Of a stretch of 64,000 nucleotides of DNA, positions 1-64,000 are shown in pieces. The stretch is from Leptospirales bacterium (GTDB lineage: Bacteria > Spirochaetota > Leptospiria > Leptospirales > Leptonemataceae): the NCBI GenBank assembly GCA_019694655.1, contig JAIBBN010000003.1, forward strand, positions 186,001 to 250,000. The letters are read 5' to 3'. Position numbers and translations under genes: made by a program. Numbering within the stretch: the first letter of the stretch is position 1; every line of letters starts with the position of its first letter. Under the pieces are notes generated by a model. The model saw nothing but the letters and a program-made list of their open reading frames with translations. It ran no database searches and was not told where the DNA came from.

Positions 1-2679
1 CTGTTGATACAGGGCGTTGGCGTGGCCCCGCAAAGCGTGGCGGTCACGGTCGTTGCCGGACAGACGGCGACGGTCAACCGCGTGGTTTCTCCGCCGGTGG
101 CCCAGGAGGCGACAGTCGCGGGGCGCGCCATCAATAACACGGAGGCGTCGCAACTGGCGCTGCAGCGTCGCGCTTCCACGGTCTCTGACGGCATCAGTCA
201 GGAGGCCATCCGTCGCACGCCGGATAGCTCGGCAGGCGACGCACTGCGTCGCGTCACCGGCGTAACCCTGGTGGGCGGCAAGTACGTCTTTGTGCGCGGC
301 CTTGGCGAACGCTACTCCAACACCGAACTGAACGGCGCACTCGTCTCCTCTCCTGAACCGGACCGCCGCGTGGTGCCGTTGGACCTTTTCCCCGCTTCAC
401 TGATTAAGAACATGCAGGTCATTAAGACCTTCATTCCAGAGATGTCCGGCGACTTTTCTGGCGGCATCGTGCGCATCGAAACGCAGGAATTTCCGGATGA
501 ATTCACGATGACCCTTGGCCTCGGCAGCGGCGGCGTTCTTAACGAAACCGGCGGCCGATTTCTCACCTACCGCGGCAGCGCAACTGACTGGGCCGGACGT
601 GATGACGGCTTTCGTGATCGTCCCGAGGTGCTGGAGCTATTTCCAAACAACGTGCCCTGGATTCGCGGTTCGTCGCTGGGCGGTCTGCCGGCCGATCTGG
701 TACAGGGTTCCGCATATCTATTTCCAGATACGCTGAACGCGGAAGAAATCAAGGCGCCCTTCGATCGCAATTTCAGCTTTTCGATCGGCGATTCCCTGGA
801 CACCGGATTCATCGGCCGCTTTGGTTATCTCTTTGGAACGTCTTACCAGCGTCGCTGGCGCCGTCAGGAAGTCACCGACAACCAGTGGCGCGCCGAAAAT
901 CCCATTGCCAATGGCACGGAGGAAACGGCCTATCTCCTGCCGCTGCAATCAGCGACGACTCGCAACTACAACGAAGAGGTGCTCTGGGGCAACAACCTGA
1001 ACCTCAGCCTCGAACCGAATTCCAACCACCGCATTTCATCGCGCACCTTCCTGTCGCGAAATTCAGATAAGTCCGTTGAGGAATCCAGAGGGATTCTGGT
1101 CCCCGCCGCGGAAAACCCGCTAGATTTCAACACGCTTGAGACCAGCTGGATCCAGCGCCAGGTGTTGCACGAAGTGCTCAGCGGCGAACATGCGCTGACG
1201 CTGCTTGGCGACCGCGCCCAGAAGCTGAGCTGGAATCTGAGCACTTCGCGCGCCACGCGCGAGCAGCCCAACACGGCCGTCCAGGCATGGACCAAGAACG
1301 CCGGCGAGTTGCGCTTGCCCGAGCGCCGCACTGGAACCGGCAACTTCCGCTTCTATTCGGATACCGAAGATGTGACCGACAGTTTGCAGGCGGACTACGA
1401 GATTCCCTTTGAACAATGGAGCGGTCTGATTGCTAAGTTCAAGCTGGGCGGCTATGCTATGCGCCGTCACAAGGACTACAACCAGGATGTTTACAACTAC
1501 CTGCAACTTGGTCAGACCACGATCAATGAACTTTACGTTCCGGGCCTGAATCCGGCCTACGGCCTGACCAGCTCGCTCTTACAAGATGTAACTCGTTTCC
1601 AGGAACAAACCGGTCTGTTTGACGAATACCGCGCCAATCAGAGACAACAGGCCTACTACGGTCAGGTGGATCTGCCGCTGCTGGCTAAACTGCGGCTGAT
1701 TGCCGGCGCGCGTTACGAGGACAATTACCAATTCGTACGCACCTACAATAGTTCGCAGCCTTACGGCCAGGAATACGACATCCGCAGACCTGGCATTGGC
1801 GAGCTGCGCAACAAAGATACCTTGCCTTCCGCCAATCTGGTCTGGGAATTCTTGCAGGATATGAACCTGCGCTTCGCCTATACCGAAACTTTGAACCGTC
1901 CCGACTTTCGCGATCTTTCCAGCGCCGGATTTCAGACCTCCTTCACCGGCGAGCGCGTCTTTGGCAATCCGTCCCTGCGTCGCGCCTACCTGCACAACTA
2001 TGACGCACGCTGGGAATGGTACCTGAGCGGCGAAGAGTACTTTGGCGTGGGCGCCTTCCTGAAGGATATCAGCAATCCGATCGAGAAGATTGGCCTGGCG
2101 GCATCCAACAACGAGCGCGACTTTACCTTTGTCAACGCCCGGGACGGCGAGATTCGCGGCCTGGAGTTCGAAGCGCGCCGGGACTTTCTGGAGCGTTTCA
2201 ACTTGAGTGCAAACCTCTTCCTGATTCGCTCAGTCGTGACGATTCAGAATTTTGAGGAGCGTACGGTAATTGGCGCCGGCTTAACCGACCTGGCCGCCAT
2301 TCAGGCCGCTTATCGCCCCACCAATCTGGAACGTCCGCTGGTTGGTCAGTCGCCCTATGTGGTCAACCTGCGTCTGTCCTACTACCTGAATGAGGATAAG
2401 ACCGGTTCCGTGGGTCTGCTGTACAACTACTTTGGCGATCGCCTGGCTGCCGGCGGCGCCAATGGAGCGCCGGATACCTATGAGCGCGGCGTCGGCATCT
2501 TTGACCTCGTCTACGAGCAAAAGTACGACGAGAACTTGAGCTTCAAGGCCGCGATCAAGAACATCCTCGATGCACGTTTTGAACAATACATTGAGAACCC
2601 ATTGCTGGATCGCCAGGAGATCCTCACTTCCTACCGCGATGGCGTAGGACTCTCGGCTAGCCTGAACTATCGCTTCTGA
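1..2679 (+). CDS. TonB-dependent outer-membrane receptor, 5' end outside window
   Basis: The reading frame is open from the first base, so the true start, signal peptide and most of any N-terminal carboxypeptidase-like domain lie to the left; about 892 codons are visible. Residues about 50-170 read as a TonB plug: a DALRRVTGV segment, then VFVRGLGERY, then a stretch ending in SGGIVRIET. The rest is a long series of alternating polar/aromatic strands typical of a 22-strand barrel, with the family segments FAYTETLNRPDFRDLS and GNPSLRRAYLHNYD. The protein ends in SLNYRF, the aromatic C-terminus recognised by the BAM machinery. Such receptors import iron chelates, cobalamin, sugars or other ligands using TonB energy; no substrate can be assigned here. 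A terminator follows at once, so it is the last gene of its unit. Confidence 0.93.
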   Translation: MLIQGVGVAPQSVAVTVVAGQTATVNRVVSPPVAQEATVAGRAINNTEASQLALQRRASTVSDGISQEAIRRTPDSSAGDALRRVTGVTLVGGKYVFVRGLGERYSNTELNGALVSSPEPDRRVVPLDLFPASLIKNMQVIKTFIPEMSGDFSGGIVRIETQEFPDEFTMTLGLGSGGVLNETGGRFLTYRGSATDWAGRDDGFRDRPEVLELFPNNVPWIRGSSLGGLPADLVQGSAYLFPDTLNAEEIKAPFDRNFSFSIGDSLDTGFIGRFGYLFGTSYQRRWRRQEVTDNQWRAENPIANGTEETAYLLPLQSATTRNYNEEVLWGNNLNLSLEPNSNHRISSRTFLSRNSDKSVEESRGILVPAAENPLDFNTLETSWIQRQVLHEVLSGEHALTLLGDRAQKLSWNLSTSRATREQPNTAVQAWTKNAGELRLPERRTGTGNFRFYSDTEDVTDSLQADYEIPFEQWSGLIAKFKLGGYAMRRHKDYNQDVYNYLQLGQTTINELYVPGLNPAYGLTSSLLQDVTRFQEQTGLFDEYRANQRQQAYYGQVDLPLLAKLRLIAGARYEDNYQFVRTYNSSQPYGQEYDIRRPGIGELRNKDTLPSANLVWEFLQDMNLRFAYTETLNRPDFRDLSSAGFQTSFTGERVFGNPSLRRAYLHNYDARWEWYLSGEEYFGVGAFLKDISNPIEKIGLAASNNERDFTFVNARDGEIRGLEFEARRDFLERFNLSANLFLIRSVVTIQNFEERTVIGAGLTDLAAIQAAYRPTNLERPLVGQSPYVVNLRLSYYLNEDKTGSVGLLYNYFGDRLAAGGANGAPDTYERGVGIFDLVYEQKYDENLSFKAAIKNILDARFEQYIENPLLDRQEILTSYRDGVGLSASLNYRF

Positions 2680-2711
2680 AATAGCCGCAGTTGATTCGAT
2701 GCACTTCATGG

Positions 2712-2741
2712 AATGCGCCCTCTGCGGGGCGCATTTTTTTT
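2712..2741 (+). terminator. Rho-independent terminator after the TonB receptor
   Basis: Arms AATGCGCCC and GGGCGCATT enclose a short TCTGCG loop and are followed directly by a run of T. It lies about 30 bases after the receptor stop codon and ends transcription before the STAS gene. Confidence 0.85.
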
Positions 2742-2826
2742 GCAGCCGCCGTCCGCGCGCAGGGTTCCGGCAATTTCTTCATTTTGCTGTCACCGCTCTG
2801 CAATGGCCGGCGACCATAGTTCAATC

Positions 2827-3210
2827 ATGGAAGCAACGATCGATCGACAGAATCTGTACTCGCTGGTGCGCTTGCGCGGCGAACTGGACCTGTATAATGC
2901 CGGGCGATTGCGCGAAATCCTGGGCGCAGAAATTGAGCATGGCGCCTCAACCCTCGTGGTCGACTTGAGCGGCATAAGCTACGTGGACTCCAGCGGGATT
3001 GGCGCACTGATCTTTGCCCGAACGGCGATGGAGAAAGCAGGCGGAAAGTTCTGTCTTGCGGCGCTGCAGGCGGCGGTGCTCTCAGTCTTTCGGATGACGC
3101 GACTGCTGAATTTCTTTGCGATCTTTGACTCTGTGGCGCTGGCTGCGGAAGCGACGCAAGCCGGCGCCCTGAGCGGCAGGACGCCCGGCGCACAACCGGC
3201 GCGCTCTTAG
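2827..3210 (+). CDS. STAS-domain anti-sigma factor antagonist
   Basis: A 127-residue single-domain protein. It has the STAS fold signature: an early LRGELDLYNAGRLRE segment, then VVDLSGISYVDSSGIGAL at residues 45-61. The DSSG at about 54-57 is the site phosphorylated in SpoIIAA/RsbV proteins. In those systems the unphosphorylated STAS protein sequesters an anti-sigma kinase and a SpoIIE-type phosphatase reactivates it. The next gene is exactly such a phosphatase, 12 bases downstream behind a strong AGGAGAGG site, and a second STAS gene follows it. An ATG at 2803 would add eight residues; neither start has a clear ribosome site, and 2827 fits the domain edge best. The cognate kinase is not in the cluster. 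Confidence 0.85.
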   Translation: MEATIDRQNLYSLVRLRGELDLYNAGRLREILGAEIEHGASTLVVDLSGISYVDSSGIGALIFARTAMEKAGGKFCLAALQAAVLSVFRMTRLLNFFAIFDSVALAAEATQAGALSGRTPGAQPARS

Positions 3211-3222
3211 GAGAGGATATCG

Positions 3223-4521
3223 ATGGAGCTTTCTCAGGCTCGTGAGATTCCGGGTCGGATTCGACATTCCGGCCTGCCGCAAGCGCCGCTGGAATGGCCG
3301 GTCTTTTCGGCCTATGAAGTGGGCAAGATCGTTCTGCCGCTGGCAGAACTTTCCGGGGAACTGGGCGGCGCCTCGCCGGTGCTGAGCGAGGATTGCTCGA
3401 CGCTTACGCTCTTTCAGATCTACCGAAAATTTCCGCGCGCCGATTTCTTTCCCGTCCAGCGCAGCGATGGGAAGATCGTGGGCTACCTGCGCCGTCAGAT
3501 GTTCTTTGCCAGCCTCAGCCAGAATGAGTTTACGCGCGACCTGCTGCTGCGGGCCGAAATTTCGGTGTCATCGCTGATGGATCCGCGCGTGGCAGTAATC
3601 GACGCCTATGCGCGACTGTCTGACGCCAGCGAAGTCTTGATGCGTCGCGACGAGGAGCTTCGCTTTGATCCGTTCGTGGTTGTGCTTGATGGGCATGTCA
3701 TCGGCATTTCCTCGGTGCGTCGATTGCTGGAAGGCTTGAACCGCTACTTTCGAATGGATATGGAAGCCTGCGCGCGCGCCCAGCAGGCTATGCTGTCGCC
3801 TGCCAGCAATGGCGTTGAACAGCGCAGTCTCTGCGAATCTCGAGTTCGGGCTTTGACGGCCCCGGGCGGCGATCTCGCCGGCAGCATGGAACTCTCCGAA
3901 CGACTCAGCCTGCACTATCTATTTGATGTTTGTGGCAAGGGATTGCCGGCGGCGCAAATGACGCTGGCGCTGGGCGCTGCGTTGCGCACTCGATTTGCTG
4001 AGCCCTGGCCAGCTCATATCGATTTGCGCCATAGCGGATTTTACCAGCACCTGCGAATGCTCAATCGTTTGTGCTTTGAAATGAGCGCCGAGGGCGTCTA
4101 CGCTACGGGTATTGTGCTGCTCTTCGACAAGCAGTCGCTGGCCGTGCGTCTTTTCGACTACGGACACGCTCTGGCTTTTCTGGGGCGAGGCGCACGCGTT
4201 TTTGATTTGTGCGCCAGGCTGGTCGGACGACAGAGCGAGACTCCGCCCTTCTTTGGCATCGATCCCGAGGTGCGGCCGGCGCACCTCAGCTACCAGTTGC
4301 AGCGGGGGGATCTGCTCTTGCTCTGCTCGGACGGAGTCGTTGAACAAAAGAACCAGCGCTCCGTAGAATGGGGTCGGGAAGGTCTGTCTTCAGCGCTGCG
4401 TAGCGTGGATCGCCAGGCCGGGCCGGCTGCAGCGCTGGATTGGATGGAAGCAGCCTGGAATGCCTTCCGCGGCAATGCGCGCATCAGCGATGACCGCAGC
4501 TGGTTTGCCCTGCGCGTTTGA
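3223..4521 (+). CDS. CBS-like plus SpoIIE/PP2C serine phosphatase
   Basis: 432 residues. The N-terminal half (about 50-180) resembles a CBS-type regulatory module: a SLMDPRVAVID segment, then FDPFVVVLDGHVIGISSVRRLLEG. The C-terminal half (about 195-432) is a SpoIIE-like PP2C phosphatase, with the metal segments PGGDLAG and LFDVCGKGLPAA and the late GDLLLLCSDGVVEQ motif. It probably dephosphorylates one or both flanking STAS proteins, in response to whatever the CBS module binds. The start has a strong Shine-Dalgarno (AGGAGAGG, seven bases upstream). Translation is nearly coupled to the next gene. The gene arrangement STAS - phosphatase - STAS implies a local partner-switching circuit. Confidence 0.88.
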   Translation: MELSQAREIPGRIRHSGLPQAPLEWPVFSAYEVGKIVLPLAELSGELGGASPVLSEDCSTLTLFQIYRKFPRADFFPVQRSDGKIVGYLRRQMFFASLSQNEFTRDLLLRAEISVSSLMDPRVAVIDAYARLSDASEVLMRRDEELRFDPFVVVLDGHVIGISSVRRLLEGLNRYFRMDMEACARAQQAMLSPASNGVEQRSLCESRVRALTAPGGDLAGSMELSERLSLHYLFDVCGKGLPAAQMTLALGAALRTRFAEPWPAHIDLRHSGFYQHLRMLNRLCFEMSAEGVYATGIVLLFDKQSLAVRLFDYGHALAFLGRGARVFDLCARLVGRQSETPPFFGIDPEVRPAHLSYQLQRGDLLLLCSDGVVEQKNQRSVEWGREGLSSALRSVDRQAGPAAALDWMEAAWNAFRGNARISDDRSWFALRV

Positions 4522-4577
4522 GATTGCCTGCTCGCTTTTTCATCGACGTGCAGTCGGCCCCCGGCCAGGTGTTGTCC

Positions 4578-4895
4578 ATGCACGACGAGCCGCTGCAGTT
4601 CAAGGTCGATGAGCTTTCTGATCGGCGGGTCATTTCGCTGAGCGGGAAGTTAATCCTATATAATATCGAAGAACTTCGCCAGGAACTCTTTCGGCTGGCG
4701 GAAGTCGACCAAAAGGATGTTGTCATAGACCTGGAGAAATTGGATTACCTCGACAGTTCCGGTATTGGACTCCTGGTTCAGGTGCATCGAAAGGTAACGG
4801 CCGGCGGACGCAAGATTCAGCTGCAAAAGACGGGCGAATCGCTGTTGCGCGTGCTGAAAGCGGCCGGACTGGATCGAATTTTTGAGTTTATTTGA
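4578..4895 (+). CDS. STAS-domain anti-sigma factor antagonist (second copy)
   Basis: 105 residues covering just one STAS domain: VISLSGKLILYNIEELRQEL, then VVIDLEKLDYLDSSGIGLLV with DSSG at about 59-62. It is clearly a paralogue of the gene at 2827 but diverged, so the two probably answer to different kinases or form a graded switch. A TTG at 4518 overlapping the phosphatase stop would give 20 more residues and tight coupling. The ATG at 4578 is preferred because the added residues look unstructured and lie outside the domain. A hairpin with a T run follows at 5016. Confidence 0.85.
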   Translation: MHDEPLQFKVDELSDRRVISLSGKLILYNIEELRQELFRLAEVDQKDVVIDLEKLDYLDSSGIGLLVQVHRKVTAGGRKIQLQKTGESLLRVLKAAGLDRIFEFI

Positions 4896-5013
4896 GCTCA
4901 AGCGCGTCCCCCGGGGCGCTGGTTCTTAGGTCCGTTACAGCTCCAGACGCCAGCCACGCAGGGATTGCTCAGCGTCCGGCAGACGCACACTTTGACACGA
5001 AAAAGACTTGTGT

Positions 5014-5039
5014 TCGCGCCGCCCCCTGGCGCTTTTTTA
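5014..5039 (+). terminator. Probable terminator after the STAS/SpoIIE cluster
   Basis: GCGCC and GGCGC pair around a C-rich loop and run directly into six T. It lies between the second STAS gene and the next ribosome site, so it would separate the signalling cluster from the downstream gene. The stem is short. Confidence 0.5.
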
Positions 5040-5075
5040 CGCCGGTCGCCGAAGCTGCGACCTCCGAGGAGCGGC

Positions 5076-5744
5076 ATGTCCCAGATTCAAAGTCTGATCG
5101 ATCAACGTGAGCAGAATTTTCCAGAAAAGCTGCTGGAGGCCAGGCAATTGCTTGAGGCGCAGCTGGCGCAGGCTGAAACGCGCGCCGATGCTCTTGCCGA
5201 TCTCTGTCAGACGCTCTTCTGGCTGGGAGACTACAGCACCGATAAGGCGAAACGCGAGGAATACTTCGGGCAGGCCGTCGAAATGGGCAAACAGGCAGTG
5301 GAAGCCAACCCCGCTTCAGTCAAAGCACAACTCTGGTACGCGGCATCGATGGGCTCGCACGGAATGGAGCGCGGCATCATGTCTTCGCTCTTTTATCTGG
5401 GTCCCATAGAAAAGCATGGCAAGCTTGCCCTGGATCTGGATCAAAACTACTTTGATGCTGCGGCGCTGCGACTCCTGGGCCGCTTCTATCATCAGGCTCC
5501 GGGTTGGCCGATTGGCGCCGGCGATCTGAAAAAGTCGCTGCAAATGCTGCAGAAAGCGGTAGAAATTGCGCCAAATTTCCCCTACAACCACCTCTACCTG
5601 GGCGAAGCGCTGGCGGCCTCCGGGAAGAAGGCCGATGGCAAGCAGAAGATTCAGCATGTTCTGGATATGCCGGCGCGCCCTGGTCTGGAACTGCTCTTTG
5701 AACGCTGCAAGGCGGACGCCGCGGAAGCGATCAAGAAGGTCTAG
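5076..5744 (+). CDS. TPR/TAtT-like helical-repeat protein
   Basis: 222 residues, entirely helical repeat in character, with no signal peptide from this start. The pattern (DALADLCQTLFWLGDY, then AVEMGKQAVEANPASVKAQLWYAASMG, then GAGDLKKSLQMLQKAVEIAPNFPYNHLYLGEAL) matches the TAtT family. TAtT proteins are TRAP-transporter-associated TPR proteins best known from treponemes, where they bind periplasmic partners. No TRAP transporter genes are nearby and no lipobox is seen, so a general protein-protein scaffold is as likely. The ATG at 5076 has a good GAGGAG site. Its 3' end overlaps the convergent PAP2 gene by 14 bases. Confidence 0.75.
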   Translation: MSQIQSLIDQREQNFPEKLLEARQLLEAQLAQAETRADALADLCQTLFWLGDYSTDKAKREEYFGQAVEMGKQAVEANPASVKAQLWYAASMGSHGMERGIMSSLFYLGPIEKHGKLALDLDQNYFDAAALRLLGRFYHQAPGWPIGAGDLKKSLQMLQKAVEIAPNFPYNHLYLGEALAASGKKADGKQKIQHVLDMPARPGLELLFERCKADAAEAIKKV

Positions 5745-6750
5745 TTCCTTCGGCGTGCGCCAGACCCAGTCGCAGGAATATCCTGGGCCATAGCCAGATC
5801 GCCCACAACACGGCCGTGAAATAGCGCAGGTAGCGCAACGCAAAGTCCAGCGTTTCGGGCAGGCGATGGAAAAGGGCGCCTGGTCCGTACAGGATCAGGA
5901 CGACGCTTGCCACGCCCAGGGCGTAGCGCAGCAGCCGGGCCAGCCAGGCGCCGTCGGTGCGAAATTTTGCCTGTCGTTCACAGAGCGCGCTGCCCAGCAA
6001 GAGACCGGAGAGAATCCCCGCATACCCAAAGTAGTCTTTGCGATGAAAGGGACTCAGCTCCAGAAAGCCGGGCGATCGCGCTGCGTTTTGCAGCCACTCC
6101 GCGCGCAACGGGAAATTTGCAAACATGAGATGCAGCCCTTGCATCAGAAGCAGCAATACTGCAGCAAGACCAATGGCCAGCGCCGCCTGCAGACCCAGAT
6201 TGCGCTGAAAATACCAGGACTCGAAGCGCTGCGCATATTTCAGAAACGCCAGCAATATCAAGGCGCCAATCAGCCAGCCCAGCAGCACGCTGTGCGGAAA
6301 GTGCATGGCCAGATAGACCCGTGAAAAGGATACAAGGGCCGCAAACACTCCAAGGACCAGCCAGGGCCAGCGACGGCGCAAGGAATGCGCCAGGCCGCTG
6401 GCGGTATACAGCCAGAAGGCCAGCGCATTCTGAGAATGACCGGAGGGCGGGCAGAAGCTGTTTTCAAGATACTTGGGCGTAACGTCGCCGGAATACCAGT
6501 AGGGCCGCGGACTGTGCAGCAGCCACTTGGCCAGTCCATTCAGATAGCTGGAGCAGGCGATCAGCGCCAGCATACGTCGGCCCATGGCGCGGTCCAGGCA
6601 CCAGTAGACAAATGGAATCAAGGCGATGTAAATCTTTTCCTCGCCGGTCCAGGAGAGCGCAATCATGATCCAGTCCAGAGCCGGGGACAGGGCCGCCTGC
6701 AGCGCTACAATCCACTGAATTTCCGGGTCCATCCACGGTGCATAAATCAT
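5731..6750 (-). CDS. PAP2-superfamily membrane phosphatase
   Basis: 339 residues with multiple hydrophobic helices. Phosphatase motif 1 is K75-x6-R82-P, motif 2 is PSGH at 102-105, and motif 3 is S143-R144-x5-H150. The usual Asp four residues after the motif-3 His is a Ser (HFPHS, 150-154), similar to the HFPHQ arrangement of the glucose-6-phosphatase branch. The nucleophile and phosphate-binding residues are intact, so activity is plausible. Candidate substrates are lipid phosphates or undecaprenyl pyrophosphate, but the sequence does not decide. The start overlaps the stop of the SpoIIE-type gene upstream (ATGA), so the two are translationally coupled. Confidence 0.85.
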   Translation of the reverse strand: MIYAPWMDPEIQWIVALQAALSPALDWIMIALSWTGEEKIYIALIPFVYWCLDRAMGRRMLALIACSSYLNGLAKWLLHSPRPYWYSGDVTPKYLENSFCPPSGHSQNALAFWLYTASGLAHSLRRRWPWLVLGVFAALVSFSRVYLAMHFPHSVLLGWLIGALILLAFLKYAQRFESWYFQRNLGLQAALAIGLAAVLLLLMQGLHLMFANFPLRAEWLQNAARSPGFLELSPFHRKDYFGYAGILSGLLLGSALCERQAKFRTDGAWLARLLRYALGVASVVLILYGPGALFHRLPETLDFALRYLRYFTAVLWAIWLWPRIFLRLGLAHAEGTRPS

Positions 6751-8324
6751 CGCTTGCGATCCTCCCGCTTGTCCTTGGCGAGCCCGTCAACCCGCGCCTT
6801 CGTTGCTGATTTGTCCAGCGATTGAAAGTCCGCCACCAGCAATGTACAATCGTCCTCAGCCGGCGCGCCGGCCTGGTAGAGTCGCAATTCAGTGCGCACC
6901 TGTTCCATAGCCGCCGCCGGCGCCATTTCGGTGGTGCCGCGAAATAGCCCCAGCAATCCGCGCTCGCCAAGCATATCGCCGCCCGGCGCCATCGATTCGC
7001 TCAGGCCATCGGTATAGAGTACAAGGCGCACGCGATCCTCCAGCCAGAGATCGTCGTGACGATACTCGCTGCCGGCAAAGGCGCCCAGCACGCGCCCGTT
7101 GGGTCGCAGGAAACGTACCGGCGTTCGATCCTCGCGGCGCAGCACCATAAAGCCTTTGGGATGGCCGGCATTGCAATAGCGCAGACGACGATCTTTCAGA
7201 TTCATATGCAGGGCAAGGGCCGTGACAAACGCGTCATTCAATCGGCCAAAAAGATCGCGATTCAAGCTGTGCAGCAGTTTTTCCGGCCGGTGCAGCAGAC
7301 CGCGGCGATGTTCCAGGGCTGCGCGCAGCGCCGACAGGTGAATGGCGCCGCTCAGACCATGACCGGCGATGTCGGCGATCACAATAGCGTATTCATCGCG
7401 ATCCAGGCGCTCCACCAGGTAAAAGTCTCCGGACAGATCGGTCTCGCCATGGGGCTGATACCAGAGCGCAAACTGCAAGCGCGGATCGTCGGAGGGAAGC
7501 TCGCGCTGCAGGTTCTTGCGATGAATCCTGGCCGCGGCGCGCAATTCGCCATCGAGGGCTTTGCTGCGTTCCTCCGCGCGCTGCACGCGCACTCGCTGCT
7601 CGCCCAGAAGCGATGCCGCGCCGCTGGCAAATTCGGTATGCAACGCTTGCAGAAATTCTTCGCTACTCTGTCTCAAGATTCGCAAGGCGAGGGCGCGCTC
7701 CCGCTCGTTTTTCAGCTCGCTGGTCTGCATCGCTTCCGCCTCCAGCAACTCCAGCAGCAGGCGTTCGGCGCGGTAGAAATCGGCCAGCGCCGGTCGCTCT
7801 GATTCATCGGAGAGAAGGCGCGCGCTCAAATCGCCGGCGCCGCGGAAAGCAGGCGGACTGTCCTCGGCCAGCGAGTACAGTCGATGGCGAAGCAGTGCAA
7901 AGTAGTCCGTCGCAGTATGCATCGACATCAGCTTCTGGCCGCCGCTCAGGCGCCAGTACCAGTTCTCGGTGAGCGACATCTGGCTGAAGTTGCGGCCGGC
8001 GGCGCGAAAGACGAAGGCGCCCAGTTCCTTCAGCGCCGTGATGGCGACGCGACGAAACTGTCCTGGCGGTCCTTTGACTACCGGCGACTCGTAGTCGCGA
8101 GTCAGCGCCTTTTGAAAAAAGTAGATCAAATCGGCGCGCAGTAACTGGAAGAGCTGCTGACGAACCAGGCCCAGCTCCTCGGGGGCGGGCGCAGGCAGCA
8201 GGCGTTCTTCGAGATAGAGCAGGGCGCCCAGAATTGCCTGGCGCTGCGCTTCATTCAACGAGGCTTGCCTGCCAAGGGTCGCGATACGCCCGGCCAGCAA
8301 TTGCAGTACATCGGGCGATTCCAT
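6747..8324 (-). CDS. SpoIIE/PP2C serine phosphatase with long helical N-terminus
   Basis: 525 residues. The C-terminal ~250 form the phosphatase: YQPHGETDLSGDFY, then IVIADIAGHGLSGAIH, then LVLYTDGLSE, and APAEDDCTLLVADF near the end, giving the expected set of acidic metal ligands. The first ~260 residues have no recognised domain, but are rich in helix with a coiled-coil-like stretch just before the catalytic part, a common way to couple a sensor to this fold. It is the second SpoIIE phosphatase within 5 kb. A TTG 36 bases further upstream (8360) is an alternative start; neither has a clear ribosome site. The stop overlaps the PAP2 start. Confidence 0.85.
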   Translation of the reverse strand: MESPDVLQLLAGRIATLGRQASLNEAQRQAILGALLYLEERLLPAPAPEELGLVRQQLFQLLRADLIYFFQKALTRDYESPVVKGPPGQFRRVAITALKELGAFVFRAAGRNFSQMSLTENWYWRLSGGQKLMSMHTATDYFALLRHRLYSLAEDSPPAFRGAGDLSARLLSDESERPALADFYRAERLLLELLEAEAMQTSELKNERERALALRILRQSSEEFLQALHTEFASGAASLLGEQRVRVQRAEERSKALDGELRAAARIHRKNLQRELPSDDPRLQFALWYQPHGETDLSGDFYLVERLDRDEYAIVIADIAGHGLSGAIHLSALRAALEHRRGLLHRPEKLLHSLNRDLFGRLNDAFVTALALHMNLKDRRLRYCNAGHPKGFMVLRREDRTPVRFLRPNGRVLGAFAGSEYRHDDLWLEDRVRLVLYTDGLSESMAPGGDMLGERGLLGLFRGTTEMAPAAAMEQVRTELRLYQAGAPAEDDCTLLVADFQSLDKSATKARVDGLAKDKREDRKR

Positions 8325-8448
8325 CGAAGTCTTCGTGGCCGGCGGCGTCGGCGGCAGCAAGTGCTTTCGTCTTCGGGGCCGGAATTCAATTTGCCGTCGT
8401 TGCCGGCGGCGCGAATAGTCGTCTCAACAAGGCGCCCGGCGAACCAGA

Positions 8449-9297
8449 ATGATGAAAGAAACTGCCATGCTGCCCTTTCCTCAGGATGAGGTCGAGGCGC
8501 GGCTCAAACTGCTGGTGCGTGTTCTTCCGGGGCTTGGCATGAATCTGCTGGCCATGCAGAAGGACGTGCACATCTCGCGCTCCCCCAGCGACGACGAAGA
8601 TTTTCGGTTGATGCAGCGCGCCGAGGGGGCCATCGAATCGGAGCTTGTCGATACGCTGCTGGCCAGTTTTCCCGCCGATCGCGTCAATGGCGAGATGCAA
8701 GGGCGCGTTGGCCGACCGGACGGCGAATTCGATTGGTGGATCGACGCCCTCGATGGAGCGCGCAATTACATCCACGGCCTGCCGCATTACTGCATTTCCG
8801 CCGGGCTCTGCTTTCGGACCGCTCCGGTAGCCGGCGTCGTTCTATCGCCGGTGTTCTCCGATCTTTACCACGCCATCTATGGCGGCGGCGCCTTTCGTAA
8901 CCATGAGCCCATTCAGGTTTCCACGGTCAGCGAAATGGGCCGCAGCCTGGTTGCTACTGGCCTGCCTTACCATCGTCAGGAAATCATCGCCGATCTGATG
9001 GGCGATATCAATGCCTTCATGCTCAGCGGCGCCGGTCTGCGTCGCAGCGGTTCCGCAGTGCTTGATCTATGCTGGATCGCAGAGGGACGCATTGATGCCT
9101 TCTGGGAGCGCGGTCTGTCGCCGCACGATCTGGCGGCCGGCGCGCTGATTGTGACCGAAGCTGGCGGCCGACTCTCCACCTTCGATGGACTGCCTTACCA
9201 ATTTTCGATGCCCGATGTCATCGCCGCCAATGCCCTGTTGCATCCGCGAGTCGTGGAAACGCTGCAGCGAGCGCGCAAAGTTGAAGGAATGAACTGA
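8449..9297 (+). CDS. Inositol-monophosphatase-family enzyme
   Basis: 282 residues. Motif A is WWIDALDGARNYIHG (W97, D99, D102), supplying metal ligands. Motif B is HDLAAGALIVTEAGG with D227. E82 in NGEMQG corresponds to the first-metal glutamate. The family hydrolyses small phosphomonoesters (inositol-1-phosphate, fructose-1,6-bisphosphate, histidinol phosphate, or 3'-phosphoadenosine phosphates) with Mg2+; substrate cannot be read from sequence. Inositol phosphates would fit a bacterium with inositol lipids, but that is only a suggestion. Two adjacent ATG codons (8449, 8452) are possible starts. It is transcribed divergently from the SpoIIE gene. Confidence 0.88.
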   Translation: MMKETAMLPFPQDEVEARLKLLVRVLPGLGMNLLAMQKDVHISRSPSDDEDFRLMQRAEGAIESELVDTLLASFPADRVNGEMQGRVGRPDGEFDWWIDALDGARNYIHGLPHYCISAGLCFRTAPVAGVVLSPVFSDLYHAIYGGGAFRNHEPIQVSTVSEMGRSLVATGLPYHRQEIIADLMGDINAFMLSGAGLRRSGSAVLDLCWIAEGRIDAFWERGLSPHDLAAGALIVTEAGGRLSTFDGLPYQFSMPDVIAANALLHPRVVETLQRARKVEGMN

Positions 9298-9310
9298 GCC
9301 GGCGATTGAT

Positions 9311-9559
9311 TCAGGCCCCGCGTTCGATGCGCGCCAGCGCGTCGCCCACCCGCACCACCTCGCCCACGGAGCGCAGCAGTGCGGAGATGACGCCATCAAA
9401 AGGCGCCTCCAGCGGAAAGGCCGCCTTGTCTGTGACGAGTTCGCATAGCTCCTGACCCTCGCGAACACGGTCGCCCTGGGCGATGTTCCAGGATACCAGC
9501 TCAATGCGCTCGGCGTCGCCAATATCCGGCACCTTTAAGTCGACCTGCTCTGCGCTCAT
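9311..9559 (-). CDS. Stand-alone biotinyl/lipoyl-domain protein
   Basis: 82 residues, essentially one lipoyl/biotinyl domain and nothing else. It starts VDLKVPDIGDAERIELVSW, like the N-terminal domain of 2-oxoacid dehydrogenase E2 subunits. The swinging-arm lysine is K45 in ELVTDKAAF, where the DKA context favours lipoate over biotin (which usually has MKM). No E1, E2 catalytic core, E3, glycine-cleavage or carboxylase gene is nearby, and no linker or catalytic domain follows. It may serve a distant complex or act as a free lipoyl carrier. An in-frame upstream ATG at 9658 would add 33 residues lacking domain character, so 9559 is preferred. Confidence 0.8.
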   Translation of the reverse strand: MSAEQVDLKVPDIGDAERIELVSWNIAQGDRVREGQELCELVTDKAAFPLEAPFDGVISALLRSVGEVVRVGDALARIERGA

Positions 9560-9684
9560 ACGCTCATCGAGCCTGCGGGCGATGAACTGGCAAGCAGCTT
9601 CGCCCGTCCGGTTGTCGGAAAACGGTTGTAGCCTGGAACGGCGGGCGGCGTCGTACACAACAGGGAGCTTGCAAGCAGGGAATC

Positions 9685-10662
9685 ATGGCCGCCGCTCAAC
9701 TCGAAGCAATCCGCGCCAGTCTCGAAAAGACTACGATGCTGCCGCACGAAATCGACCAGGCCATGCCGCTGATCGACGAGATCCTGGCGCTCAAGAAACA
9801 GAAGAACGCCGTCATACTGGGCCACAACTATATGACCCCCGATGTCTACCATGGCGTTTCCGATTTTGTCGGCGATTCGCTGGGACTGGCGCGGCTGGCA
9901 GCCGCTTCCGATGCCGATATCATACTTTTCAATGGCGTGCATTTCATGGCTGAAACCGCCAAGATTGTGAATCCACAGAAACTGGTTCTGATCGCCGACC
10001 TCAAGGCTGGATGTTCGCTGGCCGAGTCGATCACCGCCGCCGATGTGCGAGCGTTGCGTCAGCAATATCCCGGGGCGCCGGTGGTGACCTACGTAAACTG
10101 TTCGGCAGCGGTAAAAGCCGAAACAGACATCTGCTGCACAAGCGCCAACGCACTGCGCGTCGTGGAAAGCCTGCAAGAAGATACGATAATCTTTTTGCCA
10201 GATGAATTTCTGGCGCGTAATGTGCAGCAAAAGACAGCCAAGCGCATCATCTCCTGGGAACGCGGCAAGTGTATGGTCCACGAACTCTATCGCGGCGATG
10301 ATATCGATGCAGCGCGCCGCCAGTTCGACGACCTGCTGGTCATCGCCCATCCGGAGTGCGACGTGGATGTGACCGGACGCGCCGACTACGCCGGCAGCAC
10401 TTCACAGATGGCCGACTACATCGCATCCACTGATCGAAAAAACATCATGCTGGTTACCGAGTGCAGCATGGGCGACAACCTGCGCGCCCAATTTCCAGAG
10501 CGGCATTTCGTATCCACCTGTCATACCTGTCCGCATATGAAGAAGATCACCTTGCGCGGCGTGCGCGATGCGCTGCTCTACAACCAGTATGCGGTGGATG
10601 TGCCTGAAGAAATCCGTCGTCGAGCGCGGCGCGCCGTAGATCGAATGTTGGAGATCGCCTGA
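9685..10662 (+). CDS. nadA: Quinolinate synthase
   Basis: 325 residues, near the usual length for NadA. It condenses iminoaspartate with dihydroxyacetone phosphate to quinolinate in de novo NAD synthesis, in the cytoplasm. The three [4Fe-4S] ligands are visible: C110 in DLKAGC, C196 in WERGKC, and C282 in [12 protein letters not shown]. Substrate segments ILGHNYM and [11 protein letters not shown] are intact. nadB and nadC are not adjacent. An AGGGA ribosome site sits a few bases before the ATG. UPF0182, ispF and a sensor gene follow on the same strand with short gaps and probably share the transcript. Confidence 0.96.
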
Positions 10663-10675
10663 GCGCAAGGCGTCC

Positions 10676-13417
10676 ATGAAATCGAGAATTACCTGGGTCA
10701 TTTTGCTGACCAGCATCGCCCTGCTGGCAGTAGCGTTGAGCGCCTTTTCCTCTTTCTTTGTTGACTACTTATGGTTTAGCTCGCAGCTACAGGCCGACGC
10801 CTGGCGGCGCACCTTGCAGCAGCGCCTGCTCTTTTACGGACTGGGCGCCTTGATGTCCTGGGCTGCCGCAACGGCGGGCTTTCGCATCGCCGCCTGGCGA
10901 AGAAAAAACTATATCTTGCTGAATCGCGGTCCTTCTGGCGACGCCTTCTTTCACCTTGCCGCAGCCTTGCTCGGTCTGGCGGTGGGAGGGCCTTTTGCCC
11001 AACCGCAGTGGAAGCTCTGGGCGCTGGCCCTTGCGGCGCCGGAGTCCGGCGTCATCGATCCGGTGCACGGTCTGGATGCATCGGTCTACATGTTTCACCT
11101 TCCGCTCTACGCTCAGCTTCTGCAAGATGCAGCCTTCCTGATTGTCACAGCCGCGCTTTTTGGCGCCGCCGCCTATCTGGCGCCGCTGCGCAATCTGGCC
11201 GGTCGTTGGAACTGGCGTTCGGCGGAACGCGCCATGTTTTTTGCTCTCCCCCAGCTGGCGCTCAGCGGCGCACTGTTGCTGGCGGTTCTTGCACTTGCCG
11301 CGCTGCTGGCGCGCTTCACGGCGGTCATTTCCGGAAGCGCGGACAATATCTCCGGCGCGTCCTACCTTGACGCTCATGCTCGACTGCCCGCCTACTTTTT
11401 AGCCGCGGGCTTGTGCGCGGCAGGCGCCGTGGCCCTGGCTATTTGCGGCTTCCTGCGCAGCTGGCGGCCGCCAGCGCTCAGCCTGGCGGCCCTCGCCGTG
11501 CTGCTTTTTGGGACGCTTCAGCTCTATCCGGGCTTCGTTTATTTCACGGAGGTCTATTCCAGCGAGGCGATTGCCCAGGCGCCCTTTGTTCGGCGCAGCA
11601 TCGAATTCACCCGACGCGGCTTTGGCGTTTGGGCGGTGCGACTGGGGCGACTGCCATCGGCCGGTCGCTTTGGCGCCGGCGCGCTGCGCAGCCAGTTGAA
11701 TCTAGAAGCAATCCCGCTGTGGAGCAAGCAAGAGGCGCGCAACGCCTTTCGGCAGCAACAGTCGTGGCGAAGCTTCTACGATTTCAATGATGTGGATTTG
11801 ATTCGCTACCAGATCGATGGTCGTCCGCGTGAAATGCTCAGCGCGGCGCGCGAATTAAACCGCGCCCGCTTACCGGAAGGATCGCGCAGCTGGGAGGCGC
11901 GGCGGCTGCAATTCACCCACGGCTACGGCATGGTCATGGCGCCGGTAGCCGCCGCCGGCGCCGAGGGCGCCCCGCAATACTGGATGCGCGATGTGCCGCC
12001 GTCTGCGGCCCGTCCGGGTTTGCCGGGTTTGCGCCGCCCGGCGATCTACTTTGGCGAGGCGGACAACGAATACGCCGTGGTGCGCACCGCTCTACCTGAG
12101 GCCGATTACCCGCTGGAGGAAGGCTACGCCGAGACCGCCTATGATGGAATGGGCGGCATCGAGATCGGCGCAGGGCTTCGGAAATTCTTCATCGCGCTGC
12201 AATTCGATTTCTGGAATTTGCTTTTCTCGGAATATATCAAGAAAGATTCGCGCATCCTGCTGAATCGCGAAATCCGCGGCGCCGTTCAGAAGATTGCCCC
12301 CTTTCTGGTCCAGGACAGCGATCCCTATCTGGTTGCCGCCGACGACGGCCGACTGTACTGGATCCTGGACGCTTACACGGTTAGCTCTCGCTATCCCTAT
12401 GCGGCTGCAGTAGATGGCATCCTGAGCGCGGCGTTGCCAAGCTCGGAGCAGCGACTGCGCGCAACCTTTCGCGGACGAAACTACGTACGCAACTCCGTCA
12501 AGGCGGTGATTGATGCCTACGATGGCCGTGTGCGCCTCTATATTTTTGACCGCAACGATCCCCACATTCGCGCCTGGTCGCGCATCTATCCGGAGATGTT
12601 CTTGCCGATCAAAGAAATGCCGGCCTCTTTGCGCCGGCGTCTGCGGCATCCGCGCGATCTATTCATGCTCCAGGCTGCCGTCTACGCCACGCATCATGGC
12701 GAGGATGTTCAGGCATTCCTGAAGGGCGAAGACCGCTGGCAATTTGGTACGGAGGTTGTGCAGGGCGTACAGCAAGCTATGGATGCGCGCTACGGGGTCG
12801 TAGAGCTGCCCGATGAATCTACGCCGGAGTATGTGATTTCACTGCCGCTGATTTCTCCCGCCCGCCAAACAATGGTGGCGTGGATAGCGGCGCGCTGTGA
12901 TTTTCGCGACAATCCGCAGGCCAATCGCTTTGGCGAGATTGTCGTCTACCAGGCGCTGCGCAGCCAGGCGCCGCCTGGTCCGCTGCAAATTGAATCTTTG
13001 ATCGAGCAGAATCCGGATATTTCGCGAGAGATGGCGGAGTGGAACCAACAGGGCGACCGCGTGCTGCGCGGAAGGCTCAGCGTCCTGCCAGTAGATGATA
13101 GCATTCTTTACGTGGAGCCTATCTTTGTCCAGCCGCCCAAAGGCGGCAGCGCCGAATTGCGTCGCGTTGTAGCAAGCGATGGCAATGTTCTGGCCGCTGG
13201 CGATTCGCTGGACGCAGCGCTGCTGGCGCTGGCCGCCGCCAGCCAGCAGGATGCCTCGCCGCCGGAATCGCCCGATGCCGATTTACGCGCTGTGGCCGCG
13301 CGCGCCCTTACAGCTTTGAAGCGGGCGCAAACCGCCGCCGGGGCCGGCGACTGGGTGGAGTACGGACGACAGATGACTGAGTTACGCACATTCTTGAATC
13401 GTATGGTGGCGCAGTGA
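10676..13417 (+). CDS. UPF0182-family integral membrane protein
   Basis: 913 residues, the typical size of this widespread uncharacterised family. The first ~280 residues hold about seven hydrophobic helices, starting with residues 7-30. The remainder is a large soluble portion with the conserved family stretch [20 protein letters not shown] followed by [20 protein letters not shown] Ser/Ala/Asp-rich low-complexity segment precedes the C-terminal helix. No biochemical role is established for the family. It lies 13 bases after nadA and its stop overlaps the ispF GTG start, so it belongs to the same operon. Confidence 0.92.
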
Positions 13418-13902
13418 AAACGATGCGCGTCGGGCAGGGCGTCGATTTTCATCGCTTGATTCAGGATCGGAATCGCCCGCTAATGATCGGCGGCATCGAA
13501 ATCCCGGGCGATCTGGCGCTACAGGGTCACTCCGATGCCGATGTCGGACTGCATGCCCTGAGCGACGCACTTCTTGGCGCCCTGGCCCTTGGAGATATCG
13601 GCGATCATTTCCCGGATACCGATCCGGCCTGGCGCAATATGGATTCCTCGGCTATCTTGCAGCATTGTCTGCAGAAGATGCTGGAACGCGGCTATGGTCT
13701 GTCCAATGTCGATCTGACCTTGCTTGGCGAGCAACCCAGGATCAAGCCGCATCGGCAAAGAATGCGCGAGCGCCTGGCGGACCTGCTTGATCTACCGCTG
13801 GACGCTGTCAGCGTCAAAGCAACCACCACGGAAAAGATGGGCGCCCTGGGACGCGAAGAAGGCCTTGCAGCGATGGCCGTCGTCCTTCTGATTCCTGCTT
13901 GA
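13414..13902 (+). CDS. ispF: 2-C-methyl-D-erythritol 2,4-cyclodiphosphate synthase
   Basis: 162 residues, normal for the trimeric IspF of the MEP isoprenoid pathway. Zinc ligands D11, H13 and H47 are present, as are the GHSDADV segment and [14 protein letters not shown]. The C-terminal [19 protein letters not shown] cytidine-binding motif is complete. It begins with GTG overlapping the UPF0182 stop (GTGA); an ATG nine bases later would trim three residues without loss of motifs. IspD is not adjacent, so the common ispDF pair is split here. Confidence 0.96.
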
Positions 13903-13932
13903 GTCGCGCGCAGCGTAGTTCTTGATGCGCCG

Positions 13933-16215
13933 ATGAGGGCGGCTTGTTTCTGGTTTGCGACCGGTCTCTCGCTGAGCGCATTGTGCGGCCTTGGGGCTCA
14001 ACCGACAACCCCGCTTTCCATTGACTTGAATGCCGAAACGGCCTGTGTTCGAGCCTGGTCGCCAGCCGCCGCCAGTGAATTTGCTTTAGGAGCGCAGGCC
14101 GACCAACTGCACAGCTTGCAAGAGAATCCCGACTGGCATTGTGCGCCGCCATCGCAAAGCGGGAGCAGGCGTCTGCGGGCCAGCGACTGGCCCCTGGCTG
14201 CGCCATCGTCTCTGGCAGAGCGCCTCTGGCCTGGCAAAGCGGCGCCACAGGAAATGACCGCTGTCCTGGCTTATAGCCTCAGTGCTGAACAATTGCAAAG
14301 GGGCCCGTGGCGTCTGGAATTGCAGTCGATTTCATCGCAGTGGATCATATATCTCAACGGTCGGGCCCTGCACAGTTGCTGGCCGGCGGAAGGCATCGGA
14401 CCAACGGCGGCCTACTATGCCAGGCTCTGCCCCAAACCGGTCTGGAAACACCGCCTTTCGGTGGCGATTCCTCCGGATTGGCAGCAAGTCGGGCGCAACC
14501 TGCTGGTGTTTCGGTTCCGCGGCGACCTGCGCCTGCTTTCCACCGGCCTGCCAGAGCCGGGAACCCATCAACTACAGGCGGGCGGCGAACGCGATGCCGA
14601 GTTGTCGCTTCGATTCAGCTTTGGATTGCTGATGCTCTTCTTTTTTACCGGGCTCTTTCACGTTGCATTGTTTGCAATGCGCCGCGACGAGAAGGCCAGT
14701 ATCTATTTTGGTCTCTTTTCGATCGTACTGGCTCTCTACTACTTCAGTCGAAGCATCTGGCGGGAAGTTTTTTATGCTCCGCTGGCTATAACAGAGCGCG
14801 TGGAAAATGGAATGCTGGCGCTGCTGACGCCCTTGATCGGCATCGCCCTTGAGCTGCTGATCGAACGGCGCCGTATATCCTCCGTATCGCGCGTTGGCGT
14901 CATCTATTTTGGACTGCTGGCGATCTTGATGGCGGTCGGGCCGCCGCACTACGCCGAGTTTCTCATTCCGCTATGGCAAATCACCGCGCCGTTGTTCATA
15001 GTGTACTATATTGCGCTCCTGGTTCAGGGCGCCTATCGCAGCGCGCGCACGCCCGAGGGACTCTCGGCGCAGGCGGCTCTGGCGTCGCCCTCGCTGCAAT
15101 TGATCCTGGGCGCCGCGCCGCTGGCCGCCGCTGGCATCGTTGATATCGTTGCCGCCGGCTACTATCGGGACCGTCTCGAACTTACGCCTTATGCCATGCT
15201 GCTCTTTTTGGGCGTCGTTTCCGTCATCCTGGCGCGCCGCTTTGTTCGGGCGATTGAGAAAGTCGATCTGCTCAACCGCCAGATGAATGAGCGCATGGAG
15301 GACTTGAATCGGGTCAATCGCTCGCTGGCCGAGTCCGAAAGCCGCTACCGATCGATGATTGAGGGCGCCAGCGACATCATTCTCAGTCTGGATTCCAATC
15401 TATGCATTCTGGACGCCAATCGCAACCTCCATCGATTGCTGGGCATCTCGCTGCAGGTTGCGCGCGGTCGTCCTTTGATGGATCTGGTTTATCTGGATCG
15501 CGATGAGGCGTCCGGCATTACCAGCAAGCAGCTGCTGAAAGAGAAGCTGGAAACCTGCCGGCAGAATCGGACGCCCTTCTGGCTGAAGGTGCGCTTGCTA
15601 TCGCATTACACCGGCGAACCGCGCGAGCTGCACCTGCGCGTCGATGCCGCCGAACGCAACGGGGAAGTCGAACTGACCTGCAAGCTGTCAAGCGTCGTTG
15701 AAGATAGCCTGCTGCGCTATTTTGTTTCGGAACGGCAGAAATATGTGCTGAGCAACTCCATGGTCAGCGCCGAGGAGTTATCACAACGACTGGTGCGCAA
15801 TCTGGAAAAGTATCTGGAGGAGAGTCACGTTGTCGGCGTTCGCTTTGGGCTGCGCGAAATGCTGGTCAACGCCATTGAACACGGCAACCTGGCGATCAGT
15901 TTCGATGAAAAGACGCGCGAACTAACCGCTGGCAACTACAAGAAATTCATTCGCGCGCGTCAGCAGGATGATCGCTACCGGCAGCGTCGCGTTGTCGTGC
16001 ACTATTCGCTCAATCCGCTGCGCGTAATTTTCCTGATTGAGGATCAGGGGAATGGATTCGATTGGCGCCAGCGATTGCAGCGCAGTCCGGATCATGATAC
16101 TCCGCACGGCCGCGGCATTCAGCTTACTTCCCACGCCTTCGATCGGATTCGCTATTTAGGAAATGGCAATCGCGTCTACTTGCTCAAGCGTCTGGGGCGT
16201 CGTCGCAGTCTCTGA
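13933..16215 (+). CDS. 7TM-DISM sensor with PAS and anti-sigma-type ATPase domain
   Basis: 760 residues. A signal peptide (about 1-22) precedes a periplasmic beta domain (about 23-215) and seven membrane helices (about 225-440), the 7TM-DISM architecture common in Leptospira. A short coiled coil leads to a PAS domain (about 470-590, starting ESRYRSMIEGASDIILSLD). It ends in a GHKL ATPase with N-box REMLVNAIEHGN (~640), G1 box IEDQGNGFDW and G2 box PHGRGIQL (~724). No HisKA-type phosphoacceptor helix or H-box is seen. The ATPase therefore resembles RsbW/SpoIIAB-like serine kinases rather than a classical histidine kinase, and it could be a kinase for STAS partners such as those at 2.8 and 4.6 kb. 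That pairing is inference. Confidence 0.87.
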   Translation: MRAACFWFATGLSLSALCGLGAQPTTPLSIDLNAETACVRAWSPAAASEFALGAQADQLHSLQENPDWHCAPPSQSGSRRLRASDWPLAAPSSLAERLWPGKAAPQEMTAVLAYSLSAEQLQRGPWRLELQSISSQWIIYLNGRALHSCWPAEGIGPTAAYYARLCPKPVWKHRLSVAIPPDWQQVGRNLLVFRFRGDLRLLSTGLPEPGTHQLQAGGERDAELSLRFSFGLLMLFFFTGLFHVALFAMRRDEKASIYFGLFSIVLALYYFSRSIWREVFYAPLAITERVENGMLALLTPLIGIALELLIERRRISSVSRVGVIYFGLLAILMAVGPPHYAEFLIPLWQITAPLFIVYYIALLVQGAYRSARTPEGLSAQAALASPSLQLILGAAPLAAAGIVDIVAAGYYRDRLELTPYAMLLFLGVVSVILARRFVRAIEKVDLLNRQMNERMEDLNRVNRSLAESESRYRSMIEGASDIILSLDSNLCILDANRNLHRLLGISLQVARGRPLMDLVYLDRDEASGITSKQLLKEKLETCRQNRTPFWLKVRLLSHYTGEPRELHLRVDAAERNGEVELTCKLSSVVEDSLLRYFVSERQKYVLSNSMVSAEELSQRLVRNLEKYLEESHVVGVRFGLREMLVNAIEHGNLAISFDEKTRELTAGNYKKFIRARQQDDRYRQRRVVVHYSLNPLRVIFLIEDQGNGFDWRQRLQRSPDHDTPHGRGIQLTSHAFDRIRYLGNGNRVYLLKRLGRRRSL

Positions 16216-16219
16216 TAGT

Positions 16220-17968
16220 TCAGCGCTCGGCCGCCTGCAGCAACGCCTGCAAGCGTCGATAGCGCGCCTGGTCCGATACCGCTGCAAAATAGTATTCCTC
16301 GAAATGCATTGCATCCCTTTGCAGTTCCTGCAGCGCGTGATTTCGCTTCATATATTGATCCAGATATTCAGGAAAATTTACAAATTGCAGCTCCCTGTGT
16401 TCTGCAAGCTTTTCCATGACCTGCGGACGGTAGCGGATGATTTCAAAATCGGCCGGCATGCCCTGCAGACGAAGGCGATTCCAGCCGAAGTCCCGTTCTG
16501 GCGGCGGCGGATAGAGCGATAGATCAACGGCGCGCTCGCGCAGATAGGCAACGCTCGCCGCCTTCTCGTGACCAATTCGTCCCCGTTGGAGCAGGTTCTG
16601 GCGAGCCAGTTTCGCTTCGGTCAAACCGGTAGAAGCCTCCACAGCAAATAGCGGATCAAGGTAGTAGATCAAATGCGCCCCGGCCCCCCAGAAGGCAAGT
16701 CGGGCGCCGCTCCGCTGAATCAGAGGCGACAGGCTTTCCAGCCAGATCGCGTTGCGTTGCATGCCAGTTCGCGAGTAGATTGCCGACTCTTCGACGATTC
16801 CCAGGCCCCAGAGCCAATTCCGGCTCGGCTGGAAGCGATAGGGGTCCGCGCGCAGCGCTGTTGCTGCAGTCACAAGGACGGTCAACGCCAGCGTCCAGCT
16901 CCTTGCCTCGCGCAAGTAATGTACGCTCCAGAGCATGGCCCGCGCCAGCAGGAAATAGCTCAGTGGTGCAATTACCACCAAATGGCGTGCAAACATGAAA
17001 TCGCCGCCGATCCATACGACGTAGAGACTCCACGCTAGCAGGGCGCCGGCTACGGGAGCAATGCGTTCTTCGCAGGCGTTCTCAGCTCTTGAAGAAGCAG
17101 CTGGCATTTGCCTTACGCGCTCCTTTGCAGCAAGCCGGCGATAAAGCGCCAGCAAAAGCACCAGCAGAGCGCAGGCTGGCAACATCCAGTAGCTGCCATA
17201 ATATGCGGCGCTGTAGGCAGCGCCCTGCCGCCAGTAAGCCTGAGCGGCAGATTTTGCGTAGAATGTATTGGGAAACAATGCCCCAAAGTACTGCCAGCGC
17301 CAGATCCAGTAAGCGGCAAAGAGCAACATTGCTGGCGCCTGCAGCCGAAGCAGTCGCAGAGCTTCGCCTGCTGCCGCCGCCCGGCGCACCGCCGGCCGCG
17401 ATCCCGGCGCTGTTCGCAGCGCCTGAAGCAGCATGCCGGCGAGTGCGCCGCCATAGAGCGCCATTGCGTCCGGGCGTAGCAGTCCGGCCAAAGCCAGCAG
17501 CAGAAAACCGCGCCAGAGAGGAGCGCGGCCGAGAGAGAAATCAAACAGGGCGGCGCTGACGAATAGCGTGAAAGCCATCGTCTCCAGCCCCGAAGTGGCA
17601 AACAGGCTCAGGTGCTGGTGGACGACGAGCGGCAGCACTGCCAGCAACCAGTGACGACCAAGGACCTGCTGCGCCGTCTGCGCGCTCAGCCAGAGCAACA
17701 ACGCGTACGCCGCAATGCCCATTGCAATCGAGAAGGTTTCTGGAGCAACACCCAGGGCCATGCCTCCGGATAGTAACACCGTCCACAGAAAGTTGGTGTA
17801 GCCTTCCACACGTTCGCCGCGGTTGAATGCCAGCTCGCCGTAGCGCAGCAGGTTTCGGGCGTAGCGAAAACTGATGAACGCATCGTCGCACAGCCAGCGC
17901 AATTGCCAGGCATGAACGGCAGCCGACAGGCAAAGCAAGATAGCGACAATCGAGCGCCAGCGACCCAT
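16220..17968 (-). CDS. GT-C-like multipass membrane glycosyltransferase
   Basis: 582 residues, with around ten predicted membrane helices in the first ~400 and a C-terminal extracytoplasmic portion. The first loop carries LCDDAFISFRYARNLLRYG (D28-D29), followed by NRGERVEGYTNFLW. This is the acidic-pair signature of GT-C enzymes that use polyprenyl-phosphate sugars. A role in decorating LPS, lipids or proteins on the periplasmic side is likely; donor and acceptor are unknown. It starts two bases after the stop of another GT-C-like gene and is the last gene of the gyrB transcript. Confidence 0.75.
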   Translation of the reverse strand: MGRWRSIVAILLCLSAAVHAWQLRWLCDDAFISFRYARNLLRYGELAFNRGERVEGYTNFLWTVLLSGGMALGVAPETFSIAMGIAAYALLLWLSAQTAQQVLGRHWLLAVLPLVVHQHLSLFATSGLETMAFTLFVSAALFDFSLGRAPLWRGFLLLALAGLLRPDAMALYGGALAGMLLQALRTAPGSRPAVRRAAAAGEALRLLRLQAPAMLLFAAYWIWRWQYFGALFPNTFYAKSAAQAYWRQGAAYSAAYYGSYWMLPACALLVLLLALYRRLAAKERVRQMPAASSRAENACEERIAPVAGALLAWSLYVVWIGGDFMFARHLVVIAPLSYFLLARAMLWSVHYLREARSWTLALTVLVTAATALRADPYRFQPSRNWLWGLGIVEESAIYSRTGMQRNAIWLESLSPLIQRSGARLAFWGAGAHLIYYLDPLFAVEASTGLTEAKLARQNLLQRGRIGHEKAASVAYLRERAVDLSLYPPPPERDFGWNRLRLQGMPADFEIIRYRPQVMEKLAEHRELQFVNFPEYLDQYMKRNHALQELQRDAMHFEEYYFAAVSDQARYRRLQALLQAAER

Positions 17969-17970
17969 GC

Positions 17971-19581
17971 CTAGCGCGGAATCCGAAAGGTTAAGACGAA
18001 GGATTGAGTATCGACGTCGGCCCTGCGAGCGACAAAGATGAATTGGCGGCGCAGCAGGGCTTCGATGCGCTGCGTTTCATCCGCCGGTCTGGGTCGTCCC
18101 TCAGCGGCCAGCGCCCCTTCGAGGTAGGGCGCGCGGAAGTAGGTCAGTTCCATGCCAGGATAGCGACGTTTCAATTCGCCCAACAAGAGCGGCGCATCGG
18201 CAGCTCGTTCCAGCAAGAAATCATGAAAGCGAAGTACACACGGTCCCCAGAGCAACGCCGCCGTTGGATTGTCAAATAGCGCCAGCTCGCCTGCCGCACT
18301 GCGGCAGAGGCGATCGTAATTTCGCATGGTGTGTGTGGCGCCGCGCATGATTGATATGCCGCGCCGCAATTGCCAGCTTCCCCAGACGAGGCTGGCAGCG
18401 AGCGCCAGCGTGAGGGCCCCCTGCAGCCAGGGGCGCCGGCGCTGGCCTTCTTCATAGATCTGCAGGACACAGAGATCTACAGCGACCAGAGCTGGAGTCA
18501 GCAGACTCAACAGGTATCGCGAACCCCAGCTCCACTGGCCATCATGTGGCGCGGAAATCAGAATCAGGATCAGCGCCAGCAACGCTGCAACCGAACTCAG
18601 GAAAACGGGCCGCGATCGCTTACGCAAGGTCGGTATCAGCGCCGGAGCAAAGATCAGGACCAGGAAAGGGGAATGACCAAAAAATCCCGGCTGAAACTCG
18701 CCCAGCTTACTGGCGCCAATCAACATGCTCTGAACAATTGCGCCGCGCTGCTGCAGATTAAACAGGTGTTCCAACTCCAGGGCGCCCGAAATCTTTGTGC
18801 CAAGTATCGAACCGCTGCTGAAGAAATGAAAAATTGCGATGGCGGTCAACATCGCCACAGCGCCGCTGAAGGCCGCCAGAGTGTGCAGTAAAGATCCCCG
18901 GACGCGATTCCAGAATCCATCGATGGACTGTAATGCACCCAGGGCCATTGGCCAGAAAAGCGCCTCCGGTCGAAAGGCAAAGACGGCGGCTGCCAGCGCG
19001 GCGCCGACAAAGCTCTGCCAGTAGCGGCCCTGCTGTCTGGCGCGTAACATCAAGCAGGCGCCAGATGCGGAAAGCAGCAGTGTCGGCATTGCTTCGGAAA
19101 AATCTACGGCATGCATCAGAAGGGGAGTCGACACAACGGCGGCCAGTAGCGAGGGCCACGCCAGGCGCCAGGCCCTTGCCAGGACCAGAAGATAGCCCAG
19201 AAAGATCAGACCATTGGCCAGCGGCCCGGCCGCCCGTTCGCCGAACGAAAACAGGGCGGCGCCAAACCAGGCATAGGCCAGAGGAAAGACCGGTTGCCAG
19301 CTGCCATCCGGCTGGCGCGCCAGATAATTGCCAGTTTTCAGCGGAAAGTAGCGCAGCTCGGCGTCAAGCTCGCCCAGCTCATGATGAATGGCCGGGCTGC
19401 CATAGCGCAGAATGGATTCGCTCTGCAGATAGCGCATCATGGCATCGTTGGTAAAAACGTGCCGCGGCGAAATCTGCGTAAAGCCCCACAGCAGGGCTAA
19501 GGTCCCGAAGAGCAGGGGCGCCCATTTGCCAGACTGCCGAAGCGCCGTCTGTCGGCTGCTGCTCGCGCCCTGTGTATCCAT
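17971..19581 (-). CDS. GT-C-like multipass membrane protein, putative glycosyltransferase
   Basis: 536 residues, with about ten hydrophobic helices spread from residue 20 to 430 and a soluble C-terminal tail. The first loop after helix 1 has HVFTNDAMMRYLQSESIL, with a single acidic residue (D46) where GT-C enzymes usually carry one or two. Resemblance is to putative Leptospira membrane glycosyltransferases, recognised by pattern only. It starts four bases after the gyrB stop and is followed two bases later by the next GT-C-like gene, so all three are probably cotranscribed and the two transferases may act in one pathway. Confidence 0.65.
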   Translation of the reverse strand: MDTQGASSSRQTALRQSGKWAPLLFGTLALLWGFTQISPRHVFTNDAMMRYLQSESILRYGSPAIHHELGELDAELRYFPLKTGNYLARQPDGSWQPVFPLAYAWFGAALFSFGERAAGPLANGLIFLGYLLVLARAWRLAWPSLLAAVVSTPLLMHAVDFSEAMPTLLLSASGACLMLRARQQGRYWQSFVGAALAAAVFAFRPEALFWPMALGALQSIDGFWNRVRGSLLHTLAAFSGAVAMLTAIAIFHFFSSGSILGTKISGALELEHLFNLQQRGAIVQSMLIGASKLGEFQPGFFGHSPFLVLIFAPALIPTLRKRSRPVFLSSVAALLALILILISAPHDGQWSWGSRYLLSLLTPALVAVDLCVLQIYEEGQRRRPWLQGALTLALAASLVWGSWQLRRGISIMRGATHTMRNYDRLCRSAAGELALFDNPTAALLWGPCVLRFHDFLLERAADAPLLLGELKRRYPGMELTYFRAPYLEGALAAEGRPRPADETQRIEALLRRQFIFVARRADVDTQSFVLTFRIPR

Positions 19582-19585
19582 GAGC

Positions 19586-21580
<1,995 letters not shown>

Positions 21581-21714
21581 TCAGGCCGGCGCGGATCGAT
21601 CCCTGTCTCCGATTTCAGCTGTCGACGGCGCTGCCGCCGAAATCAGCGCGAGACATAAATTATGGAAGGGGCCTTGCTCTGCCAGCCATTTCCGCAGGCA
21701 GAGCCGCCAGGGCT

Positions 21715-22062
21715 TTAGCGACGGTTCTTTTCTAGCTGCTCGGCGTATTCGATGGTGTATTGCGCCCAGGGAATTGCGTTCAGGCGGGCCTCAGGGATCT
21801 TCTTGCCCGTACCCTCGCAGACGCCGTAAACGCCTTTGTCCAGTTTGTCCAGAGCCAGATCGATCAGGCGGATCTTCTCAATGTCCATGTCCGAGAGTTT
21901 GGTCAGGACTTCATTGTTGATTACGCCGTCGGCCAGATCCACAAGATCGCCTTGATCATTGTAGACCATGTATTCGCGTTCAATCTCCAATTCACGGAGG
22001 ATTTCGGCTTTGGCCTCCAACAATCGCTGCCGGTACTTGTCGAGTTTGGCTTTATCCATCAC
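21715..22062 (-). CDS. dksA: DksA/TraR-family RNA polymerase regulator lacking the zinc site
   Basis: 115 residues (114 if the second ATG is used). The coiled-coil portion includes YNDQGDLVDLADGV, with the acidic tip residues that enter the polymerase secondary channel in DksA. In the C-terminal C4 module, only C82 remains: the other three positions are T85, T103 and Y106 (CEGTGKKIPEARLNAIPW, then QYTIEYAEQ). Zinc-less DksA-like proteins of this pattern exist in several phyla and still fold. It probably modulates rRNA and biosynthesis promoters with or without ppGpp. Upstream lies a candidate promoter whose spacer contains ten consecutive C on the coding strand. Confidence 0.88.
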   Translation of the reverse strand: MMDKAKLDKYRQRLLEAKAEILRELEIEREYMVYNDQGDLVDLADGVINNEVLTKLSDMDIEKIRLIDLALDKLDKGVYGVCEGTGKKIPEARLNAIPWAQYTIEYAEQLEKNRR

Positions 22063-22109
22063 AGACCCCGGAACATTGGGATGCGCGGCGCACAGTCCGC
22101 GGCTGAATG

Positions 22110-22138
22110 AAATTAGCCACCGGGGGGGGGGCCGGCAA
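22110..22138 (-). promoter_or_regulatory. Candidate dksA promoter with homopolymer spacer
   Basis: On the minus strand, TTGCCG (22138-22133; 4 of 6 to consensus) and TAATTT (22115-22110; 3 of 6) are separated by exactly 17 bases, ten of which are an unbroken C run (22131-22122). A start point near 22103 would leave a leader of about 40 bases before the dksA ATG. The boxes are weak matches, so this is a candidate only. Confidence 0.4.
22122..22131. repeat. Homopolymeric G10/C10 tract
   Basis: Ten consecutive G on the plus strand, between the divergent dksA and phasin genes. Tracts of this length are prone to slipped-strand mispairing. Confidence 0.95.
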
Positions 22139-22311
22139 GTCCGTCAAACATTCTGTCACATGCATCGCTTGAGGTCTCTGCCATTTTTTTTTCGGACTCC
22201 AGGTGAAAACACCAGGAAAGTGCTTGCCTCCTAATGCGGTGCACTAGCTTATGGTGCAACGCACAAATGACCGGCGCCAAGCCGGCGACTGTGGAGATCA
22301 GGAGGACGTCC

Positions 22312-22773
22312 ATGCTCGAGAAAAACATTCAGGATATTCTGAACGCCGGCATCGGTCTTTTCAAAGTTGGAGAACAAAATTTCCAGACTGCGATCCAGGC
22401 CATCACCAAGGCTTTCGAAGATCTGAAAAGCAAAGGCGCAGCGGACAATTCGGAAGCCGCGCAAAAGGTTCGCGAGGTTCTGGACAATACCATCAAGGGT
22501 CTGAACGATGTGGCCAGCCAGGCGCAGGCTAACTTCGAGCGAGTGCTCTCTGAGGCGCAAAAGAACTACACCCAGGTGCTTGATCAACTCAAGACTGTGG
22601 TTGGTGAAGACCGCATCAAAGATGTAAACTCGCGTTTCGAAGAACTGGCTTCCTTCATCAAGGAGAAAGCCGGTCAGGTGAATACCGCCGCGACCAGCTT
22701 CGCATCGCAAGTGCAGACCACTGTTGCTTCTGCTACCAAGAAAGCAGGCGGAGCAGCTGGCGCGCCGAAATAA
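22312..22773 (+). CDS. Phasin-family-like coiled-coil protein
   Basis: 153 residues, nearly all amphipathic helix, without signal peptide or membrane segment. The pattern (a FKVGEQNFQTAIQAITKAFED segment, a middle rich in Gln, Asn and Ala, and an Ala/Lys-rich tail AATKKAGGAAGAPK-like) resembles phasins, the proteins coating polyhydroxyalkanoate granules, and related apolipoprotein-like helices. No PHA synthase or depolymerase is in the window, so a granule role is not proven; a histone-like or lipid-surface role is possible. The ATG is chosen because a perfect AGGAGG lies seven bases upstream. A strong terminator follows. Confidence 0.75.
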   Translation: MLEKNIQDILNAGIGLFKVGEQNFQTAIQAITKAFEDLKSKGAADNSEAAQKVREVLDNTIKGLNDVASQAQANFERVLSEAQKNYTQVLDQLKTVVGEDRIKDVNSRFEELASFIKEKAGQVNTAATSFASQVQTTVASATKKAGGAAGAPK

Positions 22774-22799
22774 GCGTCGAACGTTCCTGGCAACAATGA

Positions 22800-22834
22800 G
22801 GCGCCGGCGGTTGATTCGTCGGCGCTTTTTTTTT
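22800..22834 (+). terminator. Rho-independent terminator after the phasin gene
   Basis: GCGCCGGCG and CGTCGGCGC pair with one mismatch around a TTGATT loop, followed by nine T. It also separates phasin transcription from the convergent pheT gene. Confidence 0.85.
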
Positions 22835-22865
22835 GCACGGCGGATTAAGGCGCGCCGTGCGCTAT

Positions 22866-25385
22866 TCAGCGCAGGGGAAAGCCGGCGGCGGCCAGCGCTG
22901 CTACACAACGCTCCAATAACATTTGGAGTTCCTCGCCGCTCAGCGTTCCATCCTGTTTCAATGCGCGCAACTCATAGCTGACCGACTTCTTTGCCGCCGG
23001 CAGCGGAGCGCCGCGGTAGATCGCCAGTAAGCGCATGCTGCGCAATTCAGGCAAGGCCAGCTGACGGAGTACCTGTAAAGGAACCTCGCTGCCGGTCTTC
23101 TCATCCAGCAGCAGCGATAGTTCGAACGCGGAATCTGGAAAAATAGATGGCGGGCTGTAGGCGCGCTTCTTGCGTTCCAGCAGGTGCGCGGTCAGGAAGG
23201 CGTCAAAGTGCAAATCGGCGATCAGGCACCGCCGACGCAGATCAAAGCGATCTTGAAATACGGGATGCAGGATGCCGGCGTAGCCCAGCAATTCGCCGCT
23301 GCTGGCATGCAGGCTGATGGCGCAGCCGGGATGAAGGTAGGGCGCTGCATCCTGCGGCCTCTCGACAATCGCGCATTGCAGCGCGACTCCGCATTCTGCA
23401 GACAGTCGATCCAGCAGCAGTCGCATTTCATTCCACTGCACGAAATCATTCTGTTGATCGAGGGGAAGATCTGAATCGTTACGATCCGGCAGCGAATAAA
23501 GCAGGGTGATTCGCCGCTCTTCCTCCGCCAGCCGCGCCTTGTTTGCAGCTCGTCCGTCCTTCAAGAAGACGCGCCCAAATTCGAAGATCTTGAATTCCGG
23601 AAACCGATTCTCATTCTGGGCCGCCTGGCGCAGGATTCCTGGAATCTGCGAGACGCGCAATTCCGGTCGATCGCCAAAGACCGGATTCTGCAACTGCAAC
23701 CCGCGTCGACCGACGATCAGGTTATCTTCTGTGGCGGAAAAACTGTAGTTGTATACCTCGCTGTAGCCGCCGGCCGCCGCCAGCAACAAACGCAGTTTGC
23801 GCGCCAGGCTGCGATCACGATTGGGCTTCAAGGCCTGCACCGGCGCTTGCGGCGCCCGCGGCGCTATGTTGTCATAGCCAAAGACGCGACCGAGTTCCTC
23901 AACGATGTCCTCGGCGATGGTAATGTCATACTGCGATCGAAAGGCAGGCGCCAGCAACTGTAACTCGGGGTCTTTGCCGGCGAGCGCTTTGACTTCGAAG
24001 TGCAGACGCCGCAAGGTATCAACTGCCTGCTTTGCGCTGATCGCAAAGCCCAGTCGCGCCTGTAGAAAACTGAGTCGAAGCCGAATCCTGTTGCGTCGTT
24101 CCTTTTGCGGTCCGGCGCCGCTGAGGGCGCCGGGTTGCAAGTCCGGACAGCTATGGCGCAAGAGCTCGACAATGCGCCCCAGCGCCGGGGCCGCCTTGGA
24201 CGGATCCTGACCCTTCTCAAAACGCTGGGCAGAATCAGTGCGCAGTGCAAGCGCCGAAATTGCAGCGCGAATCCGCTCTCGAGGAAAACAGGCCGATTCC
24301 AGAAAGAGGCGCGTGGTCTGCGGCGCAATGCCGGAGTGCAATCCGCCAATGATGCCGCCGATGGCCACTGCCGTTTTTGCGCTGGCCTTGCCATCGAAGA
24401 TGATGATGGCTTCCGGCGGAAGCGCACGCTCCACGCCGTCCAGGGCAGTGAAGTTTTTCAGGTCGCGGGCTCTGGAGGCGCTGGCGACCAGCACCGAATC
24501 GTTCCTTAACAGCGAAGCGTCAAAGGCGTGGTTAGGCTGCCCAAGCTCAAACATCGCGTAGTTTGAGGCGTCGACAACATTGTTGATGGGCTTCTGACCG
24601 ACGGCCAGCAAGCGGGCCTGCATCCAGAACGGCGAAGGCTTCACGCTTACGCCGTCGACGTACATGCCGAAGTAGGCGTGCGCCGCCCCCTCTTCAATTT
24701 CGATGCGTTTGACGCCGCTCTTGCTGCTGGCGGTCGGCCGCTTTGGCTTTTGCGCCGCCAGCGGATCGAAGCGCAGCGGCTTGTGAAAGAGCGCGGCGAT
24801 TTCACGAGCAAATCCAAAATGACACCAGAGATCGGGTCGATGCGTAATCGACTTATTATCGATATCCAGGACAGTATCTTCCAGGCAAAGTACTGCAGCC
24901 AGATCCTTGCCAGGCGTCGGCGCCTTGAGTTCTTGTTGCTTGCAGCATAACTCAAGATCCAGCAAACCGTCGGTTTCGCCAAACAAACGATCCAGGCCAA
25001 GTTCCTGCGCCGAGCATAGCATGCCCCTGGACTCGACGCCGCGAATACGCGAGGTCTTGATTGCAATTGCGACGCCCTCTTTGCCCGGCAAAGTTGCGCC
25101 CGCCGGGGCCAGCGCGGCCAGCATACCGGCGCGAACGTTTGCCGCGCCGCATACAATCTGCAGGCGCTCCTTGCCGGCGGATACCTGACAGATCGAGAGC
25201 CGATCGGCCTCCGGATGTCGCTCAACCGACTCGACCCTGACTGCCACAACGGACTTGAGATGAGCGAAGATCGATTCCACTGAGTCGACTTCGCAAACCG
25301 CAAGCGTCAGACGAGCAGCAGTTTTTTCGGGACCTACGTCGCTCAGATCGACGTAGTCGTTCAGCCAGTTCCATGAGAGTTTCAT
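22866..25385 (-). CDS. pheT: Phenylalanyl-tRNA synthetase beta subunit
   Basis: 839 residues. The N-terminal tRNA-binding (EMAP-like) module is present (residues ~40-155, with VVAVRVESVERHPEADRLSIC and GVESRGMLCSAQELGL). The B3/B4 editing region, B5 domain, central class II-like core and C-terminal anticodon-binding ferredoxin fold follow in normal order. With PheS it forms the (alpha-beta)2 enzyme that charges tRNA-Phe and edits Tyr. The start MKLSWNWLNDYVDL matches family N-termini. The frame stays open about 130 codons further upstream, but only through tandem repeats, and should not be used as a longer start. No Shine-Dalgarno is seen: a perfect hairpin ends eight bases before the ATG. 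Confidence 0.96.
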   Translation of the reverse strand: MKLSWNWLNDYVDLSDVGPEKTAARLTLAVCEVDSVESIFAHLKSVVAVRVESVERHPEADRLSICQVSAGKERLQIVCGAANVRAGMLAALAPAGATLPGKEGVAIAIKTSRIRGVESRGMLCSAQELGLDRLFGETDGLLDLELCCKQQELKAPTPGKDLAAVLCLEDTVLDIDNKSITHRPDLWCHFGFAREIAALFHKPLRFDPLAAQKPKRPTASSKSGVKRIEIEEGAAHAYFGMYVDGVSVKPSPFWMQARLLAVGQKPINNVVDASNYAMFELGQPNHAFDASLLRNDSVLVASASRARDLKNFTALDGVERALPPEAIIIFDGKASAKTAVAIGGIIGGLHSGIAPQTTRLFLESACFPRERIRAAISALALRTDSAQRFEKGQDPSKAAPALGRIVELLRHSCPDLQPGALSGAGPQKERRNRIRLRLSFLQARLGFAISAKQAVDTLRRLHFEVKALAGKDPELQLLAPAFRSQYDITIAEDIVEELGRVFGYDNIAPRAPQAPVQALKPNRDRSLARKLRLLLAAAGGYSEVYNYSFSATEDNLIVGRRGLQLQNPVFGDRPELRVSQIPGILRQAAQNENRFPEFKIFEFGRVFLKDGRAANKARLAEEERRITLLYSLPDRNDSDLPLDQQNDFVQWNEMRLLLDRLSAECGVALQCAIVERPQDAAPYLHPGCAISLHASSGELLGYAGILHPVFQDRFDLRRRCLIADLHFDAFLTAHLLERKKRAYSPPSIFPDSAFELSLLLDEKTGSEVPLQVLRQLALPELRSMRLLAIYRGAPLPAAKKSVSYELRALKQDGTLSGEELQMLLERCVAALAAAGFPLR

Positions 25386-25393
25386 ATTATAGT

Positions 25394-25430
25394 GTGCAGC
25401 GGCCTCTGCATCGTGCAGAGGCCGCTGCAC
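25394..25430. repeat. Perfect 17-bp inverted repeat just upstream of pheT
   Basis: Arms 25394-25410 and 25414-25430 are exact inverse complements (GTGCAGCGGCCTCTGCA) with a three-base loop. In the pheS-pheT transcript the hairpin would end eight bases before the pheT start codon, where a ribosome site is expected. The only sequence between is ACTATAAT. Confidence 0.95.
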
Positions 25431-25437
25431 GAATTCA

Positions 25438-26163
25438 GGCTTCCGTAGATTGCAGACCGTCGCAACACCTCCTGTGTTGCGCGGAACCGAGAATGATCGC
25501 TGCGCAGGCCGCGGCCGGTGGGCCGCTTCGCTGCCAGCAGCGCGGCGCGCTGCGCCTGGCCTGCTGCGCGCGTCGGCCTCTCTGTCGTGCAGCGTCCGCT
25601 GCACGAATTCAGGCTTCCGTAAATTGCAGACCGTCGCAACACCTCCTGTGTTGCGCGGAACCGAGAATGATCGCTGCGCAAGCCGCGGCCTGTGGGCCGC
25701 TTCGCTGCCAGCAGCGTGGCGCGTTGCGCCTGGCCTGCTGCGCGCGTCGGCCTCTCTGTCGTGCAGCGTCCGCTGCACGATTCAAGGCTTCCGTAGATTG
25801 CAGACCGTCGCAACACCTCCTGTGTTGCGCGGGACTGTGAAAGATCGCTCCGCAAGCCGCGGCCTGTGGGCCGCTTCGCTGCCAGCACCGCGGCGCGTTG
25901 CGCCTGGCCTGCTGCGCGCGTCGGCCTCTCTGTCGTGCAGCGTCCGCTGCAGGATGCAAGGCTTCCGTAGATTGCAGACCGTCGCAACACCTCCTGTGTT
26001 GCGCGGAACCGAGAATGATCGCTGCGCAGGCCGCGGCCTGTGGGCCGCTTCGCTGCCAGCAGCGCGGCGCGTTGCGCCTGGCCTGCTGCGCGCGTCGGCC
26101 TCTCTGTCGTGCAGCGTCCGCTGCACGATGCAAGGCTTCCGTAGATTGCAGACCGTCGCAACA
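25438..26163. repeat. 174-bp tandem repeat array between pheS and pheT
   Basis: Four complete 174-bp units begin at 25438, 25612, 25786 and 25960. A 30-bp fifth fragment (26134-26163) ends on the base adjoining the pheS stop codon. Units are nearly identical, differing at scattered single bases. Each holds several inverted repeats: CGCAACAC-CTCCT-GTGTTGCG (first copy 25461-25481), a GCGGCC/GGCCGC stem, a bulged CAGCAG/CTGCTG stem enclosing GGCGC/GCGCC, and, in most, GTGCAGCG-TC-CGCTGCAC at the unit end. 174 is divisible by three and the units are GC-rich, so several frames stay open on both strands without being genes. Together with the hairpin at 25394 this accounts for the whole 778-bp gap (25386-26163). 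Confidence 0.97.
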
Positions 26164-27186
26164 TCAAAACTGTTCCAGGAAGCGCAGATTGCCAGAGAGG
26201 AAATGGCGGATATCCTCAATGCCGTAACGCATCATCACCAGGCGGTCCAGGCCCAGACCAAAGGCAAATCCCGACCATTTCGCGGGATCAATGCCGCCCG
26301 AGCGCAGCACATTGGGGTGCACCAGGCCACAGGGCAAGAGCTCGATCCAGCCGCTCTGCTTGCAAGTGCGGCAGCCTTTGCCGCCGCAGATCAGACACTG
26401 GATATCAAGTTCAAAGGCCGGCTCAACAAAGGGAAAGTAGCCCGGTCGCAGTCGTACCGTGACATCGCGCTCAAAGACCTGCGACAGAAAGGTCTTCATG
26501 ATAAAGATCAAATTGGCGGCGCTAACCTCGCGATCGACCAGCATGCCCTCCACCTGGTGAAAGGTGTTTTCGTGGGAAGCATCGATCTCTTCGTAACGAT
26601 ACACGCGGCCGGGGGCAATCATGCGGAAGGGGGGCTGCATCACCTGCATGGCGCGGACCTGAATCGGGGATGTATGCGTGCGCAGCAAGTTGCCGTCGCT
26701 GGTCCAGATCGTATCCTGCATATCGCGCGCTGGATGGTCCGCAGAAAAGTTTAGTTTTCCAAAGTTGTTTTCGTCTGTCTCGACCTCCGGGCCATCGACG
26801 ATCTCAAAGCCCATCGAGCTGAAAATATCCTCGACTTCCATCTGCATGCGCGTGATCGGATGGAGCCGTCCAATGGGAGCGGACAGCGGGCGCAGCGCAT
26901 CGTAGCGCTCCGCCGCCAGGCGAGAGCGCAATTCCGCCGCCTTCAGCGATTCGCGTCGAAGATGGAGCGTTTCCTCGACCAGCTGGCGGGCGCGATGCGC
27001 GGCCTGGCCCGCAGCGGGCCGTTCTTCAGCCGGCAGATCGCGCAGCGACTTCTGCAATTCGCTGAGTTCGCCCTTCTTGCCAAGCAAGCGATGCTGAAGC
27101 TCCTCCAGCGCCGCCAGGCTGGAGGCCTGCTCCAAAGCCCGTTGCGCTTCCTGGGCAAGACTTTCCAGTTGGGCCGCCAGAGACAT
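26164..27186 (-). CDS. pheS: Phenylalanyl-tRNA synthetase alpha subunit
   Basis: 340 residues, the usual PheS length. An N-terminal coiled coil ([18 protein letters not shown]) binds the tRNA. The class II catalytic core has motif 2 ([24 protein letters not shown]), the Phe-binding [11 protein letters not shown], and motif 3 [19 protein letters not shown]-x2-C-x4-C-x2-C zinc-type knuckle ([12 protein letters not shown]) sits in the core, as in many bacterial PheS. An in-frame ATG at 27225 would add 13 residues; 27186 was chosen because [14 protein letters not shown] matches family N-termini, though no ribosome site stands out at either. Its partner pheT begins 778 bases later, an exceptional gap for this operon. 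Confidence 0.95.
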
Positions 27187-27289
27187 CCCGGTCAAAGCGC
27201 CGTCTGGCAACAACCTGTCAACCATCCGCTTCGGAATCGCTTGTCAGCCCTCTGCCTCTGTGAAAAGTGTCCCTTTCGAGCAGGATACC

Positions 27290-27481
27290 ATGGCGCTTCC
27301 CAAGCGAAAACCCTCCAAACAGAAGACCCGCCAGCGTCGGGCGCATCATGCCATTGGCCGCCCCAACCTGGCGGCCTGCAAGAATTGTGGCAGCTTCATT
27401 ATGCCGCACCGCGTCTGTCCCTCTTGCGGCTGGTACAAGAACCGCGTGGTCCTGCCGCCCAAGCAGCGCTCGGCGGAATAA
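27290..27481 (+). CDS. rpmF: 50S ribosomal protein L32
   Basis: 63 residues starting [20 protein letters not shown], the L32 N-terminus. The zinc ribbon is complete: CKNCG and CPSCG. L32 sits near the 23S rRNA domain V region of the large subunit. It precedes plsX, the conserved rpmF-plsX order that links ribosome and membrane-lipid synthesis in many bacteria. An AGG lies six bases before the ATG. Confidence 0.96.
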
Positions 27482-27562
27482 GCTATCGACCGCTCTTCCT
27501 GAGGCCTGACGCAGGCCGGGAAGAGAAATCTGGTTTACCAGGCAATCAAGGGCCGCGCCAAT

Positions 27563-28576
27563 GTGCGCGTGTGGATCGCAGTAGATTGCATGAGCGCCGA
27601 ACTGGGCGTGGATACGGCGGTTCATGGCGCCATTCAGGCAGTGCGCGAATTTGGCAGCCGCGTCCTTCTGGTCGGCGATGAGGCGCAGGTTGGCGCAGCG
27701 CTGGCCCGCTTTCCGGGAGATCCTGAACATATTCAGGTCGCGCATTCCGAAGGCACAATTGAAATGCATGAGTCGCCGGCTCGCGCCGTACGCCAGAAGC
27801 GCAACGCCTCCATCATGGTAGCGGCGCGGCTGGTCAAAGAGGGGCGGGCATCGGCTTTTTTTTCTCCCGGCAATACTGGCGCCACGATGGCCGCCGCGCT
27901 CTGGGAACTGGGTCGCATCGAAGGCGTCGAACGGCCGGCGATTGCGACAGCTTTGCCGCGGCAGGACGGCGGCGCGACAGTGTTGATCGACAGCGGCGCT
28001 AATGTCGACTGCAAGCCGGAGTGGCTGATCCAATTTGCCATCATGGGCGAGGTTTATGCGCGCGAAATCCTCAGCCTGGTCAATCCCCGGGTGGCGCTGC
28101 TCTCCAACGGGGAGGAGAACAAGAAGGGCGACTATTCCACACAGACTGCCCACCGCGAACTGCTGAAGCTGCCCTACAACTTTATCGGAAACATTGAAGG
28201 CCGTGATCTCTATGGAGGAACCGGACGCACCGCGGATGTCGTGGTCTGCGATGGCTTTGTCGGCAACATTGTGCTCAAAGCAACGGAAGGACTGGCGCGC
28301 TCCATATTTGGCCTGATGCGGCGCGAAATCGAAAGCACCACGCTGGGACGGACGGGCGCTTTTATGCTCAAGCCTACCTTTCAAATGATTCGAGCGCGCA
28401 TGGACTACAGCGAGTATGGCGGCGCCCCGCTGCTGGGCGTGAATGGCAACTGTTTGATCGGCCACGGCAGTTCCAACGCTCGCGCCTTCAAGAATGCGGT
28501 ACGGGCGGCGCAGCGCTTTGCGGAAAAGGATCTCTCCGGTCGAATTACCGAATCAATTCGGCGATTTGGAAATTGA
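27563..28576 (+). CDS. plsX: Phosphate acyltransferase PlsX
   Basis: 337 residues. PlsX converts acyl-ACP to acyl-phosphate, the donor for PlsY in phosphatidic acid synthesis, at the cytoplasmic membrane face. Family signatures include FFSPGNTGATMAAALWELGRIEGVERPAIAT, ALLSNGEENKKG, NFIGNIEGRDLYGG, VVVCDGFVGNIVLKATEG and the C-terminal YGGAPLLGVNGNCLIGHGSS. The N-terminus reads VDCMSAELG where most members have DAMGGDFG, a slightly unusual first loop. The start is GTG at 27563; an out-of-frame ATG sits two bases earlier. rpmF lies 81 bases upstream. Confidence 0.95.
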   Translation: MRVWIAVDCMSAELGVDTAVHGAIQAVREFGSRVLLVGDEAQVGAALARFPGDPEHIQVAHSEGTIEMHESPARAVRQKRNASIMVAARLVKEGRASAFFSPGNTGATMAAALWELGRIEGVERPAIATALPRQDGGATVLIDSGANVDCKPEWLIQFAIMGEVYAREILSLVNPRVALLSNGEENKKGDYSTQTAHRELLKLPYNFIGNIEGRDLYGGTGRTADVVVCDGFVGNIVLKATEGLARSIFGLMRREIESTTLGRTGAFMLKPTFQMIRARMDYSEYGGAPLLGVNGNCLIGHGSSNARAFKNAVRAAQRFAEKDLSGRITESIRRFGN

Positions 28577-28618
28577 TTTTTCGTCGTCGATGCAGCGTCG
28601 CTGCGCAGCCTGGACCTG

Positions 28619-29020
28619 ATGATACTTCGCTCAGCTTTTTTGTGTCTGCTCGTCCTGGCTTGCTGCGCCCGCCCGGAGACGGAAGCCCCGCATTCCAACA
28701 TTCACATTGGAAATCTGGAGCCGCGCGATCTCTACCGTTCGCCGGAAAAACGGCAACTTCGTTACATGCGCGGCGATCTGATCGACTGCCGTGATGTCAG
28801 CATCGACTATCTGGAGGGCAACGTTCGCGGCGATAAAACGCGCGGCGTCGTGATCAATGTAATGCGCGGCGTCATCGACGGCGGCGGAGTCACCGTGAAC
28901 GTTCTGCAGGGAAGCATTGTGCGCGGCGATAACGTAAGCGTCAACCTGCTGCTGGGCGAAGATCTCAGCGCCCGGGCGAAGGTCGGACGTCGCGTCGATC
29001 CCTCAGAAATGCAGCAGTAG
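28619..29020 (+). CDS. Small predicted lipoprotein with glycine-rich beta repeats
   Basis: 133 residues, no recognised family. A short hydrophobic signal ends in LLVLACC, a spirochaete-type lipobox with C15 as probable lipidation site. From about residue 50 the protein is a regular series of short strands with recurring Gly-Asp/Gly-Gly turns (YMRGDLIDCRDVSIDYLEGN, then GVVINVMRGVIDGGG, then VTVNVLQGSIVRGDN, then VSVNLLLGEDL), spaced roughly 10-14 residues. This suggests a small beta-helix or bactofilin-like solenoid. It lies 42 bases after plsX. Its 3' end overlaps the convergent Fn3/IPT gene by 18 bases. Confidence 0.65.
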   Translation: MILRSAFLCLLVLACCARPETEAPHSNIHIGNLEPRDLYRSPEKRQLRYMRGDLIDCRDVSIDYLEGNVRGDKTRGVVINVMRGVIDGGGVTVNVLQGSIVRGDNVSVNLLLGEDLSARAKVGRRVDPSEMQQ

Positions 29021-30340
29021 CAGCGGACTCAGCAGGCTATTGTCCGGCGCCTGATAAAGCTGCGAACGCCGGGAAAGCTCGTCGTAGCCAGTGCCCTGCG
29101 CGTCATGGAACGACGAGATTGCGCGGCCGCTCAGCCATGGCGATGCCGCTGCGGCAAACTCTGCCGCGGCCTCCGCCGATTGATAACCAAACCAGCTGTC
29201 AAAGAGCGCCTCGCCGCTTTCCAGATAGAAGTGCAGCAGATAGACCACGCCGGCCAGTCCCGCCAGAAAGATCTGGTTTTGTTGATGACGTGCGTAGGTC
29301 GCACGCGCCGCCGATTGGTTTGCCGAATGCTGGTAGATAATCAATCCAAGTGCGCTGTTGGTGATGCTGCCGGCCTGCGAACCGACCGCCTGGGCCAGCG
29401 CCGGGTTGGTAACGAAGAGCGTCAGCGGGTCATTCTTATAGGCGTTGCGCGCGGCGACGCCGGCGTTGTATTCCAGCAGCACTCCGCCGACGGGCGCCAG
29501 AAAGGCCGCGCCCCAGAGCGAGGAGTTGCGATACTCGCCGCGAAACAAGGCCGGCAGACCCGGCGCCATCGAAGTCCAGATTTCCGGCGCACTCAACTGT
29601 CGCTGTGATTCATCTGCCGCTTGCTCCTGGGCCGCCTGCTGCTGCTGCCGTCGAAACTCGGCGGAAGGTTGCTGGTATTGCTCGGGTACCGAGACGCGAT
29701 CGTCGGCAATGACCACGGCCGCTGCCAGTTCGCTGCGCTGCTCGCGGGGATTCTCGATGACCAGCGAATACTTTCCATCGCGCAAGACGGTCGGATCCAG
29801 TTCCGTTTCCAGCACGCCGGGAGCGGTCATTCGCGCCGGAACGAGGGTAGACTGCTGCTCGCTCTGATTGCGGATGATGATCCGGCTCTCCGGCGTGAAG
29901 TACAGGCCTTGAATTGTGACGCGCTGTAGTTGGCCGGATTCGCTTGCTCCCTGCGGTTGGAGGGCCCCGATCACGGGACGACGACTGGCGCGTACCTCAA
30001 GCTCGCGCCAGGCCGACCAGGGTCCCTGTCGTCCCGCTTGATTGATGGCGCTCAAGCGTTGTTCGTATTGCCCAGGCGTCAATCGCGCTGGAAAGGCGTT
30101 GTCGCGCAGGCGTTCGTCGACAAAGGGCGCTTCCTCCCCCCGACGCCGTATCTGTAGCTGGTAAGCGGCGGCGCCGGCCAGGGCCTGCCAGCGGATGACG
30201 ATCTCGCCGCCGCGCGCTGGCGCAGCCCCGGGCTGCGCCTCGACTGCGGCGCCTGCGCTCCACGCCAGCAGCAGCGCCAGCGCCACAGCATGCGCTCTGG
30301 AAAACAAGGAGCTCAAAAATATGTATTTTACAATCTTCAT
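29003..30340 (-). CDS. Exported Fn3/IPT-domain protein with C-terminal membrane helices
   Basis: 445 residues, no named family. A signal peptide (about 15-36, ending AAVEAQP) precedes a fibronectin-III-like segment (about 45-118, with WQALAGAAAYQLQIRR and PGQYEQRLSAINQAGRQGPWSAW). An IPT/TIG-like segment follows (about 125-215, VTIQGLYFTPESRIIIRN). A Gln-rich linker (residues ~225-250) leads to a C-terminal part with two or three hydrophobic stretches (SSLWGAAFLAPVGGVLLEY, IFLAGLAGVVYLLHFYL). It is the last gene of a three-gene operon with a cyclase and a FecR/Fn3 protein, and its ATG overlaps the previous stop (ATGA). An envelope assembly or sensory accessory role is a guess. Confidence 0.65.
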   Translation of the reverse strand: MKIVKYIFLSSLFSRAHAVALALLLAWSAGAAVEAQPGAAPARGGEIVIRWQALAGAAAYQLQIRRRGEEAPFVDERLRDNAFPARLTPGQYEQRLSAINQAGRQGPWSAWRELEVRASRRPVIGALQPQGASESGQLQRVTIQGLYFTPESRIIIRNQSEQQSTLVPARMTAPGVLETELDPTVLRDGKYSLVIENPREQRSELAAAVVIADDRVSVPEQYQQPSAEFRRQQQQAAQEQAADESQRQLSAPEIWTSMAPGLPALFRGEYRNSSLWGAAFLAPVGGVLLEYNAGVAARNAYKNDPLTLFVTNPALAQAVGSQAGSITNSALGLIIYQHSANQSAARATYARHQQNQIFLAGLAGVVYLLHFYLESGEALFDSWFGYQSAEAAAEFAAAASPWLSGRAISSFHDAQGTGYDELSRRSQLYQAPDNSLLSPLLLLHF

Positions 30341-32490
30341 TCAGGCACAACGTACTGGGTCGGCGGCGAAATAAACTCCGGCGGCGGCAATTCCTCCGGG
30401 GCGCTCAGCTGGAAGCGGCGGACAGCCTCCGCGGAACAAGCATTGCGCGCCGCTGTGCGGCAGGCTCGCACACTGAGGCTGTAGTCGCCGCTGAGCAGCT
30501 CGGGCGAAGGCGGGGCCTGGAATTCCAGTCCATTGACGCGAGTCCGCAGCGCCGGCCGCGGCCGTCGTCCCAATTGCGTCAAGGTCACATCATAGTAAGT
30601 CGCATTGCGAACAGCTGTCCAGCGCAAGTGCAGCCCATCGCGATCCGCCAGATTGACATTTTGGTCCGGCGCTGGCGCAAGAATCTCCGGCGCCGCTGGC
30701 ACATCGGTAATCCGGAAGGCGACTACTTCGCTGCGCAGAATTTCTTCATCGGCATCCGTCAATGCAACCTGGTAGTACCACTGTCCCTCGCCAAGATCGT
30801 TCAGACGCAGGCTGGCCCCGCTGACGCTTTCCTCACGAGGCGCGCGCATATCCCGGGAACGACTCAGTCGCAGCACATAGCGGCCGCCTCCCTCAGTGCG
30901 CTGCCATTGAAAAAGACAGCCATCGGCGCGAATTTCATCGAGGCTTAGTTCGGCCCCTTCCGCTGGCAACTGAGTGCGCAAGGCGCCGCCAGCGCTGATC
31001 GCAAATCTGGCAACACTTGAAAATTCTGTTTCCAGTCCGCCGGCATCGCGACCGCGCAGGCGCCAGAAGTAAGCGCCTGGCGGCAACGGTTGGCTGAGAC
31101 GTGTAAAGCTGCCATGGACGGCGGCGCTGGCAGCCAGATCGGCGAAGGACTCGGAACGTGAAATCTGCAGCGTAGTTTCGCGGAGTTCCGCGGATTGGCG
31201 CCAGGTAAAAACAATGCCCCGGCTGGCCACGGCCTGCGGAATGTTTCGGCCTTCAGTAGGTTGAGCCGGCTGTGGCGGCGGCGCGCGTTCGGATCGCAGC
31301 ACGCGAAAACTTTGCGCAGCGGAACTTGTGTTCGATGCTTCATCGCGGCCCAGGCTGCGCACTCGCCAGTAATAGTCGCCGGCCGACACAGGCAGCGAAA
31401 GGCCGGTCAGCGGGGAATTCTTACTGCGAACCAGATTTGTGAAACTGGCATCGTGAGCAATTTCCAGAACGTACTCCTGGGCCTGATCGTTGGCGCTCCA
31501 TGCGAAATTGACGAAGGGCGCCTCCGCTGAATACTGAAAGACGCGTCCCGCCGCGGGGGCCTGCAGTCGCACTGGCGCGTTGCGCAGCACGCTAAAGCGG
31601 CGCACCTCGCTGTATTCAAGTTGGCCGTTCTGCACATTGCGCGCCGCTATTCGCCAGTAATAGTTGCCGGCGCCAAGCGATGCCGCTGCGTTTCCCGCAG
31701 AGCTGGACAGCCGCAAATCCGGACGCAGGAAATTGCGTCGCTGACTTACTTCGAGCGTGGCTTCGCCGGAAACTCCCTGCCACTCGAAGCGCAGACTGGC
31801 GCCGCCCTCGTTCACAAAGAAGCTGGCCCCGGCCGGCGGATTCTGCAACTGAAAGGGTATAGGGCGAACCTCAATCGCGCCTCCCTGCGACACGGTGGCG
31901 CGCTGGCCCGCGCCTAACGATTGCGCCTGGCCATCGGCGGAGGCCACTGTCGCCTGGCCGCTGCGTACTGTAACATCTAGCGCCTGCTGGTCATCGCGCC
32001 GCGCCAGCTGCACGTCGCTGGAACCGACGCTTACGGTTTGGTTGGCTGACTGAATGGTTACCTCGCCGCCGCCGGCGGCGCCGCGGTCGGCCTGCAGCGA
32101 GCCATAGGCGAAATTGATGTTGGTGCGGTCTCCAACGGAGACGACGATCATCGTGTTTTCATCGACCTTGATGCGCGTTTGATCATTGAGTACGATTTCC
32201 GCAAGGGAGTAGTCCCCCGTCCGAATCGAATCATTGTTGTAGATCGGCACCTCATCCTCCAGCGCTTCCCAGATAGCCTGGGATCCATACTTGCGCTGTG
32301 CGATATTGCGGCGGACGATCAGCGTACCGACTCGCTCGCCAGAGCCCGGTCCGTGCGAGCGCGAATTCAAATACAGGCCAATGCCAGCGCCCAGCGACAG
32401 GGCGCCACAGATGGCAATTACATACCAATCGCGTCGGTCGGGGCGCAGGGTGCGCAGGATTGGCGCCTTCTCCAGCAGGCTGGCGGACAT
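30337..32490 (-). CDS. FecR-domain protein with multiple Fn3-like repeats
   Basis: 717 residues. A single membrane helix at about 24-42 follows a cytoplasmic N-terminus. A FecR-like domain (about 50-200) contains YNNDSIRTGDYSLAEIVLNDQTRIKVDEN-type sequence (the family's NDSIRTGxxSxAxI pattern), then GEVTIQSANQTVSV and a VRSGQATVAS strand. At least five Fn3-like repeats follow, each with a G-x-Y-Y/F-W-R core (GNYYWRIAAR, GDYYWRVRS, GAYFWRLRG, GQWYYQVAL, GDYSLSVRA). Unlike the FecR of iron uptake, there is no FecI-type sigma gene next door; the partner gene 17 bases upstream is a class III cyclase. It probably displays the repeats on the outside of the inner membrane. Confidence 0.8.
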   Translation of the reverse strand: MSASLLEKAPILRTLRPDRRDWYVIAICGALSLGAGIGLYLNSRSHGPGSGERVGTLIVRRNIAQRKYGSQAIWEALEDEVPIYNNDSIRTGDYSLAEIVLNDQTRIKVDENTMIVVSVGDRTNINFAYGSLQADRGAAGGGEVTIQSANQTVSVGSSDVQLARRDDQQALDVTVRSGQATVASADGQAQSLGAGQRATVSQGGAIEVRPIPFQLQNPPAGASFFVNEGGASLRFEWQGVSGEATLEVSQRRNFLRPDLRLSSSAGNAAASLGAGNYYWRIAARNVQNGQLEYSEVRRFSVLRNAPVRLQAPAAGRVFQYSAEAPFVNFAWSANDQAQEYVLEIAHDASFTNLVRSKNSPLTGLSLPVSAGDYYWRVRSLGRDEASNTSSAAQSFRVLRSERAPPPQPAQPTEGRNIPQAVASRGIVFTWRQSAELRETTLQISRSESFADLAASAAVHGSFTRLSQPLPPGAYFWRLRGRDAGGLETEFSSVARFAISAGGALRTQLPAEGAELSLDEIRADGCLFQWQRTEGGGRYVLRLSRSRDMRAPREESVSGASLRLNDLGEGQWYYQVALTDADEEILRSEVVAFRITDVPAAPEILAPAPDQNVNLADRDGLHLRWTAVRNATYYDVTLTQLGRRPRPALRTRVNGLEFQAPPSPELLSGDYSLSVRACRTAARNACSAEAVRRFQLSAPEELPPPEFISPPTQYVVPE

Positions 32491-32507
32491 CGGATTGAAC
32501 TTTACGC

Positions 32508-35216
32508 TCAGCCAGCGGCGCCGAGCACCTCAAATTTCTCTTCTTTGGCGTCCGGATCGACGGCTTTGCCCTTGTCGAATTGAATGCCGAGCATGGCGCG
32601 CACGGCGTCCATATCCGCCGGACATTGCGGATCATCCGCTCGACCGATTACAGCATAGATGATTTGCGGCTCCGTCTTGCCCTTGACCTTGATTGCCGGC
32701 TGTTCCTCCACGCGAAAAATGCCGGAGACGCGTTCAAAGGAGTCCTGAGAAATCAAAATGTCTGTGCCGAAGGGTTTGTTCAATGCCTCAATGCGCGAGG
32801 CAAGGTTGACCGCGTCGCCAATGACGGTGTAGCTCATTTTCTCGCTGGAACCAAGTTGGCCGGCCACCACCGGACCGGTATTGATGCCGCAGCCCATTTT
32901 GGCAAAAGGGCGCTTGCCTTCGCCGCGCTTGTTAAACTCGATCAAGGCCCGGCGCATCATCAGTGCGGCGTTGATCGCATGTTCTGTATCGTTGCCGGTA
33001 CTGTCGATGGCGCCCCAGTGGGCCATCACGGCGTCGCCGATGAATTTGTCCACTTCGCCGCCGGTCTGGTTCACGCAGGCCACCATGCCAGTGAAATACT
33101 CGTTCAAATAGGCGACCACTTCTTCCGGCGTCATCTTTTCGGACATGGCGGTGAAGCCGCGCAGATCCGAGAAAAAGATGGCTGCATCCTTGGTCTCGCC
33201 GCCCAGCTTCAGCTCGCCGCTGAGCGCCATTTCGGCGACTTTCTTGTTGGCAAAGCGGGACAGTGCGTCCTTCACCTTTTCCCGTTCTTGCAATCCAACG
33301 GCCATGCTACGAAAACTGTGTGTCAGGCTGCCGATTTCATCGCCGGTGATCGCTTCGATATCCACCTGGTAGTCGCCAGCTTCAATCTTGCGCGTGGCCC
33401 CCACCAGATCAACGATCGGCACGGTAAGCGTCTTGGAGAAAAAGTAAACAATCAAAAATGAAATCGCCAGGGTGATGATCAGAATCAGCAGATTCTTGCG
33501 CTGGATCTGCGCGACGGCGGCAAAGGCCTGCTCTTCATCGGCGGCGGAAACGATTCCCAGTCCGCCCACGCCCAGCCTGGCAAAGGCGCCCAGATAGCTC
33601 TTGTGATCGGTATCAACGTAAGGCAGGACTCCGGTACTGACGCGATTGTCCGGAGCAAACATTCTTTGCACAATGGGCGAATCGACGCGATTGGCGTGGG
33701 CCAGTACTTGATTGGAATCAGTATGTGCAATCAACTCGCCATCGCCGCCGACCATGTAAGTGGTCAGGAGCGTGTTGCCTTCGATTTGAAAAGCCTTCAA
33801 GATCTGCGCTGGATCCACAATCAAGATGGCCGCCGATTGACCCAGCGGGATGCCAATGCCCAGCAAGGGAATGCTGCCCTGCGATGCATTGACCACCGCA
33901 ATGCCGCCGCCGAAGCTGCGGGCAAAGCGCGGCGCATTGCTCTGTATAACTTCAATGACCTGTGCGGCGCTCAAGCCGCTGGTGTTCAGATACTCGCTAT
34001 TGGGCAATTGTCGCCGCAAACGCAATCTTTCGCCGGCGGCATCGGCCACGGCCAGATAGACGAAGTCGGGGTTGTTCTTGAAAAAGAGCGAAGCCAGCAG
34101 AGCTTGTTGGGCCGGCGTGCCAATGTTTTGCTCCAGCGTGAGCGCCATGACATGCGACTTGTAGGCCATGTTGCGTATTTCTGATTCAACGCGCTGACCA
34201 ACGACGGACGCTACGGTGATGTTGTTTTCCTCAATGCGGCGGCTCATGCCGTTGCTGAAGTCGATGCTGGCCAGTACAATACTGGTGGTCAGTGCGGCAA
34301 TGATCAGGCCGGTGATAATGGTCAGCAGCTTCACGCCAATCGTGAAGCGTCCCTTTTTCCAGGCTCTGTCGCCTTTGACGGCGCCGCCCGGCGCTGCAGC
34401 TTGCCCTGCAGCGGGCGCTGCACTGCTGCTGGATGGAGGGGCCCCGGCGCCAGCCGCCGCAACTGGTGTTGGCGCGGTTGCCGCGTGCGGCGTTGCATCA
34501 GCCTCTGCCGCCGCGTGCTCAGGATTTGCCTCGGGCGGTTTCGGGACGTCGGTCGGCGCATTCTGTGGTGCGCTGGCAAACGCTGGTTCTGCGCTCTGGC
34601 CGATGCTCAGGCGGGGGTCATCAAAAGCCTCCTCCGGACCCTTTTGCTGGGGCTCTTCTGGCAGCTCGGGGAGAGTCGTCTGGCTATCTTCGGGCGGCAA
34701 TCGATAGCCTGGATCAAGGTAGTGCTTGAATTCCTGGATGAGGCGAAGCAAATCCCGCGGCGCAGCGCTGCGCAAAATATACTCGCCGGCCTGTTGCGGA
34801 CTGAGTCCGCGCATCGAACGCAGCGTCAGCAGAAAGGATGCGGCCAGCAGTGCGGCGTAGGCTTCGACGTCGCTGCTGAATAGCAGGCGGCAAGCGCCTT
34901 CGCGCAGGGCGGCCTGCAGCCGCCGACAGTGGTTCTGAATCGCACTGTGTTCCCCATCGCGCAGCGACTGGAGCGAAAGGCGCTCCAGACGAATTCCCGG
35001 ACCGCGGCAAAGACGCATCAGTTTGCTGATATTGTCTTCCGTTTCTGAATCGCTTTCGGTATCTACCAGCAGGAAGACCGAGTGAAAGCCCTCCAATTTC
35101 CATTGCTGGACGCATTCCAGTCCCAGGCGGGGCGGCAGGGGGCCTTCGATCAGCTCGGAAAGGCCTGGATCCAGGCGGAGCGGGTGGGCATTCTTGAACT
35201 GAATGAGCGAGCGCAT
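32508..35216 (-). CDS. Membrane class III adenylate/guanylate cyclase with sensor and HAMP
   Basis: 902 residues. Residues 1-170 form a soluble domain resembling a dual-specificity phosphatase fold with a degenerate active loop (ACRLLFSSDVEAY at 108-120 in place of HCxxGxxR). Residues 175-285 are a Pro/Ala-rich linker. TM1 is ~293-317, an extracytoplasmic dCache-like sensor spans ~320-570, TM2 is ~574-594, and a HAMP follows (~595-648). The cyclase domain is ~655-860, with metal aspartates D684 (FFSDLRGF) and D728 (DKFIGDAVMAHWG), K724 and D801 for base recognition, and N804/R808 of NLASR. Lys-Asp favours ATP as substrate. An upstream in-frame ATG (35354) would add 46 non-domain residues; 35216 is preferred. 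It heads an operon with the FecR/Fn3 and Fn3/IPT genes. Confidence 0.9.
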   Translation of the reverse strand: MRSLIQFKNAHPLRLDPGLSELIEGPLPPRLGLECVQQWKLEGFHSVFLLVDTESDSETEDNISKLMRLCRGPGIRLERLSLQSLRDGEHSAIQNHCRRLQAALREGACRLLFSSDVEAYAALLAASFLLTLRSMRGLSPQQAGEYILRSAAPRDLLRLIQEFKHYLDPGYRLPPEDSQTTLPELPEEPQQKGPEEAFDDPRLSIGQSAEPAFASAPQNAPTDVPKPPEANPEHAAAEADATPHAATAPTPVAAAGAGAPPSSSSAAPAAGQAAAPGGAVKGDRAWKKGRFTIGVKLLTIITGLIIAALTTSIVLASIDFSNGMSRRIEENNITVASVVGQRVESEIRNMAYKSHVMALTLEQNIGTPAQQALLASLFFKNNPDFVYLAVADAAGERLRLRRQLPNSEYLNTSGLSAAQVIEVIQSNAPRFARSFGGGIAVVNASQGSIPLLGIGIPLGQSAAILIVDPAQILKAFQIEGNTLLTTYMVGGDGELIAHTDSNQVLAHANRVDSPIVQRMFAPDNRVSTGVLPYVDTDHKSYLGAFARLGVGGLGIVSAADEEQAFAAVAQIQRKNLLILIITLAISFLIVYFFSKTLTVPIVDLVGATRKIEAGDYQVDIEAITGDEIGSLTHSFRSMAVGLQEREKVKDALSRFANKKVAEMALSGELKLGGETKDAAIFFSDLRGFTAMSEKMTPEEVVAYLNEYFTGMVACVNQTGGEVDKFIGDAVMAHWGAIDSTGNDTEHAINAALMMRRALIEFNKRGEGKRPFAKMGCGINTGPVVAGQLGSSEKMSYTVIGDAVNLASRIEALNKPFGTDILISQDSFERVSGIFRVEEQPAIKVKGKTEPQIIYAVIGRADDPQCPADMDAVRAMLGIQFDKGKAVDPDAKEEKFEVLGAAG

Positions 35217-35329
35217 AGTGGGGTCACTTCTGACAACGGCCTGCGGCGGACAATTGTCTTGATATTTTCGGTTCGCCCGGCATGTCGAATCAAGGGAAGT
35301 CTTTTCTATAAAAGAGCGCGTCCCGAAAC

Positions 35330-35498
35330 CCCCGTCTGCGGGGATTTGGGCCAAACGGAACGGTTTTCAAAATTCTCTGCATTGCCTGCGGCAATGGCGA
35401 ATTCCGCGGAGAATTCGCCTGAATTTTTCAACCGTTCCTCGCATTCGCTTTGCGAATGGCGCGACCTCCTGTCGCGCAGAGCCGGTTTTGGGACCGGC
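35330..35498. other. Hairpin-rich intergenic block between cyclase gene and acpP
   Basis: Successive perfect inverted repeats: CCCCG/CGGGG (35330-35343); CATTGCC-TGC-GGCAATG (35380-35396); GGCGAATTC/GAATTCGCC (35396-35419); CATTCGC-TTT-GCGAATG (35442-35458); GCGCGAC-CTCCT-GTCGCGC (35459-35477); GCCGGT/ACCGGC (35481-35498). A longer-range stem pairs 35357-35375 with 35421-35438 and encloses the second and third hairpins. This accounts for the middle of the 443-bp gap 35217-35659. Nothing is recognised in 35217-35329, and the acpP promoter candidate lies to the right. Confidence 0.85.
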
Positions 35499-35607
35499 GC
35501 CAGGTAAGCCGCTGCCGCCGTCCCAGGCGGTGTTGAATTTTCTCGCATCGTTCACTTTTTTTCCACTTGCTGACAAAGCTCGCTTTCATAGCGTGCGCCA
35601 GTCGTTG

Positions 35608-35637
35608 GTGACAACGGCAAAAATATTCGTTTACACT
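35608..35637 (+). promoter_or_regulatory. Candidate sigma-70 promoter for acpP
   Basis: GTGACA (35608-35613) and TACACT (35632-35637) are spaced 18 bases apart and lie about 22 bases before the acpP start. Matches to consensus are 5/6 and 4/6. Confidence 0.5.
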
Positions 35638-35659
35638 TGTCGGCTACAGGAGAACTGAT

Positions 35660-35893
35660 ATGGCTGATTTTGAAAAGGTGAAGCAGATCATCGTCGAGCA
35701 GCTCGGCGTTGACGAGTCGGAGGTATCTCCGGAAGCTCACTTCATCGATGACCTGGGCGCTGACTCCCTCGACACCGTTGAGCTGGTAATGGCTCTGGAA
35801 GAGGAGTTCGGCATCGAGATCTCCGATGAAGACGCCGAGAAAATTCAGACCGTCGGCGACGTTCTGAAATATATCGACGAGCACGCTAGCTGA
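35660..35893 (+). CDS. acpP: Acyl carrier protein
   Basis: 77 residues, strongly acidic. The 4'-phosphopantetheine serine is in the perfect motif [22 protein letters not shown]. It shuttles acyl chains for fatty acid and lipid A synthesis and is the acyl donor for PlsX and LpxB-pathway enzymes encoded elsewhere in this window. An AGGAGA ribosome site lies eight bases before the ATG. A near-perfect stem-loop follows, then rnc; the acpP-rnc neighbourhood is common, although fabF, which often lies between them, is absent here. Confidence 0.98.
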
Positions 35894-35905
35894 GTTAGCG
35901 ACCTG

Positions 35906-35940
35906 AACTGGCCGCCCGGCAGCGGGCGGCCAGTTATCTT
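35906..35940 (+). terminator. Stem-loop terminator or processing site after acpP
   Basis: Arms AACTGGCCGCCCG and CGGGCGGCCAGTT pair perfectly over 13 bp with a GCAG loop. The following sequence (ATCTTAT) has only a broken T run, so termination may be partial, allowing some read-through into rnc. Confidence 0.7.
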
Positions 35941-35994
35941 ATCGGCCCGCCTTTTTTCCTTTGCGGCCCGCTTCCCTCGCAGGCATCGTCCCTT

Positions 35995-36750
35995 GTGGCG
36001 ACGAGCCCCCGAAAGCCATCGCTGAAAAATATCAGCCCGGAACGCCGCCGCGAGCTGGTGGCTGTCTGCCGTCGTTTGCGAACCTCATTCAAGCGCCTGG
36101 ATCTTCTGGATCTTGCACTCACTCACAGTTCCTATCGAAACGAGTCCGGGGGACAGCTCGATAATCAACGCCTGGAGTACCTTGGAGATAGCGTACTTGG
36201 CCTGGTGATCAACGAGCACCTGTACCGCTCACGGCCGGCCTTCGCCGAGGGCGAACTGGCGCGAATGAAGTCGGCGCTGGTTTCCGAAACTTCGCTGGCT
36301 CAAGTCGCTGCGGGGATGGGCATCGGCTCAGCGCTGCGTCTGGGACGCGGTGAGAAGGCCAGCGGCGGCGAGAAACGCAGCTCCAACATGGCCGATGCGC
36401 TGGAGGCGGTCATTGCTGCTGTCTACCTGGATCGCGGATTGGATAGCGCACGCCGCTTTATTCTGCGACATTTTCAGGAGTCGATCCAGTTGCTCAGCGA
36501 CCCAGCGCGCGCTCGCGATCCCAAGTCGCGCTTACAAGAGCTGGTGCAGCGCAAGGCTCGAACGCGGCCCATCTATGAGCTGGTCGAGTCTCGCGGACCG
36601 GATCATCAACGCGAGTTCACGGTGCGCGTTACGATTGCCGGCAAAGAGTTTGGCCGCGGCAACGGCGGATCGCGCAAGCTTGCCGAGCAGGCCGCCGCCG
36701 CACAGGCGCTATCCCGCGCGGAGAAGGAGTTCGGGCGTCGTGCTCCATGA
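35995..36750 (+). CDS. rnc: Ribonuclease III
   Basis: 251 residues. The catalytic domain carries the signature NQRLEYLGDSVLG (E61, D65) and the second acidic pair in MADALEAVIAAVYLDRG. A C-terminal dsRNA-binding domain runs from DPKSRLQELVQ to the end, with the KLAEQAAAAQAL helix. It cleaves double-stranded RNA in rRNA processing and mRNA decay. The GTG at 35995 gives the right N-terminal length, but no ribosome site is clear. The 3' end overlaps the aroB start by 11 bases. Confidence 0.95.
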   Translation: MATSPRKPSLKNISPERRRELVAVCRRLRTSFKRLDLLDLALTHSSYRNESGGQLDNQRLEYLGDSVLGLVINEHLYRSRPAFAEGELARMKSALVSETSLAQVAAGMGIGSALRLGRGEKASGGEKRSSNMADALEAVIAAVYLDRGLDSARRFILRHFQESIQLLSDPARARDPKSRLQELVQRKARTRPIYELVESRGPDHQREFTVRVTIAGKEFGRGNGGSRKLAEQAAAAQALSRAEKEFGRRAP

Positions 36751-37876
36751 GGCGGTAACGGTTCAACCGCAGAGCGCCGCGGCCTATCCCGTTTATATAG
36801 AACCCTCGTGGGATGGGCTCTTTGATAATCGACTGCTGGAGAACTTCAATGCCGATCACATCTTTGTAATCAGCCAGCGCGGTCTGCGCGACTATGTGCT
36901 CCGTGATTTGCTTTCGCGCCTGACCGATGAATTTCCTGGCGCGCTGGAAGATCGGCGCGTTGTGTATATGGGCGAGGGCGAAGAATCGAAGAGTTTTTCG
37001 GCTCTGGAGGAGGCGCTGTCGAAGCTGGTGCGCGAGGGCGCCAATCGGCGATCGTTGATTCTGGCGGTAGGCGGCGGCGTGGTGGGCGACTTTGCCGGAC
37101 TGGCAGCGGCCTTGCTTTCGCGCGGGACGCGCTTCGTGCAACTGCCGAGCACTTTGCTGGCCGCAGTGGATTCCAGCGTCGGCGGCAAGACGGCCGTGAA
37201 TATTGGCGTCGGCAAAAATATGATCGGGGCCTTTCATCACCCGGTTCTGGTTTATTTTAATCAGTCGCTGCTTGGCACCTTGCCCGAGCGAGAGTGGAGC
37301 TGTGGCCTGAGCGAGATGTGCAAACATGCCTGTATGGACAGCGCCGAGATGCTGAGTCGCCTGGCCGGTCATGCTAGCTTGATGCGACAGCCAGCTTCCG
37401 TTGAGTTGCGTCAGGCCTTGATCGATTCAGTACGCTTTAAGGCCAGAGTAGTATCAGAAGACGATCGGGAGAATGGCTTGCGCGCCATACTGAATCTGGG
37501 ACATACCACGGCGCACGCCATCGAATCGCTGGCTGGCTACGGTCGGTTCTTGCATGGGGAGGCGGTGGCTCGAGGTCTGGTTACGGCGCTGTTGCTGTCG
37601 ATGAACAAAGTTGGCCTGCCAGAGGACGAAGCGCAGCGGGCGCTGGAGGCGATGGCGGCGCTGCGACTGCCGCGAGATTGCGGGGGATTGGAGGCCGACG
37701 CCCTGTTCGATCATATGCAATTTGATAAGAAGAACTATGGCGGACAGGTGCGCTTCGTCTTGCTGCAGCGTATCGGGCAGCCGCTGTACGACCAGCCGGT
37801 CACCCAGGCTGAATTCAGGGCGGCGTGGGCTGAGCAGGGTCGCCGTTTTGGCCGCAACGATGGGATGGCGCAATGA
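36740..37876 (+). CDS. aroB: 3-dehydroquinate synthase
   Basis: 378 residues. AroB converts DAHP to 3-dehydroquinate, step two of the shikimate pathway, using NAD+ and a divalent metal. NAD-binding signature: AVGGGVVGDFAGLAAALLSRG. The substrate loop is VDSSVGGKTAVNI, followed by GKNMIGAFHHP. Metal ligands lie in GLSEMCKHA (Glu), LNLGHTTAHAIE (His) and FLHGEAVARG (His). The GTG at 36740 overlaps rnc by 11 bases and has AAGGAG ten bases upstream. The same frame stays open 130 codons further into rnc, which would give a false N-terminal extension. Its stop overlaps the next ATG (ATGA). Confidence 0.95.
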   Translation: MLHEAVTVQPQSAAAYPVYIEPSWDGLFDNRLLENFNADHIFVISQRGLRDYVLRDLLSRLTDEFPGALEDRRVVYMGEGEESKSFSALEEALSKLVREGANRRSLILAVGGGVVGDFAGLAAALLSRGTRFVQLPSTLLAAVDSSVGGKTAVNIGVGKNMIGAFHHPVLVYFNQSLLGTLPEREWSCGLSEMCKHACMDSAEMLSRLAGHASLMRQPASVELRQALIDSVRFKARVVSEDDRENGLRAILNLGHTTAHAIESLAGYGRFLHGEAVARGLVTALLLSMNKVGLPEDEAQRALEAMAALRLPRDCGGLEADALFDHMQFDKKNYGGQVRFVLLQRIGQPLYDQPVTQAEFRAAWAEQGRRFGRNDGMAQ

Positions 37877-39021
37877 CGGCCCGCGAAAATCAGGAACTGG
37901 AACGCATCGAATCGCTGCTGTACGAGTCGCGTTATCAGGAAGCTTTCGATCTGATCAGAAACATGCGCCGCAGCGCCGGCGATTCTATTTCAGCGCGGGC
38001 GCTCTATGCTGGCGCCTGCGCCCTCTTCGGTCTGGGGCACGTTCTGGAAGCGGAAGAGTGGGTCGAGCGACACGGCGAACGTTCGCGTTATGATTCCAGT
38101 CATCTATTTCTGGCAGCCTATCTGGAATTGCATCGGCGCCGCGTCGACCAGGCGCTGTTACTCTGGACGCGCATCATCCAGTTGAATCCGGCGGACACCT
38201 TTGCCGATTCCTTGATCGAGCGCAGTCGAAGAGGCGAAGCATTGCTCGATCAGGAATTGCGCGGGGCCGCCAGTTTTACGCGTTTTGTTCCTCTGCCAGG
38301 CGCGGCGCCCGGGCCGTCGATCGCCTCCGGGCCGCGTCCGCTTTCTCCCTACTGGAAGCTGGCGCTGCCGGCGCTGCTGCTGGTGCTTGCATCGCTTGCC
38401 GCCGGCTTTTATTTCCGGCCTTTGTTGATTCTGATTCGCGGCGATCGATTTCGCGCTGCGGAAGACGCGCTGCCGCTGCCGCCAGCGCAGGGCAGCGTTT
38501 TGCCGGCCGATTCCTTCCAGAATGACCCGCCCCGATTTGTCTACGCTACGCGCGACGAGGCTCTGGCCGAATACAAAGAGGCGCGCAGCCTGATCGGCGC
38601 CGGCAAAGTCAACCAGGCGCGCATGGCTCTTGGTCGCCTGGAATTGTCCAATGCATCGTTCGAAATCAAGGAACGCGCACTGTTATTGCGCGATGCCATC
38701 CCGCTGGCTCTGGCAGCGGACGAGTTGCGCGACTCTGTAACGCCGGCGGCGCTTGTACAGGACCCGTACATGCTGCGCGGCGCACAGGTCGATTGGAGCG
38801 GGCGCGCCGCCGATGTTCGTCGCAGCGGTCCGGCGCTCAGTTTGCGTCTGCTGCTGGAAGGGCCGCTGCAGGCTGAAATCCACGTTCTACTTCCCGGCGC
38901 CGATGGACAGACTCCGCCGCCGCTGGAAAACGGCGCTACGGTGCGGGTATTTGGCGATCTGGCCAGCGTTCGCGGCCAGCGCATTCAGATCTACGCCCGG
39001 TCCATTGAATCCGGGCGCTAA
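37873..39021 (+). CDS. TPR-like protein with one membrane helix
   Basis: 382 residues, no named family. The N-terminal cytoplasmic portion (1-130) is TPR-like helical repeat (ESRYQEAFDLIRNMRR, SARALYAGACALFGLGHVLEAEEW, DQALLLWTRIIQLNPADTFADSLIE). A Pro-rich linker leads to a hydrophobic helix at 161-183. The C-terminal portion has another helical-repeat pair (AEYKEARSLIGAGKVNQARMAL) and a small beta domain (about 300-380, ending GATVRVFGDLASVRGQRIQIYARSIE) that looks OB-like. It is coupled to aroB by an ATGA overlap, but nothing suggests a metabolic link. A role in envelope assembly is speculative. Confidence 0.6.
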   Translation: MTARENQELERIESLLYESRYQEAFDLIRNMRRSAGDSISARALYAGACALFGLGHVLEAEEWVERHGERSRYDSSHLFLAAYLELHRRRVDQALLLWTRIIQLNPADTFADSLIERSRRGEALLDQELRGAASFTRFVPLPGAAPGPSIASGPRPLSPYWKLALPALLLVLASLAAGFYFRPLLILIRGDRFRAAEDALPLPPAQGSVLPADSFQNDPPRFVYATRDEALAEYKEARSLIGAGKVNQARMALGRLELSNASFEIKERALLLRDAIPLALAADELRDSVTPAALVQDPYMLRGAQVDWSGRAADVRRSGPALSLRLLLEGPLQAEIHVLLPGADGQTPPPLENGATVRVFGDLASVRGQRIQIYARSIESGR

Positions 39022-39029
39022 GGGGCCGG

Positions 39030-40847
39030 CTAGAACTGGGCCTGCAAAATCAGATAGGCAAAATCTGCGCGTCGATCAAAGCGATGGAGCTGCTGATCCA
39101 GCGGCAGATTGCGCCGGTCCACCGCCAGGGCGATGCTGTCCTCGGCAAATATGGCGCTGTAGCCCAGGCCGAGCAGCAAGCCGCGAACTCGAATGGAGTA
39201 GAGCAGATCATATTCGCGAAATAGATTCTGACCCAGCGATGCCGCCGGAAGGACTTGCTGCCCGTCCAGAATCCAGGGGCCGTAGCGCGCATTGCCCGCG
39301 GCCTCAGTACTCAATCCGCTGCGCGGCAGTCCGCGGGCATCGTAATAGGCATCGGCGCGCTCGCGTTTTACAAAGCGCCAAACTTGAATCTTCAACTTTC
39401 CCCAGGCGCCAAAATCCCAGCTCAGGTTGGCGCTGCGCGCCAGAATGTTGCGCATGCTGACGCGATCGGCCCAGCCCAGATGTTCATGCGCATCCGGAAA
39501 GAGCGGCTGAAAGGTGCGGGACTCCGCGTCGCTTCGATCCCGATCGCCGCTGGCTTCTATGTATTCTGCGCCCAGCCGCAGTCTCTCAAAAAAGGTCCAA
39601 CCGGCGCTCAGCGCCAGCGCACGGCCGGCATACTGTTCCGGCTCGGTCCAGAGGCGGCGCTGTTGCGGCACGCCGTTGGCGTCCAGCAGCGGCGCGCCCG
39701 CTGCATCGAATAAGGGAACTTCGACGCGAAAGGGGTCCCATCCAGCGCCAACCCGACGTCCCGTTTCGCCGCTTTGCATCATTGCTTCGGCTGTCCAGTC
39801 CAGGGCGTGGCTGGAGCGACCCTGCCAGTCGCGGTTGGTCAGGCGCAGTCCAATGGTATGCAGATTGTCGCGCTGCCTTGCTCGATCCTGGGTCGTTACC
39901 GTGGCGCCGGGAATGGCAAAGCGCGGCGTTGCAGCCGGCATCCATTTCTTATATACCCCAAAATAGTAGGCTTCTACCAGGAAACCATTGGCTGGCTGAA
40001 AGCTGTTATGGAATCCGGCAAAGTAAGCGTCGTCCAACTCGCGCCCGACGCCAGCGCTGACGCGACAGGCGGCGCCGTTCTCATCACAGCGAATGATGAT
40101 GTCCGAGGAGCGCGCACCAGTCGCCGGCTGATTGCCTGCGTCATCGCTATCCTCTTCGGCCAGCACGGCTGCAAAGAGCTGGGCCCGATAGCGGTCGCTT
40201 TCAATGTGCAGCCGCATGGCGTCAAAACTGCGGCCAACGTTGCTCCAGTCTGCGGCGCCGACCAGGCGGCCGTCGCCGTAGGCAAGAATCTGGCGTCCGG
40301 CGCGAATGCCAAGCGGTCCCAGCAGGCGGTTCCATTCCAGGTAGGCTTCGCGCAGGTCCAGCGATTCATTGCTTTCCGAGTTGGCGGTGGAGAGACCGCT
40401 ATCGCTGCCGGGCGATCCGCCCCAGACTCGCGAATCTTGTAATGTAATTCGCAGCCGCAGATCCTCGTTGAACTCCTTGGCCACGCCAACCTGCGCGCGC
40501 TGGCCGACAAAATCAGCCTGATCGTCAGTGGATCGATTGAAATCGAAATTACTGCGGTATTCCGGCCGCAGACGTAAACTCGCAAATACGGCAAAGCCAT
40601 CCAGCCAGCTCTGACCCCAGGCATCGGATTGTTCGTCCCAGGCGTCCGGCGGATTTGTCGCGGAGGAATCGGATGCCGGCGACGGCGCGCTTTCCTGTTC
40701 CGGCTCAGACGCGGTTTCAGTTGCTGGAATCTCCGCACCGACCCCGCCCTCGGCAGCAAGCGGCAGCCCGCAGGGAGTCACACAAAGCGCCAGAGACAGG
40801 AGAAATACAGAGCCTTGATGCTTGCGATTTTGCTGCCAGGCGCTCAC
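39030..40847 (-). CDS. Alginate-export-family outer-membrane porin
   Basis: 605 residues. A signal peptide (about 1-32) and an acidic/Ser/Pro-rich spacer (33-75) precede a beta-barrel. The barrel carries the Alginate_exp pattern: a LRLRPEYRSNFDFN strand, ADFVGQRAQVGVAKEF, a DLRLRITLQDSRVWG strand, and LGIRAGRQILAYGDGRLVGAADWSNVGRSFDA. The protein ends in LILQAQF, a usual barrel C-terminus. Members include AlgE and many porins unrelated to alginate; no polysaccharide genes are near, so a general substrate-specific porin is more likely. The start is GTG with GGA six bases upstream. It follows the FecR/EF-hand gene by 37 bases on the same strand. Confidence 0.85.
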   Translation of the reverse strand: MSAWQQNRKHQGSVFLLSLALCVTPCGLPLAAEGGVGAEIPATETASEPEQESAPSPASDSSATNPPDAWDEQSDAWGQSWLDGFAVFASLRLRPEYRSNFDFNRSTDDQADFVGQRAQVGVAKEFNEDLRLRITLQDSRVWGGSPGSDSGLSTANSESNESLDLREAYLEWNRLLGPLGIRAGRQILAYGDGRLVGAADWSNVGRSFDAMRLHIESDRYRAQLFAAVLAEEDSDDAGNQPATGARSSDIIIRCDENGAACRVSAGVGRELDDAYFAGFHNSFQPANGFLVEAYYFGVYKKWMPAATPRFAIPGATVTTQDRARQRDNLHTIGLRLTNRDWQGRSSHALDWTAEAMMQSGETGRRVGAGWDPFRVEVPLFDAAGAPLLDANGVPQQRRLWTEPEQYAGRALALSAGWTFFERLRLGAEYIEASGDRDRSDAESRTFQPLFPDAHEHLGWADRVSMRNILARSANLSWDFGAWGKLKIQVWRFVKRERADAYYDARGLPRSGLSTEAAGNARYGPWILDGQQVLPAASLGQNLFREYDLLYSIRVRGLLLGLGYSAIFAEDSIALAVDRRNLPLDQQLHRFDRRADFAYLILQAQF

Positions 40848-40884
40848 GGGTCCAGAGTTGATCTACAGTCCCTTCGCAAAAAAC

Positions 40885-41610
40885 TCAGTAAGAAGTTGGA
40901 TCTGGACTGTGGTCTGTAGCCAGATCCGTCATTCGGTGACAGCTGGTGCAATTGCGATAGCGCACATCCTGATCCATCAGAGTTTGAAAACTGCGATCGA
41001 CCTTCAGCTTACGAAAAAACTGGCGTAGATCGCGGCGGCTGAAATCGCCGTCGGCATCATAGTCATTCGAATCGCCGGCGCTGGCCAGTTCTGTTTCGTC
41101 CGGATCGCTGGCTGGCGCAGTGGCGACCTGTCCCTCGCATACGCAAGAGATGGCGCCGCCGGCGGGGTTATCGCCGGGCGCCACGGCAAACCTGGTCCCC
41201 CGCACGGAGGCGACCATGGTAGGCGTATGCACCTGGAAGCGGCGTCCCTCGCCAGGCTGAACATGAAACCACCCAAAGCCACGCTGCATCTGGATACTCT
41301 GAGCGCCCTGTTGCATCATCTCCTCCAGCGCCGCTTCGCTTTTCTCCCCGAGCCGGAGCTCGGCGTGGGGCGTGCGGATCACCAGCCGCGACTGGGGACC
41401 GGTCTGCACGCGGTCGCCATTGCGCAATTGCAGGCCAACGCGAAGGCTCTGCCAGGCGCCGCCGCCGCGCTGGAATTTTACCAGACCGGTGGCGCGGGTG
41501 ACTACGGCCTGCGCTGGCTGTGCCCAGAGGACGGCCCACGCGCCCAGGGCGCCGGCGAGGCTCAGGGCGACGGCAATTTGAAATATCCGGGGGCGCAGGG
41601 TGGTCGACAT
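40885..41610 (-). CDS. Exported FecR-domain protein with EF-hand loop and CXXCH haem motif
   Basis: 241 residues. A signal or anchor helix (about 10-34) is followed by a FecR domain (about 36-165): VTRATGLVKFQRGGGAW, then LRNGDRVQTGPQSRLVIRT, then VHTPTMVASVRGTRFAV and a final strand ending CVCEGQVAT. Residues 183-194 (DYDADGDFSRRD) match a canonical EF-hand calcium loop at positions 1, 3, 5, 6 and 12. Residues 221-225 (CTSCH) form a c-type haem attachment motif, close to the C-terminus. FecR domains alone do not carry haem or calcium sites, so this is an unusual combination. It sits upstream of the porin gene, probably as an operon. Confidence 0.8.
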   Translation of the reverse strand: MSTTLRPRIFQIAVALSLAGALGAWAVLWAQPAQAVVTRATGLVKFQRGGGAWQSLRVGLQLRNGDRVQTGPQSRLVIRTPHAELRLGEKSEAALEEMMQQGAQSIQMQRGFGWFHVQPGEGRRFQVHTPTMVASVRGTRFAVAPGDNPAGGAISCVCEGQVATAPASDPDETELASAGDSNDYDADGDFSRRDLRQFFRKLKVDRSFQTLMDQDVRYRNCTSCHRMTDLATDHSPDPTSY

Positions 41611-41781
41611 CAGTCAGAAGCGCCTTGTGATTGCGTAAAGGCAAGGCTAAATCGTCAGAAATACGCTGGCGCCGGCGGGCGGGCCTGGGCCTGGGCTGAA
41701 AGCTGGGGCCAGGCTGCGCCCCCAGGAAAGGCTTGATTTCTGGCCTGGATTGGCTTATGCATTCTGTACAGGGGCCGATGC

Positions 41782-41787
41782 TAGAAT
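41782..41787 (+). promoter_or_regulatory. Candidate extended -10 element
   Basis: TAGAAT preceded by TG at the extended position (TGCTAGAAT) lies about 20 bases before the small gene at 41807. No convincing -35 box is present. The rest of the gap 41611-41806 shows nothing else recognised. Confidence 0.3.
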
Positions 41788-41806
41788 TAGAAGCGGGCAA
41801 GCAGCA

Positions 41807-42133
41807 ATGGAGCCCAGGGCATTAAAGACTGATAGGCCAGCAGTCGACCACAGTGTGGCCGATCTGCTGCAGAAGCGCGTTCAGCGCGTCAGCGCTGCGC
41901 CACTTGACGCGCCCAGGCCAGATGCCGCCCCGCAAAACCAGGCGCCTGCCGTTGATCCGCGCAAGCTGGTTCTGCAACCACGCCAGATGCCGCTTGAAGA
42001 GCGCTTGAAGATGGTGATGAGCCTCGAAGACGTGCAGCGGCTGTTGCTGCTGCGCAGTCCTTATCCGCAATCGCCCAGTCTGCGCAGCCTCTTTGAGGGT
42101 GAAAAGGGTCTGCTTGTGGACCGTCTTGGTTAG
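41807..42133 (+). CDS. Small hypothetical protein
   Basis: 108 residues, no recognised family, no signal peptide or membrane segment. The first half is Pro/Ala/Gln-rich and probably disordered. The second half is more regular: LEERLKMVMSLEDVQRLLLLRSP, then SLRSLFEGEKGLLVDRLG. It lies alone between divergent FecR and convergent icmF genes, preceded by a possible extended -10 box but no clear ribosome site. An antisense frame over the same bases is also open, so whether this is a gene is uncertain. Confidence 0.4.
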   Translation: MEPRALKTDRPAVDHSVADLLQKRVQRVSAAPLDAPRPDAAPQNQAPAVDPRKLVLQPRQMPLEERLKMVMSLEDVQRLLLLRSPYPQSPSLRSLFEGEKGLLVDRLG

Positions 42134-42229
42134 GCGACACAACGGCCAGGCGCTGTTGGCCAGGAATCTGCCGCTTTAATTTGAGTAGAACAGCAGGCTA
42201 AACGCCGGCAATTGCCAGGCAGGATGCGG

Positions 42230-45200
42230 TTACATATTCCTTCGGTAACTGCCGCCAGCCTGGTACAGAGCCTGCGAGATCTGTCCAAGACTTGTGCATT
42301 TGACGCACTCCATCAATTCAGCAAATAGATTTTCACCGCGCAACGCACAGCGCTTCAGTCTCTCGAGCGCGGCGGCGGCGTCGCGGTCAAATACGTGGTG
42401 CAGTTGCTCGACGCGCCGGATCTGCTCTTGCTTTTCGCGATCGCTGGACCGAATCAACTCAGTCTCTGGCTGCCCGGGCTCGCTGGCGTTCAAGAAAAAG
42501 TTAACGCCAGCTATCGGCAATTCTCCGGAGTGCTTGCGACGCTCGTATTCCAACGACTCTTCTTGAATGCGCGAACGTTGGTACATCAGTTCCATGGCGC
42601 CCAGAACGCCGCCGCGCTCGCTGAGACGATCAAATTCGGCCAGCACCGCCTCTTCAACGAGATCGGTGAGCTCTTCTATAATGTAAGATCCCTGCAATGG
42701 ATTGTGATTCCGATTCAGTCCCAGCTCTTGATTGATGATCAGCTGGATCGCCAGCGCGCGTCGCACCGATTGCTCGGTAGGCGTGGTGATTGCCTCATCA
42801 AAAGCATTGGTGTGCAGGCTGTTACAATTATCGTAGATGGCATACAAAGCCTGCAGGGTCGTGCGAATATCATTGAAGTCGATTTCGCGGGCGTGTAAGG
42901 AGCGGCCGCTGGTCTGTATGTGATACTTAAGTTTTTGCGAACGCTCATCGCCTCTGTAGAGGCGCTGCATGGCTACAGCCCAGAGGCGGCGCGCCACGCG
43001 ACCGATAACTGCATATTCCGCATCCAGTCCGTTAGAAAAAAAGAAGCTGAAATTCGGGGCGAAGGCATTGATGTCCAGTCCGCGACGCAAATAATATTCG
43101 ACGTAGGTAAAGCCATTGGCCAGGGTGAAGGCCAGTTGTGTGATTGGATTGGCGCCAGCCTCGGCCATGTGGTAGCCGGATATCGAGACCGAATAGAAAT
43201 TGCGAATGCCCTCGGCGACAAAGTACTCCTGGATATCGCCCATCATCTTCAGCGCAAAGGGCGTGGAAAAGATGCAGGTATTTTGCGCCTGGTCTTCTTT
43301 CAAAATGTCGGCCTGCACGGTGCCGCGAATTTTTTTTAGTACATCGCTCTTGATGCGCTGGTAGCGTTCGGCATCAACCAGCCGATCGCCGGGCAGGCCA
43401 AGCGTGGCCAGTCCAAGTCCGTTGTGGCCGGCTGGCAGCGCTTGTTGATAAACCGGCGCCGGCAGGCCGCGCCGATCGTAGAATTCTGCAATGCGTTGCC
43501 GGGCTTGTTGCAACTCGCCGCTTGCCGCCAGATCGCGTTCTACGGCCTGATCGATCGCCGCATTGAAAAAGAAGGCCAGCAGTACTGGCGCTGGACCGTT
43601 GATTGTCATACTCACTGAGGTGCCTGGAGCTCCCAGGTCAAAGCCCGAATAGAGCCGTTTGCAGTCGTCCAGGGTCGGCACGGAAACGCCGCTGTTGCCG
43701 ACTTTGCCATAGATATCGGGGCGCCGCGCTGGATCCTCTCCATACAGCGTTACCGAGTCAAAGGCCGTGGAGAGTCGCGCCGGCGAATTCTCATTCTGAT
43801 CGGCGCGCCCCTTCGTTAGATAGTGGAAGCGCGCGTTACTGCGTTCCGGTCCGCCCTCGCCGGCGAACATCCGCGTTGGCGCCTCATCCTGTTTGCGAAA
43901 GGGAAAGACCGAAGCGGTATAGGGAAAGCTCCCGGGCAGATTTTCGGCATAGTAGTAGCGCGCCAGCTCGGCAAGCGATTGATAGCGGGGCAGGGCGACC
44001 GTCGGCGCGCTGATTCCGGCCAGGCTTTCGAAGCGCAACTTCTGGCGCAATGTACGATCGCGCACGCGATAGACCAGTTCGGCGCCGCTGTAATCTTTGT
44101 GCAACTCCGGCCACCGCCCCAGCCAGCCAAGCAGCTCTTGATCAATCTCGGATTCAAGCTTTCGCAAAGCTGTGCGCATCGACGTCGAAGCGACAGCGAT
44201 CTCGTCGCCCGGCGTTTCCAGATCCTGGACCAGCTGCAGACTGCGGCGCAGGGCCTCCAGGTCGGCGGCCCTGTTGACGTTTTCCCCGGCCATGCGCCAG
44301 TAGTCGCGCAGGCACGCGCTGACTTCAGACAGGTAGCGCTGTCGAGAAGCGGGCAGTATTTCAAGGTCCAGGCTCTGCTGCGTTTCGGCGACATTGATTC
44401 TGGAAAACGTTGCCGCTGCTGTGCTACGTTGCTCAATCTGCTCTACAATTGCGTTGTACAACTGGTGTACGCCGGGGTCATTGAAGCGACTGGCGACAGT
44501 AGCATAGACTGGCATCTCTTCCGCCCTCAGCCGGTATTCAGAGCGATTGCGCAACATCTGCTTCTGGACCTGCCGAATGGCATCGTCTGCACCGCGCTTC
44601 TCAGCCTTGTTCAGAGCTACCAGGTCGGCATAATCCAGCATGGCGATCTTCTCCAGCTGACTGGGCGCGCCAAACTCCGGCGTCATGACATACAGCGATA
44701 GATCGACAAGCTCGGCAATTGCCGCATCGCTCTGGCCTGCGCCGGCGCTTTCCAGAATGATCAGGTCAAAGTCTGCGGCCTGCAGGAGTTCAAGGGCGCT
44801 TTGCGCTGCGGCCGAAAGGCTGGCGCCATGGTCGCCGCGCGTAGCCATGGAACGAAAAAACAAGCGTTCGCCAAAGGCGGCGCAGGCGTTCATGCGGATG
44901 CGGTCGCCCAGCAAGGCGCCTCCTGTCTTGCGACGGGTTGGATCGATGGCGAGGACAGCCAGGCGCAGCGCCGGATTGAACTCCAGCAGGCGCAGGCAGA
45001 GTTCGTCGCAAAGGCTGGATTTCCCGGCGCCGCCAGGGCCGCTGATGCCCAGGAGCGGGGGACGCGTTTTGCCCTTCAGGCGCGCAGCAAGGTCTGGCAG
45101 CCTGGCGCCCTCGATCTGGCCAGCTTCAACAAAGCTGATGGCCTGCGCCAGGCGGCGCCAATCGGAGAGTGCATCCAGATGGCCGTTAAGCTCCGCCGCC

Positions 45201-45658
45201 GGCGACCAATCGCATACCTCCAGCATCTCATTGATCATTCCCTGCAAACCCAGGCGGCGGCCGTCCTCTGGTGAGAAAATCCGTGCAACGTCTTGTTCCG
45301 CCAGCGCCTTGATTTCTGAGGCGACTATCACGCCGCCGCCGCCGCCAAAAATCCGCAGTCGATGAGCGCCGCGCTCATCCAGCAGCTGACGCAGGTAGCG
45401 GAAGTATTCCATGTGGCCGCCCTGGTAACTGGATATGGCAACGCCCTGCACATCTTCTTGAATGGCGGCCTGTACAACTTCGTGCACTGAGCGATTGTGG
45501 CCCAGGTGAATCACTTCCGCTCCGGAGTTCTGCAGCAGACGGCGCATGATATTGATGGATGCATCATGACCATCGAAGAGCGCTGCGGCGGTAACAAAGC
45601 GGATCTTGTTGCGCGGCTGGTAGGCGGCAACGGCCTCTGTAGCGGGGGCAATTTTCAT
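42230..45658 (-). CDS. icmF: Fused isobutyryl-CoA mutase / acyl-CoA mutase with G-protein chaperone
   Basis: 1142 residues, the IcmF fusion. Residues ~18-150 are the B12-binding domain ([15 protein letters not shown] with H31 as cobalt ligand, then [11 protein letters not shown] and GGGGGV). Residues ~195-450 are a MeaI-like GTPase chaperone (P-loop GPGGAGKSS at 207-214; [11 protein letters not shown] for base recognition). The remainder is the CoA-mutase TIM barrel ([23 protein letters not shown], then [12 protein letters not shown]). It interconverts isobutyryl- and n-butyryl-CoA, or related branched acyl-CoAs, with adenosylcobalamin. Substrate specificity cannot be settled from sequence alone. 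In-frame ATGs at 45706 and 45844 are possible; 45658 has GAGG upstream and best matches family N-termini. Confidence 0.95.
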   Translation of the reverse strand: [1142 protein letters not shown]

Positions 45659-45788
45659 GGCGGCCTCGCCGGCCTGCTGGCCAGCGGGCCTAAGGGAAGA
45701 GTCCATTGCCAGCAGAGTGCTTCTGCACAAGCCGCGAGGCAAGCCCAATTGCCAGGCTAAGGCGCGAGGCGGCCGATACTCAGAGGGT

Positions 45789-46793
45789 ATGCGCATTTTG
45801 TCGACAGCGCTCCTGCTCTGCTGCACGGGGCTGGCCGCTGCCAACGATGGCTGGCATCTGATCCTGCAAAGCAGCGATCCAGTTGAAGCAATCGCCTGGA
45901 GCGACGAGGGCGCTTCTCTGGCCCTTTCTTCGCTGCGTGGCGTGCGCGTCTACGATGCCGGCAGCGGCGCCGAACTGGCCTCCTTTCGGTCGCCACGCTG
46001 TTTGATCCATCGCGTCAGTTTTCGCGGCGGGTTGCTGGGTGTCGGCGCTCAGGATTGTTACCCCGTCGAACCGGGCGGTCCGGGTGTCCTGCGCTTCTGG
46101 AATTCCGCCGGCGAACTGCAACGATTGCTGCGCTATCATCAGGCGCGATTGCCGGCAATTGCCATGAGCGCCGATGGCCAGCGCGCCGCCGCTGTAGCCC
46201 TCAATGGCGAATTTCGTCTTTGGGATGCTGCCAGCGGCGAGCTATTGCAGCGTCGCAATCTGAGCCCGGCCGAGCAGCGCAATTTCATCAGCGCCTGGGC
46301 GATCAGCGCCAATCTCAACGTGGTCGCACTGCGCGACTGGCGCGAACGCTATATGTTGCTGTATGATGCTGCCAGCGGCCAGCTGCTGCAGCGCAGCGAA
46401 TACCCCTACCTCGACGATCAGCCGCTCTTTCAATTTGCGCCTGATAGCCAGAGCTACTTTGACGGCGCCCGCTGGCGTCGCCTCAGCGACGGATCGGCGC
46501 TGCTTACGTTACCGCTGGAGGATGGGCTGGCCGCTACGCGCGCCGCCTTTTCGGAGGACGCAGGCATTCTGGCGGTGGCCAGCGCCGAGCTGGCCGCCCC
46601 CGCTGCGCAGCGAATTTCGCCGGATCGCTTGCGGCATTTTCGGATTCGACTGTATCGCGCCGGTTCGAGCGCGGCAGTTGCTGAATGGCCTGTGGAGCTT
46701 ATGCTGCGTTCGCTGGCATTTTCTCCGGATGGACAGCGACTCTGTGCAGGCGGATTTGACGGCAGGTTGCTCTGTCGCAGCCTCGGCCCCTGA
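45789..46793 (+). CDS. Exported WD40-like beta-propeller protein
   Basis: 334 residues. A signal peptide (about 1-18, ILSTALLLCCTGLAAA) is followed by WD40-like repeats: VEAIAWSDEGASLALSS with VRVYDAGSGAELA, AIAMSADGQRAAAVALNGEFRLWDAASGELL, AISANLNVVALRD with MLLYDAASGQLL, and LRSLAFSPDGQRLCAGGFDGRLLCRSL. About six or seven blades are plausible. Such exported propellers are usually binding scaffolds. It lies five bases before mutM, so the two are cotranscribed, but no functional link is apparent. It is divergent from icmF, with nothing recognised in the 130 bases between. Confidence 0.75.
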   Translation: MRILSTALLLCCTGLAAANDGWHLILQSSDPVEAIAWSDEGASLALSSLRGVRVYDAGSGAELASFRSPRCLIHRVSFRGGLLGVGAQDCYPVEPGGPGVLRFWNSAGELQRLLRYHQARLPAIAMSADGQRAAAVALNGEFRLWDAASGELLQRRNLSPAEQRNFISAWAISANLNVVALRDWRERYMLLYDAASGQLLQRSEYPYLDDQPLFQFAPDSQSYFDGARWRRLSDGSALLTLPLEDGLAATRAAFSEDAGILAVASAELAAPAAQRISPDRLRHFRIRLYRAGSSAAVAEWPVELMLRSLAFSPDGQRLCAGGFDGRLLCRSLGP

Positions 46794-46798
46794 GGGCC

Positions 46799-47668
46799 AT
46801 GCCAGAGCTTCCAGAAGTAGAAACGGTCGCCCGCAGTCTTCAGCCGCTTTTGCCCGGCAAACGCCTGCTGGAACTGGAAAGCGTCTGGCCGCGAGCTGTC
46901 GCCGGCTTGCCGGCTGCGTCAAAGTACTGGCAAGGGGCGGCGATCCTTTCGGTAGATCGCCGCGCCAAATACTTGATCCTGCGTCTGTCGTCGGGCGCAC
47001 TGATTGTTCATCTGCGTATGACTGGCCGATTGTTCTTGCGCGAGGCGCCGCCGCAAGATCGACGTTTTCTTTCGGCGCAGTTCCGCCTTGATTCGGGCGA
47101 ATATTTGATCTTTGAGGATACGCGTCGCTTTGGTCGCATCGATTTTGCCGCTGATGAGGCGGCGCTGAGTCGTCGCTTTGCGGCGCTGGGTCCGGAACCT
47201 CTGGATCGGAATTTCAGCGGCGCCTTGTTTTTTGAGCGCTTGCAACGAAGTCAGCGACAGATCAAGGCTCTACTACTGGATCAGGGCTTTATCGCCGGTC
47301 TTGGCAACATCTACGTGGATGAGTCGCTCTGGTATGCCGGAATCCATCCCTTGACGCGCGGTGCGGACATTTCGCGCCAGCAGACGATGCGTTTGCTTCG
47401 CGGTATTCGCTCCATTTTGCGCCGATCGATTGCCGCCAATGGCGCCACCCTGCGCGATTTTCGTTTCCTGGGCGGCCAGAAGGGCGGCTACACGGCGCGG
47501 ATGCTGGTCTTTCGACGCCAGGGTCAGCCCTGTCGGCGCTGCGGCGCCAGCATTCAAAAGATCCGCGTCGCGGGGCGCGGAACGCATATCTGTCCTCGAT
47601 GTCAGCGCGGGCCGCGCTCAACGACTTCATCCATGTCTCGCGCCGGCCGTCACTCAAAGCGTCACTGA
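46799..47668 (+). CDS. mutM: Formamidopyrimidine-DNA glycosylase
   Basis: 289 residues. It excises 8-oxoguanine and Fapy lesions and nicks the abasic site. The catalytic N-terminal proline and glutamate are P2-E3 (MPELPEVETV), with K57 in DRRAKYL. The helix-two-turn-helix contains DQGFIAGLGNIYVDESLW. The C-terminal zinc finger has CRRCG and CPRC, followed by a basic extension of about 20 residues rich in Ser/Arg beyond the usual end. It directly follows the WD40-like gene. Confidence 0.96.
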   Translation: MPELPEVETVARSLQPLLPGKRLLELESVWPRAVAGLPAASKYWQGAAILSVDRRAKYLILRLSSGALIVHLRMTGRLFLREAPPQDRRFLSAQFRLDSGEYLIFEDTRRFGRIDFAADEAALSRRFAALGPEPLDRNFSGALFFERLQRSQRQIKALLLDQGFIAGLGNIYVDESLWYAGIHPLTRGADISRQQTMRLLRGIRSILRRSIAANGATLRDFRFLGGQKGGYTARMLVFRRQGQPCRRCGASIQKIRVAGRGTHICPRCQRGPRSTTSSMSRAGRHSKRH

Positions 47669-47691
47669 GGCCAGGACTGGCGCCGCTTGTA

Positions 47692-49302
47692 TTACAGCTC
47701 GGTCTCGCCGCTGCGCAGATCGGATTCCAGATCGCTGGCTGACCGGATCAGATCCTCGGACACGTGACGTAACTCATCCGAGGAGTTTACAAAGGTCTGG
47801 GCGCCTTCGTTCATGTGCACGGCAGCCTCCAGGATTTCCTGCACGCCGGAGAGCTGGTCGCCAGTGGACTCACGCATCGCCCGCGCCATTTCCTGAATGT
47901 TGTGCGTGGCCTCGGCCAGTGCGGCGGTGGCCGCACTCTCGTGGCTGATCAACTCGTAAACACGATCGGTGATGCGTACCGAACTGCGGACGCCGTCAAT
48001 GATGCCCTTCAGGTCGCGCGCCACTGCTTCAATGGATGCAACGCCGGTTGTTGTGTCCTGCCTGGTTTCGGCGATCAGGCGTTCGATCTCGCCGGCGTTG
48101 CGCCGCGACATCTCGGCCAACTTGCCTACTTCATCAGCCACGACCGAGAAGCCGCGGCCTTCCTCGCCGGCCCGCGCCGCCTCAATGGCGGCGTTGAGCG
48201 CCAGCAGGTTGGTGCGATCGGCAATATCATTGATTACGTTGACGATTTCTTCGACTTTCCTGGCGCCGCGCTCGATGCGGTAGATGTTTTCCAGAGCGTC
48301 CTTGAGACGCTCCTCGCTCTGCTGGGAGCGGTCCAGGGTCTGGCCGCCGCCGGAGCTTGCTTCGCGGCTGAGCGCTTCGATTTGTTTCATGGAGGATCGA
48401 ATGCGATCCGAGGATTCATAGCCGGTGCCGCAAAGGCGATCCTGCTCGGCGGCGCGATCGGCGATCGATTGAATGGATACATTCATCTCTTCCATAGCCG
48501 CAGTTGTTTCTTCGATGGAAGAAAGCTGCTCCTTGCTGCGATCGCCTACGTTTTGACTGAGGCCTTCAACACGCCGCGAGATTTCGCTGAGGTGGGCTGT
48601 GGCAGCGCGCGATCGATAGACCATTTTATTCATCACGCCCAGACGTTCTTGCGCCAGACGAGCCTGACGGCTGCTGCGCAGGGCCAGATCGCGAACCTTG
48701 CCAATCCCTGCCGCCAGCAAAAGACCTGTGGATAGCAGAAAGACCGTTCCCAGCGCCCAGTCCACCGGCGAAACCTTCATTGGGTCAAGCATCGTGCGGC
48801 CCTCGCCGAGGCTGGCCGGCGAAAAATAGACGATGCTGAAGCTGATGGCGCTGTGCATGCCGGCGCAGGCCGCGGCGCTGAAGCGGGTGAAGGCCGGCGA
48901 AAAGCGCAACAGACTTTCGCAGAGGAGAATGAAGTAAACGCCGTAGAGTGTGGGGCTCTTTATGGAGATTGTCCAGGCTTCATTTTTCGTTTCCAGATAG
49001 CTGAGCTGGATCAAGGCCAGACCGCCAAGTTCCATGACCATACAAAAGTACTTCCACGACGGCCGAAACGAACCAGCTTTCAAATTGAGTATGGACAGCA
49101 GCAATGAGAGTGCGTAGAGACTGATAGCAATGAAAAAGTAATGCTTGAGCTGTTCGAGGGCGCCGGTGGCCACTCCAAAGGCGGCGCCGCCGGCGAAGAC
49201 AGCCAGCAGAATCACACGAATCCGGTTCGTGATGGATTCGCCCTCGCGCTCCAGCTGCAGTTGCTCGTCGGTTGTGCTGTTGATATGCATCAAGGATGGC
49301 AT
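47692..49302 (-). CDS. Methyl-accepting chemotaxis-type protein with integral membrane sensor
   Basis: 536 residues. The first ~225 contain about six hydrophobic helices with only short loops, and there is no large periplasmic sensor and no HAMP. Residues ~240-536 form the cytoplasmic coiled coil, with the receptor tip [38 protein letters not shown] that contacts CheA/CheW. It may sense membrane state, or a signal delivered by the two exported proteins encoded just upstream: LamG/Fn3 (nine bases away) and a lipoprotein. No che genes are in the window. The C-terminus lacks a pentapeptide for CheR binding. Confidence 0.9.
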
Positions 49303-49311
49303 CCCGGAAAA

Positions 49312-50991
49312 TCAGAGAATGTCGCCCGGAGCGCGCAGCACAACCACAACTTCATTTGAGAGCTGTGATTCTACGCCTCGGTCATCTACGGCGCTGATCG
49401 CAAAGTAGTAGCTGCGATCGGCGGCCAGGAAGGGCGGTCGCGGAAAGGCGGGGTTGCGGGGCGTATTGTAGGCAATCAAATCATTGTCGATGATCAGCCG
49501 CATCTTATTGGCCAGGCGCGTTCGAATCAGCGCGGGCCTGCGGATTTGTTCGTCCCGTTCGGACGCCGTCAAGCTCAGAAGGGCCTGTGGACTGCGGATC
49601 GCTGCCGGTCCGCCGTCGGCAGGTTGTCGGTCAATGTGCCCGCTGTAGTCGCCGGAGCGGTAGCCGTAGTAGATCCGGTAGCCGCCGCGTTGTACAGCTT
49701 CGCTGGCGCTGGCCTCCCATTGCAAGCAGACGCGCAACGGACCGGAGAGCTCAGGCAACAGCTGCACCTGCAGCGGCGGCAGCGGAGCGCGACGCGGACT
49801 GTAATCCAGGGCGACGGACTCCAGTACCGGCGATTCGCTTCCCGAGGGATTGGCGCGCAGCTTCGCCTTCCACTGAAGGTAGCGAAAATTCTGCAGCTCC
49901 GCCTGCGATCGACTGAGCCGCCGCCAGGGCAGCTGTCGTTCCGGAGTGTCGGCGGCAAAGCGTTCCATTGAAGTGCGCACAAAATAGGCAATGGCGCCGC
50001 CCGTTGGCTCGCGGGATCGAAAACTTAGCAGGGCGCTGGCGGCGGGGATGTGGTCGGCGGAACTGAGCACATCCGAAATGACTTCGCCGCTTTGCTGCGC
50101 GTAAGTTCCGTCGCCCTCATCGATCTCTGCGGCGGGAAAGATCGAAGCTTGTATTTCACCTTCCGCCAGAAAACGATCCACCAATCGAAATTCATCTATT
50201 AACCCGGCGTAGCTGTCGCCGAGAACAATCGAAGAGCGATCCTCGGGGTGGAAACTCATTGGCATCACGCCCTGTGCGCCGGCGGCGACAAAGCGATCCT
50301 CCTCTCGCCCATTCAGGTAGAGCACAAGTTCGCCGCTGGCTGCGCGGTAAGCGAGGGCAATGTGACTCCACTGGCGCAGCGGCAAGGAATGATCCGAATT
50401 CAGCCGTGCGCTGTAGCGCGCGCCGCCCGGTCCCTCGAAGAGGCGGATCAAGTCGATTTGCAGGCGTCCCTCCAGGAAGCTGATTTCCAGTCCGCGCCTC
50501 TGGCCGTCCAGCAGCGTCGCCTTTCTCAATACAATATCGCTTCGTCCAAAGTAGACAGGCTTGAGCCACATCTCCATGCTGAAATCGTTGACCACGCCTG
50601 CGCCTGGCCACAATTCCTCCGGCGAACGGATGGCGATGCGATTTTCACGTCGATTGAAGAGCGCCGCCAATCTGCCAGCGCGCGAGTCGGCCGTATCGAT
50701 ATAGCTCGATTGCTCGACTCGATAGTTGCTGGCCTGGTCGCGTAGCAGCGGAGCAGGTCCTTGTTCAAAGTCTAAATAGAGCATGGTATCCGGATCGCCC
50801 TGGCGTTGCAAACGACTCAGTCGCAAATCCACCGAACCGTCGCGCGCCTGAATTCGTTCCACGCCGTGGAGAATCAGACGGCCAAAATCGCGATTCCCTC
50901 CGCCGCCCTGCTCAATGTTCAAAGGACTCAGTGCGGTTGCTGACAGGAATAGGATGATCGAGACGAGGAGCAATGGCCAGCGGAAGCCCAT
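49312..50991 (-). CDS. Exported LamG-like / Fn3-domain protein
   Basis: 559 residues. A signal peptide (about 1-21) precedes a concanavalin-like LamG domain (about 105-290): DFSMEMWLKPVYFGRSDIVLRK, LRQWSHIALAYRAASGELVLYLNGREED, and YAGLIDEFRLVDRFLAEGEI are the classic strands. A second beta region follows (about 310-420). A C-terminal Fn3-like segment (about 425-555) includes GGYRIYYGYRSGDY and YYFAISAVDDRGVESQLSNEVVV. The domains suggest binding to carbohydrate or extracellular matter, outside the cell or in the periplasm. It lies between a lipoprotein gene and a chemoreceptor gene, in one operon with gaps of 15 and 9 bases. Confidence 0.8.
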   Translation of the reverse strand: MGFRWPLLLVSIILFLSATALSPLNIEQGGGGNRDFGRLILHGVERIQARDGSVDLRLSRLQRQGDPDTMLYLDFEQGPAPLLRDQASNYRVEQSSYIDTADSRAGRLAALFNRRENRIAIRSPEELWPGAGVVNDFSMEMWLKPVYFGRSDIVLRKATLLDGQRRGLEISFLEGRLQIDLIRLFEGPGGARYSARLNSDHSLPLRQWSHIALAYRAASGELVLYLNGREEDRFVAAGAQGVMPMSFHPEDRSSIVLGDSYAGLIDEFRLVDRFLAEGEIQASIFPAAEIDEGDGTYAQQSGEVISDVLSSADHIPAASALLSFRSREPTGGAIAYFVRTSMERFAADTPERQLPWRRLSRSQAELQNFRYLQWKAKLRANPSGSESPVLESVALDYSPRRAPLPPLQVQLLPELSGPLRVCLQWEASASEAVQRGGYRIYYGYRSGDYSGHIDRQPADGGPAAIRSPQALLSLTASERDEQIRRPALIRTRLANKMRLIIDNDLIAYNTPRNPAFPRPPFLAADRSYYFAISAVDDRGVESQLSNEVVVVLRAPGDIL

Positions 50992-51006
50992 AGCTCTACT
51001 ATCGGC

Positions 51007-51702
51007 CTATTGCGGGTCGTGCATTGCAAGGATCAGCCGGGCGCGCTCCAGAGGGGCCAGCTCGTCAAATAGCCGCAGCCGCGCCTGGGCCAGAGGTCTG
51101 GACAAAGCGGGGCCAGGCTCCGGTTTCCCTGATGGACAATTGTCACCTTCCCGGCTGAGGCCCTGGATCCATTCTGACCAGGCGCCGATCCAGGTTTCCT
51201 GCCGCTCGCGCTCCAGCTCGATGACAAGCCGCTGGCGGGAAAGGCACCGCTCCAGTCGGCTCGCTGGCCAGGCCCCCTGTGCCGCAGCCTGGCGCAAGGC
51301 GTCTTCAAGCTGGCGATGGTAGTGCTGCTGCATTGCAAGCCAGGCCGACAGCTGAGATCGCTGGCGCTGCTGCAGTTGGGCGGCCGCTGTGGCGCGATTC
51401 CCAGGGCTCAGGGCGCAAAGTTCAGCGCCAAGCCGGGAGCTGCGACTTTCCAGATCGGCGTGCAAACGCCGGTCGCGCGCCGCCGCCAGCTCCTCTACCA
51501 GATCGCTATCCAGTGCCGGCGCAGAGTAGGCGGCAACGAACTCGCCATGCCTGTCGTCGGCTGGCAGCAGAAAAAACCACGGCGTTTCTTCTATTGTAGA
51601 TATTTGCAGCTCGATGCCTGGCGGCGCACTCCAGCAGCCAGCCAGCAGCCAGGCGACCGGGCCGATCCAGAGTACAGGGTTTACAAAACGCCGGCGCGGC
51701 AT
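51007..51702 (-). CDS. Predicted lipoprotein, helical
   Basis: 231 residues, no named family. From the ATG at 51702, the signal MPRRRFVNPVLWIGPVAWLLAGC ends in a lipobox, LAGC, with C23 as lipidation site. A small N-terminal section (about 24-85) precedes a long Gln/Arg/Ala-rich helical region (about 85-190) likely to form coiled coils. The frame is open 43 codons further upstream, but that extension would bury the signal peptide, so 51702 is preferred. First gene of the lipoprotein - LamG - MCP operon; divergent from the tolC-like gene. Confidence 0.7.
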   Translation of the reverse strand: MPRRRFVNPVLWIGPVAWLLAGCWSAPPGIELQISTIEETPWFFLLPADDRHGEFVAAYSAPALDSDLVEELAAARDRRLHADLESRSSRLGAELCALSPGNRATAAAQLQQRQRSQLSAWLAMQQHYHRQLEDALRQAAAQGAWPASRLERCLSRQRLVIELERERQETWIGAWSEWIQGLSREGDNCPSGKPEPGPALSRPLAQARLRLFDELAPLERARLILAMHDPQ

Positions 51703-51873
51703 CCAGCCATAGCAGCGCTTCGGCGCAAGGAGGGCAATCCACCTTCGCCAGCGGATCAGACTCTCCTTGCCCGGGCGGCTGCGTCCGGCCAGCCTGGCGA
51801 AAATTAGTCCGCTGACCAATCTTGCAGTCAAAGAGCTGGCCTTCGGCGCCGGCGTCAGGGCAATGGTGAAACC

Positions 51874-53616
51874 ATGAGGCGTGCCACTTTCCTTTTCAGT
51901 CTGTCGCTGCTGGCCCCTTCCGTCCTTACGGGCCAGGCTACGGCCGAGAATCAGAGCTTTCCCGAAAGCGAATCCGCAGCCGGCGCGGCCGGGGAAAATG
52001 CGCCAGCGCCCTTATCGACCTCCGCGGATCAGCCTGCCAGCCCCGCGGTCGCCAGCGATTCAGGGCCGCGGCCACAATACGCTCCGTTTCCCCTGGATGA
52101 AAACGGAAGGCCGCGCCCTTTGAGCTTACAGGATACGATTCGACTGGTGCTGGATAACAACAATGTCCTGCGTATTCGTCAGCTGGAAATCCTCAAGAGC
52201 GACACCGATCTCTTGAAGGATGACGCGCGCTATGCGCCGGTCCTGGAGGCTGGATACCAATCACAGGATACGATCAACCGGCGCACTCCAGGCTATTTGA
52301 GCACGGGAAGCGAATTTTCCACGGACATCGTCTATGCGCGATTGAAGACGCTGTTTGTGACGGGGACCTACTTTGAACTGGGGGCTTCCGATACGCGCTT
52401 TGAATCAAACCGCAACAGCGGAACAGTTCTCGATCAAATAACCGGCGGCGGCGGCGATCCGCTACGTCCCTCGCGTCCGCTGCACACCGGCGCCTTGACT
52501 TTTGTTCTGCAGCAGGAATTGCTGCGCAATTCATTTGGCTATGCTCAGCGTCGATTGAACGACATCTACCGCAATCGGGCGCAGATTGATCGCGAGACTC
52601 TGCAATATGATCTCACCCGACTTGTAGTCCAGACTCTGGTCAACTACTGGTCCTTGAGTATTGCCGAGGAGAACTTGCGCACTGCCGACGAACTCTTGCG
52701 CAATACGCGAAACATCCGAACGATTACGGCGCAAAAGCGCAATATTGGCCTGGCCGAAGCCTTCGAAGTCAATCAATGGAATGCACTGGTTGCCGGCGCC
52801 GAATTGCGACTGGATCAGGCGCGCCTGGAACGCAACAACAAGCGTCGCGAGTTGCTGCGCAACTTAAACCTGGATCCGGAACTCGAACTGAGCGGCGCAA
52901 CGCAGTTGCCCAGCAACCCGCCGCAAGAAATGAGCGTCGACGCCGACCTGCTGCAGGCTTACAACACGCGCCCGGATTTCCGATCGATTCGGCTGCAAAT
53001 GGAGAATGCCCGTCGCGCCGCCGAAATCGCCGACAACCAGCTCTTGCCTTCGGTCTCAGTAGGCGGCAGCTACAGCAGTCGCGACTACGGACGACACGCG
53101 CAGACCTCCTGGAATGAGGTCTCCAATGGTCGTTATCCAGACTACAGCGTGCAATTCAAGGTGGAATATCCGCTCTGGAACGAAAGCGCCGAAGTTGATG
53201 TTCGCAACGCTCATATCAGTCTGCGACAACTATCCTTGCAGGAGGAAGAACTGCGCCGGCAAATTCATGATGAAGTGCTGCAGGGGCAAGAGGCAATTCG
53301 AACCGCATACAGCGGACTGCAAAAGGCGCGCCTGGCGGTGGAGGAAACCAACCGATTCTACCAGGGACTTGTCGCTCGCTATCGTCAGGGTCGCTTCACC
53401 GCTGTTGCTGTCAAAGAAGCGCTCGATGCTCTGGTGCAGGCGAGGCAGGGCGGCACAGAAGCCTTAATCAACTACAATATCAGTCTCTTGCGCTACGAAT
53501 TGACTCGCAATACCGTTTTTCATACCTACGAAATTGATATTGACGAGACGCTCAATCGCGCATTGATCGAAGCGTCCAGCTATGAGGCGCCGGCTGCGGC
53601 GCCGGAATCGCCCTGA
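51874..53616 (+). CDS. TolC-family outer-membrane efflux protein
   Basis: 580 residues. A signal peptide (about 1-24) and an Ala/Ser/Pro-rich spacer (to ~65) precede the OEP fold: two repeats of long helices and barrel strands. The first repeat starts at PLSLQDTIRLVLDNNNVLRIRQLE. The second contains DADLLQAYNTRPDFRSIRLQMENARRAAEIADNQLLPSVSVGGSY, a strong family signature. TolC-type trimers form the outer channel of tripartite efflux or type I secretion systems. No membrane-fusion protein, RND or ABC partner is adjacent, so the export system it serves is elsewhere. Its 3' end overlaps the convergent GT2 gene by 37 bases. Confidence 0.9.
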   Translation: MRRATFLFSLSLLAPSVLTGQATAENQSFPESESAAGAAGENAPAPLSTSADQPASPAVASDSGPRPQYAPFPLDENGRPRPLSLQDTIRLVLDNNNVLRIRQLEILKSDTDLLKDDARYAPVLEAGYQSQDTINRRTPGYLSTGSEFSTDIVYARLKTLFVTGTYFELGASDTRFESNRNSGTVLDQITGGGGDPLRPSRPLHTGALTFVLQQELLRNSFGYAQRRLNDIYRNRAQIDRETLQYDLTRLVVQTLVNYWSLSIAEENLRTADELLRNTRNIRTITAQKRNIGLAEAFEVNQWNALVAGAELRLDQARLERNNKRRELLRNLNLDPELELSGATQLPSNPPQEMSVDADLLQAYNTRPDFRSIRLQMENARRAAEIADNQLLPSVSVGGSYSSRDYGRHAQTSWNEVSNGRYPDYSVQFKVEYPLWNESAEVDVRNAHISLRQLSLQEEELRRQIHDEVLQGQEAIRTAYSGLQKARLAVEETNRFYQGLVARYRQGRFTAVAVKEALDALVQARQGGTEALINYNISLLRYELTRNTVFHTYEIDIDETLNRALIEASSYEAPAAAPESP

Positions 53617-54497
53617 TCTGCTGGCAAGGCAAAGCGCAGCGTCGCGGCTTGTGCCAATCGTCTGGCGCGACTGCTTCCGCCGCGCCGGGTAGCGCCGTTC
53701 GCATAGATTCGCCACTTTGCCCAGAACTGGCGCAGGGCCTCGGCGCGATCGCCTTCGCTGAGTTCGTTGGCGCAAAGCAGCTTGTAGAGGGCGCGCGCGC
53801 GCCAGTAGTCCAGGTCGACGCTCTGCGAAAGTTGCGGCCAACCGCCGCTGCGCTTGATTGTCAAAGGCGCCCGAACAAGTCCAATGGGACTGCGCTGCAG
53901 CAGCCGCAGCCAGAGTTCAAAATCCTCGCATACTCGAAAACGATCGTCAAATCCGCCCAGCTCAAGGAAGAGCTGCCGTTCGATCAATAGCGAGGAACAG
54001 GAGATAAGGCAGGTCGCCATTGATTCGCGCAAAAACATTCCGCTGCGCGGTTGCAGGCGGGCAGGCTGATTCAGCTGACGGCCATTCTTGATCCATAGTT
54101 CCGCCGTGTGACAGGCCCTTAAGTGCGGTCGGCGTTGCAGGTAGTGAAGCTGGCGCGCCAGACGTTCCGGCTGCCAGAGATCGTCGGAATCCAGGAAAGC
54201 CAGCCAGCGACAGTTGGCCAGCCGCACGCCGGCGTTGCGCGCCGCCGCTGGCCCGCGACGCGCTTCGAAATGCAATTGCCACTTCAGGTCTGGATATTCT
54301 TCGGCAATGCGTCCGGCGGCGCCAAGGTCGCGGCGCCACTCCGGGTCCGGCGCATTGGCGATAACGATGATTTCCTGTGGCGGTCTTGTTTGCTGAAGCA
54401 CGGAGTGCAACGCTTCGACCAGCAGCTGCGGTCGCCCGGCCACGGGCAGTATGGCGGCGACGCTCTGATCGTTTTGGGCTGGACCCTGGCCTGGCAT
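53580..54497 (-). CDS. Family 2 glycosyltransferase
   Basis: 305 residues, no membrane helix. The GT-A fold is clear: AAILPVAGRPQLLVEALHSVLQQTRPPQEIIVIAN at the N-terminus, then PAAARNAGVRLANCRWLAFLDSDDLWQPERL with the DSD metal motif, then GGFDDRFRVCEDFELWLRL for the acceptor/base region. It transfers a nucleotide-activated sugar, probably for a surface glycan; specificity unknown. The C-terminal ~60 residues are basic and Ala-rich. It is divergent from fmdB-lpxI-lpxB. Confidence 0.9.
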   Translation of the reverse strand: MPGQGPAQNDQSVAAILPVAGRPQLLVEALHSVLQQTRPPQEIIVIANAPDPEWRRDLGAAGRIAEEYPDLKWQLHFEARRGPAAARNAGVRLANCRWLAFLDSDDLWQPERLARQLHYLQRRPHLRACHTAELWIKNGRQLNQPARLQPRSGMFLRESMATCLISCSSLLIERQLFLELGGFDDRFRVCEDFELWLRLLQRSPIGLVRAPLTIKRSGGWPQLSQSVDLDYWRARALYKLLCANELSEGDRAEALRQFWAKWRIYANGATRRGGSSRARRLAQAATLRFALPADQGDSGAAAGAS

Positions 54498-54553
54498 TTT
54501 TGCTACCTGGTAACAGACGCTTCCGGCGCGCCGGAACAGTAGAGTGAGCCATC

Positions 54554-54877
54554 ATGCCAACCTACAGCTACCGTTGCAAACATTGCGGTCACCAGTACGA
54601 AGCCTTCCAAAGTATGAGCGAGGCGGCGCACAGCGACTGTCCGGAGTGTAAGGGACAGGTAGAGCGATTGATCGGCGGCGGCGCCGGCATTGTATTCAAA
54701 GGCAGCGGCTTCTATGTGACCGATTATCGTAAGTCCTCGTCAAATTCCGGCGGCGGCAAGGGCGAGTCTTCTGCCGGCGCAGCAACGCCTGCCTCTGGCG
54801 CAGCATCCCCTTCGCCATCAACAGGCGCCTCCAGCTCCAATTCCAGTAGCAGCTCATCGAGCGGCGCCGCCAGCTGA
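54554..54877 (+). CDS. FmdB-type zinc-ribbon protein
   Basis: 107 residues. The first ~60 are an FmdB/CxxC regulatory zinc ribbon: YSYRCKHCGHQYEAFQSMSE, then SDCPEC, then the family GGAGIVFKGSGFYVTDYR. The last ~45 residues are a low-complexity Ser/Gly/Ala tail, as in many members. The function is not established; a nucleic-acid or protein-binding regulator is usually assumed. It leads the lpxI-lpxB operon, eight bases ahead of lpxI. Confidence 0.88.
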   Translation: MPTYSYRCKHCGHQYEAFQSMSEAAHSDCPECKGQVERLIGGGAGIVFKGSGFYVTDYRKSSSNSGGGKGESSAGAATPASGAASPSPSTGASSSNSSSSSSSGAAS

Positions 54878-54885
54878 GTCATTCG

Positions 54886-55770
54886 ATGCTGCCAAAGGAA
54901 GGCGGTGCAGGCCGCCTGGGCATTCTGGCCGGTCGCGGAGAGTTGCCCTGGATTGCGGGTCGCGCCGCTATTCGCGCCGGCGAGAATCCATGCTTTTTCC
55001 TTTTTACGGACGAGCCGCCGCCGGCGGATCTACAGGATCGCTGCGAGCTGGTGGTACTCACTCGCTTTTATAGTTCATTTCTGCGCGCAGCGCAAAAACA
55101 GAGAATTTCCAGGCTGTTGCTTCTGGGCAAGGCGACGCGCGATTTGCTCTACAATCGGCCGCGCTTCGATTTGCGGACGCTTTTCCTGATTGCACGTCTG
55201 GCCAGCCAGAGCGACTACTCTCTCTTCGAGCGTCTGGCCCAGGTTGTCGAGCAGCGGGGCATTCGGATCATCGATCAGGCTACGTACTTGAAGGAGCTGC
55301 AACTAACGCCGGGACGCTATGGCCGCAAGCTGAGCGCCGCGCAGTTGGCGGACGTGCTCTTTGGTCTGGGCCATGCGGCGGAAATCAACCGTCTGGATAT
55401 CGGGCAGACGGTTGTTGTAGGCAATCGCGCCGTGCTATCTGTAGAGGCCGCAGAAGGGACCGATCAGTGCATCCGCCGCGGCGGGTCGCTCTTTCGCGGT
55501 CGCGGAGCGGTGGTCTGCAAACTGGCCAAGAGCGACCACGATGGACGCTTCGATATCCCTGTGACCGGACTTTCTACCCTGGAGAGTATGATCGAGTCGA
55601 AATGTCGCGTGCTGGTCTTTGAGTACGATCGCACCTTTGTTGTTCAACCCGCTGAATTCTTGCAGCGTGCGGCGGCGGCCGGCATCACCGTTCTTGCTGT
55701 TGATCGCAGCCAGCTCTCCGCGCCCTACCTGAAAAAACTAAATGGTCGGGCTGCGCCGCCAATACGATGA
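54886..55770 (+). CDS. lpxI: UDP-2,3-diacylglucosamine pyrophosphatase LpxI
   Basis: 294 residues. LpxI hydrolyses UDP-2,3-diacylglucosamine to lipid X and UMP, in bacteria that lack LpxH. Family features: N-terminal GRLGILAGRGELPW, FLIARLASQSDYSLFERLAQVVEQRGI, and the C-terminal catalytic region AVEGTDQCIRRGG-like (EAAEGTDQCIRRGG), VVCKLAKSDHDGRFDIPVTGLSTLESM with conserved acidic residues. The stop overlaps the lpxB start (ATGA), so the lipid X producer and consumer are translated together. Confidence 0.94.
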   Translation: MLPKEGGAGRLGILAGRGELPWIAGRAAIRAGENPCFFLFTDEPPPADLQDRCELVVLTRFYSSFLRAAQKQRISRLLLLGKATRDLLYNRPRFDLRTLFLIARLASQSDYSLFERLAQVVEQRGIRIIDQATYLKELQLTPGRYGRKLSAAQLADVLFGLGHAAEINRLDIGQTVVVGNRAVLSVEAAEGTDQCIRRGGSLFRGRGAVVCKLAKSDHDGRFDIPVTGLSTLESMIESKCRVLVFEYDRTFVVQPAEFLQRAAAAGITVLAVDRSQLSAPYLKKLNGRAAPPIR

Positions 55771-56981
55771 AACTGGCTTCGATTTTTTCTCGCCGCGCGT
55801 CCTCCGTCGAAAGAGCGCGCAATCCTGCCCCGCCCGACCCGCGGCAGCCGGTATTGATTGTTGCCGGCGAACATTCCGGCGATCTCCTTGGGGCGGACCT
55901 CATCGCCGAGCTCAAGCTGCGCGGCTTCGGCGCCTTCTTTGGCACGGGCGGCGATGAAATGCAGCGTCAGGGAGCGGAGCTGATCACTCATGTCCGCGAA
56001 ATGAACGTAGTTGGCTTTGTCGAAGCGCTGCGGGCATATCGCCGGCTGAAGCTGCTGGCGCAGCGCTTGCGTCGCGAGGCGCAAGCGCGCAAGGCCGGCA
56101 TGGCCATCCTGATCGACTATCCTGGCTTCAATTTACGCCTGGCTGACATGCTGCGTTCCGATCGACTATTTGTAGTCTGCCTGGTGAGTCCGCAGTTGTG
56201 GGCCTGGAATTATGGGCGTATTGCCGCCATCCGGCGTTCCGTGGATTTGATGTTGCCGCTTTTCCCGTTTGAGGAGCAGATCTACCGCGAGGAGGGAGTG
56301 CCGGCGGCGGCCATCGGTCATCCGCTGGTGCAACGTATTCCCCGGCGCCTGCGGCGGGAGCCCCCGCTGGCGTTACAAAGCGCTCGGCGTCCGGTGATTG
56401 CGCTCTTGCCCGGCAGCCGTCGTTCCGAAGTATCGCGCCTTGTCATACCAATGCTGGACGCGGCGCGTATCCTGAAGCGCGCCTACCCTCGGCTGCGATT
56501 GCTACTGGCCGGCGTCGAGCAGCGACTGGATCCGCTGTTGCGTTCCGCCCTTCAGCGCTATCCGGATCTGGAGGTGGACTACAGCATAGGCCAATCGCTG
56601 CGCATTTTAGAGAGCTGCGACGCGACCATCATCGCATCCGGCACGGCCACGCTGGAAGCCGCCTATCTGGGCAAGCCGATGGTCTTGCTGTATCGCGTTG
56701 GCTGGCTCAACCTGTTTCTGATATCTGCCGTAATTCGAACGCGCTTTATCGGCATTGTCAATATTCTGGCCAGACGGCCGACAGTTCTGGAATTGTTGCA
56801 GACCGAGGCGACCGGCGAAAATGCAGCGCGCGAGATCTGTCGCATTCTGGAAGATCGAAGTTACCGGGAAGCGATGCTACAGGAGCTGGCCTACGTGCGC
56901 AAGCAGATGGGTCGTGGCAATCCTGCCGCGCATGCCAGCGATTTGATTCTGGATCGGATTCGCCAATTGACCGGTCGCTGA
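55767..56981 (+). CDS. lpxB: Lipid-A-disaccharide synthase
   Basis: 404 residues. It condenses lipid X with UDP-2,3-diacylglucosamine to form the beta-1,6 disaccharide of lipid A, at the inner face of the cytoplasmic membrane. GT19 features: LIVAGEHSGDLLGADLIAELK, FGTGGDEMQRQG, MNVVGFVEALR, SPQLWAWNYGRIAAIRRSVD, LLPGSRRSEVSRL and ASGTATLEAAYLGKPMVLLYRVGWL. The first ~25 residues are a basic extension before the fold. Its presence with lpxI shows the organism makes lipid A. Confidence 0.96.
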   Translation: MKLASIFSRRASSVERARNPAPPDPRQPVLIVAGEHSGDLLGADLIAELKLRGFGAFFGTGGDEMQRQGAELITHVREMNVVGFVEALRAYRRLKLLAQRLRREAQARKAGMAILIDYPGFNLRLADMLRSDRLFVVCLVSPQLWAWNYGRIAAIRRSVDLMLPLFPFEEQIYREEGVPAAAIGHPLVQRIPRRLRREPPLALQSARRPVIALLPGSRRSEVSRLVIPMLDAARILKRAYPRLRLLLAGVEQRLDPLLRSALQRYPDLEVDYSIGQSLRILESCDATIIASGTATLEAAYLGKPMVLLYRVGWLNLFLISAVIRTRFIGIVNILARRPTVLELLQTEATGENAAREICRILEDRSYREAMLQELAYVRKQMGRGNPAAHASDLILDRIRQLTGR

Positions 56982-57017
56982 TCGGCGCCGGCTAAGCGCA
57001 GCGGATGCCTGGTTCGG

Positions 57018-57539
57018 TTACGGTGCGCTGAGTTCCCAGCTTTGCGTCGCGGATTTCAACTGCAAAACAACCTGCGGCTGAAAGGCGTGCACATCGACAG
57101 CCTGGATCTCCAATCGATAAAGACTGGTTTCGCCGGGCGCAATGTTTCGCGCCCGCGCCTGTTCCTGTACAGTATAGACCTGACCGCTGTTGGCCTGCAT
57201 CCGCGCAATGATCTGTAAATCCTCGCCTCCAGCCGGGAAGTTCAGGGGCTTTGCGCCACGATTGTGAATGCTGAGAAAAACGGAGGCCTGACCTTTGCTG
57301 GCCTCCTGCAGATTCACGCTGGCGCGCATTTCCAGATCGCCGTTCATCAGCGGCTGGCTTGATTCTACTCGAGTCTTCTGCAGTGCGCCGCTCTGCTGGA
57401 CAAAGAGCATTACCAGTACGACTATAGCCAGGTCGGCCACGATGATCCAGAGGATACGGTTACGCAGTTTGCTGCGTTCGCGAGCGCGCTCCTCACGATC
57501 ATTGCTCAGGTCTTTTGGACTGCGGTAGTAGTACTTCAT
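57018..57539 (-). CDS. Single-pass membrane protein with beta domain
   Basis: 173 residues, no named family. A basic N-terminus (MKYYYRSPKDLSNDREERARERSK) is followed by one membrane helix (about 28-50) and a periplasmic beta-sandwich-like domain. Segments there include MRASVNLQEASKGQASVFLSIHNRGAKPLNFPAG and APGETSLYRLEIQAVD, resembling conserved DUF4352 or CARDB-like folds. The ATG is preferred over the upstream one at 57611, as it gives a natural topology. It overlaps the end of nnr by 41 bases, so it is cotranscribed with it. Confidence 0.65.
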   Translation of the reverse strand: MKYYYRSPKDLSNDREERARERSKLRNRILWIIVADLAIVVLVMLFVQQSGALQKTRVESSQPLMNGDLEMRASVNLQEASKGQASVFLSIHNRGAKPLNFPAGGEDLQIIARMQANSGQVYTVQEQARARNIAPGETSLYRLEIQAVDVHAFQPQVVLQLKSATQSWELSAP

Positions 57540-59091
57540 GAGCCCTGTCCTCGCTGAGAATCGATTTGATTGCGGCCGGAAACTCGCTGGCTGAGGGGTT
57601 GGGGCCGGCATGCCTTGCCGCCGCCGAAAGCAAGCTCAGGCTGGCCAGCATAGACTGCAAAGCGCTGCTGCTGGAGGTCTTGCATAGCGCAGCAAGCAGA
57701 ATGCCAGCGAGGGCATCGCCGCTGCCGGCGGTTGCCAGATCGCCCTGCGGCCCTCCCACCAGGTGAATATCGCCGTCGGGAGAGAACAAGATGCTCTGCG
57801 GCCCCTTCAGCAAACACCAGCACCGCAGTCGGTCGCGGTGCCAGCTCTGCGCCCGAAGCAGAGCGTTCACACAATCCACTGGCGCGCCGCCCAGGCCTTG
57901 CCATTCTCCGCCGTGCGGCGTGAGCAGTGTGCGCCGCCGAAGCTGCTCCGGGAAGTCCCCGTCCAGAGCTAGCGCCGTCGCCGAGGCGTCCAGGATGAGC
58001 CAGGCCTCCGACGCTGTGGCAGCTACTGCCAGTTGGAGGAGGAGCATGCGCTGGGTCTTTAGCATTTCGCTTTGCAGACCGGGACCGATGGCAAGTGCTG
58101 CGGGCTTTCGCCCTCCGGCCTGATTGAGCTCCTGCCAGAGCACGGACGGTTCGCTGCTCATGGCCAACGCCACGCTACCCTCGGCCGGCAACCAGCCGTT
58201 GAGAATTCCGCCGCCGGCGGCAAAAAAGCTCCGCGCGGCAAGCACTGCCGCACCCTCCATGCCGCTTGAACCGCCAATCAGCCAGGCATGTCCGGCGCGG
58301 TACTTGTGGTCCAGATCAGAGCGGCGAAAGAAGTTGTGCGCGGGCAAGTTGTGGCTGCTCCACCAGGCGCTTGGCTTGAGGCCAGCGCTGAAGCCAAGCG
58401 CGGCAAGTTCCAGGCTGCAGCTGGACCGCAGCTGCGGATGCAACAGTGCAGCCAATTTCCAGGCCCCAGTGCAGAGGACACGATCGGGGAGGGGTGCGTC
58501 GGCCGGTGCGGCGCCAAAGCTGCTGGGCTGTTCCTCGAAAAGTCCGGCCGGTACATCGATGCTGATCAGGCGCGGCCTCTGCACCGTGCGCTGACGCGCC
58601 CGCTGTACCGACAGCAGGATTGCCGAAAGATCTGGACGCAGCGGCGGCCGCTGACCGGCGCCCAGCAACGCTTCAACAATCAAGTCAGTCTCTTGCCATT
58701 CAATTGCATTGAGCTGTTCAACAGCGATCGGCAGCACTGCCACAGATGTCTGGCGTTCTACCAGCCGCATCGCCAGCGCCTGGTAGTAGCGCGAAGCGTC
58801 GCTGCGTGGGATGCCGTGCGCCAGCAGCAGGATCTTTTCTGGCGCCTTCCCGCCCAGCTGGCGCCAGGACAGAAGGTGGTAGAGCAGGGCATAGCCGTCT
58901 CCGCCATTGTTGCCGCCGCCGCAAAGCAGCAGTAATCTGCGGCAAGATTCCAGCTCCGATTGCAGCGCCAGAAAGCAGGAAAGCGCCGCCTGACCCATCA
59001 GCTGCTGTTCGTTCAGTCCCTCTTGCTGACTGGCGCGATCCAGCTGCAGTGCGCTTTGATAGTCGAACAGCGGCTGCTCATTTCCATTCAT
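57499..59091 (-). CDS. nnr: Bifunctional NAD(P)H-hydrate epimerase / ADP-dependent dehydratase
   Basis: 530 residues. The N-terminal epimerase (YjeF_N, about 1-235) has LLCGGGNNGGDGYALLYHL and LISIDVPAGL. The C-terminal dehydratase (about 245-520) has GHAWLIGGSSGMEGAAVLAARS, TPHGGEWQGL, LLKGPQSILFSP and the catalytic ATAGSGDALAGILLA. Together they repair the hydrated, inactive forms of NADH and NADPH. The epimerase half diverges from typical sequence in places, e.g. ALLGAGQRPPLRPDL for the usual D-A-L-x-G-T-G segment. The start overlaps the end of the upstream lipoprotein gene by 14 bases. Confidence 0.93.
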   Translation of the reverse strand: MNGNEQPLFDYQSALQLDRASQQEGLNEQQLMGQAALSCFLALQSELESCRRLLLLCGGGNNGGDGYALLYHLLSWRQLGGKAPEKILLLAHGIPRSDASRYYQALAMRLVERQTSVAVLPIAVEQLNAIEWQETDLIVEALLGAGQRPPLRPDLSAILLSVQRARQRTVQRPRLISIDVPAGLFEEQPSSFGAAPADAPLPDRVLCTGAWKLAALLHPQLRSSCSLELAALGFSAGLKPSAWWSSHNLPAHNFFRRSDLDHKYRAGHAWLIGGSSGMEGAAVLAARSFFAAGGGILNGWLPAEGSVALAMSSEPSVLWQELNQAGGRKPAALAIGPGLQSEMLKTQRMLLLQLAVAATASEAWLILDASATALALDGDFPEQLRRRTLLTPHGGEWQGLGGAPVDCVNALLRAQSWHRDRLRCWCLLKGPQSILFSPDGDIHLVGGPQGDLATAGSGDALAGILLAALCKTSSSSALQSMLASLSLLSAAARHAGPNPSASEFPAAIKSILSEDRAHEVLLPQSKRPEQ

Positions 59092-60265
59092 AGAGCTCGA
59101 AGCGACCGAGATACAGCCGCGAGGTCAGGATGCGTCCCTGCATTGTCAGGTAAGTGTCGCGCCAGCTGGCGCGCATTCCCGGGAAAACGATCTGCTGGTT
59201 GTTCAGGTACTCGCCGTCTGGACTGAATACCTTGAACAAAGCGCCGGCGCCATCTTCGTCTGACTTAATCAGATAGAAGCCGCCGTCCGGTCTGCTCCAG
59301 CCGAAAAAATCCTGGGCGTCGTCGCTGCGCAGCAATTCCAGGGGCTGACCTTCGTATCCGTTGCGCCGATAGATGATGCGTTCCACCAGCTCGAAATCGC
59401 CGCGGCGTCGCATGGCTGCACAGTAAATGGCAAATTCAGCTCGCGGTCCGGGGGCGATATCCTCGATCTCGACCAGGTAGCGCGTTCGTTCTTCGTCGGT
59501 GGCCGCCGGAAATCCAGCATAGCGCCCAACCAGCGCGCCATCTCGAAATACGCTCAGTGTCAACTGAGCCGCGTTGCGGTGCAGAACGTAAAGCAGGCCC
59601 TCTTCGTCCGCTGTCAGCCGTTCGATTTGCTCGAAGCTGGCGCTGTTGTAGCCATCCACGCCAAGAGCGCCCAGCAATTTGCCGTCCTCGTCAAGATGCA
59701 GAATCTGCGAAGGGCGAATGCGGATATCCGATACTTGCCCCGAATTACGGTCTTCGGCAGGCGTGGGCGCCGCTGGCAGCGGGGCCGGCGCTGGGCCCGC
59801 GGGCTGTCCAGCTCGCGGCGGCGCACTGTCCTGAAAGCTCTGGATATAGACGTGTTCGCCCTCCTCATCGGCAGCGATCAGTCCCGGCACTCCTAACTTG
59901 ACGCGGTTGAGTCGAATGTCCTCCGCGCCCGGAGGCAGAGCCTCGGCGATGATTCGCTGCGCTTGATCGCTGCCCTTGCCGAAAACGCGCACCAGGCGAC
60001 GGGCCGGATCGGCCACATAGAGCAGCGCGCCGCCAGTCGCCGGGGCCAGCGGGAAATTGTAATACACGCGACCGTTGGCTTCCGCCTGGATCATCTGCTC
60101 TGGATTGGGCGCGTCGGGAAGGCGTACTGCCAGCGAAAAAAGCGTGGCGGGGCTCAGCTCCTCAATACGAAAGCGCGCGCAAGCGCTGATTTGTCCGGTC
60201 AGCGTTGCCAGGCAAAGAATTGCCGCTGCGCGGAATGGCAATTTGTGCAACAGAATGGCTGGCAT
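59078..60265 (-). CDS. Predicted beta-propeller-like lipoprotein
   Basis: 395 residues. The signal ends in TGQISAC, a lipobox with C29. The mature part is strand-rich with repeats of the form GALLYVADPARRLVRVFG, LIADEEGEHVYIQSF, ILHLDEDGKLLGALG, LTADEEGLLYVLHRN and GGFYLIKSDED, like a six- or seven-blade propeller. A Pro/Ala-rich insert (residues ~155-180) interrupts it. It resembles a lipoprotein family found in Leptospira near the rimP-nusA locus, from memory and not verified. An upstream ATG (60394) is in frame but would hide the signal. First gene of a three-gene operon with nnr. Confidence 0.7.
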   Translation of the reverse strand: MPAILLHKLPFRAAAILCLATLTGQISACARFRIEELSPATLFSLAVRLPDAPNPEQMIQAEANGRVYYNFPLAPATGGALLYVADPARRLVRVFGKGSDQAQRIIAEALPPGAEDIRLNRVKLGVPGLIAADEEGEHVYIQSFQDSAPPRAGQPAGPAPAPLPAAPTPAEDRNSGQVSDIRIRPSQILHLDEDGKLLGALGVDGYNSASFEQIERLTADEEGLLYVLHRNAAQLTLSVFRDGALVGRYAGFPAATDEERTRYLVEIEDIAPGPRAEFAIYCAAMRRRGDFELVERIIYRRNGYEGQPLELLRSDDAQDFFGWSRPDGGFYLIKSDEDGAGALFKVFSPDGEYLNNQQIVFPGMRASWRDTYLTMQGRILTSRLYLGRFELYEWK

Positions 60266-60369
60266 AGGCTGGATCGCAGAGCAGTCTGGCGAGCATCGCT
60301 GAAGAGTCAAGCCGGCGCCAACCTCCGCCGCGGGAGGCGCTCGCTTGCTGTGCTGCGAATGAAAGGCAG

Positions 60370-60375
60370 TTGACA
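60370..60375 (+). promoter_or_regulatory. Perfect -35 hexamer upstream of rimP
   Basis: TTGACA with no good -10 box at the 16-18 base spacing (nearest is ATTTGT at 60393). It is recorded because it falls just ahead of the hairpin at 60408 in the rimP leader. Confidence 0.3.
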
Positions 60376-60407
60376 GTTTGACGGTGTCGGGCATTTGTGG
60401 CTCTGTG

Positions 60408-60437
60408 AAGGAGTGGGAATTTCCCTCTCCTTTTTTT
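60408..60437 (+). terminator. Terminator-like hairpin in the rimP-nusA-infB leader
   Basis: AAGGAG-T-GGGAA pairs with TTCCC-T-CTCCTT around a one-base centre, with a single T/T mismatch, and runs into about seven T. It is on the plus strand, 44 bases before the rimP start, and no plus-strand gene ends nearby. It is therefore best read as a leader attenuator. Confidence 0.55.
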
Positions 60438-60480
60438 ATGCCGGTAGGACGCGTAGCGCGCTGCTGGCGGCGAGCCCGGA

Positions 60481-61035
60481 ATGGAGTTTTTGGACCTGCT
60501 GCGCGATGTTGCGCCGGAAGGCCTGGACGTTTACTCCGGGAGGCTGCAAAACCTGGCGGACGGGTTCCACATTGAAGTGGAGCTCGATGGGCTGAAGGAC
60601 CCGCGAGGCGCTGTCAGCCTCCAGGATTGTGAGCGTTACAGCCATCGGCTGATTGAGCGCGTGGATCTGGAACTGTCGATGGACAGTCGTTGGCGCAGCG
60701 CGCTTCCACCCGGACTTTCCACAGAGAATTATAGCGTCGAGGTATCCTCGGCGGGAGCGGAGCGTGAGCTTCGGTTGCCGCAGGAGCTTGATCGCTTTCG
60801 TGCGACGCCGCTGTTCATTCGCTTTCAGGCGGAGGGAACGACGCACGATGCGATCGTGCACTATCTGGGTCGCGGTCAGGTTGAGGGTCAGGAGCGCTTG
60901 CTCTTTGAACGCTTCGAGCCTCGATCCCGTCGCGCCCGACGGCAAAAGGGGCGGGGTACGCGACGCGCGACGGTCAAGGAGCTGACGCTTGAGCCGGCTC
61001 AGTTGAGTTACGCGCGTCTCTACCTGGATTTCTGA
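60481..61035 (+). CDS. rimP: Ribosome maturation factor RimP
   Basis: 184 residues. RimP binds pre-30S particles and helps assemble the 3' domain. Recognised by size, the core NYSVEVSSAGAERELRLPQELDRFRATPLFI (equivalent to YxLEVSSPGxxRPL), the preceding LQDCERYSHRLIERVD helix, and its place directly before nusA and infB. The Pro of the SSPG motif is Ala here. GGCGAG lies about ten bases before the ATG. nusA follows after 43 bases. Confidence 0.92.
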   Translation: MEFLDLLRDVAPEGLDVYSGRLQNLADGFHIEVELDGLKDPRGAVSLQDCERYSHRLIERVDLELSMDSRWRSALPPGLSTENYSVEVSSAGAERELRLPQELDRFRATPLFIRFQAEGTTHDAIVHYLGRGQVEGQERLLFERFEPRSRRARRQKGRGTRRATVKELTLEPAQLSYARLYLDF

Positions 61036-61078
61036 AGCAGATCCTCGGGACATGCTTCCGGGGGCGAGGGCGGACATT

Positions 61079-62443
61079 ATGGCGAAGACAACCAAAAAGG
61101 CGAGCGGCGGCCCGGATCTGCAGGCCTTCTTCAATTTCATTAATGATATCAGCGAGCAGAAAGGACTCAGTCGAGACGAAGTTACGGAAGTGGTGCGCAG
61201 CAGCCTGATCACCGCCTACCAGCGGAAGTACGGACAGGAGGCGGATCTCGAAGCAATTCTGGACCGTGAGAACCTGATCATTCTTGTTATCTACCGTCGT
61301 CACGTTGTGGAGCATGTGATGAACCCGCACCGCGAAATATCCGTAGAGGATGCGCGTCCGGAGAAGGCCGACGCCCGGCCAGGCGACATACTGGAAAGTC
61401 GTGAGAACCCCTTCGAATTCTCGCGCATTGGCGCTACCAATGTTCGTCAAATTTTGTTACAGCGCCTCAAGGAACTGGAACGTGAGATCATTTACAATGA
61501 ATTCAAAAAGAAAGAAGGGGAGCTGATCAACGGCTACTTTCTGCGCTGGCGCGATCGCGATGTCATGTATGTCGACCTCGGGCGCGCCGAGGGCGTGATG
61601 CCGCGCCGCGAACAAATTCCGAACGAACGCTTTCGTCCCGGCGATCGCGTCAAGGCCCTGGTGCGGCTGGTGGAACTGAAGCGCGAGAAGTCGCGCGAAC
61701 CTGGTCCCTTTATCACTCTCTCGCGTGCGGCGCCGGATTTTGTGCGTCGCCTGTTCGAAATGGAAATCCCGGAGATCTATGACGGCGTGGTAGAGATTCT
61801 CTCGATCGCGCGCCAGCCTGGCTATCGGTCGAAGGTCATGGTGCGTTCCAACCGTCAGGATGTGGATCCAGTCGGCGCCTGCGTCGGCATCAAAGGCGTA
61901 CGCATTCAGTCGATTGTGCGCGAACTGGGCAATGAACGTATCGACATTGTTAACTTCTCCAACGATCCGGAAGAATTGATCGCCAATGCGCTCAGTCCGG
62001 CGCGCGTCAGCGAGGTGCGCGCCGATTCCCGAGCGCGCGAAGCGCTGGTGGTGACGCCAGACGATTCCTACAGCATGGCCATTGGCAACAATGGCGCCAA
62101 TGTGCGACTGGCCTCGCAGCTGACGGAATACCGACTGACAGTGAAGTCCCAGACACAATTCAGCGAAGAAATGTCCTCGCCGGAGGCGCGCGCGCAACTG
62201 GAAGCGCTGTTTGCTCCTCGGCCCGCTGAGGAAGCCGCGGAAGAAGACTACACTCCGCTCAGCGAATTGCCTGGCTTGACCTCGCGCGTCATTGGTTTGC
62301 TGGAAGAGGCAGGAATCAAGAGCGTTGAGGATTTGTTGGAGACTGCGCCTGAACAGCTGGAAGCCTTGCCGGGCGTTGGTAAGACTACTGCCAGGCAGAT
62401 CTTGCAAATCCTTTCGGAGTCTGTAGAGTTCGAGGAGAACTAA
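61079..62443 (+). CDS. nusA: Transcription termination/antitermination factor NusA
   Basis: 454 residues. Order: N-terminal polymerase-binding domain (1-~130), S1 domain (~140-205, GELINGYFLRWRDRDVMYVDLGRAEGVMP), KH1 (~225-295, with DPVGACVGIKGVRIQSIVRELGNERIDIV) and KH2 (MAIGNNGANVRLASQLTEYRL). A single C-terminal helix-hairpin-helix of the acidic-repeat type closes it (LPGLTSRVIGLLEEAGIKSVEDLLE, then LPGVGKTTARQIL). It modulates pausing, termination and rRNA antitermination. An ATG at 61052 is in frame; 61079 was chosen because GAGGGCGG precedes it at the right distance. Confidence 0.96.
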   Translation: MAKTTKKASGGPDLQAFFNFINDISEQKGLSRDEVTEVVRSSLITAYQRKYGQEADLEAILDRENLIILVIYRRHVVEHVMNPHREISVEDARPEKADARPGDILESRENPFEFSRIGATNVRQILLQRLKELEREIIYNEFKKKEGELINGYFLRWRDRDVMYVDLGRAEGVMPRREQIPNERFRPGDRVKALVRLVELKREKSREPGPFITLSRAAPDFVRRLFEMEIPEIYDGVVEILSIARQPGYRSKVMVRSNRQDVDPVGACVGIKGVRIQSIVRELGNERIDIVNFSNDPEELIANALSPARVSEVRADSRAREALVVTPDDSYSMAIGNNGANVRLASQLTEYRLTVKSQTQFSEEMSSPEARAQLEALFAPRPAEEAAEEDYTPLSELPGLTSRVIGLLEEAGIKSVEDLLETAPEQLEALPGVGKTTARQILQILSESVEFEEN

Positions 62444-62454
62444 CGCTCTTGCAA

Positions 62455-62485
62455 AAGCCAGGAACGATCAATGCTTTCCTGGCTT
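62455..62485 (+). other. Intercistronic hairpin between nusA and infB
   Basis: AAGCCAGGAA (62455-62464) and TTCCTGGCTT (62476-62485) pair perfectly over 10 bp with an 11-base loop. No T run follows, so it looks like an mRNA stability or processing element rather than a terminator. Confidence 0.6.
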
Positions 62486-62565
62486 CCAAAATAATTGGAC
62501 GCTTCCCCGGAATCTCCTTGTGAGCGTCAGAGCAGCGAAAAAGGTAGCTTGAGACCGTAGACGGA

Positions 62566-64000
62566 ATGGCGGACGATAAACAAAAGAATCCCGGCAAGAT
62601 CAAGGATCAGTTGGGCAGCGCTGGCGGCAGCCAGAAGAAGAAGCTGGTCATCAAGAAGAAAACCGGCGAGCAAGCGCACGATATTTCTGACACCTTCCGT
62701 CGTGAAGATGGCGGGCGTCAGCAAGCGCCCCGTCCCGAAAACGCTCCGCAATCCGGCGCGCGCGCGCCCGGCGCCGGCGGCGATCGCCCGGCGCCAGCGC
62801 CTCCGCGACCGATGCAGCGTCCCGGCGGCGCACCCGCCGAACGCCGACCGGACGGTCCCGCTCGATCTGGAGCGCCGCGTCCTTATTCTGAAAATCGAGG
62901 CGGTCCGCGCCCTTATTCTGACAATCGTGGCGGTCCGCGCCCTTATTCTGACAATCGCGGCGGTCCGCGTCCCGGCGGCGGTCCTGGTCAGGGCGGACCA
63001 CGCGGGCCCGGCGGTCCGCGTCCCGGCGGCGGTCCCGGTCAGGGCGGACCACGCGGGCCCGGCGGACCTCGCCCTGGCGGTCCGCGGCTTGGCGGCGCTA
63101 CCCCCTTTGATGCTGCAGTGCAGAGTGCGCGTCGTCAGCCCGGCGGACCCGGCGGACCCGGCGGTCCGGGGGGATATGGCGGGCAGCGACGTCCAGGCGC
63201 TCCGGGCGCCACCCAGGGCCAGGCAGGCGCGGGCGCAGGCGGGCAGAGACCGCCCGGCGTTGGCCGTACTGACCATCGCCGCGACGACAAAGATCGCGAT
63301 CGTCAGCGCGAGAACGCCAAGTTTTTTCAGAAGCAAGAAAAGAAGAAGGCCTCTTCGGCCAGTTCAGTTCCGAAGCAAATCGAGATAATGGAGAGCATTC
63401 AGGTCGGCGACCTGGCGCGCAAGCTGAACCTCAAGCCCAGCGAGATCATCGGCAAGCTGATGAAGATGGGCGAGATGGTCACAATTACCAAGGCCATCGA
63501 TGCCGACACTGCGACTCTGGTTGCAGCCGAATATGGCTGCGAGGTGAAGGTTGTCTCGCTTTACGAAGAGACGGTCATCAAAGAAGAGCTTGATGCGGAA
63601 GATCGCCAGGAGACGCGTCCGCCGGTGGTAACCGTGATGGGACATGTGGATCACGGTAAAACGCGCCTGCTTGATACCATTCGCAACACCAATGTCATCG
63701 ACACGGAATCGGGTGCGATCACTCAGCACATTGGCGCCTACCAGGCGGTAACTCCCCAGGGCCGTATCACTTTTCTGGATACGCCGGGCCACGAGGCTTT
63801 TACTGCGATGCGCGCCAGGGGCGCAGCTGTCACCGATATCGTTGTCCTGGTTGTGGCCGCCGATGATGGCGTGAAACAGCAGACCATCGAAGCCATCAAC
63901 CATGCTCGCGAAGCAAAGGTTCCGATCATCGTCGCCGTAAACAAAATCGATTTGCCGGCGGCGGATGTGGAGCGCGTCAAGAAGGAGCTGTCGCAATACG
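62566..64000 (+). CDS. infB: Translation initiation factor IF-2, 3' end outside window
   Basis: At least 478 residues are visible; the frame is still open at the last base. Residues 1-~265 are a basic, disordered N-terminal region: Lys-rich start ([13 protein letters not shown]), then Gly/Pro/Arg-rich sequence with tandem repeats. The IF2N module follows (~275-330, [29 protein letters not shown]). The GTPase domain starts at ~350: G1 GHVDHGKT, G2 ITQHIGA, G3 DTPGHEAF, G4 NKID. IF-2 delivers initiator tRNA to the 30S subunit. The ATG at 62566 has only a weak ribosome site. It completes the conserved rimP-nusA-infB order. Confidence 0.97.
62881..62970 (+). repeat. 30-bp tandem repeat inside infB
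   Basis: Three near-identical 30-bp units (62881, 62911, 62941) encode [20 protein letters not shown] and [10 protein letters not shown]. In-frame copy-number change would lengthen the IF-2 N-terminus by ten residues per unit. Confidence 0.93.
62971..63072 (+). repeat. 51-bp tandem repeat inside infB
   Basis: Two units (62971-63021 and 63022-63072) are almost identical and encode a 17-residue Gly/Pro/Arg-rich repeat, [18 protein letters not shown] degenerate continuation follows. Confidence 0.9.

Follow-up and report, generated by a model that had tools for sequence, protein, structure and literature searches.

A tandem array of structured repeats lies between pheS and pheT in the window analyzed here (the whole 64,000-nt stretch of DNA, part of a 438-kb contig of an uncultured spirochaete), and an open reading frame runs through the array from one end to the other, overlapping the stop codon of pheS and the start codon of pheT. 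We favor, tentatively, the explanation that a structured element inserted at a coupled TGATG overlap and was amplified there, with ribosomes crossing the array and reinitiating at pheT. Overall support for this coupling explanation is moderate, and the statistical tests were few, modest, and in part post hoc. PheS and PheT are subunits of one essential enzyme and are required at 1:1.

Array architecture

Table 1. Features of the pheS-pheT region, in window coordinates
Feature	Coordinates	Strand	Description
pheS	26164..27225	-	353 aa; Pfam PF01409, 1.6e-88
Insert (whole pheS-pheT gap)	25386..26163	-	778 nt; four 174-nt units plus an 82-nt end piece
Unit 1	25990..26163	-	167-nt stem-closed module (ends TGTTGCG / CGCAACA), then CAGGAGG
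Unit 2	25816..25989	-	8 differences from unit 1; private changes more numerous than in other units
Unit 3	25642..25815	-	3 differences from unit 1; carries CCTTGAATCG
Unit 4	25468..25641	-	Shares CCTGAATTCG with the end piece
End piece	25386..25467	-	68 nt homologous to unit start, then 14 unique nt; adjoins pheT ATG
Bridging frame	25382..26164	-	260 codons plus TGA; starts in TGATG at pheS stop, ends in ATGA at pheT start
pheT	22866..25385	-	839 aa; Pfam PF03483, 4e-48; ATG at 25385-25383

The coordinates that an earlier note on this DNA had given for the gap between pheS and pheT were borne out (Table 1). That note had also described four 174-bp units with a 30-bp fragment beside the pheS stop; the units, the period, and the exact abutment stood, whereas the remainder proved to be longer and to lie at the pheT end. 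On the coding (minus) strand, the first full unit begins at 26163, the base adjoining the pheS stop. TRF returned a period of 174 with 4.4 copies, 94% matches, 0% indels, and a score of 1356, and all units are exactly 174 nt long, a multiple of three. Pairs of units differ at 3 to 15 positions (91.4-98.3% identity), which supports the recent amplification proposed before. Several of the private changes in unit 2 disrupt stems. The difference between CCTGAATTCG and CCTTGAATCG is explicable either as three substitutions or as a -1/+1 pair of indels, in which length and frame are kept. Units are closed by TGTTGCG/CGCAACA, pairing over 7 bp, or 10 bp if one bulge is allowed, while the outer ends of the insert are not inverted repeats.

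The copy number reported is that of a 33-contig assembly. Assemblers are prone to errors in tandem repeats, and a shorter array might have been collapsed or expanded. We consider this very improbable, as every unit bears its own substitutions and the array sits inside the 438-kb contig with unique flanks; moreover, the unit itself would stand at any copy number.

The hairpin sequence of the end piece (25386-25431) is a perfect 17-bp palindrome, while its counterpart in the units is imperfect. Template switching at a quasi-palindrome would be expected to give such perfect and imperfect versions, with the change going in either direction. Just one other array with a period of at least 40 was found on the contig, a 51-bp array at the end of the window. 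Short tandem repeats with periods of 9 to 51 are clustered at 62753-63164, and ORFs of 228 and 269 aa span this cluster on opposite strands.

Joints with the flanking genes

The pheS stop TGA (26166-26164) and the array-frame ATG have one A in common, forming TGATG, and the end of pheS reads ...GAACAGTTT TGATG TTGCG.... At the other end, the array-frame stop TGA (25384-25382) overlaps the pheT ATG to form ATGA at 25385-25382 (-4, NTGA spacing), where the sequence reads ...ACTATAAT ATG AAACTC. These stop-start overlaps at both joints, and the open array frame ending in ATGA, had been missed by the earlier note.

Relatives identified by searching with pheS were Leptospirales and Spirochaetia assemblies, with which the source genome groups. 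In G005, a member of the same family from another genus, pheS and pheT are joined directly and have no spacer (...GAACAATTC TGATG CAACTT...), so that stop and start share an A. This joint, the only TGATG joint of pheS and pheT among the family members, looks like a putative empty site for the insert. In the window the insert has an ATG at each end, as would be expected had it entered at a start codon, and we infer such an insertion, noting that the three-base match alone could be due to chance. The former suggestion that a selfish repeat had come down on a stop codon was close, but the landmark that matters is the TGATG overlap, the plain joint of G005, and no second copy was found in the genome.

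Spacers elsewhere in the family are mostly 7 to 35 nt long, with 78-85 nt in two members and 237-264 nt in one genus, lengths that include the end of pheS wherever the pheS match stopped early. The gap in G004 is ~1.2 kb, AT-rich, and carries a 308-aa DUF5655-family gene (L011:5104-6030), so the same joint received an unrelated insertion in another genus. Of eight genomes in family f2 (L058-L064), seven showed no pheT match closer than 1.5 kb to pheS, so the two genes may be apart there.

An open frame that bridges the array

In a set of 20,000 arrays, assembled from shuffled units that bore changes of the same kinds, 26% had the frame open, and the full architecture of TGATG, open frame, and ATGA occurred in 1.5%, as compared to a looser bridging ORF of some sort in 32%. 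The 16 changes between units comprised nine synonymous and seven replacement changes in the bridging frame, with no stops (p 0.022, base-matched placement), while in the other two frames four and five of the same changes were synonymous (p 0.69 and 0.51). Those frames, too, are largely open in the GC-rich units, and each of the two is interrupted by a stop in some unit.

An ordinary protein gene was rejected as an identity for the bridging frame. Its GC content by codon position was 0.62/0.68/0.70, versus 0.65/0.45/0.68 in neighboring genes, and its codon score was 0.002, versus 0.30-0.44, such that codon use is not gene-like. The Pfam search of the frame yielded no family above the cut-off, with weak scores below it, and the homolog search gave one weak match only, in G006, where it is interrupted by stops.

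These results bear on the main rival explanation, a neutral spacer, in which quasi-palindromic, GC-rich DNA either formed in the gap or came into it from elsewhere and grew by slippage, the frame and overlaps being products of chance and pheT being expressed sufficiently by other means. We regard this as a real possibility, albeit not a probable one. The frequency of loose bridging ORFs in shuffled arrays and the codon use of the frame are in keeping with it, as are the lack of any relative of the unit in the genomes searched and the variable length and content of spacers in the family, including the gene in G004, which indicate that the joint tolerates insertions. However, exact joints at both ends were rare among shuffled arrays, the synonymous excess is confined to the bridging frame, and a blocked pheT start must get translated somehow.

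The pheT start and a model for coupling

A 17-bp hairpin in the end piece, GTGCAGCGGCCTCTGCA-CGA-TGCAGAGGCCGCTGCAC, has a predicted fold of -37.5 kcal/mol and ends 8 nt before the pheT ATG. There is no Shine-Dalgarno sequence at the usual distance, the duplex amounting to only -1.3 kcal/mol. In the predicted structure, the region from -30 to -9 is 18% unpaired, level with the lowest value among 21 relatives (range 18-84%); in the two relatives with similarly paired starts, the Shine-Dalgarno duplexes were -5.1 and -5.7 kcal/mol. Because of the hairpin and the missing Shine-Dalgarno sequence, independent initiation at pheT would be poor, and this start, predicted to be closed, is the main mechanical reason to favor coupling. 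A promoter belonging to pheT itself was also considered and rejected: a TATAAT at 25391-25386 touches the ATG, has no -35 match, and would place the transcript start within pheT.

Under the coupling explanation, a structured sequence would have entered where pheS and pheT met in a TGATG overlap, so that an ATG stood at either end, and one 174-nt stretch of it would then have been duplicated to four copies. Ribosomes ending pheS would restart at once at the overlapping ATG and translate through the array, melting its hairpins, including the one before pheT, and would finally stop upon the pheT start codon, at ATGA, and reinitiate there. Such passage would be made possible by a frame that is open from the left-hand ATG, a period divisible by three, and the terminal ATGA. 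The explanation is weakened by the atypical codon use, by the frequency of loose bridging ORFs in shuffled arrays, by the openness of the units in other frames, and by the family, in which a TGATG joint occurs once and most members have spacers of 7 to 265 nt. More specifically, the frame of this single-locus repeat may be a translated bridge that carries ribosomes over 778 nt from pheS to pheT, with 1:1 supply of the subunits depending on reading through an array whose length can change by whole codons; this stronger version we consider doubtful.

If the coupling explanation is correct, insertion that preserves coupling at stop-start overlaps would not be peculiar to the mycobacterial MIRUs discussed below: the spirochaete would show that it can originate independently, starting from a one-off sequence, within an essential operon whose two products are required in equal amounts. 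The array would then offer a direct test of long-range reinitiation, and of a repeat ORF that serves to bring ribosomes to the next gene and not to make a protein.

Predicted RNA folding

The strong hairpins that had been noted within each unit on the transcribed strand were confirmed, with predicted fold energies of -75 to -88 kcal/mol per unit. Compared with dinucleotide shuffles, unit 1 gave z = -3.0 on the coding strand and z = -2.2 on the opposite strand. Substitutions were rarer in paired columns of the coding-strand fold, with 5 of 16 located there versus about 10 expected (p 0.006, base-matched), a result that moved to p 0.05 once one cluster of substitutions was collapsed; the opposite strand had no such avoidance (p 0.64). 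No pair out of 55 had changed on both sides, in an alignment of four near-identical rows that has little power to detect covariation, and the mean fold energy of the units was no better than under random base-matched mutations (P 0.32).

A structured RNA device, for instance a REP/BIME-like stabilizer of pheS mRNA, a set of cleavage sites for RNase III, or an attenuator reducing pheT output below that of pheS, could account for the stable coding-strand folds and for the strand-specific avoidance of paired columns. We nevertheless judge it unlikely, given the missing covariation, the sensitivity of the avoidance to a single cluster, unit energies that match those after random mutation, and the 1:1 requirement for PheS and PheT. 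These results do not establish the array as an RNA module tuning pheT, as had been proposed earlier, although substitutions do avoid paired columns. Neither a known RNA family nor a T-box was recovered by Rfam in the window, and no intrinsic terminator, nor a terminator-like T run, was present in the array. An integron attC site was rejected by inspection, as the junction hairpin misfits the conserved ends.

REP units are about 35 nt long and dispersed. The array is like REP/BIME sequences, by analogy only, in having palindromes clustered in an intergenic region of an operon, on the transcribed strand, and differs from them in its 174-nt unit, its single locus, and its uninterrupted bridging frame.

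Comparison with known intergenic elements

The closest functional parallel is with MIRUs, which are described as mobile repeats that insert at start codons, with their ORF coupled to the gene by -4 spacing (Supply et al. 1997, via PMC12548453 section 11). An ORF that overlaps the downstream gene by -4 (NTGA) is common to the array and MIRUs, and the array would also share with them insertion at a start codon between operon genes and a proposed role in which the downstream gene stays translated. In contrast, the array occupies a single locus, gave no match in relatives, and is built of 174-nt units, where MIRUs form a dispersed family; its upstream joint is TGATG (-1), and its host is not mycobacterial. 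By analogy, the array would act like a MIRU if the proposed insertion and coupling hold, yet it is no MIRU, being neither dispersed nor mycobacterial.

YPAL/RU-2 of Yersinia is a 168-bp palindromic element that is not A+T-rich, contains a contiguous ORF about one unit long, and is intergenic, expressed together with upstream genes, and dispersed in many copies (PMC2229807). The array has units of similar length and is likewise palindromic, not A+T-rich, ORF-bearing, and intergenic, but it is tandem at one site, whereas YPAL is dispersed, and no similarity search gave a hit. More broadly, the multiple dispersed copies of bacterial MITEs and palindromic elements (YPAL, RUP, ERIC) were not seen for the array. 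The literature search on pheS-pheT repeats and leptospiral intergenic arrays found no useful paper.

Distribution of the repeat unit

Neither the unit search nor the covariance search that the earlier note had outlined extended the repeat beyond this locus. In its own genome the unit matched just the pheS-pheT locus at E<=0.001, and a covariance model of the repeat returned the array units and two chance-level matches (E 0.6-0.9). All four genomic occurrences of the junction sequence CGCAACACAGGAGGTGTTGCG lie inside the array. A dispersed selfish family was ruled out on the basis of this single locus. No match to the unit was found in 60 relatives, 48 genomes of the class, or 393 of the phylum, nor among plasmids or phages, and the exact junction sequence was absent from the viral contigs searched.

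Kinship of the array with dispersed 366-nt repeats in the same genome (L075, L077, L094) was rejected, the match covering just 41 nt at 78% identity (E 0.03); matches to several copies are not independent evidence, since the copies are related to one another. The ~366-nt repeat is itself GC-rich and strongly folding, with copies that are 83-95% alike. Copies L127, L128, L129, and L130 are located at C19:46755-47120, C9:5111-5474, C19:49575-49940, and C1:617533-617898, respectively, and partial copies at C19:43116 and C25:21382, such that three full or partial copies fall within 7 kb on C19.
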